Positions 1 through 40,538 of a stretch of DNA of 40,538 bases are shown here, in pieces. The notes under the pieces are model-generated. The model searched no databases and had not been told where the DNA came from. It was given only the letters and a program-made list of their open reading frames with translations. The DNA is taken from assembly GCA_040881685.1 (NCBI GenBank), contig JBBECS010000035.1, positions 1-40,538 of the forward strand, given 5' to 3'. The stretch comes from Acidimicrobiia bacterium. Lineage in GTDB: Bacteria > Actinomycetota > Acidimicrobiia > IMCC26256 > PALSA-555. Positions within the stretch are counted from its first letter, which is position 1. Each line of letters starts with the position of its first letter. The position numbers were made by a program, and so were the translations under genes.

Positions 1-180
1 GACGCCGGCGCTTGGCCGGAGCCTTCTTGGCAGCTGTCGACTTGCGACGACGACGACGCTTTACGGGCGCCTTCTTCGCAGTCGACTTACGACGCCGGCG
101 CTTGGCCGGAGCCTTCTTGGCAGCTGTCGACTTGCGACGACGACGCTTTACGGGCGCCTTCGCTGCGGTCGACTTCTTCC
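1..180. repeat. Imperfect tandem repeat, period about 90 bp
   Basis: The first roughly 54 bases recur almost exactly from position 91. The copies differ by one extra CGA-type triplet near 52-57, and the ends then diverge. The repeat encodes the basic KSTAAKKAPAKR-type modules of the H1-like protein. Triplet indels between copies suggest slippage or unequal recombination within the tail, a common source of length variation in such proteins. Confidence 0.8.
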
Positions 181-307
181 GACGACGGGTGGTCTTCCGT
201 GCCGTCGACTTCCGGGCGGTCTTCTTCGCCCGACGCTTCGCCGGCTTACGGGCCGCCGTCCTCTTGGCCGCACTCTTGCGTGCGGTGCGTCTCTTTGCCG
301 GAGGCAC
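1..307 (-). CDS. Histone H1-like Lys/Arg/Ala-rich DNA-binding protein (partial)
   Basis: The minus frame is open from a GTG at 307 to the window edge (about 102 codons), so the C-terminus is missing. The product is almost entirely Lys, Arg, Ala, Pro, Ser and Thr, with repeats of the form KSTAAKKAPAKRRRR about every 15 residues. This resembles eukaryotic H1 tails and the C-terminal tails of actinobacterial HupB. The likely role is nonspecific DNA compaction in the nucleoid. The start is supported by AGGTAGGTG just upstream. It lies 63 nt downstream of the HU gene on the same strand, so the two are probably co-transcribed. The plus-strand open frame over the same DNA is a by-product of the codon bias. 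No globular domain is visible. Confidence 0.75.
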   Translation of the reverse strand, partial: MPPAKRRTARKSAAKRTAARKPAKRRAKKTARKSTARKTTRRRKKSTAAKAPVKRRRRKSTAAKKAPAKRRRRKSTAKKAPVKRRRRRKSTAAKKAPAKRRR

Positions 308-370
308 GGTCACCTACCTTTCATGCTGGTTGTGTTGCTCCGAGTTCGATCGACTTCGACCGACCCGGTC

Positions 371-646
371 TCAGGTGTTCACCTGCTTCTTGAAGTCGGC
401 ACCCACCGAGAACTTGACGGCCTTCGCGGCCGGGATCGCTACAGGCTCGCCGGTGCGCGGGTTACGGCCCGTGCGCGCCGAACGCTGCGAGCGCGACCAG
501 TTGCCGAATCCAGGCAGCGTGACCTTGTCGTCTGCTGCCACGGCGGCCTGAACGACGGTGATGAAGGCGTTGATTGCCTTCTCTGCATCCGACTTGGCGA
601 TACCGGCTTCGCCGGCAACCTTGTCGATGACCTCTGACTTGTTCAC
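371..646 (-). CDS. hup: DNA-binding protein HU
   Basis: This nucleoid-associated HU/IHF-fold protein is 91 aa from GTG 646 (MNKSEVIDKVA...). It has the family signature GFGNWSRSQRSARTGRNPRTG, whose arm binds and bends DNA, and the C-terminal AVKFSVGADFKKQV. I prefer GTG 646 over ATG 658 because GGAGG lies 5 nt before the GTG and the resulting N-terminus matches the canonical HU start. The protein ends at the normal HU core and has no basic tail. A tail-like protein is instead encoded separately just downstream. HU dimers compact and bend DNA in the nucleoid. Confidence 0.95.
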   Translation of the reverse strand: MNKSEVIDKVAGEAGIAKSDAEKAINAFITVVQAAVAADDKVTLPGFGNWSRSQRSARTGRNPRTGEPVAIPAAKAVKFSVGADFKKQVNT

Positions 647-678
647 GCTTGCCTCCATGAGTCGTGCGTGCTCAACAA

Positions 679-707
679 AGTCGAACGCATCCGTGTAGGC
701 GTGTCAA
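679..707 (-). promoter_or_regulatory. Candidate promoter of the HU gene
   Basis: On the minus strand a perfect TTGACA (707-702) is followed after 17 nt by TCGACT (684-679). Transcription would start about 25 nt before the GTG of hup. The -35 box and spacing are strong and the -10 box is weak. Confidence 0.45.
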
Positions 708-851
708 GCATTTCGAGGCTTTCGCACCGGAATGCTTGCTTCATTGACCTACATCGGCTACGCGTCGTGATCGCTTCCCTTGCTGGTCAGGCGCGCGCAC
801 ACCGCAGCGCGCGCACGCACGTAAGCAGTAACGGTAAAGCACTCACCCACC

Positions 852-875
852 AAAGTGGTGGATATCCGCCACTTT
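852..875. terminator. Hairpin with T-run, possible terminator
   Basis: AAAGTGGTGG (852-861) pairs with CCGCCACTTT (866-875) around an ATAT loop, with one G-T wobble. TTTT (873-876) ends the plus-strand arm. No plus-strand gene is seen that would need it, so it may serve leftover transcription toward hup or act as a regulatory hairpin. Confidence 0.35.
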
Positions 876-1013
876 TCTCAGGGAGCCAAAATCCGCGCCG
901 GAACCGCGCGAGCGACGAGGATCTGCGCGTCTACGACGCGGGACGAACGCGTGCGCGTGACTCGCGACGAAGTGGACTGCTCTTGACCTCGAGCAAGGAG
1001 CGAGAGGTTCGCC

Positions 1014-1036
1014 GCGGGGTGGCTTTGCCGCCCCGC
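1014..1036. terminator. Hairpin, possible second terminator after the tRNAs
   Basis: GCGGGGTGGC (1014-1023) pairs with GCCGCCCCGC (1027-1036) around a TTT loop, with one wobble. It has no U-tract. It lies directly behind the stronger hairpin at 1075-1102, in the path of minus-strand transcription. Confidence 0.35.
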
Positions 1037-1074
1037 AACACCAGGGTCGCGACGAGGGCCGCGCCGGAGGGGGC

Positions 1075-1102
1075 AGACGGGGGAGGCCTGCCTCCCCCGT
1101 CT
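1075..1102 (-). terminator. Strong GC-rich hairpin after tRNA-Glu
   Basis: AGACGGGGGAGGC (1075-1087) and GCCTCCCCCGTCT (1090-1102) form a perfect 13-bp stem with a 2-nt spacer. It sits 8 nt past the 3' end of tRNA-Glu on the minus strand. There is no U-tract, as is common for actinobacterial hairpin terminators. It probably ends the gltX-YdcF-tRNA transcript. Confidence 0.65.
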
Positions 1103-1110
1103 TGACTTTG

Positions 1111-1183
1111 CAGCCCCGAGCAGATTCGAACTGCCGTTTCCGCCTTGAGAGGGCGGCGTCCTAGGCCACTAGACGACGGGGCC
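1111..1183 (-). tRNA. tRNA-Glu (anticodon CUC)
   Basis: The minus strand folds as a cloverleaf: acceptor GGCCCCG with CGGGGCT (1-72 is a G-U pair), D arm GTCTAGTGGCCTAGGAC, anticodon stem CCGCC/GGCGG with loop CTCTCAA, T arm GGCAG-TTCGAAT-CTGCT, and discriminator G. The loop gives anticodon CUC, which reads GAG. No CCA is encoded. It is about two genes downstream of gltX, whose product charges it. Confidence 0.93.
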
Positions 1184-1952
1184 GGAACCGACGCCGAAGA
1201 GCGCTTGCTCGGCGGCGCCGGGGTGCTCGGGGGGAAGGACTCGAACCCTCAACGACTGGACCAGAACCAGCTGTGTTACCGATTACACCACCCCCGACCG
1301 AGGCCAGGATAGCGAGTCCCGGAACGAGCTTCCCCACGCGAACGGCGCGGCCGAACCCGAAGATGCGACCGACGGACACACGCAGCGCTTCCGAGGCGTA
1401 ACGCTTCCATTCGGTGAAGCCGTCGATCGGACTGGTCCGCGTGGGCGACGTCACCGCGTCGAGGCCGACCTCGTCCGCGATGAGCCGGATGCGCAGCGAA
1501 TGGAACGGGTCCGACACGAGCGTGACGAGGTTCAACCCACGCTCGTTGAGCACGTGCGCCGAGGCCTGGAGAGACTCCACCGAGTTGTGGCTGTTGACCT
1601 CGAGCAGGAGCTTTTCGTCGGGCACGTTCTTCTCGCGGAGGTAGAGGTAGCCGGCCTGCGCCTCGGTGAAGCGGTCCCCAGGCTGCTTTCCGCCGGTGAC
1701 GACAATCATCGGCTTCGGCTCTCCAGTCTCGCTCCACAACGTGTACGCATGGTCCAGCCGGGCCTGGAACACGGCGCTCGGGCGACCGTCGTACTGGGCT
1801 GCGCCGAGGACGATGATCGCTTCGGGCACGCGGCGATCGTCATCGTCGGCCGCGGCGATGACCTGCACGAACGTGACGCCGTAGTAGGCGACGAGGACCA
1901 GGCCGACCACGATCACGACCCGCCGGACGACCGTCCAGGTGAGCCAGGTCAC
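1161..1952 (-). CDS. YdcF/SanA-like DUF218 membrane protein overlapping two tRNA genes
   Basis: From GTG 1952 (8 nt after the gltX stop) the frame encodes 263 aa. It has an N-terminal membrane segment (about residues 8-27, VVRRVVIVVGLVLVAYYG) followed by a DUF218 domain: AIIVLGAAQYDGRPS, VVTGGKQPGDRFTEA, LLLEVNSHNSVES and VSDPFHSLRIRLIADE. The family is linked to envelope functions such as SanA and YdcF, but its biochemistry is unsettled. The domain ends near residue 200. No stop codon occurs before tRNA-Gln (1297), so the last about 45 codons are tRNA sequence, and the stop lies inside tRNA-Glu. It is probably co-transcribed with gltX and the tRNAs. Longer upstream starts would lie inside gltX and are unlikely. 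Confidence 0.8.
   Translation of the reverse strand: MTWLTWTVVRRVVIVVGLVLVAYYGVTFVQVIAAADDDDRRVPEAIIVLGAAQYDGRPSAVFQARLDHAYTLWSETGEPKPMIVVTGGKQPGDRFTEAQAGYLYLREKNVPDEKLLLEVNSHNSVESLQASAHVLNERGLNLVTLVSDPFHSLRIRLIADEVGLDAVTSPTRTSPIDGFTEWKRYASEALRVSVGRIFGFGRAVRVGKLVPGLAILASVGGGVIGNTAGSGPVVEGSSPSPRAPRRRRASALRRRFRPRRLVA
1226..1297 (-). tRNA. tRNA-Gln (anticodon CUG)
   Basis: The acceptor TCGGGGG pairs with CCCCCGA. The anticodon stem is GCTGG/CCAGT with loop TTCTGGT, giving anticodon CUG for CAG. The T arm is GAGGG-TTCGAGT-CCTTC and the discriminator is G. No CCA is encoded. Most actinobacteria lack GlnRS, so this tRNA is probably mischarged with Glu by the adjacent GltX and then amidated by GatCAB (inference). 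The YdcF reading frame runs through the whole gene. Confidence 0.93.
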
Positions 1953-1960
1953 GGGTGCCG

Positions 1961-3373
1961 CTACCCGTTGAGCCGTGCCCGTGCCGCCTGGATGCGCGCG
2001 AGCGCACGCTCGCGACCCAGCAGCACGATCGATTCGAACAGCGGCAAACCGGCCTTGCGCCCTTCCACCGCGGTGTAGACGGCGTGCATCACCTTTCCCG
2101 GCTTCACACCGAGCGGTTCGAGTGTGGGGCGGAGATCGATCCGATCGTCGGGCCACGCGCAGCTCTCGAGATGGGTCGCGACGGCATCGAGGATCTCGCC
2201 GACCTGCTCCGTCGCAGCCAACTTCTCCCAGGAGTCCTTCTCGATCGTGAACTTCCCCTCATCGACGAAGAGAAAGTCCATCTGATCGACGAGCGAGACA
2301 AGGGTGACGGCCCGCTCCTGACCGATGCGCAGCGCCTCGCGGAACACCGTCCGGTCGAGGCCGTCGCCGAAGCGGGCTTCGGCGAAGGGCAGGGCGCGCT
2401 CCTCCAGCTCGTCGAGCGAGATCCGGCGGATCCACTCGCCGTTCATCCAGTCGAGCTTCTTGTGGTCGAACGCCGCCGCCGCGTGCGTCACCCCGTCGAG
2501 GTCGAACGCGGCGACGATCTCCTCGATGCTCATGACCTCGCGGCCATCGTCCGGGGCCCAGCCGAGCAGCGCGAGGTAGTTGCATACGGCCTCACGCAAG
2601 TAGCCCGCCTCGCGGAACTCCTCGAGCGCGACCGAACCGTGACGCTTCGACAGCTTCGATCGGTCCGGTGCGAGGATCAGCGGGAGGTGCGCATACACCA
2701 GGGGCCCGCCTCCCAGCGCGTCACGGAGTGCGAGGACGCGGTGGGTCGAGTCGAGGAGGTCATCTCCCCTGATCACGTGGGTGATCTCCATGGCAAGATC
2801 GTCGACGGCGTTGGCAAGGAAGAAGATGGGATTGCCGTCGGAGCGCACGATCACGAAGTCGGGGATCGACGTCCACTCGACTGCCACTTCGCCACGGATG
2901 GCATCGACGAAGCGGCTCACCCCGTCGTCGGGCGTGCGGAACCGGATGGAGCGCGGCCGACCCTCCGCGGCGAGCGCAGCACGCTGATCCGCCGAGAGAT
3001 CGCGGCAGTGCCCGTCGTAGCCCGGTGTTCTCCCGGCCTTCTTCGCGGCCTCGTTCTTCGCCTCGAGCTCCTCGGGCGTGCAGTAGCACTCGTATGCCCG
3101 GCCGCGTTCGACGAGATCGGCGGCGGCGGCGCGGTACTCGTCGAACCGGTCGCTCTGGAGGATCGGCCCTTCATCCCAGTCGAGACCGAGCCATCCGAGG
3201 ATCCCCGGGATTCCCTCGACCCACTCGTCGCGTGACCGCTCTCGGTCGGTGTCCTCGATCCGAAGCGCGAAGACCGCGCCGTGGTGCCGCGCGTAGAGCC
3301 AGTTGAACAGCGCGGTACGAGCCGAACCCACATGCAACGACCCAGTCGGCGCGGGTGAAAACCGGACTCGCAT
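1961..3373 (-). CDS. gltX: Glutamyl-tRNA synthetase
   Basis: This cytoplasmic class I aminoacyl-tRNA synthetase (470 aa) charges tRNA-Glu with glutamate and ATP. Signatures are the HIGH-type motif HVGS (residues 14-17) after PAPTGSL, RIEDTDRERS at 38-47, a Cys-rich insertion with C96 and C98, and KLSKR at 240-244. The length is normal for bacterial GltX. ATG 3373 has TACCCT 7 nt upstream and no Shine-Dalgarno, suggesting a leaderless mRNA. Downstream on the same strand are the YdcF gene, tRNA-Gln and tRNA-Glu. In an actinobacterium the enzyme is probably non-discriminating and also charges tRNA-Gln (inference). Confidence 0.97.
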   Translation of the reverse strand: MRVRFSPAPTGSLHVGSARTALFNWLYARHHGAVFALRIEDTDRERSRDEWVEGIPGILGWLGLDWDEGPILQSDRFDEYRAAAADLVERGRAYECYCTPEELEAKNEAAKKAGRTPGYDGHCRDLSADQRAALAAEGRPRSIRFRTPDDGVSRFVDAIRGEVAVEWTSIPDFVIVRSDGNPIFFLANAVDDLAMEITHVIRGDDLLDSTHRVLALRDALGGGPLVYAHLPLILAPDRSKLSKRHGSVALEEFREAGYLREAVCNYLALLGWAPDDGREVMSIEEIVAAFDLDGVTHAAAAFDHKKLDWMNGEWIRRISLDELEERALPFAEARFGDGLDRTVFREALRIGQERAVTLVSLVDQMDFLFVDEGKFTIEKDSWEKLAATEQVGEILDAVATHLESCAWPDDRIDLRPTLEPLGVKPGKVMHAVYTAVEGRKAGLPLFESIVLLGRERALARIQAARARLNG

Positions 3374-3394
3374 GCCGGTGAGGGTACGGCACCC

Positions 3395-4552
3395 TCAGCC
3401 TCCCGTGATCTCCTCGAGGAGGCGGCGGGCGATCACGATGCGCTGGATCTGGTTCGTCCCCTCGTAGATCTGGGTCGCCTTGGCGTCGCGCATCATGCGC
3501 TCGACGGGGAACTCACGCACGTAGCCGACGCCGCCGAGGATCTGCACCGCGTCGGTCGTCACCTGCATCGCGGTGTCGGACGCGAACCACTTGGCCATCG
3601 CCGAGGCCTTCGACGTGCCGGGACCGCCGGCGTCGAGCAGCGAGCACGCCCGGTAGACGAGCAGCCGAGCCGCCTCGAGCTTGGTGGCCATCTCGGCGAG
3701 CATGAACTGGATGCCCTGAAAGTCGGCGACCCGGGAGCCGAACTGCGAGCGCTCGGTGGCGTAGCGGGCCGCAGCGTCGAGCGCGCCTTGCGCGATGCCG
3801 ACGGCCTGGGCACCCACGATCGGGCGCGAGGAGTCGAGGGCCTGCATGGCGAATCCGAAGGCTTCGCCCTCCTCGCCGATCAGGTTGGCGGCCGGGACCG
3901 ACACGTCGTCGAGGAGCACCTCGCCGGTGGGAGATGCCCGCATGCCCATCTTGTTCTCGATCTTGCCGATCGCGAGTCCCGCGAAGTCCTTCTCGACGAC
4001 GAACACGCTGATCCCGTGGCGTGCGGAGTCGGGGTCCGTCTTGACGAACACGGTGTAGAAGTCGGAGATCCCGGCGTTGGTGATCCAGGCTTTGCGCCCG
4101 TTCAGCACGTAGTGGTCTCCATCTCGGACCGCCCGCGTGGACATCGAGGCCACGTCGCTGCCGCCCTGCGGCTCGGACAGGCAGTACGAGCCCTGCCACT
4201 CCCCTGCCGCGACCTTGGGCACCACACGGGCCTGCAGCTCGGGGGAGCCGTGCTGGAGAATCACCTCGCACGCCAGGCGGGAGATCAGGACGAACAGTGA
4301 AGAGGATGCGCAGACGCGGGCGACCTCCTCCACGAGCATGGCGTAGGCCAGGGTGTCGCCGCCGTCGCCGCCGTGCTCGACCGGGTACGGCAGGCGGATG
4401 AAGCCGGAGTCTCGGTACGCCTCGAACGACTTCCAGGGGAAGTCGGCGCACTCGTCGACCTCCGCCGCGTGCGGGGCGACCTGCTCCTCGGCGAATCGGC
4501 GCAGGGCACTGCGCAGCGCGTCGTGCTCCGGCGACAGCAGGAACTCGGCCAC
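3395..4552 (-). CDS. Acyl-CoA dehydrogenase
   Basis: This 385-aa FAD enzyme performs alpha,beta-dehydrogenation of an acyl-CoA, passing electrons to ETF. It has the N-terminal helical domain, the middle-domain signature CLSEPQGGSDVASM, ITNAGISDFYTVFVKT, and the C-terminal FAD/catalytic signature QIYEGTNQIQRIVIARR. E364 in YEGTNQ is the predicted catalytic base. It is closest in style to short/branched-chain acyl-CoA dehydrogenases, but the substrate cannot be set from sequence. The start is GTG 4552, with TAACCT 9 nt upstream. A perfect palindrome overlaps the promoter, suggesting repression by a TetR-type regulator. It is a single gene, ending 21 nt before gltX starts. Confidence 0.95.
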   Translation of the reverse strand: MAEFLLSPEHDALRSALRRFAEEQVAPHAAEVDECADFPWKSFEAYRDSGFIRLPYPVEHGGDGGDTLAYAMLVEEVARVCASSSLFVLISRLACEVILQHGSPELQARVVPKVAAGEWQGSYCLSEPQGGSDVASMSTRAVRDGDHYVLNGRKAWITNAGISDFYTVFVKTDPDSARHGISVFVVEKDFAGLAIGKIENKMGMRASPTGEVLLDDVSVPAANLIGEEGEAFGFAMQALDSSRPIVGAQAVGIAQGALDAAARYATERSQFGSRVADFQGIQFMLAEMATKLEAARLLVYRACSLLDAGGPGTSKASAMAKWFASDTAMQVTTDAVQILGGVGYVREFPVERMMRDAKATQIYEGTNQIQRIVIARRLLEEITGG

Positions 4553-4574
4553 GGCCGGGTCAGGTTAGCCATCC

Positions 4575-4594
4575 ACCTGACACAGGTGTCAGGT
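4575..4594. promoter_or_regulatory. 20-bp palindrome over the acyl-CoA dehydrogenase promoter (candidate operator)
   Basis: ACCTGACAC-AG-GTGTCAGGT is a perfect inverted repeat. The candidate -10 (TAACCT, 4567-4562 on minus) puts the -35 region at about 4590-4585, inside the palindrome. That placement is typical of a repressor operator. No regulator gene is adjacent. It could instead be a dispersed genomic repeat. Confidence 0.5.
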
Positions 4595-4604
4595 ACCCAG
4601 AACC

Positions 4605-4651
4605 TTTTGGCGTCGATAGCTGTCGCATACGGACAGTCAGCGACGCCAAAA
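4605..4651. repeat. Long interrupted inverted repeat
   Basis: TTTTGGCGTCG (4605-4615) is matched by CGACGCCAAAA (4641-4651), with an inner CTGTC/GACAG stem around a 7-nt loop. The T/A runs are on the wrong side for an intrinsic terminator. It lies between the hypothetical gene's stop and the acyl-CoA dehydrogenase promoter. Confidence 0.6.
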
Positions 4652-4654
4652 CCT

Positions 4655-5194
4655 TCAGGCGTCGTCCGCTCGCTGTTTCAGCGCGGCGCGGATCTCGGCC
4701 ACGCGGGGCGTGAGCGCCGACGGAGCGAGACGGAGCGCGTCGATGTCGACCGCGTCGCACAGCGCTCGGCGCCGGGGATAGTCCTCGTGCGCACCTTCGA
4801 CACGCTGCACGCGCCACTTGGCGAAGTCGGGGTCGACACCCCCCTGGTACCCGAGCACGAGCATGGAGCACTCGACGTCGACCATCACGGGTGCGCGCCC
4901 GACCGAAGCCGCCCGCTTCATGGCGAGTTCGCCGATGACCGAAGCGGCGTCCGCGGCGTGCTCATGAGGAGCCAGTGCGATGCGATCGCGCGCACGGCCG
5001 ACCAGCAAGAGCGCATAACCGATGTTCGGTCCCGGTGCCCCGAGGAACCGGCCCGCAGGCTGGCCGCCTCGGACGTCGCCCGGCCGGTCGGCCCGCCAGG
5101 GCTTCGCCGGCGGGTAGTGCACGCCGGGTGCGAGGTTCGGCTCCTGCCTCGGCGCTCCGTCGCGCGTGGAGGCGACGTACGGATCAGTTGGCAT
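4655..5194 (-). CDS. Conserved-looking hypothetical protein
   Basis: I do not recognise this 179-aa protein. It has a Pro/Gly-rich N-terminal third (APGVHYPPAKPWRADRPGDVRGGQPAGRFLGAPGPNIG), then a more regular region with YALLLVGRARDRIAL, SVIGELAMKRAASVGRAPVMVDVECSM and a Arg/Ala-rich C-terminus. There is no signal peptide or membrane segment. ATG 5194 has TACCCT 8 nt upstream, consistent with a leaderless transcript of its own. The start lies 17 nt past the cimA stop on the same strand, so read-through from leuB-ilvE-cimA is also possible. Codon usage matches its neighbours, supporting a real gene. Confidence 0.7.
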   Translation of the reverse strand: MPTDPYVASTRDGAPRQEPNLAPGVHYPPAKPWRADRPGDVRGGQPAGRFLGAPGPNIGYALLLVGRARDRIALAPHEHAADAASVIGELAMKRAASVGRAPVMVDVECSMLVLGYQGGVDPDFAKWRVQRVEGAHEDYPRRRALCDAVDIDALRLAPSALTPRVAEIRAALKQRADDA

Positions 5195-5210
5195 GCGTGC
5201 GGAGGGTAGG

Positions 5211-6830
5211 TCAGCCGGAGGCTTGACCCAACAACAACCCGTAGACGAGCGAGTCGTACAAGGCCTGCCACGACGCTTCGATGATGTTCTCGCTCACCCC
5301 GATCGTGGACCAGGTGCGATCGCCGTTCGTGGAGTCGATGAGCACTCGCGTGACCGCACCCGTGCCCTTCTGCGTGTCGAGGACCCGCACCTTGTAGTCG
5401 GTGAGGTGGACCCGGTCGAGCGCTGGGTACCGACCACCGAGCGCGCGGCGCAGCGCGGTGTCGAGCGCGTTCACCGGGCCGTTGCCTTCGGCCGTCGCGA
5501 CCGTGCGCTCACCCCCCACATGAACCTTGATCGTCGCTTCAGTGCTCACACCCCCCGCGGTCGCGTCACCCTCCCCGGTCTGGAGGTCGTCGGTGATCAC
5601 GCGGAAGGACTCGACCTCGAACCACGGCTGCTCCCATCCGGTGGCGCGCCGCATGAGCAGCTCGAGCGACGCGTCGGCCACCTCGAAGTGGTAACCCTCG
5701 TGCTCCATCCGCTTGAGGGTGTCGACGACGTCGTTGACCTGCGGGCCGTCGAGCTCGAGCCCGAGCTCCTCGGCCTTGAGCAAGATCGTCGACTTGCCGG
5801 CTAGCTCCGACACCACGAACCGCGTGCCGTTGCCCACCGTGTCGGGAGGAACGTGCTCGTAGGCATCCGGTCGCTTCTTGATCGCGCTGGTGTGCAGGCC
5901 CGCCTTGTGCGCGAACGCGGACTCGCCCACGTACGCCGCTTGCGGGTTCAATGCCATGTTCACGAGCTCAGCGACGTGGTGCGCCACCGGCGTGAGCCGC
6001 TCGAGCCGGTCAGCGGGGATGGTCTCGATCCCCATCTTCAGCGTGAGGTTCGGGATGATCGTCGTGAGGTTGCAGTTCCCGGTCCGCTCGCCGTAGCCGT
6101 TGATCGTGCCCTGCACCTGCATCGCGCCGCCGCGTACCCCGGCGAGCGCGTTCGCCACACCGGTGCCGGCATCGTCGTGGAGGTGCACGGCGATCCCGAC
6201 GTCGCCGCCGAAATAGCTCACGACCGCTCGCACCGTGGCTTCCACCTCGTCGGGCAGCGTGCCGCCATTCGTGTCACACAGCACGAGCCGCGTCGCGCCT
6301 CGCTGCACCGCGGCTTCGAGCACGCGGAGGCTGAACTCGGGCGTACGCCGATAGCCGTCGAAGAAGTGCTCGGCGTCGAAGAACACGTCGAGACCGTTGC
6401 CACAGAGGAACTCGATTGAGTCGGCCACCATCGCGACCCCTTCGTCGAGCGTGGTGCCGAGCGCCTCGGTGACGTGGTAGTCCCAGCACTTTCCGACGAT
6501 GCACACGGTCGACGTGCCCGCCTCCACGAGGTTGCGCAACGTGTCGTCGGAGTCGACCTTGCCCTTCGGACGGCGCGTCGAGCCAAAGGCGACGAGCGTG
6601 CTGGTGTCGAGCACGAGCTCGGTGGCGGCCCGCCGGAACATCTCGTCGTCCTTGGGGTTCGAGCCCGGCCAGCCCGCCTCGATGAAGTGCACGCCGAGCC
6701 AGTCGAGCTGCTCGGCGATGCGCAGCTTGTCGTCGACCGTCAGCGAGATCCCCTCGAGCTGAGACCCATCGCGAAGCGTCGTGTCGTAGATCTCGACGCT
6801 TGCTGGTGCCGCAGACTCACTCACGGACAT
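5211..6830 (-). CDS. cimA: (R)-citramalate synthase
   Basis: This 539-aa enzyme condenses acetyl-CoA and pyruvate to (R)-citramalate, the first step of threonine-independent isoleucine synthesis. It is a DRE-TIM metallolyase: DTTLRDGSQLEGISL near the N-terminus, the FIEAGWPGSNPKD motif, LCDTNGGTLPDEV, HLHDDAGTGVANALAG with the metal-binding HxH, and a C-terminal LeuA-type regulatory domain. Length and FIEAGWPGSNPKD fit the CimA branch rather than LeuA, which is present separately. ATG 6830 overlaps the end of ilvE by 14 bp, so translation is probably coupled. It is the third gene of leuB-ilvE-cimA, behind a Val/Ile attenuator. Confidence 0.92.
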   Translation of the reverse strand: MSVSESAAPASVEIYDTTLRDGSQLEGISLTVDDKLRIAEQLDWLGVHFIEAGWPGSNPKDDEMFRRAATELVLDTSTLVAFGSTRRPKGKVDSDDTLRNLVEAGTSTVCIVGKCWDYHVTEALGTTLDEGVAMVADSIEFLCGNGLDVFFDAEHFFDGYRRTPEFSLRVLEAAVQRGATRLVLCDTNGGTLPDEVEATVRAVVSYFGGDVGIAVHLHDDAGTGVANALAGVRGGAMQVQGTINGYGERTGNCNLTTIIPNLTLKMGIETIPADRLERLTPVAHHVAELVNMALNPQAAYVGESAFAHKAGLHTSAIKKRPDAYEHVPPDTVGNGTRFVVSELAGKSTILLKAEELGLELDGPQVNDVVDTLKRMEHEGYHFEVADASLELLMRRATGWEQPWFEVESFRVITDDLQTGEGDATAGGVSTEATIKVHVGGERTVATAEGNGPVNALDTALRRALGGRYPALDRVHLTDYKVRVLDTQKGTGAVTRVLIDSTNGDRTWSTIGVSENIIEASWQALYDSLVYGLLLGQASG

Positions 6831-7737
6831 ATTCCAACCAGTCCGCGTACTTCTCCACCTCGCCGTGGACGGTCGCGAAGTAGGTCTCTTGGACCTTGCG
6901 CGTGAGCTCACCGGGGTCGCCGATCTCGCGGTCATCGACCTCCCGGATGGGCACAACCTCCGCCGCGGTGCCGGTGAGGAAGGCCTCGTCGGCCAGGTAC
7001 AGGTCGGTCCGCAGCAACGCCTCTTCGCGCACCTCGTAGCCGAGGTCGCGAGCGATCGTCATCACGGAATCACGCGTGATGCCCTCGAGCGCGCCCGACG
7101 ACAGTGGCGGTGTGCGGAGCACACCATCCGTGACCACGAACAGGTTCTCGCCGGTGGCCTCCGACACCTCACCGTTCATGTTCAGGAGCACCGCCTCGTC
7201 GTACCCACCCTTGATCGCCTCGACCTTGGCCAGGCTCGAGTTCACATAGATCCCCGTGCCCTTCGCCGCGACCGGGTTGATGTTCGGGTCCATGCGGCGC
7301 CACGTGGAGATCTTCATGCGCACGCCGCGCTTGATCCCTTCGTCGCCGAGGTACGTCCCCCAAGGCCACACCGCGATCGAGACGTTCACCTTGCACGGGA
7401 GCGGGTTCAATCCCATCTCCCCGTACCCGAGGTACGCGAGGGGGCGGATGTAGCAGCCCTCGACCTCGTTGACCCGTACCGTCTCCTTCGTCGCCTCGAC
7501 CAGCTCCTCGACCGAGAACGGGAGCTCCATCAGCAGGAGCGACGCCGAATCCTGCAGGCGCTGGATGTGGTCGGTGAGACGGAAGACGGCCGGACCGCGC
7601 GACGTCGGATAGGCACGGATGCCCTCGAACACGCCCGACCCGTAGTGGAGCGTGTGGGTGAGGACGTGGACGGTCGCGTCGTCCCAATCGACGAGCGTCC
7701 CGTCCATCCAGATCTTCTGGGTCTTCTCGATCGGCAT
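6817..7737 (-). CDS. ilvE: Branched-chain amino-acid aminotransferase
   Basis: This 306-aa, fold-type IV PLP enzyme interconverts Leu, Ile and Val with their 2-oxo acids using glutamate/2-oxoglutarate. Visible features are LHYGSGVFEGIRAY (30-43), the PLP lysine K159 in VAAKGTG (the same position as in E. coli IlvE), EATGENLFVV, and the phosphate-binding LTGTAAEVVPI. The length is typical. It starts 33 nt after the leuB stop and overlaps cimA at its end, so the three genes form one operon. It performs the last step for the products of both the cimA and leu pathways. Confidence 0.96.
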   Translation of the reverse strand: MPIEKTQKIWMDGTLVDWDDATVHVLTHTLHYGSGVFEGIRAYPTSRGPAVFRLTDHIQRLQDSASLLLMELPFSVEELVEATKETVRVNEVEGCYIRPLAYLGYGEMGLNPLPCKVNVSIAVWPWGTYLGDEGIKRGVRMKISTWRRMDPNINPVAAKGTGIYVNSSLAKVEAIKGGYDEAVLLNMNGEVSEATGENLFVVTDGVLRTPPLSSGALEGITRDSVMTIARDLGYEVREEALLRTDLYLADEAFLTGTAAEVVPIREVDDREIGDPGELTRKVQETYFATVHGEVEKYADWLEYVRE

Positions 7738-7770
7738 CGCGCCCCTGCTTCCCTTCGCTCTTCCTGGTGG

Positions 7771-8766
7771 CTACTGCACTCGCTCGGCGATCGTGTCGCC
7801 GATCTCGCTCGTCGTTCCGGTCACGTCATCGGACTTCTCGACGGCCTCACGCACCCGCACAGCGGCGTCGCTCTCGCCGAGGAACTCCAACATCATCGCC
7901 GCCGAGACGATCGCCGCGCGCGGATCGGCGCGCCCGGTGCCCACGATGTCAGGCGCGGACCCGTGCACCGGCTCGAACACCGAAGGCCCGGTGCGCGCAG
8001 GGTTGAGGTTGGCCGACGCGGCGCGACCGATCCCACCCGAGACGGCGCCACCGAGATCGGTGAGGATGTCGCCGAACAAGTTGTCGGTGACGATCACGTC
8101 GTAACGCGCCGGATCCTGCACCAGGTAGATGCACGCCGCATCGACGTGGTGGTAGGCCGTCCCGACGTCGGCGAACTCCGTGGCGACTTCGTCGAACGCG
8201 CGCTGCCACAGGTCGCCGGCGAACTGGAGCACGTTGGTCTTGTGCACGAGGGTCACGTGCCGGCGGCCCCGAGAGCTGGCGAGGTCGAACGCGAACCGCA
8301 CACAGCGCTCGACACCGAAGCGAGTGTTGACCGAGCCCTGCGTGGCGATCTCGCTCGGCGTGCCCTTCCGCAGGAAGCCACCTTCACCTGCGTACACACC
8401 CTCGGTGTTCTCGCGGACCACAACCATGTCCACACCGTCGTTGAAAGGACTCGGCCCGGCGACGAAAGGACGCAAGTTCACGAAGAGATCGAGCTCGAAG
8501 CGCAACCGCAGCAGCAGACCCCGCTCGAGCACGCCGGGCGGCACCTCGGGAGTCCCGACCGCGCCGAGCATCACCGCGTCGAGGCCACGGATCGCGGCGA
8601 GGTCGTCGTCGGGCAGCACCTCGCCGTCGCGCAGGTAGCGGGCACCACCGAGGTCGAAGGCCACCGGGGTGTAGGCCACCCCGGCCGCGTCGACCACCTT
8701 CATGGCCTCGACCACGACCTCGGGGCCGATCCCGTCCCCCCCGATGATCCCGATCCTGTGGGTCAC
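7771..8766 (-). CDS. leuB: 3-isopropylmalate dehydrogenase
   Basis: This 331-aa NAD-dependent enzyme oxidatively decarboxylates 3-isopropylmalate, and in the citramalate route 3-methylmalate. It has [13 protein letters not shown] at the N-terminus, [15 protein letters not shown], the catalytic region [33 protein letters not shown] and the adenine-binding [14 protein letters not shown] chose GTG 8766 because AGGAG lies 4-5 nt upstream and the next start upstream falls inside the attenuator terminator. It is the first structural gene of leuB-ilvE-cimA. Confidence 0.95.
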
Positions 8767-8810
8767 TTCGCTCCTGTGCGTGCTCGCCGTGTGGTGCTGC
8801 GGTCCTGACA

Positions 8811-8838
8811 ACGAAAAACCGCCCACCGAGGTGGACGG
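8811..8838 (-). terminator. Intrinsic terminator of the leuB attenuator
   Basis: In minus-strand RNA, CCGUCCAC pairs with GUGGGCGG around CUCG (8838-8819), giving 8 bp with one G-U, followed directly by UUUUU (8818-8814). It lies between the leader peptide stop and leuB. An upstream segment CCGGCCACC (8862-8854) can pair with the terminator's 3' arm in 8 of 9 positions, a plausible antiterminator. Confidence 0.85.
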
Positions 8839-8868
8839 TCGGGGGCGAACGCCGGTGGCCGGCGTCCG

Positions 8869-8901
8869 CTACGAGATGACGATGACGGGCTGATGCGCCA
8901 T
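8869..8901 (-). CDS. Val/Ile leader peptide of the leuB-ilvE-cimA attenuator
   Basis: ATG 8901 opens a 10-residue peptide, MAHQPVIVIS, ending at TAG. The four consecutive codons GTC ATC GTC ATC would stall a ribosome when Val-tRNA or Ile-tRNA is scarce. A 7-bp hairpin (8849-8865) follows the stop, then the terminator at 8811-8838. The peptide starts about where transcription should start (promoter 8911-8939), so its mRNA is probably leaderless. The function is transcription attenuation of the downstream operon. Confidence 0.85.
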   Translation of the reverse strand: MAHQPVIVIS

Positions 8902-8910
8902 GGGTCGTCC

Positions 8911-8939
8911 ATTCTCCCAGTCGCCTGAGAGTGGGTCAA
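8911..8939 (-). promoter_or_regulatory. Promoter of leuB leader
   Basis: On the minus strand TTGACC (8939-8934) is followed by a 17-nt spacer and GAGAAT (8916-8911). The expected start site is at about 8904-8901, at the leader peptide's ATG. Confidence 0.6.
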
Positions 8940-9016
8940 CCGGCTTCCGTGCCGATCCGTCGAGCGCGCTCGCACGTAGTACCAAGGGCCCCGTCCTCAC
9001 CAGGAGGTCAGCGGTC

Positions 9017-9706
9017 GTGAGGAAGCTCGGGTTGCTCGCGGGTGGGATCGTCATGACCTTGGTCGCCGGCTTCGGCTTCTACTGGCTCGTGCTGCGGGAC
9101 GACCCAGCTCCTCCCGCCAAGATCAAGCAGACCAAGGTGGCGACGGGCGCCGACGCGCCCGAAGGGCTGCTCGACGGCACGTACGCGCTGCGCTCGTCCG
9201 ACGGCGACTCGTTCGTCGGCTACCGCGTCGAGGAGCAGTTCGTGGCGGGCGCCATCAACGGCACCGCCACCGGTCGCACTCCGGAGATCGAGGGCAGCCT
9301 CTCGATCTCGGGCACCACCGTCGACGGCGTCACGATCACCGCCAACGTGCAGGCGCTGGTGTCCGACGAGTCGAGGCGCGACAACCGGATCCGCACCTCG
9401 GGACTGGAGACCGACACGTTCCCCAACGCGGAGTTCGTGCTCGACGAGCCCATCGAGCTCGGGACGCTCCCCGCCGCCGGCGAGACCGTCGAGGTCACCG
9501 CCGTCGGTCACCTGACGCTGCACGGGGTGACGCGCGACGTGGAGATCCCGCTCGAGGCTCGCTGGGATGGAACGCGCGTACAGGTGGTCGGCCGACTGCC
9601 GATCGTGTTCTCCGACTACGACATCGACGCCCCCTCGGTCCCCGGGTTCGTGACCGTGGACGACCGGGGCGAGATGGAGCTCCAGCTCTTCTTCGAGCCG
9701 GAGTGA
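9017..9706 (+). CDS. YceI-like domain membrane-anchored protein
   Basis: This 229-aa protein has an N-terminal membrane anchor (LGLLAGGIVMTLVAGFGFYWLV, about residues 4-25), a short linker and a YceI-type lipocalin-like domain: DGTYALRSSDGDSFVGYRVEE, FVAGAINGTATGRTPEIEG, SDESRRDNRIRTSGLET, FPNAEFVLDEPIEL and VGHLTLHGVTRDVEIPLEA. YceI-family proteins bind polyisoprenoid or other lipids in a beta-barrel. The ligand here is unknown. The GTG 9017 start has AGGAGG 9 nt upstream. It is transcribed divergently from the leuB leader. Confidence 0.85.
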   Translation: MRKLGLLAGGIVMTLVAGFGFYWLVLRDDPAPPAKIKQTKVATGADAPEGLLDGTYALRSSDGDSFVGYRVEEQFVAGAINGTATGRTPEIEGSLSISGTTVDGVTITANVQALVSDESRRDNRIRTSGLETDTFPNAEFVLDEPIELGTLPAAGETVEVTAVGHLTLHGVTRDVEIPLEARWDGTRVQVVGRLPIVFSDYDIDAPSVPGFVTVDDRGEMELQLFFEPE

Positions 9707-9749
9707 ACTCCACGCCGGAATGCGTCAGACCGGCGGTTACGCTCCGGTC

Positions 9750-10223
9750 ATGGACGAGGTGCATCTCTCTCCCGACGCGTACGAACGCCTTCGCAAGGAG
9801 GCGGATTGGCGCTCGGGTGAGCGGCGCGACGAGATCTCCCAGTGGATCGAACGGGCCCGTGAGCATGGCGACATCAGGGAGAACGCCGACTTCGACGCGG
9901 CCAAGAACGAGCAGGGCCTCAACGAGGGCCGCATCCGCCAGCTCGAGGTGATGCTGCGCGCCTCCCGCGTCGTCGAAGGCGCCGAGGGCGACGTGGTCGC
10001 CCCGGGCACGATCGTCGAGGTCCGCATGGACGACGATGCCGAGACGACCCACTACCTCGTGGGGTCGATCGAGGAGCGCCACGACTCGCACGACGTGCTC
10101 TCGACCTCGTCCCCACTCGGCCGGGCGTTGATGGGGGCGGCCCCCGGCGAGGTCAGGAGCTACAAGGGCCCCCGCCGCACGTTTCAGGTCGAGGTGGTGA
10201 GCGTCAAGCCCCTGACTGGGTAA
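9750..10223 (+). CDS. greA: Transcription elongation factor GreA
   Basis: This 157-aa protein has the N-terminal coiled-coil with the catalytic tip GDIRENADFDAAKNEQ, whose acidic residues position Mg2+ in the RNA polymerase active site, and the C-terminal FKBP-like domain ending PLGRALMGAAPGEV. GreA rescues backtracked RNA polymerase by stimulating transcript cleavage. ATG 9750 has TACGCT 6 nt upstream and no Shine-Dalgarno, so the mRNA is probably leaderless. It follows the YceI-like gene by 43 nt. Confidence 0.95.
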   Translation: MDEVHLSPDAYERLRKEADWRSGERRDEISQWIERAREHGDIRENADFDAAKNEQGLNEGRIRQLEVMLRASRVVEGAEGDVVAPGTIVEVRMDDDAETTHYLVGSIEERHDSHDVLSTSSPLGRALMGAAPGEVRSYKGPRRTFQVEVVSVKPLTG

Positions 10224-10364
10224 GGAAAGGGGCGGGGCTGCCGATTCGCCGCGCCGGCGGCGGTGTCGACGGTGCCGCCGCCCGCTCCGTCGCCCGCCGC
10301 CGGCCGGTTCTCCCGCCACCCCAATGCCGGCGGTCGCCGCGAAGGGCCGTGCCACAATCGCCGC

Positions 10365-11762
10365 ATGGCAACGCTCTCCGACAAGGTCTGGGAGCGCCAC
10401 GTCGTGCGCCGCGCCGACGGTGAGCCAGACCTTCTCTATGTGGACCTGCACCTCGTGCACGAGGTCACGTCGCCGCAGGCGTTCGACGGGCTCCGCATCC
10501 AGGGCCGCACCGTGCGCCGCCCCGACCTCGCGGTCGCCACCATCGACCACAACAACCCCACGGCCGACGTCGACCTCGCGCATCCCGACCCGGTCTCCGC
10601 CGAGCAGATGGCGGTGCTGGCCAGGAACTGCGAGGAGTTCGGCATCCGCTTCTACGGGATGGGTGACCCCCGGCGCGGGATCGTGCACGTCATCGGCCCC
10701 GAGCAAGGCCTCACGCTCCCCGGCATGACCGTGGTCTGTGGCGACAGCCACACCTCGACCCACGGCGCGTTCGGGGCGCTCGCTTTCGGGATCGGCACGA
10801 GCGAGGTGGAGCACGTGCTCGCCACCCAGACGCTCCCTCAAGTCCGACCGGCCACGATGGCGGTGATCGTGGAGGGCGACCTGGACGCGGGCGTGACCGC
10901 CAAGGACGTGGTGTTGTCGATCATCGCCCGCATCGGTACCGGGGGCGGGATCGGCTCGATCATCGAATACCGCGGCTCGGCCATCCGCGGGCTGTCGATG
11001 GAGGGCCGCATGACGGTCTGCAACATGTCCATCGAGGCTGGCGCCCGCGCGGGGATGGTCGCACCCGATGAAACCACCTTTTCGTGGCTCGAGGGCCGGC
11101 CGTTCGCCCCGAAGGGCAAGGACTGGGAGACCGCACTGGACGACTGGCGCACGCTCGCGACCGACCCCGACGCCGGCTTCGACACCGAGGTCGAGATCGA
11201 CGCGGCGACGATCCGCCCGTCGGTGAGCTGGGGCACGAACCCGGCGCAGACCGTGGGCATCGACGACGTGGTGCCCGAGCCCGACTCGTTCCCGGAGCTG
11301 AGCCAGCGGGAGTCGGCGATGCACGCGCTGCGCTACATGGGCCTCAAGGCCGGGACACCGATCCGTGACATCGCCGTCGACACCGTGTTCATCGGCTCGT
11401 GCACCAACTCGCGCCTCGAGGACCTCCGGGCCGCGGCCGAGGTGGTTCGGGGGCGCTCCGTGCGAGACGGGCTGCGGGCCATGGTGGTGCCGGGCTCGTC
11501 CAAGGTGAAGGCGGATGCCGAGGCCGAGGGACTCGACGAGGTCTTCCGTGCCGCGGGGTTCGACTGGCGGGAGTCAGGGTGCTCGATGTGCCTGGCGATG
11601 AACCCCGACAAGCTCGCGCCCGGCGAGCGGGCGGCCTCCACCTCGAACCGCAACTTCGAGGGTCGCCAGGGCAAGGGGGGCCGCACGCACCTCGTGTCGC
11701 CCACCGTGGCAGCTGCCACGGCCATCGCCGGCCGCTTCACGACTCCCGAGGACTTGCCGTGA
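10365..11762 (+). CDS. leuC: 3-isopropylmalate dehydratase large subunit
   Basis: This 465-aa protein, with LeuD, isomerises 2- to 3-isopropylmalate, and citramalate to 3-methylmalate in the cimA route. It has an aconitase-type fold with [43 protein letters not shown], and cysteine ligands of the [4Fe-4S] cluster in [11 protein letters not shown] and [13 protein letters not shown] 10365 gives the canonical N-terminus ([14 protein letters not shown]). CACAAT lies 6 nt upstream without a Shine-Dalgarno. It is followed by leuD after 110 nt. No leader peptide is visible upstream, unlike leuA and leuB. Confidence 0.97.
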
Positions 11763-11830
11763 GCAGGTCTGCCAACGCGGCACCGGAGCGAGCGGAGCGA
11801 GCGAAGGTGCTCGCCCAGTGAGCGAACGCC

Positions 11831-11853
11831 GCGGGCCGGGTATCCCGGCCCGC
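11831..11853. terminator. Perfect hairpin between leuC and leuD
   Basis: GCGGGCCGGG (11831-11840) pairs with CCCGGCCCGC (11844-11853) around TAT, a 10-bp stem with no U-tract. It lies 20 nt before the leuD start. It could be an mRNA processing or stability hairpin, or a partial terminator setting the LeuC:LeuD ratio. Confidence 0.5.
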
Positions 11854-11872
11854 AGAGAGTGAGCGAGGACTG

Positions 11873-12475
11873 ATGCCTGATCCCGTCGAGCAGATCGTGG
11901 GGCGGGCGGTGCCGCTGAACCGCTCCGACGTCGACACCGACCAGATCATCCCCAGCGATTGGCTCAAGCGGGTCGAGCGCACCGGCTTCGGCGCAGGGTT
12001 GTTCTCGGAGTGGCGCGAGAGCAGCGACTTCGTGCTCAACCGTCCCGAGTACCAGGGCGACGACGTGCGCGTGCTCGTGGCCGGGCCGAACTTCGGTACC
12101 GGATCCTCTCGGGAGCACGCGCCCTGGGCGCTCGAGGACTACGGCTTCGAGGCCATCATCTCTGCGCGCTTCGCCGACATCTTCCGCAACAACTGCCTGA
12201 AGATCGGCCTCGTGCCCGTGGAGCTCCCGCAGGGCGTGGTGGACCGGATCATGGCCGCGGTCGAGGACGACCCCCAGGTCGAGATCGTGGTCGACGTGGT
12301 CGACCGCCGCGTCGCCGTCCCCGCGCTCGACCTCGACGAGCCGTTCGCACTCGACGACTTCCACCACCACCGCCTGGTCAACGGCCTCGACGACATCGCG
12401 CTCACCCTCCAGCAGGCCGACGAGATCGCTGCCTACGAAACCGGCCGAGCCGCCTGGTTGCCAGTGGTCACCTGA
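11873..12475 (+). CDS. leuD: 3-isopropylmalate dehydratase small subunit
   Basis: This 200-aa protein is the swivelling domain of the LeuCD isomerase. Signatures are PLNRSDVDTDQIIPSDWLKR, VAGPNFGTGSSREHAPWALEDYGFEAIIS and FADIFRNNCLKIGL. The length is normal for the bacterial subunit. The start ATG 11873 follows GAGCGAGGACTG. It is in the same direction as leuC and almost surely co-transcribed. Confidence 0.97.
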   Translation: MPDPVEQIVGRAVPLNRSDVDTDQIIPSDWLKRVERTGFGAGLFSEWRESSDFVLNRPEYQGDDVRVLVAGPNFGTGSSREHAPWALEDYGFEAIISARFADIFRNNCLKIGLVPVELPQGVVDRIMAAVEDDPQVEIVVDVVDRRVAVPALDLDEPFALDDFHHHRLVNGLDDIALTLQQADEIAAYETGRAAWLPVVT

Positions 12476-12539
12476 TCTCGCTCCGTCGCGGACGCTCCCT
12501 CACTTCAGAGCGCCCTCCGCTGCGCTCCGGGCGCCGCAC

Positions 12540-12833
12540 TCACACAATCAGGAGGACGTAGACGCCCAGCGCCAGGGCGGCCCCGGCCACCTCCACCGCG
12601 GGGTACCACCAGGGGATCCGGGCTCCGCAGCATCGGGCGCGCCCACGCCGCAGGAGATAGCCAACCACCGGCAGGTTGTCCCTGGCGCCGATCTGGACGC
12701 CGCAGATGCACCGGCTCCGCCCGCCCAGGGATTCGCCCCGAGGGAGGCGGTCGATCGCCACCCCGGTGAACGACCCCACACACGCCCCGACGGCCCCGGC
12801 AGCCAGTGCCCCCACGATCTCCGCTCCCGACAC
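12540..12833 (-). CDS. Orphan N-terminal domain of prepilin peptidase (PilD A24_N-like)
   Basis: From GTG 12833 the 97-aa product reads like the first third of a type IV prepilin peptidase: a membrane segment GALAAGAVGACVGSFTGVAIDRLPRGESL, then the cytoplasmic zinc region with DNLPVVGYLL and GARIPWWYPAVE, then a final membrane segment ending in a stop. In full PilD the two CxxC pairs bind zinc. Here they are shortened to CIC and CC by one residue each. The aspartyl peptidase half (A24) is absent, and leuD follows within 65 nt, so no room remains for it. It may be a decayed remnant or a stand-alone accessory. It is divergent from pilB. The start is uncertain. Confidence 0.7.
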   Translation of the reverse strand: MSGAEIVGALAAGAVGACVGSFTGVAIDRLPRGESLGGRSRCICGVQIGARDNLPVVGYLLRRGRARCCGARIPWWYPAVEVAGAALALGVYVLLIV

Positions 12834-12892
12834 CGGCCCATGGTGGCCCGTGATCTGGGCGTCCGGCGGGACCGATCCGCACCCCTTTGCCA

Positions 12893-12910
12893 CAGAACGT
12901 GAGAGTTCTG
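12893..12910. promoter_or_regulatory. Operator-like inverted repeat between pilD-N and pilB
   Basis: CAGAAC (12893-12898) and GTTCTG (12905-12910) are inverted around 6 nt. The direct repeat GCCACAG also occurs at 12890-12896 and 12909-12915. The position between divergent genes suggests a protein binding site, but no regulator is adjacent. Confidence 0.3.
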
Positions 12911-12960
12911 CCACAGCGAGCGCTAGAACGCCCGACTCCTGCCGTTTCCCTGGTGGGCTC

Positions 12961-12988
12961 TCAAGCCCTTGTCCAGCAAGGCCGATGG
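12961..12988 (+). promoter_or_regulatory. WhiG/FliA (sigma-28)-like promoter upstream of pilB
   Basis: TCAA (12961-12964), 16 nt, then GCCGATGG (12981-12988) matches the WhiG-type pattern TAAA-N15/16-GCCGATAA with few mismatches. Transcription would start about 12995, leaving a short leader with GAGGAGG before GTG 13021. This supports that GTG as the pilB start. A second copy of the pattern precedes pilA. Confidence 0.55.
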
Positions 12989-13020
12989 CCTACTGGGACG
13001 GGACCAACGAGGAGGAACCG

Positions 13021-14895
13021 GTGAGACTGCGCCGCAAGGCCGTCGACATCGTCGTCGCGGACGACGAAGAGGAAGAGCGCCCCCCGCGACCCAAGCGGGC
13101 CGAGCGCGCCGAGAAGCGCACGGCCGCCGCCACGGTCGACGCGCCGATCCACTGGACCGCCGCGGGCGGCTCGCTGGACGATGTGATGCCGGTGCACGCA
13201 CGGACCGGCGTCCCGGGCAGCACCAGCCTCCTCGGCGAGCGACTCATCTCCCGTGGCCTGATCGCGCGCGAGCAGCTCGACCACGCGCTCGCGGAGCAGG
13301 TGGCGTCGGGCAAGCGACTCGGCACGCAGCTCGTGGAGCTCGGCTCCATCAACGAGCGCCAGCTCATCGAGACGCTCGCCGAGCAACAGGATCTCAAGGT
13401 CGCCGACCTGCGCCTTACCGTCCCCGAACCTGCGGCCGTCGTGCGCTTCCCCGAAGCGCTCGCGCGCGGGTTCGAGGTCGTGCCCGTGCGCCAGACTGCC
13501 GAAGGACTCGAGATCGCGGTGGCCGAGGTGATCTCCGCCGAGACGCGCACGGCCATCGAAGCCGGCACCGGGTGTCCGATCTCGGTGGTGCTCGCACCGC
13601 CGTCGGAGATCCGCCGCGCCATCGACCAGGCATACCTGGCACTCGACGGTGTCGAGCAGCAGGTCCGCGCGTTCGAAGACTTTGCCTCGAGTCGGCCGCG
13701 GGTCGAGGCCCAGACCCAGATCGTTGTGGACGACCACGCGCCCGTCGTGCAGGTCGTGACGCTGCTCCTCACCCAAGCGGTCCGCGACCGCGCGTCCGAC
13801 ATCCACATCGAACCACAAGATGGCTCGGTGCGCGTGCGCTTCCGCATCGACGGCGTCTTGCGCGACGTGACCACGGTGCCTGCCGCCATGGCCGACGCGC
13901 TCATCAGCCGCATCAAGGTCATGGCCGACATGAACATCGTCGAGCGTCGGCGATCGCAGGACGGCCAGATTCAGACGATGGTCGACGACCGGCCGCTGGA
14001 CATCCGCGTCGCGACGACGGCGACGATCTGGGGCGAGAAGGCGGTGCTCCGCCTGCTCGACAAGACCCGCAGCCTCCGCGCGCTCGGGCAGCTCGGCATG
14101 ACGCCCGAGACGGCTGCTGAGTTCTCCCGGCTCGTCTCCTCGCCGTTCGGGATGGTGATCTGTGCCGGTCCGACCGGGAGCGGGAAGACCACCACGCTCT
14201 ACGCCGCACTGACCGAGATCAACGATCCGGAGCGCAACATCACCACGATCGAGGATCCCGTCGAATACGTGCTGCCCTCGATCAACCAGATCCAGGTGAA
14301 CAAGCAAGCCGGCATCACCTTCGCCGACGGCTTGAAGTCGATCCTGCGCCAGGACCCCGACGTGATCCTCGTGGGTGAGATCCGTGACGTCGAGACGGCT
14401 CGGATCGCCGTTCAGTCGGCGCTCACGGGTCACTTGGTGCTGTCTTCGCTCCACGCGACCGACGCCGCGACTGCGCTCCAGCGCTTCCGTGACATGGGCA
14501 TCGAGTCGTTCCTCATCACGTCGTCGGTGATCGCGATCGAGGCGCAACGACTGGTGCGGCGCATCTGCCAGTCGTGCAAGCAGCAGTATGAGCCGACCCC
14601 GGCCGAGCGCACGTTCTTCGAGCAGAGCACCGGCCGCGTGAAGGAGCAGTACTGGCACGGCACGGGCTGCAACATCTGCTCGCACAGTGGCTACATCGAC
14701 CGCATCGGCGTCTACGAGCTGATGCGCGTCTCCGACGCCATCCGGGAGCTCGTCGTCGACAACGCGAGCCACGAGGACCTGCGCGCCATGGCGGTCGCGG
14801 AGGGGATGACGACCCTGCGCGACGAGGTGCTGCGGCTCATCGAGCAGGACGTGACGACCGTTGCCGAAGCCATCCGCAGCGTGTTCGTTCGATAA
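13021..14895 (+). CDS. pilB: Type IV pilus extension ATPase PilB
   Basis: This 624-aa cytoplasmic hexameric ATPase powers pilus assembly. After an acidic/basic linker it has an MshEN-type N-terminal domain (about residues 60-200: LLGERLISRGLIAREQLDHALAEQ, LGTQLVELGSINERQLIETLAEQQ), then the GspE/PilB ATPase core with Walker A GPTGSGKTTT (about 383-392), Walker B DPDVILVGEIRD (about 445) and the four-Cys zinc motif CQSC...CNIC (about 516-553). MshEN domains in some PilB/MshE proteins bind c-di-GMP. The start is GTG 13021 with GAGGAGG 7 nt upstream. It is first in pilB-pilC-pseudopilins. Confidence 0.95.
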   Translation: MRLRRKAVDIVVADDEEEERPPRPKRAERAEKRTAAATVDAPIHWTAAGGSLDDVMPVHARTGVPGSTSLLGERLISRGLIAREQLDHALAEQVASGKRLGTQLVELGSINERQLIETLAEQQDLKVADLRLTVPEPAAVVRFPEALARGFEVVPVRQTAEGLEIAVAEVISAETRTAIEAGTGCPISVVLAPPSEIRRAIDQAYLALDGVEQQVRAFEDFASSRPRVEAQTQIVVDDHAPVVQVVTLLLTQAVRDRASDIHIEPQDGSVRVRFRIDGVLRDVTTVPAAMADALISRIKVMADMNIVERRRSQDGQIQTMVDDRPLDIRVATTATIWGEKAVLRLLDKTRSLRALGQLGMTPETAAEFSRLVSSPFGMVICAGPTGSGKTTTLYAALTEINDPERNITTIEDPVEYVLPSINQIQVNKQAGITFADGLKSILRQDPDVILVGEIRDVETARIAVQSALTGHLVLSSLHATDAATALQRFRDMGIESFLITSSVIAIEAQRLVRRICQSCKQQYEPTPAERTFFEQSTGRVKEQYWHGTGCNICSHSGYIDRIGVYELMRVSDAIRELVVDNASHEDLRAMAVAEGMTTLRDEVLRLIEQDVTTVAEAIRSVFVR

Positions 14896-14907
14896 GGGGC
14901 AGACACC

Positions 14908-16113
14908 ATGCCCACGTTCAAGTACATCGCAAGCGGCGCTGGCGGTGGCCGCCAGGCCGGGACCATCTCTGCGCCGAGCGCCATCAGCGCGCGCTACGAG
15001 CTCCTGGGCCGCCAGCTCCAGGTCAGGTCCCTGAAGGAGCGCAAGAAGTTCACGCAGATCGAGATCACCAAGAAGAAGATCAAACCGATCGACATCGCCA
15101 ACCTCTCGCGCCAGCTCGGCGCGTTCCTGCGCGCCGGCATCCCGATCATCGACGCGCTCGAGGCGATCTCGACCGAGTCCGCAAGTCCGCAGTTGCGCTC
15201 GATGCTCGCCGAGCTGGTGGACCAGCTCCGGGCGGGCGATCCGTTCTCCGAGACGATCGCCGCGCACGCGGAGCACTTCCCGTCGTACTTCCCGGGCATC
15301 ATCCGCTCGGCTGAGCTCAGCGGGCAGCTCGACGTGGTCCTCGAGCAGCTCGCGGGTTACATCGACCGCGACCTCGAGACCCGCCGCAAGATCAAGTCGG
15401 CGTTGACCTACCCGGCCATCCTCGGTGTCATGTCGCTCGTGACGGTCGTGGTCCTGATCGGGTTTGTCCTGCCCAAGTTCAAGGAGTTCTTCGAGGGCAT
15501 GGACGCGACGCTGCCCGTGACCACCAAGTTCCTCTTGGACCTCGGTGGCTTCATGGGTTCATACGGGCACTTCGTGTTCGCGTCGTTGGGGATCATCGGT
15601 GTGCTCATGTTCCTCTACGCCCGATCCGAGCCTGGGCACCAGACTCGCGACCGCCTCTCGCTGCGACTCCCGCTCATGCGGGACGTCACGCGGGCGTCGG
15701 TCATCGAACGCTTCTGCCGGATCCTCAGCGCGATGGTGCAGGCCGGCATCCCGATCGCTGACTCGATGAACGCGGCGATCGACAGCACCGACAACCGAGT
15801 GTTCAAGAAGGAGCTCATTCCCGCGAGCGAGCGCATGCTCCGCGGTGAGGGCCTCGCGCGTCCGCTCGCCGAGACCGACCTGTTCCCCGGCATGGTCACG
15901 CAGATGATGCGAGTCGGCGAAGAGACCGGCACGCTCGACAAGCAGCTTGACATCGCCGCCGACTTCTACGAGAAGGAACTCACCTTCAAGCTCGCGAAGC
16001 TCACCTCGATGTTCGAGCCGATGGTGATCATCTTCATGGGACTCGTGGTCGGCTTCGTCGCCGTCGCGCTCGTGCAGGCGATGTACGGCGTGTACAACCA
16101 GTCCAGCCCCTGA
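14908..16113 (+). CDS. pilC: Type IV pilus inner-membrane platform protein PilC
   Basis: This 401-aa GspF-family protein forms the membrane platform on which PilB works. It has two GspF domains: LSRQLGAFLRAGIPIIDALEAI and FCRILSAMVQAGIPIADSMNAA, each followed by long hydrophobic helices. There are three membrane segments at about residues 170-195, 215-235 and 370-392. The start ATG 14908 lies 12 nt after the pilB stop with a GGGGCAG upstream. Length and domain order are normal. Confidence 0.95.
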   Translation: MPTFKYIASGAGGGRQAGTISAPSAISARYELLGRQLQVRSLKERKKFTQIEITKKKIKPIDIANLSRQLGAFLRAGIPIIDALEAISTESASPQLRSMLAELVDQLRAGDPFSETIAAHAEHFPSYFPGIIRSAELSGQLDVVLEQLAGYIDRDLETRRKIKSALTYPAILGVMSLVTVVVLIGFVLPKFKEFFEGMDATLPVTTKFLLDLGGFMGSYGHFVFASLGIIGVLMFLYARSEPGHQTRDRLSLRLPLMRDVTRASVIERFCRILSAMVQAGIPIADSMNAAIDSTDNRVFKKELIPASERMLRGEGLARPLAETDLFPGMVTQMMRVGEETGTLDKQLDIAADFYEKELTFKLAKLTSMFEPMVIIFMGLVVGFVAVALVQAMYGVYNQSSP

Positions 16114-16115
16114 TC

Positions 16116-16562
16116 ATGAACCGTCGGCGCCCGTTTGACGCGCGGGGCGAGCGCGGGGACACCCTCGTCGAATTGCTCATCACCATCACGGTGGTCGGGA
16201 TCACTGCTACTGCGCTCCTCGCTGGGTTCGCGACGGCGATCCGCCTCTCCGGCACACACCGTGGGCAGGCAAATGCCGACGTCGTGCTCGTGAGTGCGGC
16301 CGATTCGGTGAAGAACCAGGCGTACGTCGCGTGCCCGCTCGTGACCGTGCTTTCTTACAACCCGACGCAGGGCGTGACGCTCCCGAGCGGCTGGGCGGCG
16401 TCGAACGTCACGATCACGTCGGTCAAGGGTTGGGATGGGAGCGCGTTCGTCACGTGCCCCCTGATCGACGGCAAGCTCCAGCTGATCACGATCACGGCGT
16501 CAACTCCCGGTGGCGGTGCATCGACGGAGTCCGTCGATGTGGTGAAGCGGAACTCGTCATGA
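16116..16562 (+). CDS. Type IV pseudopilin
   Basis: This 148-aa protein has a class III signal peptide: basic leader MNRRRPFDARGERG, predicted cleavage before D, Glu at mature position 5 (DTLVELL) and the hydrophobic stalk ITITVVGITATALLAGFATAI. The globular part has two Cys (near PLVTV and PLIDG) that may form a disulfide, and a Gly/Thr-rich end. It starts 2 nt after the pilC stop and overlaps the next gene by ATGA. It is probably a minor pilin that primes assembly. The exact subfamily is not assignable. Confidence 0.85.
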   Translation: MNRRRPFDARGERGDTLVELLITITVVGITATALLAGFATAIRLSGTHRGQANADVVLVSAADSVKNQAYVACPLVTVLSYNPTQGVTLPSGWAASNVTITSVKGWDGSAFVTCPLIDGKLQLITITASTPGGGASTESVDVVKRNSS

Positions 16563-17125
16563 CTCGCCGCGCGGTTCGTCACGAGAGCGGGTTCACTCTG
16601 ATCGAGCTCATGGTGGCCATGGCCATCATGGGAATCATCCTCGTCCCGATCGCCGGCGGCTTGTTCGTCGGGCTGCGCACGAGCGACGAGACGTCGTACC
16701 GCCTCGCGGGCTCGAACGATGCCCAGCTGCTCTCGACGTGGCTCCCGCCCGACCTCCACAGTGCGGGGAACCAGTCGGGTGACGTCGTCGCCGCGCCAAC
16801 AGCCAACACCGAGTGCTCCGGGCTCGGGAACCGCTTGCGCATCAGGTGGCGGGCCACCGAGATTGCCGGCGGATCGGCGACCACGTACGTGGCCGCATAC
16901 GCCATTTCGCAGGCTTCCACTGGTGAGTACCGGTTGATTCGGTACTACTGCGTGGGCGGCGGTGCGGCATCCACGCACGTCATCGCGCGCAACCTCGCCA
17001 ACTCCACGGCTGCTGCGATCTCGACATCGGGCACCAAGGTGACAATGACAATCACCGAGAAGTCCACCCCCACGACCCCGACCTCGTACACCTTCTCGGT
17101 GTCGGGCTACCGGAGGACACCGTGA
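16559..17125 (+). CDS. Type IV minor pilin, PilW/PilV-like
   Basis: This 188-aa protein has the prepilin signature HESG|FTLIELMVAMAIMGIILVPIAGGLFVGL with cleavage after Gly and Glu at +5. The rest is a Thr/Ser/Ala-rich globular domain with two Cys (TECSGLG and YYCVGG). ATG 16559 overlaps the previous stop and its own stop overlaps the next start by GTGA, so translation is coupled across the set. Its role is as a minor pilin in the pilus tip or initiation complex. Confidence 0.88.
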   Translation: MTRRAVRHESGFTLIELMVAMAIMGIILVPIAGGLFVGLRTSDETSYRLAGSNDAQLLSTWLPPDLHSAGNQSGDVVAAPTANTECSGLGNRLRIRWRATEIAGGSATTYVAAYAISQASTGEYRLIRYYCVGGGAASTHVIARNLANSTAAAISTSGTKVTMTITEKSTPTTPTSYTFSVSGYRRTP

Positions 17126-18606
17126 GCACCACACCGAAGTCCGCGCACACGCGTGCCCACGGCGAGGGCGGAACATCGCTGATCCTCGCGATGGGGTTCC
17201 TCGCGTTGATGGGCACGTTCACCGCATCGATCTTGACGGTGGCGTTTACGAGCTTCAAGACCACCCAGGTCGTCCGCGGCAGCCAGGACAAGCATTACGG
17301 CGCCGACGGTGGCGCCGACGTGGCCGTGCAACTGCTGCGCGCCAGCTCTTCGCACTGTCCGACCGTCTCCGGTACGCCGACCAACCTGCCCGACCAGACC
17401 ATCAACGGCCGCACCGTCCACATCACGTGTCAGACGCTCAGTGGTTCCACGGGTACGCCGGGCGGTGGCTTGGCGACGCACTCGCTCGTCGTCACTGGCT
17501 ACAACAACCCGAACGGCACTCCGGCAGACCGTGACCACTCGTTCCGCACGGAAGGCAACACGCTCGCCGACTCGGTGTCGATCGGTGGCCCCGTCTTCAA
17601 TGCCGGCGCCTTCGAGTTCAACGACGACGAGCCCGTGGTGCAGATCGTCGGGAACCTCGACCAGTACAACGACAGCCCTGGGCAGTACTGCAGCGCCAGC
17701 AAGTCCAATGCGGCATCCACCGGGAACCCCACAGTGACCGGCGCCTGGACCTGTCGTGTTGCCGCGAGTTTCCCGGTACCGGATCCCGTGCCCACATTGA
17801 TCGTGCCGACGGCCGATGCCCCTGCAAAGATCGTGCAGGGCGAGTGCACGATCTTCTTCCCGGGCAAGTACACCGCTACACCGACTTTCGACAAGAACAA
17901 CAAGTACTACTTCGCGAGTGGCGTCTATTACTTCCCGAACCTCGGCAACATCCACTTGGCCGGCGAGCTGTTCGGGGGCAAGCCCGGACCTACTGAGACC
18001 CAGGCGCTCACGACCGCAACGCCGTGCGCCACCGACGCGACGGCCAACTCGCTGATACCGGGTTCGGCGACCGGCTCGGGGGTCGAGTTCGTGCTCGGCG
18101 GCAGCTCGAAGCTCGAGATCGACGACCACATGAAGAACAAGATCGAGCTCTTTGCTCGCGTGCCAGCGATTCCCGCATCGGAGGGGACTCCCGGGGTGTC
18201 GATCTATGCCCCTCGCACGAGCGGGCCGAACTACGTCGCCTGGAACTCCGACAAGGTGCTGCACATGGACGGAAACAAGTCCACGATGGTGGTCCATGGG
18301 TTGCTCTACACGCCCAACGGCAACATCGACGGTATCTACGCGCTCCAGAACCCAGGGAACGCCCCGGTCTTCATGGACGGGATCGTGGCTCAGCGGATCA
18401 CCATCAACTTCGACAACCAATCCCCGGTGACTTCAGCACTCACGACCATCAACCCGGGCACACCAGCGACCCCGCGCACGATCGTGATCACCGCGACTGC
18501 AGACCCACTCGACCCCGGGGAGGCGCCGACCGTGATCAAGGCCGTCGTGCAACTCGGAACCGGCGCGGGAACCCCCGCCACGGTCCTCTCGTGGCGCAAG
18601 GCCTAG
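17122..18606 (+). CDS. Large PilX-like pilus-associated protein
   Basis: This 494-aa protein starts at GTG 17122, overlapping the preceding gene. The N-terminus resembles PilX-type proteins: GEGGTSLILAMGFLALMGTFTASILTVAFTSFKTTQ, a stalk helix lacking the Glu-5 and FTLIE of true pilins. About 430 residues follow that are rich in Gly, Thr, Pro and Asn, with several Cys, ending in a Thr/Pro-rich tail. The size suits a tip adhesin-like protein, but I recognise no adhesin domain. It is the last gene of the pilB operon and is followed by the pilA promoter. Confidence 0.8.
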   Translation: MSTTPKSAHTRAHGEGGTSLILAMGFLALMGTFTASILTVAFTSFKTTQVVRGSQDKHYGADGGADVAVQLLRASSSHCPTVSGTPTNLPDQTINGRTVHITCQTLSGSTGTPGGGLATHSLVVTGYNNPNGTPADRDHSFRTEGNTLADSVSIGGPVFNAGAFEFNDDEPVVQIVGNLDQYNDSPGQYCSASKSNAASTGNPTVTGAWTCRVAASFPVPDPVPTLIVPTADAPAKIVQGECTIFFPGKYTATPTFDKNNKYYFASGVYYFPNLGNIHLAGELFGGKPGPTETQALTTATPCATDATANSLIPGSATGSGVEFVLGGSSKLEIDDHMKNKIELFARVPAIPASEGTPGVSIYAPRTSGPNYVAWNSDKVLHMDGNKSTMVVHGLLYTPNGNIDGIYALQNPGNAPVFMDGIVAQRITINFDNQSPVTSALTTINPGTPATPRTIVITATADPLDPGEAPTVIKAVVQLGTGAGTPATVLSWRKA

Positions 18607-18624
18607 ACCCTATTCCCGCAGGTC

Positions 18625-18643
18625 AGGGGCCTGATTTGCCCCT
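18625..18643 (+). other. Hairpin between PilX-like gene and pilA
   Basis: AGGGGC (18625-18630) pairs with GCCCCT (18638-18643) around a 7-nt loop. It has no U-tract and overlaps the start of the pilA promoter motif at 18643. It may be a weak terminator for the upstream operon or part of the promoter region. Confidence 0.35.
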
Positions 18644-18669
18644 CAAGTGGGTCTCCATGGTGCCGAAAC
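18643..18669 (+). promoter_or_regulatory. WhiG/FliA (sigma-28)-like promoter upstream of pilA
   Basis: TCAA (18643-18646), 15 nt, then GCCGAAAC (18662-18669) fits TAAA-N15-GCCGATAA. The expected transcript would have a leader of about 55 nt before pilA. The paired occurrence with the pilB motif makes chance less likely. Confidence 0.55.
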
Positions 18670-18731
18670 CGTGAGTGGGGCCGGGTCAGTTTCTACCGCC
18701 CCAGGGCTGAAACGAAAGGTGAGGCCAACCA

Positions 18732-19076
18732 ATGATGAAGCGCATCTGGGACCGCCAGAAGCAGGAGGGTGGCTTCACCCTCGTCGAGCTCCTGGTTGTC
18801 ATCGTGATTCTCGGAATCCTCTCGGCCGTCGCGGTCTTCGCGGTGGGCGGGGTGACCGACAAAGGCAAGCAGTCTGCCTGCAAGGCAGACGTCAACTCGG
18901 TCGCCACTGCGTCCGAGGCGTATTACGCCAAGAACTCCGCGTACGCGGCGAACATGGCGGCTCTGGTGACCGCGAAATTCCTCCGGAGCGTTCCGGGCAC
19001 CGGCAGTGGCTACACGATCAGCTACACGGCGAGTAACGGCTCGGTGTCGTCCACGCCGGCATGCTCGACTCTGTAG
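18732..19076 (+). CDS. pilA: Major type IV pilin PilA
   Basis: This 114-aa prepilin has the leader MMKRIWDRQKQEGG, cleavage before F, and the mature N-terminus FTLVELLVVIVILGILSAVAVFAVGG with Glu5. The small globular domain has Cys at ACKADV and ACSTL that could form a C-terminal disulfide loop. This is a typical GspG-like compact actinobacterial or Gram-positive pilin. AGGTGAGG lies 7-9 nt before the ATG. It has its own promoter motif and a strong terminator after the stop, matching a highly expressed major subunit. Confidence 0.93.
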   Translation: MMKRIWDRQKQEGGFTLVELLVVIVILGILSAVAVFAVGGVTDKGKQSACKADVNSVATASEAYYAKNSAYAANMAALVTAKFLRSVPGTGSGYTISYTASNGSVSSTPACSTL

Positions 19077-19092
19077 TCGATCTTCAACGAAC

Positions 19093-19123
19093 CGGCCGGG
19101 ATGCCCAAGCATCCCGGCCGTTT
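19093..19123. terminator. Strong terminator between convergent pilA and pilT
   Basis: CGGCCGGGATGC (19093-19104) pairs perfectly with GCATCCCGGCCG (19109-19120) around CCAA, followed by TTT on the plus strand. It lies 16 nt after the pilA stop and just past the pilT stop on the minus strand, so it may serve both. Confidence 0.85.
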
Positions 19124-19134
19124 CGCGCGTCGAC

Positions 19135-20232
19135 TCAGCCGCCAAGCGCGGCGTCGCGCGGAACACCCGTCGCTACGCCGAGCTCGCGAGGATTCGAGCT
19201 CACCGCGACCGCAGCGTCGTGCTCGATCACTCCCGCCACGACAAGGTCGGTGAGCGACATCTCGAGCGTCTGCATCCCCGAGCGCTGGCCGGTTGCGATC
19301 GAGTTGCGGATCTGCTCGGTCTTGCCTTCACGGATGAGGCTACGCACGGCCGTGTTCGCGAGGAGCAGCTCGAAGGCGGCCACACGTCCACCACCGATCT
19401 TGGGTACGAGCCGCTGCGCAACGACGCCGAGGAGCGTTGCCGCGAACTGCACGCGGATCTGACTCTGTCGCTCTGCTGGGAACACGTCGATGATCCGGTC
19501 GATGGCCTGCGAGGTGTCGTTCGTGTGCAAGGTCGCGAACACGAGGTGGCCGGTCTCCGAGATCGTGAGTGCAGTCTCGATGCTCACCGTGTCGCGCATC
19601 TCGCCGACCAACAGCACATCGGGGTCCTCGCGGAGCGCGGATCGGAGGGCCTTCGCAAACGATTCGCTGTCCGTGCCGATCTCGCGCTGCGTCACGATCG
19701 CGCGACCGTGGCTATGCGCATATTCGATGGGGTCCTCGATCGTGAGGATGTGGCAGGCACGCCGATCCGCGATGTGGCGGATGATCGAGGCGAGCGTCGT
19801 CGACTTTCCGGAGCCGGTGGGCCCCGTCACGAGCACGAGCCCTTGTGGTGCCGCGGCGAGCTGCTCGATGGCCGACGGCAGACCGAGCTGCTCGAAGGTC
19901 GGGATCTCCCGCGGGATCAGGCGGAGCGCGAGGCCGATGCTGCCCCGCTGGTGGAAGGCGTTCCCGCGGAACCGCGCTTGCCACTCCCAGCCGAACGAGA
20001 AGTCGATCTCCCGCTGATCGCGAAGCCTCGCCCCGAGCTCCTGGCCGAGCACCGAGAGGATCAACGAGTCCGCTCCCTCGGCCGTCAAGGGCTCCTGACC
20101 GCCGATCGGCCGAAGCTCGCCGTCGATCCGGACGGTCGGGGCTGCGCCGGCGACCAGCAGGAGGTCGCTGCCCTTGTGCTCCCAAAGCGTGCGCAGCAGA
20201 TGGTCGATCGGCCCGGTGTTGACGGCATCCAT
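19135..20232 (-). CDS. pilT: Twitching motility retraction ATPase PilT
   Basis: This 365-aa cytoplasmic hexameric ATPase depolymerises pili. It has the PilT N-terminal PAS-like domain (DGELRPIGG), Walker A GPTGSGKSTTLAS, the Asp box, Walker B REDPDVLLVGEMRD, the His box HLVFATLHTN and the C-terminal AIRNLI-like region (TAVRSLIREGKTEQIRNSI). The start ATG 20232 gives MDAVNTGPIDHLLRT. Longer frames upstream lack a credible start. Its presence implies retractile pili. It is convergent with pilA and divergent from the radical SAM gene. Confidence 0.95.
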   Translation of the reverse strand: MDAVNTGPIDHLLRTLWEHKGSDLLLVAGAAPTVRIDGELRPIGGQEPLTAEGADSLILSVLGQELGARLRDQREIDFSFGWEWQARFRGNAFHQRGSIGLALRLIPREIPTFEQLGLPSAIEQLAAAPQGLVLVTGPTGSGKSTTLASIIRHIADRRACHILTIEDPIEYAHSHGRAIVTQREIGTDSESFAKALRSALREDPDVLLVGEMRDTVSIETALTISETGHLVFATLHTNDTSQAIDRIIDVFPAERQSQIRVQFAATLLGVVAQRLVPKIGGGRVAAFELLLANTAVRSLIREGKTEQIRNSIATGQRSGMQTLEMSLTDLVVAGVIEHDAAVAVSSNPRELGVATGVPRDAALGG

Positions 20233-20281
20233 GAGCCCCAGTCTGGCCGCCGAGCAGGGAGGCACCTGCCATCCCGGGTCT

Positions 20282-20425
20282 TCAGGGCATCCGCTCGCCC
20301 GCCGATACACCACTGGTCGCCGGGTCATCCCCCGGTCCGGCGGCGGAGGGGGAGGGCGCCGCATCGAGCGGCGCCCCCTCTTCATCCCGCGGGTCCTGCG
20401 GGTCATCCGCCATTTCGCCCGGCAT
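20282..20425 (-). CDS. Possible small acidic protein upstream of pilT
   Basis: A 47-aa frame (MPGEMADDPQDPRDEEGAPL...) rich in Pro, Asp and Ala ends 49 nt before pilT on the same strand. There is no domain or convincing ribosome binding site. It contains a strong inverted repeat (20354-20376) in its DNA. It may be a real short leader gene or only open by composition. Confidence 0.25.
   Translation of the reverse strand: MPGEMADDPQDPRDEEGAPLDAAPSPSAAGPGDDPATSGVSAGERMP
20354..20376. other. Hairpin in the pilT / radical SAM intergenic region
   Basis: GGGCGCCGC (20354-20362) pairs with GCGGCGCCC (20368-20376) around ATCGA, a 9-bp perfect stem. It lies between two divergent genes, so it is not an obvious terminator. 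Confidence 0.45.
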
Positions 20426-20476
20426 CGAACCAGGGCCATACTTCGGCGCCACCAACGGCCCGACCAGGGGGGACCC

Positions 20477-22060
20477 ATGGCGATCAGCAACCCGCCGCGT
20501 GAGCGCGTCGACCGCGACGAGATCTTCATCGAGACGACGAAGAGCATCTGCCCGGTCTGCAAGATCGTGCTCGACGCCGAGGTGAACGTCCGGGACAACA
20601 AGGTGTTCCTGCGGCGCACGTGCCCCGACCACGGTGTGATCGAAGGGCTGATCTACGGCGACGCCGAGATGTACTTCGACTCCCTCCGCTACAACAAGCC
20701 CGGGACTCTTCCGCTCGAGACGCAGACCCACACCGAGCACGGCTGCCCGCTCGACTGCGGTCTCTGCCCCGACCACAAGCAGCACGCATGCCTCGGGATC
20801 ATCGAGGTCAACACCGGTTGCAACCTCGACTGCCCGATCTGCTTCGCCGACTCCGGCACGAAGCAGCCCGACGGCTTCTCCCTCACCATGGACCAGGTCG
20901 AGACCGCGCTCGACGCGTTCGTGCGCGCCGAGGGCGAGCCCGAGGTCGTCATGTACTCCGGCGGCGAGCCCACGATTCACCCGCAGATCCTCGACTTCAT
21001 CCAGATGGCCTACGACAAGGGCTGCAAGACGGTGAACCTCAACACGAACGGGATCAAGCTCGCCCATGACAAGAAGTTCGTCGAGAAGCTGGCGACGCAG
21101 TTCCCGCAGACACCGAACATCTACATGCAGTTCGACGGCTTCAACGAGCGCACCCACCTCGAGATCCGCGGCCGTGACCTGCGCAACGCCAAGCAGAAGG
21201 CGCTCGACAACTGCGCGGAGTTCGGGCTCACGGTCACGCTGGTCGCCGCCATCGAGAAGGACCTCAACGAAGACGAGGTCGGCGAGATCGTGCAGTTCGG
21301 CATCAAGCACCCGGCTGTGCGCTCGGTCGCCTATCAGCCGGTCACGCATTCCGGTCGTCACATGGAGTTCGACCCGACGAATCGCCTGACGAACTCGGAG
21401 ATCATCCACGCGCTCGCCGATCAGCTCCCGGAGTGGTTCCGTGTGTCGGATTTCGTGCCGGTGCCGTGCTGCTTCCCAACGTGTCGGAGCATCACGTACG
21501 CGCTGGTCGACGGCGACAACGTGGTCCCGATCCCGCGCCTCGTGAACGTGGACGAGTACCTCGACTACGTCAGCAACCGGGTGATGCCCGACATGGACGT
21601 GCGGTACGCGCTCGAGAAGCTCTGGAGCGCGAGCGCCAACCCGGGGACCGAGATGACCGCCGAGCAACTCGAGTGCGCCACCTGTGGCATCGACCTGCCC
21701 GAGGCATTGAAGGACATGGCAGACAACGCCTTCATGATCGTCATCCAGGACTTCCAGGACCCGTACACGTTGAACACCAAGGCGCTCCAGAAGTGCTGCG
21801 TCGAGGAGATCACACCCGACGGGCGCCTGATCCCGTTCTGCGCGTACAACTCGGTGGGCTATCGGGAGCAGGTCCGTGAGCAGCTCAGCGGTGCACAGGT
21901 GCCGACAATCGTTCCGAACGCCGACGAGCTCCAGGAGATCCTCCTCCCGACGCCGTACGGATCGAAGACGTACGCATCAGGGAACGGCGGCAACGGGAAC
22001 GGTGCAACGCACGTGAAGGTCGAGATCACCGGCCGCAACATCGGCAAGAAGCTGTCGTGA
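20477..22060 (+). CDS. Tes/MJ0619-like radical SAM enzyme
   Basis: This 527-aa protein has the layout of the MJ0619/tetraether synthase (Tes) family. It has an N-terminal rubredoxin-like metal site (C25xxC28, C49-P-D-H52), a second CX3CX2C set C90/C94/C97 plus C105, the radical SAM CX3CX2C C115/C119/C122, GGEP at 162-165 for SAM binding, and C-terminal cysteines C331, C332, C336, C400, C403, C440, C441 and C455 for auxiliary clusters. Archaeal Tes joins lipid tails through C-C bonds. MJ0619 was also implicated in pterin methylation. The substrate here is unknown. ATG 20477 follows AGGGGGG. GTGA overlap couples it to the ArsM-like methyltransferase. A His-free Gly/Asn linker precedes the C-terminus. 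Confidence 0.85.
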   Translation: MAISNPPRERVDRDEIFIETTKSICPVCKIVLDAEVNVRDNKVFLRRTCPDHGVIEGLIYGDAEMYFDSLRYNKPGTLPLETQTHTEHGCPLDCGLCPDHKQHACLGIIEVNTGCNLDCPICFADSGTKQPDGFSLTMDQVETALDAFVRAEGEPEVVMYSGGEPTIHPQILDFIQMAYDKGCKTVNLNTNGIKLAHDKKFVEKLATQFPQTPNIYMQFDGFNERTHLEIRGRDLRNAKQKALDNCAEFGLTVTLVAAIEKDLNEDEVGEIVQFGIKHPAVRSVAYQPVTHSGRHMEFDPTNRLTNSEIIHALADQLPEWFRVSDFVPVPCCFPTCRSITYALVDGDNVVPIPRLVNVDEYLDYVSNRVMPDMDVRYALEKLWSASANPGTEMTAEQLECATCGIDLPEALKDMADNAFMIVIQDFQDPYTLNTKALQKCCVEEITPDGRLIPFCAYNSVGYREQVREQLSGAQVPTIVPNADELQEILLPTPYGSKTYASGNGGNGNGATHVKVEITGRNIGKKLS

Positions 22061-22983
22061 CCACGATCGGAGCAACAAGCGTCCCGCCACGGCGGCCGAC
22101 GGGTGACGAGGGGCTCCGCCGCTCGTCACCACAGGAGACGGAGCCTGCGGAGTCGACCCGGGATGTGGTCCCGGCGGCCGAGCGGTTGCGACAAGGGGAG
22201 ATGACGCCGGAGGAGATCAAGGCCTGCTGCGCGGTCTCGTACCAGCAGGACGCGGTCGCGCTGATCCTCGGTGACAGCTACCACCCCGGTGGGCTCGAGC
22301 TCACCCGGCACGTCGCTCGCTCGATCGGATTGGCACCAGGGCAGCGCGTGCTCGACGTGGCGAGCGGGCCCGGTACGACCGCGTTCATGATCGCCGCCGA
22401 GTTCGGCGTCGAGGTCGACGGCGTCGATCTCGGTGAACTCACCGTGGCCAAGGCCAACGTGCTCGCCGAGGAGCAGGGAATGTCGGACCGGGTGCGGTTT
22501 CACCACGGCGACGCCGAGCGCATCCCGCTGGCCGACGCGTCCGTCGACGCGATCATGTGCGAGTGCGCGTTCTGCACGTTCCCCGACAAGGCCACGGCCG
22601 CGGCCGAGATGGCGCGCGTGCTCAAACCCGGTGGGAAGGTCGGCATCACCGACGTGGCGCTCGATTCCGAGCGCCTCGATGCAGAGCTCCGGACGCTCGC
22701 GGGCTGGGTGGCGTGCATCGCCGACGCCCGTCCGGTCGAGCAGTACGTGGAGATGCTGTCTCAGGCAGGTCTGCGCGTCACGCGCACGGAAGCGCATGAC
22801 GCCGCGCTCGCGAAGATGGTCGATCAGATCGATGCCCGGCTCAAGGCATTTCGGATCGCAAAGGTTGCGGCCCTCGAGAGCATCGACTTCGACACCGCGC
22901 TCGAGCGGGTGGCGCTGGCCGAGCGCGCCGTGCGCGACGGCATCGCCGGCTACTCGCTGATCGTGGCCGAGAAGCCTGCATGA
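22057..22983 (+). CDS. ArsM-like SAM-dependent methyltransferase
   Basis: This 308-aa protein has a disordered N-terminus (about 1-45), then a class I methyltransferase fold: VLDVASGPGTTAFMIA (98-113), VDLGELTV, GDAERIPLADASVD (151-164) and VLKPGGKVGITDV. Cysteines sit where ArsM enzymes bind As(III): C57-C58 in KACCAVSY, C170 eight residues before K in FCTFPDK, and C220 in GWVACIADA. Arsenic, another soft metalloid or a thiol substrate is therefore plausible. GTG 22057 overlaps the radical SAM stop, and ATGA couples its end to the amidohydrolase. The function is inferred from residue pattern only. Confidence 0.8.
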   Translation: MTTIGATSVPPRRPTGDEGLRRSSPQETEPAESTRDVVPAAERLRQGEMTPEEIKACCAVSYQQDAVALILGDSYHPGGLELTRHVARSIGLAPGQRVLDVASGPGTTAFMIAAEFGVEVDGVDLGELTVAKANVLAEEQGMSDRVRFHHGDAERIPLADASVDAIMCECAFCTFPDKATAAAEMARVLKPGGKVGITDVALDSERLDAELRTLAGWVACIADARPVEQYVEMLSQAGLRVTRTEAHDAALAKMVDQIDARLKAFRIAKVAALESIDFDTALERVALAERAVRDGIAGYSLIVAEKPA

Positions 22984-24179
22984 CCTCCACGTTCACCTGC
23001 TTCCGGGACCTCGACGTCCCCGTCGTCGACGCCGACGCCCATGTGAACGAGCCGCCGGACCTCTGGCAGGACCGGGTACCCGCCAAATGGCGCGACCGCG
23101 CCCCGAAGGTCATCGACTGCGACGGAGGCGACTGCTGGAGCTTCGAGAACGGTGATTGGCTTCGGCCTCTGGGCCTCAACGCCACCGCCGGGCTCAGCGT
23201 CGCTCAGTTCCGATGTGAGGGTGTTCGGTACGCCGACATGCGCCCGGGCGCGTTTGACCCGAAAGCCCGGCTCGCCGACCTCGACGTCGACGGCATCCAT
23301 GCCCAGGTGCTGTACCCGTCGATCGCGCTCGAAGGTGCACGCGTCTACGGGAAGGAGCGTGAGCTCCAGCTCGCCTGCGCGCGGGCCTACAACGAGTGGA
23401 TTGCCGAGTTCTGCGCCGAGAGCGAAGGGCGCCTCGCCGGCCTCGGGATCATCCCCACGGCGGGTGTCGACGACGCGATGGCCGAGGTCGAGGCCGCCGT
23501 CTCGTTGGGTCTCCGGGGCTTCATCCTCTCGCGTTTCCCGAACGGGAGCTTCGATCCCGACCCTGACGACGATCGCTTCTGGACCCTGGTCGCTGACACC
23601 GGGCTGCCGGTGGCCGTGCACCTCGGAAGCTTCGTGCGCCCGAAGGTCACGAGCTATCCCGACATGCGCGAGCCGTCCTTCATGGCGCTCGCCGGGTTGT
23701 CGAAGGGTGGCGCGCGTGCGATCGAGATGGCGTCGATGCTGTTGTTCTCCGGGGTGTTCGAACGCGTCCCCGACCTACGGATGGTGCTCGTCGAGTCGGG
23801 CATCGGGTGGATCCCATCGATGCTCGAGCAGCTCGACACCATGTTCCTTCGCTACCGCTTCGCGACCGATGCCGTCACCCGCATGCAGACGCTGCCGAGC
23901 GAGCTGTTCCACCGCAACGTGTGGGCCACGTTCATCACCGACCGCGTGGGGCTCGAGAACCTCCACCGGCTCAACTCCACGCAGGTGATGTGGTCGAGCG
24001 ACTACCCACACGACACGTGCGACTGGCCCAACTCACGCGCCACGATCGAGCACCAGTTCCGCGGCGTCCCCATCGACAACGCCCGCGCGATCCTGCACGG
24101 CAACGCCGTGTCGCTCTATCGGTTGGCCTTCTCGGCGTCGCGGGGATCGAAGACCTCCGAGTCGCCGAGCACCGTGTAG
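22980..24179 (+). CDS. Amidohydrolase_2 family metal-dependent hydrolase/decarboxylase
   Basis: This 399-aa protein is of the ACMSD-like amidohydrolase group. It has DADAH (17-21) for metal binding, LADLDVDGIHAQVLYPS, a central His in VAVHLGS, VLVESGIGWIPSMLEQ and the C-terminal SSDYPH with the metal-binding Asp. Relatives hydrolyse or decarboxylate aromatic and heterocyclic acids. The substrate is unknown. The ATG overlaps the methyltransferase stop, making it third in a tightly coupled operon. Its last 64 nt overlap the 3' end of the convergent ArsI-like gene. Confidence 0.88.
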   Translation: MTSTFTCFRDLDVPVVDADAHVNEPPDLWQDRVPAKWRDRAPKVIDCDGGDCWSFENGDWLRPLGLNATAGLSVAQFRCEGVRYADMRPGAFDPKARLADLDVDGIHAQVLYPSIALEGARVYGKERELQLACARAYNEWIAEFCAESEGRLAGLGIIPTAGVDDAMAEVEAAVSLGLRGFILSRFPNGSFDPDPDDDRFWTLVADTGLPVAVHLGSFVRPKVTSYPDMREPSFMALAGLSKGGARAIEMASMLLFSGVFERVPDLRMVLVESGIGWIPSMLEQLDTMFLRYRFATDAVTRMQTLPSELFHRNVWATFITDRVGLENLHRLNSTQVMWSSDYPHDTCDWPNSRATIEHQFRGVPIDNARAILHGNAVSLYRLAFSASRGSKTSESPSTV

Positions 24180-24520
24180 ACCTCCCACCACGCGCCGGCG
24201 GGGTCACTGACCCAGATCTTGTCTTGGGTCGCGTAGCAGCACTCGGTCCCCTCTTCCTCGCGCGTCTCGAGCCCCTCGTCGGTGAGGCGCTGCTTCGCCG
24301 CGGCGACCTCGTCGGTCGTCTCGACCTCGACACCGAGGTGGTTGATCGTCCCGCCCTTGCCGTAGCCCTCGACGAGCACGAGCTTGAGCGGCGGGTCGGC
24401 GATGGCGAAGTTGGCGTAGCCCGGCTTCACTTTGGCCGGCGGCGTGTGGAACAGCCGCGTGTAGAAGTCGATCGCAGCGTCGAGGTCATCGACGTTGAGC
24501 GCCAGCTGGACTCGTGACAT
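24116..24520 (-). CDS. arsI: ArsI/CadI-family VOC dioxygenase (C-As lyase)
   Basis: This 134-aa vicinal-oxygen-chelate protein matches the ArsI pattern. It has MSRVQLALNVDDLDAAIDFY at the start, PGYANFAI, KLVLVEG, and ECCYATQDKIW with vicinal C94-C95. Expected Fe(II) ligands are Q5, H61 and E113, with the same spacing as Gln/His/Glu in characterised ArsI. ArsI cleaves the C-As bond of trivalent organoarsenicals such as methylarsenite, and the thiol pair binds As. ATG 24520 has TAACAT 7 nt upstream (leaderless) but also lies 10 nt after the methyltransferase stop. It is convergent with the amidohydrolase. Confidence 0.9.
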   Translation of the reverse strand: MSRVQLALNVDDLDAAIDFYTRLFHTPPAKVKPGYANFAIADPPLKLVLVEGYGKGGTINHLGVEVETTDEVAAAKQRLTDEGLETREEEGTECCYATQDKIWVSDPAGAWWEVYTVLGDSEVFDPRDAEKANR

Positions 24521-24530
24521 GGTCAGGATG

Positions 24531-25172
24531 TTACGCCGGTTTCGCGCCCGCCAGAAGGGCGAGCTCACGCCACTTCCAGTGGCAATCCACGTGCTCGAAG
24601 CCGATCTCGCGCAACCACCCAAGCTGCACCTCGACCGGGGCGAGCTTGTTGGACGGGTCGTCTCCCTCGACGCCGTATCCGATCGCGTCGAGGAACGCCC
24701 GATGGAGCTCGGGCGTCGCCGAGTCGACGTGCTCGAGGTTGAGGAACACGCCACCTGGCCGAAGGCGTTTGAACACCTCGCCGTACAGTGCACGCTTGCG
24801 TTCGTCGTGCACGTGGTGGATGGCGAACGCGGACACGACCGCTTCGAACTCACCCCACGACGGCGGCAACGGCACGTCGAAGTCGTGCTCGACCACCTCG
24901 ACCCGAGGGTCGGTCTCGAAGCGCTCGCGCGCCTGTCGGAGCATCTCAGGTGAGAAGTCCGCGGCGACGAACTCGGCCTCGGGGTGCAACGTCTGGAGCA
25001 GGCCGACCACGTAGCCGTCTCCGGTCCCGAGGTCGAGCACTCGCTGCGCTGATCTGGGCAGGTGCTCGAGCAGCGCTGCGTAGCCCTCGTCGCGGTGCGG
25101 GATGTCGCGGCGCCGCTGGAGGTAGTCCTTGGCGTGCTGGGGCAAGGTCCAGAGGTTCACATCCGCGGTCAT
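24531..25172 (-). CDS. Class I SAM-dependent methyltransferase
   Basis: This 213-aa protein has motif I VLDLGTGDGYVVGLL (about 41-55), the acidic end of strand 2 in FVAADFS, HDFDVPLPP, AIHHVHDERKRALYGEVFKRLRPGGVFLNLEHV and a C-terminal WREL. It resembles generic small-molecule methyltransferases and lacks the cysteine set of the ArsM-like protein. The substrate is unknown. Its ATG overlaps the leuA stop (ATGA), so it is translationally coupled to leuA and lies under the same attenuator. That pairing is odd and may only be operon position. Confidence 0.85.
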   Translation of the reverse strand: MTADVNLWTLPQHAKDYLQRRRDIPHRDEGYAALLEHLPRSAQRVLDLGTGDGYVVGLLQTLHPEAEFVAADFSPEMLRQARERFETDPRVEVVEHDFDVPLPPSWGEFEAVVSAFAIHHVHDERKRALYGEVFKRLRPGGVFLNLEHVDSATPELHRAFLDAIGYGVEGDDPSNKLAPVEVQLGWLREIGFEHVDCHWKWRELALLAGAKPA

Positions 25173-26716
25173 GGCCCCACGGTGCGCTCTCGCGGCTCGG
25201 CACGATCACGCAGGCGCACAAGCTTGTTCACGGCGTTGAGGTAGGCGCGCGCTGACGCTTCTACGACGTCGGTCGACACACCGCGGCCCGACACCTTGGC
25301 ACCGTCGGCGTCGAGCATGACGATGACATCGCCGAGGGCGTCACCGCCTTTGGTGACCGATGACACCTTGAAGTCCAGCAGCGTGCCCGACACACCGGTG
25401 GCCTTGGCGATCGCCGCGACCGCCGCGTCGATCATGCCGTTGCCCTCGGCCGTGGCTTCCACGCGGGCGTCGCCTTCGTTCAGGACCACGGTCGCGGTGG
25501 GCGTGCTCGTGGTGCCGCCGTGCACATCGAAGCTCACGATCGAGTACCGATGCACGATGCCGGCGCCGAGCTCTTCGGCGATGATCGCCTCGAGGTCCGC
25601 CTCGGTGATCTCGACCTTGCGGTCGGCCAGCTCTTTGAAGCGGGTGAACGCCTGGTTGAGCGCGTCGCCTTGGACGTGCAGCCCCATCTTCTCCAGCGTG
25701 TCGGCAAACGCATGGCGACCGGAGTGCTTGCCCAGCACAATCTGCGCGGCGTCCTGGCCGACCGTGGTCGCGTCGATGATCTCGTACGTCTCGCGGTCCT
25801 CGAGGACCCCGTGCTGATGGATGCCGGCTTCGTGCGCGAACGCGTTCCGACCTACGACCGCCTTGTTGTACTGCACGGGATAGCCGGTGAGGCGCGAGAC
25901 GAGACGCGAAGTCCGCGCGAGCTCTTCGGTGTGCACGGAGGTCTCGACCAGACCGAAGTAGTCGCTGCGCGTCTTGATCGCCATCACGATCTCCTCGAGC
26001 GCAGCGTTGCCGGCTCGCTCACCGAGCCCGTTGACGGCACATTCCACCTGGCGGGCACCAGCGGCCACGCCGGCCAGCGAGTTGGCCACGGCCAGCCCGA
26101 GGTCGTTGTGACAGTGCGTGGACACGACGTACTCGCCCTGCACGGTCGCGATGATGTGCGCGATCAGCTTTCCAAACTCCTCCGGCACGCCGTAGCCGAC
26201 CGTGTCGGGGATGTTCAGCGTGGTCGCGCCGTTGTCGACGGCGAGCTGGAGCACCTCGCACATGAAGTCGACTTCCGAGCGGCTGCCGTCCTCAGGCGAG
26301 AACTCGATGTCGGTCGTGTACACGGCGGCACGGGCAACCCCCGCGACGACCTCGGCCTTCACCTGGTCCTCGGTCATCCGGAGCTTCTTCTTCATGTGGA
26401 TCGGCGAGGTGGCGATGAACACGTGCAGGCGGGGCTTCTCGGCGTGCTGCACCGCCTCCCAGGCCCGGTCGATGTCCTTGAACCCGGTGCGGGAGAGCCC
26501 GGCGATGACGGGCCCTCGCACCGTCTTGGCGATGGCCTCCACGGCCTCGAAATCGCCCTGGCTCGCGATCGGGAACCCGGCCTCGATGATGTCCACGCCC
26601 AGCCGGGCGAGCTGCTCGGCGATCTCCAGCTTCTCGCCCACGTCGAGGGAGATGCCCGGCGACTGCTCGCCGTCACGCAGCGTCGTGTCGAAGATCCGGA
26701 CCTGGTTGCGGGTCAT
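25169..26716 (-). CDS. leuA: 2-isopropylmalate synthase
   Basis: This 515-aa enzyme condenses acetyl-CoA and 2-oxoisovalerate, the committed step of leucine synthesis. It is a DRE-TIM metallolyase with DTTLRDGEQSPGISL (near residue 10), STHCHNDLGLAVANSLAGV with the metal-binding HxH, NAFAHEAGIHQHGVL and a C-terminal LeuA allosteric domain for leucine feedback (YSIVSFDVHGGTTSTPTATV onward). I chose ATG 26716, with AGGGAAG 10 nt upstream, over GTG 26737. It is preceded by a leucine leader peptide and terminator. It is followed by an overlapping methyltransferase. Confidence 0.96.
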   Translation of the reverse strand: MTRNQVRIFDTTLRDGEQSPGISLDVGEKLEIAEQLARLGVDIIEAGFPIASQGDFEAVEAIAKTVRGPVIAGLSRTGFKDIDRAWEAVQHAEKPRLHVFIATSPIHMKKKLRMTEDQVKAEVVAGVARAAVYTTDIEFSPEDGSRSEVDFMCEVLQLAVDNGATTLNIPDTVGYGVPEEFGKLIAHIIATVQGEYVVSTHCHNDLGLAVANSLAGVAAGARQVECAVNGLGERAGNAALEEIVMAIKTRSDYFGLVETSVHTEELARTSRLVSRLTGYPVQYNKAVVGRNAFAHEAGIHQHGVLEDRETYEIIDATTVGQDAAQIVLGKHSGRHAFADTLEKMGLHVQGDALNQAFTRFKELADRKVEITEADLEAIIAEELGAGIVHRYSIVSFDVHGGTTSTPTATVVLNEGDARVEATAEGNGMIDAAVAAIAKATGVSGTLLDFKVSSVTKGGDALGDVIVMLDADGAKVSGRGVSTDVVEASARAYLNAVNKLVRLRDRAEPRERTVGP

Positions 26717-26750
26717 GTCGCTCTCGCTTCCCTTCACTTCTCGGGCAACG

Positions 26751-26782
26751 AAAAACCTCCCCGGCCCGAGGGCACGAGGAGG
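26751..26782 (-). terminator. Intrinsic terminator of the leuA attenuator
   Basis: In minus-strand RNA, CCUCCUCG pairs with CGGGGAGG (26782-26756, 8 bp with one G-U), with a further small inner stem, followed by UUUUU (26755-26751). It lies between the leader stop and leuA. A weaker hairpin GCGGG/CCCGC (26810-26782) sits between the leader and the terminator and overlaps its base, a possible alternative structure. Confidence 0.85.
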
Positions 26783-26812
26783 CGGGACGCGAGCACCGGA
26801 AGGCGCCCGCGT

Positions 26813-26863
26813 CTACGTAAGGAGCAGGCTCGTCGAGATGGCGGCGCGCAGTTCCTTCGTCAT
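26813..26863 (-). CDS. Leucine leader peptide of the leuA attenuator
   Basis: ATG 26863 encodes MTKELRAAISTSLLLT, 16 residues with CTG CTC CTT consecutive leucine codons three codons before the stop. Ribosome stalling under leucine limitation would change folding before the terminator at 26751-26782. No Shine-Dalgarno is seen. A TTGCCT-N17-CATCAT promoter (26901-26873) would start transcription close to the ATG, so translation is probably leaderless. Confidence 0.85.
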   Translation of the reverse strand: MTKELRAAISTSLLLT

Positions 26864-26872
26864 GGTCTGACC

Positions 26873-26901
26873 ATGATGGCCGCTCGCAGCGCAAAAGGCA
26901 A
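26873..26901 (-). promoter_or_regulatory. Candidate promoter of leuA leader
   Basis: On the minus strand TTGCCT is followed after 17 nt by CATCAT, about 9 nt before the leader peptide ATG. Both boxes are imperfect. It overlaps the divergent upstream region of the small gene at 26935. Confidence 0.4.
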
Positions 26902-26934
26902 GCGACAACGCGCGCAGATGGGACAATCTTCGTG

Positions 26935-27114
26935 ATGGCCAAGCGAAAGCACCCATGGCTTCGGCGCATGTTCGGGCTCGGGCTGATGGCCGGTGCCGCA
27001 TACGCGATCTGGCGCGCCGTCGAAGCCGACCGGGTGGAGCGCGACCACGGCTGGGAGCCGCAGCCGTTTCCGTTCCCCCCGCAACCGCGCTCCGACGACG
27101 AGGAAGGCGCGTGA
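26935..27114 (+). CDS. Small single-pass membrane protein
   Basis: This 59-aa protein has a basic start (MAKRKHPWLRR), one membrane segment (MFGLGLMAGAAYAIWRAVE, about 12-30) and a Pro/acidic tail. I do not recognise a family. ATG 26935 has GACAAT 7 nt upstream, consistent with a leaderless transcript. It is divergent from the leuA leader and ends 4 nt from the convergent serA stop. The topology is probably N-in, tail outside or reversed; the basic N-terminus favours N-in. Confidence 0.6.
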   Translation: MAKRKHPWLRRMFGLGLMAGAAYAIWRAVEADRVERDHGWEPQPFPFPPQPRSDDEEGA

Positions 27115-27118
27115 TCGG

Positions 27119-28705
27119 CTAGTCGAGTTCGATCGCGTCGGCGTCGAGCACACCGTCGACGGCGCGCAGCTGCTCGACCACTTCCGGCGGCACCGTCGAA
27201 TAGGTCGAAAGTGCCATGAGGGCGGCTGCGCCCTCCGCGTTGACCCCGACGTCCATGTCGGCGATGTTCACGCCGGCCGCACCGAGGATGGAGCCCACGG
27301 TGCCGATCATCCCCGGCGTGTCGGTGTTGCGCACGACGAGCATGTGACTGGACGGGGGAAGGTCCACGTCGTGCTCATGGATGCCCACGATCCGTGGCCT
27401 GGCGCGCTTGCCGAAGAGCGTGCCAGCGACGTGCACGTCGCGATCCCCGGTACGGCCGCGGAGCGTGACGAGGTTGATGAAATCGAGTGCCGCAGACGAC
27501 GTTGACTCACGCACGTTGATCCCACGTGCCTCCGCGAGCTGGGGCGCGTTCACGAACGAGACGGGCTCGTCGACGACGGCACTCAGTACACCCTTGAGGA
27601 CCGACAGCGTGAGCACACGACAGTCGTAGTCGGCGATCTCGCCCTCGTACGAGACCTCCAACGTGTCGACAACACCACCCGCGAGCGCGGTGAAGAGCCG
27701 GCCCAGGCGCTCGGCGAGCGGAAGGAAGGGTTGCACCGTGGCGTTCGCTTCGGTCGCGGCGACGTTGACCGCGTAGGGCACGAACTCGCCGCGCAACGCG
27801 AGCACCACCTGCTCGGCGATCGTGATGCCGGCCTTGTCCTGCGCCTCCACCGTCGACGCGCCTAGATGCGGCGTGACCACGACGCTGTCGAGCCCGAACA
27901 GCGCCGACTCCGTGGTTGGCTCGGTCTCGAACACGTCGATGGCGGCACCGGCGATCCGCCCGGACCGCACCATGTCGGCGAGGGCCTCCTCGTCGACGAT
28001 CCCCCCGCGCGCCGTGTTCACGATGCGCAGGGTGGGCTTCGCGTGCGCGAGCAGGTCGCGACCGATGAGACCAATCGTCTCGGGCGTCTTCGGGATGTGC
28101 AGCGTGAGGAAGTCGGCTTGGCGCACCAGCTCTTCCAGGTCGCTCACCAGCCCGAGTCCGAGCTGACGGGCACGCTCGGCGCTCACGTACGGGTCGTACG
28201 CGAGCAGCTTCATGCCGAACGCCAGAGCACGCTGCGCAACCAGAACGCCGACACGACCGAGCCCGACGATGCCGAGCGTCTTGCCGTGGAGCTCGACGCC
28301 CTCCCATTGGGTCCGGTTCCACCTGCCGGCGCGGAGATCGGCATCAGCTCGGGGGATGTTCCGAGCCTGAGCGAGCAGCAGCGCGACCGTGTGCTCCGCG
28401 GCCGACAGCACGTTGGACTGCGGCGCATTGACCACCATCACGCCGCGGCGCGTGGCCGCGTCCACGTCCACGTTGTCGAGCCCGATCCCGGCGCGGCCGA
28501 TGACCACGAGATCGCGGCCCGCCTCCACGACGGCGGCGTCCACCTGTGTCGCGCTCCGAATCACGAGGGCGGCCGCGCCAGCGACAGCCTCCCGCAGCTC
28601 GTCGGGCGAGAGGCCCAGGCGTTCATCGACCTCGAAGCCCGCGCCGCGCAGCGCGTCGAGGCCGCGGGCAGCCAGCTGTTCGGTGACCAGGACGCGCGTC
28701 GTCAC
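27119..28705 (-). CDS. serA: D-3-phosphoglycerate dehydrogenase
   Basis: This 528-aa enzyme oxidises 3-phosphoglycerate, the first step of serine synthesis. It has the NAD-binding GIVGLGRVGVLVAQ, IVNTARGGIVDEEAL, the catalytic His in VTPHLGASTVEAQ, an intervening ASB domain and a C-terminal ACT domain (MLVVRNTDTPGMIGTVGSILGAAGVNIADMDVG) for serine feedback. This is the long actinobacterial/mycobacterial SerA form. Start GTG 28705 overlaps the stop of a small membrane protein gene by GTGA, so the two are translated together. Confidence 0.96.
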   Translation of the reverse strand: MTTRVLVTEQLAARGLDALRGAGFEVDERLGLSPDELREAVAGAAALVIRSATQVDAAVVEAGRDLVVIGRAGIGLDNVDVDAATRRGVMVVNAPQSNVLSAAEHTVALLLAQARNIPRADADLRAGRWNRTQWEGVELHGKTLGIVGLGRVGVLVAQRALAFGMKLLAYDPYVSAERARQLGLGLVSDLEELVRQADFLTLHIPKTPETIGLIGRDLLAHAKPTLRIVNTARGGIVDEEALADMVRSGRIAGAAIDVFETEPTTESALFGLDSVVVTPHLGASTVEAQDKAGITIAEQVVLALRGEFVPYAVNVAATEANATVQPFLPLAERLGRLFTALAGGVVDTLEVSYEGEIADYDCRVLTLSVLKGVLSAVVDEPVSFVNAPQLAEARGINVRESTSSAALDFINLVTLRGRTGDRDVHVAGTLFGKRARPRIVGIHEHDVDLPPSSHMLVVRNTDTPGMIGTVGSILGAAGVNIADMDVGVNAEGAAALMALSTYSTVPPEVVEQLRAVDGVLDADAIELD

Positions 28706-28890
28706 GGGGTCGAGGGTATGCCCCTCATGCCTTCTTGCGGGCGATCTTTGTCACTGCCACCAGCTCTTCCAATGGTCGAGGCCGCGGCGGGCCCGATCGG
28801 TGCGATCAGCAACATCATCGCCGCCAGCGTCGTCAACGCGATCAGGCCAGCGTCGTCAACGCGATCAGTTGGTTTCGTCCTCGGCCTCAT
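28702..28890 (-). CDS. Small hydrophobic protein overlapping serA
   Basis: This 62-aa frame has a strong ribosome binding site (GGAGGTGAC right before ATG 28890). It has a hydrophobic stretch LIALTTLAAMMLLIAPIGPAAAS (about 16-38) and then a polar tail. It looks like a signal peptide or single membrane segment. A 23-bp tandem duplication (28823-28868) sits in the coding region and shifts the frame, so the same DNA is read as VDDAG once and LTTLA once. Its stop overlaps the serA start. I recognise no family. It could be a leader ORF for serA translation. Confidence 0.55.
   Translation of the reverse strand: MRPRTKPTDRVDDAGLIALTTLAAMMLLIAPIGPAAASTIGRAGGSDKDRPQEGMRGIPSTP
28823..28868. repeat. 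Exact 23-bp tandem duplication
   Basis: 28823-28845 and 28846-28868 are identical (GCCAGCGTCGTCAACGCG...). 23 is not a multiple of three, so the duplication shifts the overlapping reading frame. Confidence 0.95.
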
Positions 28891-28922
28891 GTCACCTCCA
28901 GTTCGGGCCTCAATCATGCACG

Positions 28923-29414
28923 TCAGACGCGCTCGGCCGCGATCTCGGCGAGCGCGACCAGCTTCGCCTGGAGGCCGGCTGCGTCCACCTGACCCTTGGG
29001 TTTGACGAAGACGCCCTGCACCGTGAAGAGGAGACGCTTGCTCTCGAGTACGTAGAGCGTCGCGACGTCGCCCGCATAGAGCGCCTCGCGGCCCAGCCCA
29101 TCGACTGCGATCGCGTCGGGACCCGAGAAGCTGCGGGCGATCTCGAACGCCTCCCGTGCGCTCGAACCGCGACTGACGAGCGTGGCGATCTCGCCCCCAC
29201 CCTCGCCCGAACCGCCCGCGACCATCCAAAGGCAGGATGCGCCGACCGCGCCCTTGCGTCCCCGACCCACGTCAGCATCGAACACTGCGGCGATCTCGCG
29301 CGGCTTGAGCAGCTTGCACGCATTCGCGTCGCGCGCGCCCCGCCCCGCCGACGCGGGCACAGCGGCGGCGGCGAGCACACAGCTCAGCACTGCGGACGCG
29401 AAACGCACGCGCAC
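28923..29414 (-). CDS. Secreted protein, DUF3558-like
   Basis: This 163-aa product has a signal peptide (VRVRFASAVLSCVLAAAAVPASA) and a mature domain beginning DANACKLLKPREIAAVFDADVG, then SCLWMVAGGSGE. The paired Cys and the CKLL-x-PREIA pattern resemble actinobacterial DUF3558-type lipoproteins, whose function is unknown. There is no clear lipobox. The start is GTG 29414 or 29408, 1-7 nt past the aspartate-type aminotransferase stop, so it is probably in the same operon. Confidence 0.7.
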   Translation of the reverse strand: MRVRFASAVLSCVLAAAAVPASAGRGARDANACKLLKPREIAAVFDADVGRGRKGAVGASCLWMVAGGSGEGGGEIATLVSRGSSAREAFEIARSFSGPDAIAVDGLGREALYAGDVATLYVLESKRLLFTVQGVFVKPKGQVDAAGLQAKLVALAEIAAERV

Positions 29415-29415
29415 G

Positions 29416-30624
29416 TCAGCCAAGGAGCGTAGCGATCCGCTCCAGACCTTCGGCCAGGTCGTCGTCACCGAGCGCGAACGACAGCCGCGCGTACCCCGGA
29501 GCTCCGAAGGCCTCGCCCGGCACGATCGCGACGCGCGCTTCGTCGAGGAGAACCTCACAGAGCTCGAGCGCAGTGTCGACGGTTCTCCCCGCGATCTTTT
29601 GGCCGATCACCCCGGCGAACGACGGAAAGCAGTAGAACGCGCCCTGCGGTTCGAGGCAGGCCACGCCGGGGATGCTCGAGAGCATCTCGTGCATCGTGCG
29701 GCCCCGACGCTCGAACGCGGTCCGCATCTCTGCAACCGCCGACAAATCGCCGATCACGGCTGCGAGCGCGGCGCGCTGTGAGACGTTGCCCACGTTGGAC
29801 GTGGAATGCGATTGGAGGTTGTTCGCTGCGACGACGATGTCGGCCGGGCCGATCATCCAGCCGACTCGCCAACCAGTCATCGCGTAGGTCTTGGCCACTC
29901 CGTTGACCACGATGCAGTTGCCCACCAGCTCGGGTACGACGCCCGGCATCGACGAGAAGCGGTGCTCGCCGAAGGTGAGATGCTCGTAGATCTCGTCGGT
30001 CACGACCCAGAGGTCGTGCTCGTCGGCCCAGCGGCCGATCGCCTCCACCTCTTCCCGCGGGTACACCGCTCCGGTGGGGTTGCTCGGTGACACGAAGAGC
30101 AGAGCTTTGGTGCGCTCGGTGCGCGCCGCGTCGAGCTGGTCGACCGAGACCCGGAAGCCGGTCGCCTCGGTCGTCGGGATGACGACCGACACGCCGTCGG
30201 CCAGCGCGATCGACTCGGGATACGTCGTCCAGTACGGCGCGGGCAAGAGCACTTCGTCGCCCGGGTCGAGGAGCGCCTGGAACGCGTTGTACACGGCCTG
30301 CTTGCCGCCGTTGGTGACGAGCACGTGCGACGGCTCGCATGCGTAGTCGGAGTCACGCGCGGTCTTCGCGGCGATCGCCTCCCGCAGCTCGGGGAGACCG
30401 GCCGCGGGCGTGTACTTGTGGTTCGCCGGGTCGCGACACGCCTCGATCGCGGCCTCGACGATGTTCGCCGGCGTCGGGAAGTCGGGCTCGCCGGCCCCGA
30501 AGCTGATGACGTGCTCCCCCGCGGCCTTGAGCGCCTTGGCCTTGGCGTCGACGGCCAGCGTGGCCGACTCGGCGATGGCACCGATCTTGCGCGAGACGCG
30601 CAGCCGTTCGGAGATGCGGGCCAT
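29416..30624 (-). CDS. aspC: Aspartate-type aminotransferase (class I/II)
   Basis: This 402-aa, fold-type I PLP enzyme has [88 protein letters not shown] and the PLP lysine in [16 protein letters not shown], with an FYCFPSF and C-terminal ARLSFA. It is in the Bacillus/Thermus AspAT (1-gamma) group and probably transaminates aspartate/glutamate. Prephenate or other activities are possible. ATG 30624 follows GGGAGTG. Confidence 0.92.
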
Positions 30625-30695
30625 CACTCCCACTCTCGGCGCTGCGCTCGCCTCATGGACCCATCCTCGCACGGCGGCCCTCCAGGAGCGGTGCC

Positions 30696-31880
30696 TTATG
30701 CGGTGACGGCCTTCGCTTCCTCGAGCGTCGGGTCCCACGCCTTGAGGTCGGCGAGACGCGGATCGTTGGAGAAGACCTCCACCACCGGCAGGGAAAGCCC
30801 GAGACGACGTTGCACGACCCGCACCGCGTTCTCCTGGTTCCAGAGCATGAGCGTGACCGCCACGCCCGACTCGCCGGCGCGTGCCGTGCGCCCGGATCGA
30901 TGCAGGTAGTTCTTGTGATCGTCGGTCGGGTCCCAGTGCACGACCACGTCGATGCCCTCCACGTGCAAGCCGCGAGCAGCAACGTCGGTGGCGACGAGCA
31001 CCGGCACCTTCCCGGCCATGAAGTCGGCCAGCGCCTGCTCGCGCGCGCCCTGGCGGAGATCGCCGTGGATCGCGCCAGCCTTCACGCCCTCACGACTGAG
31101 CTTTGTCACGAGGCGGTCGGCACCGCGCTTCGTGTTGCAGAACACGAGCGTCCGCTCGACTCCGTTGGTGATCGCGGCGAGCACCTTCACCTTGTCCATC
31201 TCGTGCACGAAGAGGAACCGGTGCTCCATCTCCTCCACGGTCGGCTCGTCGGACTCGACCTCATGGAAGACCGGATCGTTCATGTAGCGGTTCACGACAA
31301 TCTTCACGGCACCGTCGAGGGTGGCCGAGAAGAGCATCGTCTGGTGCTCCTTCGACTTGATGCCGTAGAGGATCTTCTGCACCTGCGGCATGAACCCCAT
31401 GTCGGCCATGCGGTCGGCTTCGTCGAGCACGAGCACGTCGATGGCCTCGAACGAGACCTCACCGCGCTCCATGAGGTCGATGAGACGGCCAGGGGTGCCG
31501 ACGATCACGTCGGCACCCTTGCGCAGCGCGTTGATCTGCGGTTCGAACCCCACCCCGCCGTACACGGCTTTCACACGCCGGCCGACGAGCTTGGCCAGGG
31601 GCGCGAGGACCTCGTACACCTGGTTGGCGAGTTCCCGCGTGGGCACGAGCACCAAGCCCGTGGGTCGGCGGGCCTCCGCCTTCGACACGCGCTCGAGCAG
31701 CGGGATGCCGAAGGCGAGGGTCTTGCCGGAGCCGGTCTTGGCCTTGCCGCACAGATCGCGTCCGGCCAACGCGTCGCGGATGGTGAGCTCTTGGATGGGG
31801 AACGGTGCGTCGATGCCCTCGCGTTCGAGCGCGTCGACGATGTCGCGCGAGACGCCGAGCGCCTCGAAGGTGGTGGTCAC
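30696..31880 (-). CDS. DEAD-box RNA helicase
   Basis: This 394-aa ATP-dependent RNA helicase has the Q motif region FPIQELTI, motif I AKTGSGKT, Ia [43 protein letters not shown] and [10 protein letters not shown]. It is RhlE/DeaD-like, with a short C-terminus lacking a DbpA domain. Such proteins act in ribosome assembly and mRNA decay. The start is GTG 31880. A 199-nt intergenic region separates it from the Coq4-like gene. Confidence 0.93.
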
Positions 31881-32079
31881 GGGGAAGAGCTCGCTTTCTC
31901 CAATGGGGTTCTGTCGGGCGAGCCACGCGGGGACAGGACGTGGCCTCAGGTCGTCCCCGGCATAGCGCCCGGACCCTCCGGAGAAATCGAGGAAGACCCG
32001 ATGAGCACGATCTGGCGCTCATCAAGGCCCATCTTACCTCCTGTTGCGCGTGTGACTCGCGCTCCTAGAGTGAGGCCGC

Positions 32080-33189
32080 ATGACGGCCGCGGGCTCCTCG
32101 ACTCCGAACTCCGTTCCGAGCAACGCAGACGACGCGGACGAGGTCGTCATGGTCGCCCGCGGCATCGCGACGGCGGTTGCGCCGGAGGGTGGGCTCACCG
32201 ACGTACAAGCCGCGTTGCTTCGAGCGATTGCAACCGCCCTGACGGGCGTGGAAGTCGATTACCTGAACCTGGAGCCCCTCGGTGCGGACGAGCTGGCCGC
32301 GCTCCTCGAGCGCCGCGACGAGGCATACCGACAGCGCATCGTTCATCACATGGTGCTCGGAGAGATGGTGTTGCGCCCGCTTCCCCCCGAAGTCGCGTTC
32401 CGTGTGGCCACCTACGCGCGGGCGCTGGGCATCGACGACCGCTTCGTGCGGGTTGCGCGCCGTTACGCGCAGGGCGCGCACGGGCTCGCGTGGATCGACC
32501 TGCGCCGCAATGGCTTCACCGAGCACCTCCAGCAAGCGGACACCGAGGTGCTCCGCGCCCGGGCGGGCACGGTCAACCCCTTCGAGGCGCCGGAACCCGA
32601 CCCTGAGCTCGAGGCCCGGTGGGCCGCGTTCGGCGAGCTGCCCAGCGGCTCCCTCGGCCGGGGCGTCTTCGACATGTACGAGGGTCGTGGGTTCGCCCTT
32701 CCCGGTGCACCAACCGGCGCGTCGGCGTACCTCGCCCAACACGACTTCGTGCACGTGCTGGCCAACTACGGGACGAACCTCAAAGGCGAGCTCGAGGTGT
32801 TCGCGTTCATCGGTCGCGCCGATCCGGATCCGAAGGGCTTCGCGTGGCTCGCGACCCTCGTGGGGTTGTTCGAGACCGGCTACATCTCGGACGCCGGGTT
32901 CTTCGAGCGCGACGTTCGTGAGCACAACATCCAGGCTCCGGGGATGCACTACCGGATCGCGGACGCGATCAGGCGTGGCAAGGCTGTGTGCGAGCGATAC
33001 GACCGTGATCTGTTCATGGTCGACTATCACGCGCTTGCAGATCGCTCGATCGACGAGATGTGCGGGCAGCTGGGCATCCCGCCGAAGTCACCCGAGGCGT
33101 GCGAGAGCGGCTCCGCCGGCGTCTTCGAGCGAGCCGGCATGTCGGAGATGCAGCAACGCGCTGCAGAGGAACGGGAGGCAGCCCGCTGA
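32080..33189 (+). CDS. Coq4-like protein with N-terminal helical domain
   Basis: This 369-aa protein ends in a Coq4-type domain with the diagnostic HDxxH-x11-E metal motif: H221, D222, H225, E237 in QHDFVHVLANYGTNLKGELE. LPSGSLGRGVFDMYEGRGF precedes it, as in Coq4. The N-terminal about 150 residues are helical, with a TerB-like look (VAPEGGLTDVQAALLRAIA), and are not part of eukaryotic Coq4. Coq4 acts in ubiquinone synthesis; actinobacteria usually use menaquinone, so the role here is unknown. ATG 32080 has TAGAGT 8 nt upstream (leaderless). The stop overlaps the next gene by one base. Confidence 0.85.
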   Translation: MTAAGSSTPNSVPSNADDADEVVMVARGIATAVAPEGGLTDVQAALLRAIATALTGVEVDYLNLEPLGADELAALLERRDEAYRQRIVHHMVLGEMVLRPLPPEVAFRVATYARALGIDDRFVRVARRYAQGAHGLAWIDLRRNGFTEHLQQADTEVLRARAGTVNPFEAPEPDPELEARWAAFGELPSGSLGRGVFDMYEGRGFALPGAPTGASAYLAQHDFVHVLANYGTNLKGELEVFAFIGRADPDPKGFAWLATLVGLFETGYISDAGFFERDVREHNIQAPGMHYRIADAIRRGKAVCERYDRDLFMVDYHALADRSIDEMCGQLGIPPKSPEACESGSAGVFERAGMSEMQQRAAEEREAAR

Positions 33190-33515
33190 TGCCCGTGAAC
33201 TTCACGCAGATCATCTCGTTCCGATGCGAGCATCCCGAGCAGATCGTCGAGCTCGCAGCCGCGTGGGACGAGAACCAGGCCGCGGCCGACATCATGGGCT
33301 ACATCGGCAGTCACGTGCTCGCCGATCGTGAGAACCCGGGCGAGTACCTCCTCGTAGCGGAGTTCGGCATCGTGGACCCTGACGTGCCGGCTGCGGAGGA
33401 GGCCACGCGGAACAACGATCGACCCGAAACCCAGCTTTGGCACGAAAAGCTGCTCGCAGTGCTCGACGGCGAGCCGATGTACCGGCACTTCGACGAGATC
33501 TACCGAACGGGCTGA
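33189..33515 (+). CDS. Hypothetical protein, ABM/dimeric alpha-beta barrel-like
   Basis: This 108-aa protein starts at ATG 33189, sharing one base with the Coq4-like stop (TGATG), so it is translationally coupled. The sequence FTQIISFRCEHPEQIVELAAAWDENQAA, HVLADRENPGEYLLVAEF and the C-terminal helix fit a small dimeric alpha/beta-barrel protein. I do not recognise a named family. Its tight link suggests it works with the Coq4-like protein. Confidence 0.7.
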   Translation: MPVNFTQIISFRCEHPEQIVELAAAWDENQAAADIMGYIGSHVLADRENPGEYLLVAEFGIVDPDVPAAEEATRNNDRPETQLWHEKLLAVLDGEPMYRHFDEIYRTG

Positions 33516-33518
33516 CGC

Positions 33519-34097
33519 TCAGTCGGCCTTCGTCTTGCCCTTCGCCTTCTGCGAGCGCTTCCAGTCTCGGACGCGCGCCAGCGTGTCCGGTGAGTCGATG
33601 TCGGCGACCGAGCGCGGGGTTGCGTCGGAGTACGGGCGCGCCGCGTCTTCCCACCCCGGCGGCTGCCAACCGAGGCGCTTGGCGAGGAGCGCGATGAAGA
33701 TCTTCGACTTCTCTTCGCCGAATCCCGGGAGCGCGTGCAATCGCGCGTAGAGGTCGGCGCCGCTCTTCGCGCCGAGCCAGATCTTCGCCGTGTCGCCGCC
33801 GTACTCGTCCACGATCACCTGCGCGAGCGCATGCGCGCGCTTGGCCATCGATCCCGGGAACCGATGGACCGCCGGCTTCGCTTTGAACGCGCCCTCCACG
33901 GCTTCAAGCGCCATCGCCGCGATGGCCGCGGGGTCGAGCCCTCCGAGCCGCTCGTTCAGCGTGTAGGGACCGCGGAACGCCCACTCCATGGGGACCTGCT
34001 GGTCCAAGAGCATGCCGAGGAGCAGCGCGAACGGGTTCTCGACGAGGAGCGAGTCTGCCGCGGGGTCGCCGGTGACCGGCACGGTGGGTTCGGGCAC
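33519..34097 (-). CDS. HhH-GPD-type DNA repair family protein
   Basis: This 192-aa protein has an HhH-GPD fold pattern: LLLGMLLDQQVPMEWAFRGPYTLNERLG, and LHALPGFGEEKSKIFIALLAKRLG (helix-hairpin-helix followed by the Gly/Pro-rich loop). It lacks the Fe-S cysteines of Nth/MutY and the C-terminal Lys/Arg tail is basic. It matches the uncharacterised actinobacterial HhH-GPD family, probably a glycosylase-like base repair protein. The start is GTG 34097 with TAGGGT 7 nt upstream, divergent from the VOC gene. Confidence 0.82.
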   Translation of the reverse strand: MPEPTVPVTGDPAADSLLVENPFALLLGMLLDQQVPMEWAFRGPYTLNERLGGLDPAAIAAMALEAVEGAFKAKPAVHRFPGSMAKRAHALAQVIVDEYGGDTAKIWLGAKSGADLYARLHALPGFGEEKSKIFIALLAKRLGWQPPGWEDAARPYSDATPRSVADIDSPDTLARVRDWKRSQKAKGKTKAD

Positions 34098-34128
34098 GGT
34101 TCCGACCCTAAGGCGTAGCCTCGCGTTC

Positions 34129-34512
34129 ATGCCTGCGATGCACCACGTGAACCTGTGCGTACCACCGAAGATCGACGAGCGGGACGGCGTCGACGCGGAA
34201 GCCGAATGGCTCGTCAACGTGCTCGGGTACCGGAAGGCCGACCCCGGACCGGAGGCGGCGAAGTTCGGGACGTTGCGCTGGTTCGAGGCCGACGACGAAC
34301 ACCAGGTGCACCTCACGGTCGACCCGGACCACAAGCCGTCGGGCCGGGCACACACGGCGATCCGTCTCGACGATGCGCTCGACTCGGTGATCGCACGCCT
34401 CGAGGCCGCGGGACAGTCGCCGCACACGACGACCTTCGACGGTGACCGTCATGTGTTCACCAACGACCCCGCGGGCAACCTTTGGGAACTGATCGGCCCG
34501 CCTGCCGCCTGA
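34129..34512 (+). CDS. VOC (glyoxalase/bleomycin resistance) family protein
   Basis: This 127-aa single-domain vicinal-oxygen-chelate protein has MHHVNLCVPPK with His near the N-terminus, HQVHLTVD, AHTAIRLDD and FTNDPAGNLWELIGP, supplying metal ligands His/Glu. The substrate is unknown. ATG 34129 has TAGCCT 7 nt upstream (leaderless). It is transcribed divergently from the HhH-GPD gene with overlapping promoters. Confidence 0.85.
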   Translation: MPAMHHVNLCVPPKIDERDGVDAEAEWLVNVLGYRKADPGPEAAKFGTLRWFEADDEHQVHLTVDPDHKPSGRAHTAIRLDDALDSVIARLEAAGQSPHTTTFDGDRHVFTNDPAGNLWELIGPPAA

Positions 34513-34519
34513 GTCCACC

Positions 34520-34535
34520 CTGAGACGGCTCTCAG
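34520..34535. promoter_or_regulatory. Inverted repeat upstream of the response regulator
   Basis: CTGAGA-CGGC-TCTCAG is a perfect 6-bp inverted repeat lying 44-59 nt before the response-regulator ATG. It could be an autoregulatory site or a weak terminator after the VOC gene. Confidence 0.35.
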
Positions 34536-34578
34536 GAACGACCCGTCGACGTCCGTCCCGACGGGCACAATTCCCCAC

Positions 34579-35265
34579 ATGCGGGTGCTCGTGGTCGAGG
34601 ACGAGGTGCGGTTGGCCGAGGCGATCGCCGAAGGCTTGATCGCCGAGGGCTTCGATGTCGACGCGGTCCACGACGGGGTCGACGGACTGTGGCGGGCCCG
34701 AGAAGGCTCGTACGACGCGATCGTGCTGGACGTGCTGCTGCCGGGAATGAACGGCTACCGCGTGTGCAAGACCCTTCGGGACGAAGGGGTCTGGACACCC
34801 ATCCTGATCCTCACCGCCAAGGACGGTGAGTACGACGAGGCCGAGGCGCTCGACACCGGCGCCGACGACTTCCTCTCGAAGCCGTTCTCGTTCGTCGTGC
34901 TCCTCGCCCGCCTGCGGGCGCTGTTCCGCCGCGGCGCACCACCTCGTCCGGCGGTGCTCGAGTTCGGCCCGATCCGACTCGACCCGGCTACACGCAAGGT
35001 CAGCCACGGCGACGCAGAGGTGGCGCTCACTGCGCGCGAGTTCTCATTGCTCGAGTACCTGGTGCGCCGCGATGGCGCGGTCGCGTCGAAGCCGGAGATC
35101 CTCGACCACGTCTGGGGCATGGACTTCGCGGGCGACCCGAACGTGGTCGAGGTGTACGTGGGCTACTTGCGCCGCAAGATCGATCAACCGTTCGCGACAC
35201 AGCTGATCCGCACAGTGCGCGGTGCCGGCTATCGGCTCTGCACCGATGCTGCGAGTCCGGCGTGA
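34579..35265 (+). CDS. OmpR/PhoB-family response regulator
   Basis: This 228-aa regulator has a receiver domain with acidic pocket VVEDE, phospho-acceptor D51 in IVLDVLLPGMNGY, TAK and the KPF lysine, then a winged-helix domain (LTAREFSLLEYLVRRDGAV, EVYVGYLRRKID, IRTVRGAGYRL). It is of the MprA/PhoP/TcrA-like group. ATG 34579 has CACAAT 7 nt upstream. It is followed after one base by its histidine kinase. Confidence 0.95.
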   Translation: MRVLVVEDEVRLAEAIAEGLIAEGFDVDAVHDGVDGLWRAREGSYDAIVLDVLLPGMNGYRVCKTLRDEGVWTPILILTAKDGEYDEAEALDTGADDFLSKPFSFVVLLARLRALFRRGAPPRPAVLEFGPIRLDPATRKVSHGDAEVALTAREFSLLEYLVRRDGAVASKPEILDHVWGMDFAGDPNVVEVYVGYLRRKIDQPFATQLIRTVRGAGYRLCTDAASPA

Positions 35266-35266
35266 G

Positions 35267-36574
35267 ATGAGCGTTCGATTCCGCGTGACCCTCGCGGCCG
35301 CCGGTGTGTTCGCTGTCGCGCTCGCGTTCGCCTCCTTCGCACTCGTCACGTCGGTCCACGACAACCTTGCCGACGAGATCGCGCAGACGAACGAGGAGGT
35401 GCTCGATCAAGTCGCGCGCCAGGTGGTGGCCGGCACGCCGCCCGAAGACGTGCGCGTCCCGAGCAACGGTCCCGGCGGGCAGCCCATCGTCCGCGGGCTC
35501 GGCCCCGGCGGCGCCAGCATCGACTTCCCCGGCTCGCCCGGCGCGGGGCGCGCGCCACTGCCACGCGGCCCAGGCGCGGATCCGTTCGTGCAGGCGCGGC
35601 GCACCGTCGAGACGGCCCGCGGGGAGATGACGCTCATCGCCGAGCGGTCCCTCGCCGAGGTCGACAGCACCGTGGACAGCATCACCGATGCGCTGCTCGT
35701 GGGCGTGCCCGTGCTCGTCGTGCTGCTCGCACTGCTCACATGGTGGATCGCCGGACGGGCGCTGCACCCGGTCGAGGCGATTCGCTCCGAGGCGGCCGAG
35801 ATCACCGCGAGCACGATCCACCGGCGGCTCCCGGAGCCGGATACCGATGACGAGATCGGACGGTTGGCCCGCACGATGAACTCGATGCTCGATCGACTCG
35901 AGGAGTCGTCGCTGCGCCAGCGACGATTCGTCTCCGATGCGTCACACGAGCTGCGCAGCCCGGTCGCCGCGATCCGAGCCCAGGTCGAGGTGGCGTTGCG
36001 CAAGGGCAGCGCCGCCGAATGGCCCGAGGTCGCTGCGCGCGTCCTCGAGGAGGATGCCCGCCTGGAACAAGCCGTGACCGAGCTCCTCGAGCTCGCGCGC
36101 GCGGAAGAGAGCCTCGAGCCGGAGCGGGTCGACGTGGATCTCGACGAGGTCGTTCTCGAAGAGACCGAGCGGGTGCGGCGGGTGCCGATCGACGCGAGTC
36201 ATGTATCGGCCGGCCGCGTCAGCGGCAGCGCTCCCCAGCTCGCACGCATCGTGCGAAACCTCCTCGACAACGCGTGTCGCCACGCTCAGTCGAAGGTTGC
36301 CGTCTCGCTGGCGACGCGAGACGGCTCAGCCTGGCTCGCGATCGACGACGACGGCCCGGGCATACCGGCCGGTGACCGGGCGCGGGTGTTCGATCGCTTC
36401 ACGCGCCTCGACGAAGGCCGCGTTCGTGACGCGGGCGGCATGGGCCTCGGGCTCTCGATGGTCAAGGCGATCGTCGATCGTCACGGGGGCGCGGTCGCCG
36501 TCGACGACGCGCCGCTCGGTGGGGCGCGCTTCGTCGTGCGACTCCCACTCGCCGACCACTCCGAGCACGCATAA
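35267..36574 (+). CDS. Sensor histidine kinase
   Basis: This 435-aa membrane kinase partners the upstream regulator. It has two membrane segments (about 7-29 and 142-165) around a Pro/Gly-rich extracytoplasmic sensor of about 110 residues, a HAMP domain (EAAEITASTIHRRLPEPDTDDEIGRLARTMNSM), HisKA with the phospho-His near 227 in SDASHELRSPVAAIRAQ, and a HATPase_c domain with N, G1 and G2 boxes (NLLDNACRHA, DDDGPGIP, GMGLGLSMVKAI). The signal is unknown. Confidence 0.94.
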   Translation: MSVRFRVTLAAAGVFAVALAFASFALVTSVHDNLADEIAQTNEEVLDQVARQVVAGTPPEDVRVPSNGPGGQPIVRGLGPGGASIDFPGSPGAGRAPLPRGPGADPFVQARRTVETARGEMTLIAERSLAEVDSTVDSITDALLVGVPVLVVLLALLTWWIAGRALHPVEAIRSEAAEITASTIHRRLPEPDTDDEIGRLARTMNSMLDRLEESSLRQRRFVSDASHELRSPVAAIRAQVEVALRKGSAAEWPEVAARVLEEDARLEQAVTELLELARAEESLEPERVDVDLDEVVLEETERVRRVPIDASHVSAGRVSGSAPQLARIVRNLLDNACRHAQSKVAVSLATRDGSAWLAIDDDGPGIPAGDRARVFDRFTRLDEGRVRDAGGMGLGLSMVKAIVDRHGGAVAVDDAPLGGARFVVRLPLADHSEHA

Positions 36575-36658
36575 GCCGCGGCGCCGGATACGGTGCGCCC
36601 GAGCTTGCGTCGGCGGCGCAGGTACCCTGCCTCGCCCGTAAGCGGGGCCCGAGCGGCC

Positions 36659-36673
36659 CGGCCCATCGGGCCG
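36659..36673. other. Hairpin before the EEP hydrolase gene
   Basis: CGGCCC (36659-36664) pairs with GGGCCG (36668-36673) around ATC. It covers the alternative GTG 36673, favouring the ATG at 36691 as the start. It may be part of a terminator after the histidine kinase. Confidence 0.35.
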
Positions 36674-36690
36674 TGAGCGGGAAAGATGAC

Positions 36691-37404
36691 ATGCCCGAGC
36701 TGTCGATCGCGTCGTTCAACACCCACTACGGCTTCAGGACCCGGCCACACCCGCCGCGCACGCCCTATGACGTGGAAGCCGCGCTGCGGACGCTCGATGC
36801 CGACGTGATCGTCGTGCAGGAGGTCTGGCGGCCCGACGGGCGCCGCGGCCCACTCGATGACGCCGCCGTCGCGCTGGGCCTCACCGTGCACCACGAGACC
36901 ACCGGCCGGGCGACAGGAACCAAGCACTGGCCGCACATCGCTCGCAACGGCGAAGGGACGGTGGGGATCGGCGTCCTCACCCAGCTCCCGGCACGCCGGA
37001 TCGGTGCGATCCCGCTCGGTCCCACCACGGGGGACCCCGCGCCGGCGCGGACCGCGCTGCACGTGGAGGTCGACGTGCTGGGCTCGCCCCTGCAGGTCGT
37101 TGCGGTCCACTTGACGTCGCGCCTGCTCCACGGTCCGATGCTCCAGCTCCGCCAATTGGCACAAGCCGCGCCCACCGACGACGCCGCGGTGATCGCCGGC
37201 GACTGCAACTTCTGGGGACCAGGCGTTCGCATGTACCTACGCGGCTGGCGTCGAGCAGTGCGCGGGCGCACGTGGCCCGCGCGCTCGCCGCACAGTCAGA
37301 TCGACCACATCCTCATACGACCGCAGATGAAAGCGCGCCGAGGAACAATTCTCGGCAACGTTGGTTCCGACCATCGCCCCGTCCGCGCCGAGATCTCTTG
37401 GTAG
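36691..37404 (+). CDS. Endonuclease/exonuclease/phosphatase (EEP) family protein
   Basis: This 237-aa protein of the DNase I-like fold has ASFNTHYGF, VVQEVW (metal-binding Glu), VVAVHLTSRLLHG, IAGDCNFWGP (catalytic Asp/Asn) and the terminal GSDHRPVRAEI with the SDH His. Members cleave DNA, phosphoinositides or sphingomyelin. The substrate is not predictable. There is no signal peptide, so it is probably cytoplasmic. The start could also be GTG 36673. Confidence 0.85.
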   Translation: MPELSIASFNTHYGFRTRPHPPRTPYDVEAALRTLDADVIVVQEVWRPDGRRGPLDDAAVALGLTVHHETTGRATGTKHWPHIARNGEGTVGIGVLTQLPARRIGAIPLGPTTGDPAPARTALHVEVDVLGSPLQVVAVHLTSRLLHGPMLQLRQLAQAAPTDDAAVIAGDCNFWGPGVRMYLRGWRRAVRGRTWPARSPHSQIDHILIRPQMKARRGTILGNVGSDHRPVRAEISW

Positions 37405-37440
37405 GGAGGGCAGCCGCCCACCCATTGCTGCGAGCGCGGC

Positions 37441-38145
37441 CTAGAAGGGCGGAGTGACTCCGTTGTACGTCAGCATCTCGCGGTAGAGCTGGAGGATGCG
37501 CGGCGCGTACGTAGTGGAGGTGGCCCAGTTGCCGTTACCCATCTGGTTCCACGTTGCGGCTTTGCCCTTCGGCGTCACGAGATGGAACCGCGGGTCCACG
37601 CACGAGAAATGCAGGGGCGGCACCGTGCAGGTGGTCGCCGTCGCGTCCGCGTACGCGAGCAGGTGTTGGATCTGTGCGCGAACTCCGGTGCGCGCGTTCG
37701 GGAACGCCGCGGGTGTTCCGCCGCTGTCGGTCGCGCCGATGCCGGCGAAGTTGTTCTTCCACGCGGGCACGCTGCCGCCGAATCGGAACCAACCCGTCTC
37801 GAGGATGGATTGGACGAATGCCACGTCGCCGCGGACACCCTCGAAGGCGCCTTCCTCCACGAAGAGCTGGGTGAGCGTGGCCACCGGCACGGTGGCCACG
37901 TAGGTGCCACCCGGTTGGGGCTGGCGGCCGGCGAACCAGGCCGCCATCTGGGCCGGGGTCACGAGGGCCGGGCCCTTGATGGTCAGGGAACCCGGGGCCG
38001 CCGGAGGGGCCGCGGGCGGGCTCGATGGAGGTGGGGGTGGGCCGGCGCTCGGCGTGGGCAGCCGGCCGCAGCCGACCGTCACGAGGCCACTCAGGGTCAG
38101 GGCGGCCAGCAACCAAGGGAAGCGCTTCGCGCGCATGGCGGTCAT
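37441..38145 (-). CDS. Glucosaminidase-domain lipoprotein (peptidoglycan hydrolase)
   Basis: This 234-aa protein has a lipoprotein-like signal (LAALTLSGLVTVGC, predicted acylated Cys near 26), a Pro-rich linker (PPPPPSSPPAAPPAAP), and a glucosaminidase-type domain: FVEEGAFEGVRGDVAFVQSILETGWFRFG with the catalytic Glu in ILETGW, then NNFAGIGA and a Trp/Tyr-rich C-terminus. It is probably anchored to the outer face of the membrane and cuts glycan strands. The lipobox is imperfect. ATG 38145 is used. Confidence 0.85.
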   Translation of the reverse strand: MTAMRAKRFPWLLAALTLSGLVTVGCGRLPTPSAGPPPPPSSPPAAPPAAPGSLTIKGPALVTPAQMAAWFAGRQPQPGGTYVATVPVATLTQLFVEEGAFEGVRGDVAFVQSILETGWFRFGGSVPAWKNNFAGIGATDSGGTPAAFPNARTGVRAQIQHLLAYADATATTCTVPPLHFSCVDPRFHLVTPKGKAATWNQMGNGNWATSTTYAPRILQLYREMLTYNGVTPPF

Positions 38146-38246
38146 CTGTGGACGTGATCGGCCCTGTTGCCAGTGAGGTTGAGGCCCAAAATCCCCGGCA
38201 TTGTGCGTTCTCCGCCTGGGGGGTGGTGCGGGTTGGTGCTTGCTGG

Positions 38247-38792
38247 CTACGGCAGGCCCGGGAGACCCGGCGGCGTGGGCAGGGTCACGGGCGGGAGGGT
38301 CACGGGCGGGAGGGTGACGTCGGGGATCGAGATCTCGAGCCGGCCGGCTTTGACCACCGCCACCTGGGACGGACCGAGGTCGACGTTGCCCACCGCGGCG
38401 TGCCCATCAGGTCCGGTGCGCACGATCGTCCCGTCGGGAAGATCGAGCCCGTCGCGGCCCGCCACCTCGCTGCCGTCGGGAAGCACGACCGTGGTGTCGA
38501 CGGCGGACGCGATCGCGGGTTGCGGCTGAGCCTTGTCGCGTCCGAACCATCCGGCGAGCGATCCAACGAGGACCACCGCAGCCGCGGCGGCAGCCACCGA
38601 GGCGAGCGCCGGGCGGAGGCGTCCGGTCGACCGGGTCCGCAGTGGGGTGACCACGGTGGCCCAAGCGGCAGGGCGGGCGTCGGCAAGGAGACGGGCCTCG
38701 AGTCCGGTGACGAACTCAGGGCTCGGCTGCGGCGCGGCGCGGGCGCCCGCGGTCTCGAGCAAGGTCTCGACGTCGCGGCGGCTTGCGTTCAT
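38247..38792 (-). CDS. Anti-sigma-factor-like membrane protein with FecR-like domain
   Basis: This 181-aa protein overlaps the sigma-factor stop by ATGA. The N-terminal about 50 residues are cytoplasmic and helical (VETLLETAGARAAPQPSPEFVTGLEARLL), followed by one membrane segment (ASVAAAAAAVVLVGSLAGWF, about 66-85), then an outer FecR-like part with VVLPDGSEVAGRDGLDLPDGTIVRTGPDG and VKAGRLEI. The end has a VTLPP pentapeptide repeated three times and a Pro/Gly tail. There is no HxxxCxxC zinc motif. Its role is the likely regulator of the adjacent sigma factor. Confidence 0.78.
   Translation of the reverse strand: MNASRRDVETLLETAGARAAPQPSPEFVTGLEARLLADARPAAWATVVTPLRTRSTGRLRPALASVAAAAAAVVLVGSLAGWFGRDKAQPQPAIASAVDTTVVLPDGSEVAGRDGLDLPDGTIVRTGPDGHAAVGNVDLGPSQVAVVKAGRLEISIPDVTLPPVTLPPVTLPTPPGLPGLP
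38282..38325. repeat. Short tandem repeat encoding VTLPP
   Basis: A 15-bp unit (GGGTCACGGGCGGGA) is repeated about 2.5 times and encodes the VTLPP repeats at the C-terminus of the anti-sigma-like protein. Confidence 0.8.
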
Positions 38793-39388
38793 CCGTCGTC
38801 TCCGCTGCGCTCGAACTCGCGACGCAGGGCTCCCAGGGCCCGGTGGAGCGTCACTGCGAGCACCGGCTTCGAACAACCCATGGCCTCCGCGGCGTCGTCG
38901 GCACTGAGGCCAGAGAGATAGCGGAGGGTGAGCGCTGCCTGGTAGCGCGGACGCAGCGTGTCGAGCGCCGTGAGCATGTCGCGGATCTCGTCGTCGCGTT
39001 CGATGCCCTCGAGGTCGTCATGCGAGTGCTCGTCGGCCAGGGCTCGCAGCGCGCGCTGGCCGCGCTGCGAGCGGCTGCGACCCTCGCGGCGGTAATGGTC
39101 GACGAGCTCGTTCGAGGCGATGCGATAGAGCCAGGGGCCGAAGCCGGCGCCTTCGGCGTCGAAGCGATCGAGGTTGCGGTAGGCCCGCTCGAAGGTGGCC
39201 GCCGTGACGTCCTCGGCTGCTTCGCGGGTCCAGGTGCGCCGGTGCGCGTAAGCAAAGATCCGACCGACGTAGCGGCGGTACAGGGTGCCGAAGGCACTCG
39301 GGTCGAGACGGGCACGGGCGACCAGTTCACGGTCATCCAGCACCACTGGGTCTTCGGTTTCGAGATGCACCGGCTCGACTGACCCCAC
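38789..39388 (-). CDS. ECF-type RNA polymerase sigma factor
   Basis: This 199-aa sigma factor has region 2 (LYRRYVGRIFAYAHRRTWTREAAEDVTAATFERAYRNLDRF) for core and -10 binding, a short linker, and region 4 (LRPRYQAALTLRYLSGLSADDAAEAMGCSKPVLAVTLHRALGALRREF), a helix-turn-helix for the -35 element. Sizes fit extracytoplasmic-function sigma factors. GTG 39388 is the likely start. It is paired with an overlapping membrane anti-sigma-like gene. Confidence 0.93.
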   Translation of the reverse strand: MGSVEPVHLETEDPVVLDDRELVARARLDPSAFGTLYRRYVGRIFAYAHRRTWTREAAEDVTAATFERAYRNLDRFDAEGAGFGPWLYRIASNELVDHYRREGRSRSQRGQRALRALADEHSHDDLEGIERDDEIRDMLTALDTLRPRYQAALTLRYLSGLSADDAAEAMGCSKPVLAVTLHRALGALRREFERSGDDG

Positions 39389-39680
39389 CGCTCCTCAGTC
39401 TGGCGGGCTGACGCCACGACCGATGCGAGCGTACCGGGGTCGCTCGAGATCTCGAAACGGGTCATTTTCGGCTTTCGTGCCGGCCGGGGCCGATGACGCA
39501 GGGTCCGTGGGGTTGGGGCGGGGCGGACGGCGCCATCGGCCCCGGAGCCGGCGCGACCGGGGCCGGTGAGTCCTCCTGCTGGATCACCACACGTGGGCTG
39601 AAACGACGGGGAGGGGGCCCGCTTACACCCGGTGCCCAGATTTTCCGGCCGAGCCGGGACCGCTCATTTAGCCTCCGAGC
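39389..39680. other. Intergenic region between sigma factor and SDR
   Basis: These 292 nt contain no convincing gene. A hairpin GGCCCCGG/CCGGGGCC (39538-39545 with 39557-39564) lies near the middle. The SDR -10 element TAGCCT is at 39669-39674. Both genes diverge from here. Confidence 0.5.
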
Positions 39681-40532
39681 ATGGGAATGGCCGGGAAGAC
39701 CGTCGTCATCACGGGCGGGAACGCCGGCATCGGCAAGGAGACGGCCGTCGGGTTGGCGGAGCAGGGCGGGCGGGTGCTCATCACCGCGCGTGATCCGGCC
39801 CGAGGGGCGGCGGCCGTGGCCGAGATCCGCGATCGCAGCGGCAGCGACGCGGTGGACGTGGTGGCCCTGGACCTCGCGAGCCTGGCGTCGGTACGGCGGT
39901 GCGCAGCCGAGATCCTCGAGCAGCGCGATCGGCTTGACGTGCTCGTGGCCAACGCCGGACTCGTGGTCGGACGGCGCACCGAGACCACCGACGGGTTCGA
40001 GACCACGTTCGGCGTCAACCACCTCGGCCATTTCCTGCTGACCAACCTGTTGCTCGACCGGCTGCGCGCCAGCGCGCCCAGCCGGGTGGTGGTGGTGTCG
40101 TCGCACGCACACAAGTCGGCCCGACGCGGGCTCGACTTCGATGACCTTCAAGCCGATCGCAAGTACCGCTCCTTCGACGTCTACGGGAAGTCGAAGCTCG
40201 CCAACATCTACTTCACGCGCGAGCTGGCCCGCCGGCTCGAGCGAACCGACGTCACCGCCAACTCGCTGCACCCTGGCTTCGTGGCGAGCCGCTTCGGTCG
40301 GGATGGCGATCTCGGCCTCATGGGCAAGATCGGGATGCCGCTCGTGCGACCGTTCGCGATCTCACAGGAGGCCGGCGCCCGCACCCCGATCTGGCTGTCG
40401 TCGTCGTCCGATGTCGACGGGGTGAGCGGCCTCTACTTCTACAAGTGCACCGCCGCGGACCCGTCAAAGGTGGCGCTCGACGACGAAGCCGCCCGCCGGC
40501 TCTGGGCCGTCAGCGAAGAATTGGTCGGCTAG
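39681..40532 (+). CDS. Short-chain dehydrogenase/reductase (retinol dehydrogenase-like)
   Basis: This 283-aa NAD(P)-dependent oxidoreductase has the cofactor motif TGGNAGIGKE near residues 11-20, VANAG, the NHLGHFLL of the RDH11-14-like group, catalytic VVVVSS...YGKSK (Tyr-x3-Lys) and SLHPGFV. It probably reduces or oxidises a lipophilic carbonyl or alcohol. The substrate is unknown. ATG 39681 has TAGCCT 6 nt upstream and no Shine-Dalgarno (leaderless). The stop is 6 nt from the window end. Confidence 0.92.
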   Translation: MGMAGKTVVITGGNAGIGKETAVGLAEQGGRVLITARDPARGAAAVAEIRDRSGSDAVDVVALDLASLASVRRCAAEILEQRDRLDVLVANAGLVVGRRTETTDGFETTFGVNHLGHFLLTNLLLDRLRASAPSRVVVVSSHAHKSARRGLDFDDLQADRKYRSFDVYGKSKLANIYFTRELARRLERTDVTANSLHPGFVASRFGRDGDLGLMGKIGMPLVRPFAISQEAGARTPIWLSSSSDVDGVSGLYFYKCTAADPSKVALDDEAARRLWAVSEELVG

Positions 40533-40538
40533 CGGCGG

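Follow-up and report, generated by a model that had tools for sequence, protein, structure and literature searches.

A probable leader-peptide attenuator before leuB-ilvE-cimA in Acidimicrobiia, with relatives at leuA, ilvB and cimA

The leuB-ilvE-cimA genes of an Acidimicrobiia bacterium (GenBank contig JBBECS010000035.1; the window, i.e., the whole stretch of DNA analysed, comprises 40,538 nucleotides) are preceded by a short open reading frame and two hairpins, which raises the question of whether this leader senses the operon's own amino acids and, if so, how the signal reaches RNA polymerase. We regard it as very probable that the leader controls leuB-ilvE-cimA by ribosome-mediated (leader-peptide) transcription attenuation, with charged tRNA-Ile and tRNA-Val as the sensed signal. 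The original prediction placed a promoter, the peptide MAHQPVIVIS, a hairpin after the stop codon and a terminator in this order before leuB, and all of them were located in the window; the terminator stem, given there as 8 bp, is actually 10 bp including two G.U pairs. The features are as follows.

8934 to 8939, minus strand: −35 element TTGACC, from a promoter scan
8911 to 8916, minus strand: −10 element GAGAAT, separated from the −35 element by a 17-nt spacer
8869 to 8901, minus strand: leader open reading frame, ten codons (MAHQPVIVIS) plus TAG, conserved in 50 same-order genomes
8845 to 8869, minus strand: hairpin H1, 11 bp, loop CCA, its 5′ end being the third base of the stop codon
8814 to 8840, minus strand: intrinsic terminator T, stem 8840-8817, U5 run 8818-8814
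7771 to 8766, minus strand: leuB, 3-isopropylmalate dehydrogenase, first regulated gene (NF002898.0, 484 bits against a cut-off of 393)
6817 to 7737, minus strand: ilvE, branched-chain aminotransferase (NF005146.0 and TIGR01122.1, above cut-off)
5211 to 6956, minus strand: cimA, citramalate synthase (TIGR00977.1, 676 bits against a cut-off of 450)
26751 to 26863, minus strand: sister leader of leuA in the same window, found by reading upstream of leuA

The identities of leuB, ilvE and cimA are those of NCBIfam equivalogs scoring over curated cut-offs; the coordinates of cimA are based on the longest-ORF start, and the real start probably lies further inside the frame. Control codons for Ile fit the citramalate route to Ile, in which CimA and LeuB act. 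This need not be the sole route, however, since a threonine deaminase-like gene scores above cut-off elsewhere in the genome.

TTGACC/GAGAAT is the sole sigma-70-like match across positions 8000-9600 (0.0 expected in the 1.6 kb scanned). The leader ATG (8901-8899) follows the −10 hexamer by just 9 nt, and the leader transcript is therefore probably near-leaderless, a point absent from the original prediction. The control codons GTC ATC GTC ATC (8886-8875) are followed by one free codon, TCG, and the stop codon TAG (8871-8869), so that 5 nt (the X codon plus UA) separate the last control codon from H1, a register that is nearly constant at 5-6 nt across leaders. H1 in turn is followed by T after a gap of 0-6 nt in all 144 parsed leaders; the stem of T at leuB closes a 4-nt loop and is followed by UUUUU. 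The 94-nt leader folds with −44.6 kcal/mol (z −4.4), and none of 200 shuffles folds equally well. Rfam returned no cis-regulatory family (ilvB-OMG, T-box, riboswitches) at the leader, either at the gathering score or at E≤5, and the matches above gathering score in the window are two tRNAs only.

In the trp, ilv and leu attenuators of E. coli, stalling at control codons sets the balance of termination and read-through, and similar control-codon stalling is proposed for the leuB leader. The near-leaderless transcript would be translated immediately. With ample Ile and Val, the ribosome would reach the stop codon, RNA polymerase would make T, and most transcripts would end at the U run; when Ile or Val runs short, the ribosome would stall on the control codons and termination would decrease. 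What is seen directly is the conservation of the reading frame, control codons, H1 and T, and a codon identity that follows the downstream gene; the transcription start, the stalling, in vivo termination and the direction of the response are inferred. Two hallmarks of an attenuator are found at the locus: a run of codons for the operon's own amino acids (the Val/Ile run, present in 50 same-order genomes, its translation being predicted), and an intrinsic terminator between the reading frame and the first gene (a stem with compensatory changes and a U run).

LeuB was searched in 61 genomes, and 53 genomes of the same order, including the one analysed, have an ortholog and a readable upstream region. 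The leader is present in 50 of the 53, a frequency that speaks against chance, and these retain the Val/Ile codons that had been proposed as the sensor. The leader is absent upstream of leuB in the remaining three (G021, G032 and G038), which belong to one AT-rich genus and have a different gene context. Loss of the Val/Ile codons or of the terminator in relatives had been named as grounds for giving up the attenuator; both were kept in the 50. The 50 leader peptides mostly comprise 10-17 residues, with a few longer and a maximum of 35, and share the C-terminal layout of Val/Ile run, one free codon and stop. All 50 have a −10-like hexamer 6-10 nt ahead of the start codon (9 nt in 29 of them); these distances come from a best-match search and the informative part is the narrow peak at 8-9 nt alone. 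The commonest best −35 match is TTGACA/TTGACC.

The covariation across related genomes that the original prediction called for is borne out in both stems. In the aligned leuB leaders, 98% of the cells in H1 and T are paired, compared with 32-51% in slid controls, and 9 of 19 modelled pairs have changed on both sides, a level that none of 500 shuffles reaches. The changed pairs fall in H1 (6 of 10 modelled pairs; 97.9% of cells paired) as well as in T (3 of 9; 98.0%), and leaders with a TGA stop (L008, L011) can have A-U instead of G-C at the stop-codon base pair of H1. In a covariation analysis of all columns (G-test with APC) the top structural signals lie in H1 and T, and there are also scattered column pairs that are compatible with shared ancestry. 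Some sequence is kept beyond what pairing would need: the terminator CCGUCC/GGGCGG (8840-8817 in the window, and relatives) is conserved to this degree including its U.G wobble, which is kept in 43 of 49 leuB leaders, the over-conserved segments being CCGUCC and GGCGUUCG; the 3′ arm of H1 varies less than the 5′ arm.

When named genomes were scanned for a DNA pattern, the element turned up in assemblies of Acidimicrobiia and of unclassified Actinomycetota, including IMCC26256 (CP011489); the matches that the scan gave in Streptomyces, Saccharothrix and Magnetospirillum were regarded as fortuitous. Three assemblies titled Bifidobacterium breve (L145, L156, L157) carry an Acidimicrobiia-type leader and are probably mislabelled metagenome-assembled genomes.

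A covariance model built from the leuB leader was used to search the same genome and others. The common design, i.e., control codons, one free codon, stop, H1, 0-6 nt and T, recurs at leuA, ilvB and cimA, and this strengthens the original argument that the sensed amino acids fit the operon: Leu at leuA, Val/Leu at ilvB and Ile at cimA. The genome analysed has three such leaders with differing codons, VIVI at leuB, LLVVV at ilvB and LLL at leuA. The ilvB leader (L084, G000:C53:122076-122159, plus strand), a covariance-model match, encodes MHIADLLVVVM upstream of ilvB-ilvN-ilvC. The leuA leader comprises the reading frame MTKELRAAISTSLLLT (26863-26813 including the stop), H1 (26813-26786), a terminator (26783-26755) and a U run to 26751, all on the minus strand, with the terminator 35 nt upstream of the leuA ATG at 26716. 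An LLL- or LLLL-type leader stands at all 25 readable leuA upstream regions, this one included (the pattern detected 24, and L236 was recognised by eye); no leuA upstream region long enough to read was without the pattern. Strong model matches precede leuB-ilvE, cimA alone, ilvB or leuA elsewhere in the class (other families and orders) and in a handful of genomes from further classes; matches outside the order lie upstream of branched-chain genes, save a few weak cases. Weak matches in other classes (E above about 1e-5, e.g., G390, G402 and G068) are not leader-like and were set aside.

The codons follow the gene. In all, 145 leaders were counted; part of the detection used V/I/L-biased patterns or a codon-containing model, and six class-level leuB leaders whose control runs are weak (e.g., VASIP, EVTIS) were excluded. 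Among the 145, the last control codon (codon −2) is Ile in 70 of 75 leuB and 10 of 10 cimA leaders, Val in 20 of 27 ilvB leaders and Leu in 33 of 33 leuA leaders. The last four control codons are 51% Ile, 39% Val and about 0% Leu at leuB, 95% Ile at cimA, and 63% Val with 26% Leu at ilvB, and all 33 leuA leaders have Leu at positions −4 to −2. The leaders of solo cimA genes (L085, L110, L114, L116-L120, L164 and L172) have a near-pure Ile run (AIIII, FIII). Genome ancestry does not explain this match of codon and gene, because one genome holds several types with different codons.

Classical attenuation requires an antiterminator helix. The E. coli trp, ilv and leu attenuators have defined 2:3 antiterminators, whereas none was found in the leuB-type leaders: RNAalifold with H1 and T forbidden gave no further consensus helix, and a comparison of the four leader types (leuB, cimA, ilvB and leuA) showed no other helix that is conserved in all of them, the candidates being without covariation and in most types no stronger than shuffles. 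Judging by the general size of ribosome footprints, a ribosome stalled on the control codons would leave H1 folded, and one at the stop codon would cover the 5′ arm of H1 and open it. H1 would thus be intact during the stall and opened at the stop codon, which makes H1 itself a candidate antiterminator. On the simplest reading, folded H1 would be the mark of the starved, ON state, and its position appears to match that of the hairpin put forward as antiterminator in C. glutamicum ilvBNC. Whatever the switch, it has to account for the near-constant register, the placement of H1 at the stop codon, the short gap between H1 and T, the C-rich H1 loops, and the over-conserved CCGUCC and GGCGUUCG of the leuB leaders.

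Two variants of the attenuation model differ from this reading in the switching step. It is possible, though on balance rather unlikely, that the switch is a classical trp-like one, with H1 as protector (1:2) and its 3′ arm pairing as antiterminator with the 5′ arm of T when the ribosome holds H1 open (GGCG-U-UCG with CGA-C-CGUC, 8853-8846 with 8841-8834). In roughly half of the relatives the freed segment is predicted to fold into this helix, 92% of the helix's cells pair compared with 20-58% when slid, and both of its segments are unusually conserved, as seen in the steadier 3′ arm of H1 and the retained wobble of T. However, its covariation is not above that of shuffles, its energy is about −6 kcal/mol whereas that of T is −16, and the signal is absent from the ilvB, cimA and leuA leaders; moreover, it needs an open H1, and a ribosome on the control codons halts about 5 nt before H1.

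The other variant, which we consider doubtful, pairs the C-rich top of H1 (8862-8854) with the G-rich 3′ arm of T, a pairing of the kind suggested for the Corynebacterium ilvB-II motif, where the P1 loop and the 3′ arm of the terminator are the proposed antiterminator (PMC10272879). The original prediction named CCGGCCACC as a candidate for this antiterminator, and 8 of its 9 bases can indeed pair with GGTGGGCGG in the window. In all four leader types, and in contrast to the T loops, C is abundant (55-61%) and G scarce (5-11%) in the H1 loops, which fits such pairing. The pairing itself is not conserved, however: the loop sequence varies, the energies in leuB and cimA leaders equal those of shuffled or swapped loops (median p 0.295), and the leuA leaders alone clearly exceed shuffles.

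If H1 acts with no competing helix at all, folded H1 might make it harder for T to enter the exit channel of RNA polymerase, and a ribosome arriving at the stop codon would open H1 and so allow termination; as a specific mechanism we judge this improbable. That the reading frame and hairpins act otherwise, on leuB translation, mRNA decay or through a protein bound to the invariant terminator sequence, is very improbable. The conservation of CCGUCC/GGGCGG and the suggestion of protein binding for the LEU elements of other Actinobacteria (PMC1262725) fit a bound protein, but the U run of T ends some 45-50 nt ahead of leuB, which has its own Shine-Dalgarno sequence (AGGAG, 8775-8771, upstream of the GTG start at 8766), and the codon identity that follows the operon is explained only by translation of the reading frame.

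The leuB leader is very probably a new branch of a known mechanism, ribosome-mediated transcription attenuation, and the design is branch-wide. The closest comparison is the Corynebacterium ilvBNC leader (ilvB-II motif; PMC11857589, PMC10272879), which likewise has a near-leaderless short reading frame rich in branched-chain codons before a branched-chain operon, and a single hairpin followed by a U-tailed terminator; the C. glutamicum antiterminator hairpin also abuts its terminator, as H1 does. The Corynebacterium case differs in that the antiterminator put forward there overlaps the terminator or competes with it, whereas H1 is clear of T and no conserved competing helix was found, and in that the reading frame covers most of the first hairpin, whereas H1 begins at the stop codon; furthermore, it precedes ilvB, and the main case here precedes leuB-ilvE-cimA. 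Leader peptides have been predicted for ilvB of Corynebacterium, Mycobacterium and Streptomyces (Seliverstov 2005, PMC1262725) and listed for S. lividans (PMC8079986). The portions of these two sources available describe similar short reading frames with Ile/Val/Leu codons and terminators, and include no leuB or cimA leader. The LEU element as given there is a Leu leader of leuA with a pseudoknot of the Leu codons and the leuA Shine-Dalgarno sequence and no terminator (PMC1262725), whereas the leuA leaders described here have H1 and a U-tailed terminator, which sets them apart from it. The same source reports that codon changes in the ilvB leader of Streptomyces coelicolor left regulation unaffected, and a leader peptide alone is thus no proof of control. 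The open-licence literature yielded no published account of leaders at leuB or cimA, or in Acidimicrobiia, a scope that makes this weak evidence.

These data suggest that one leader design serves much of branched-chain amino acid synthesis across a large class of Actinomycetota whose members are mostly uncultured, with codons re-tuned for each operon: Ile for cimA, Ile/Val for leuB-ilvE-cimA, Val/Leu for ilvB and Leu for leuA. The leader set would amount to a natural codon-swap experiment and allow easy prediction of an operon's effector amino acid. That no competing helix was found raises a testable question on antitermination; were the helix-free reading true, one geometric design would serve the whole set of branched-chain operons by codon change alone, and the design may deserve more weight if the antitermination step turns out to be unusual.

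Two further leader-like elements were noted. One (L088, G094:C78:706-784, plus strand) has H1 and a terminator ahead of an apparent serine aminotransferase/SerA pair, its control codons not being clear. The other, in another class (L086, G115:C11:7739-7817, minus strand), has a leader-like reading frame ending in RVLLIT with H1 and a terminator, and the next frame resembles prephenate dehydratase.
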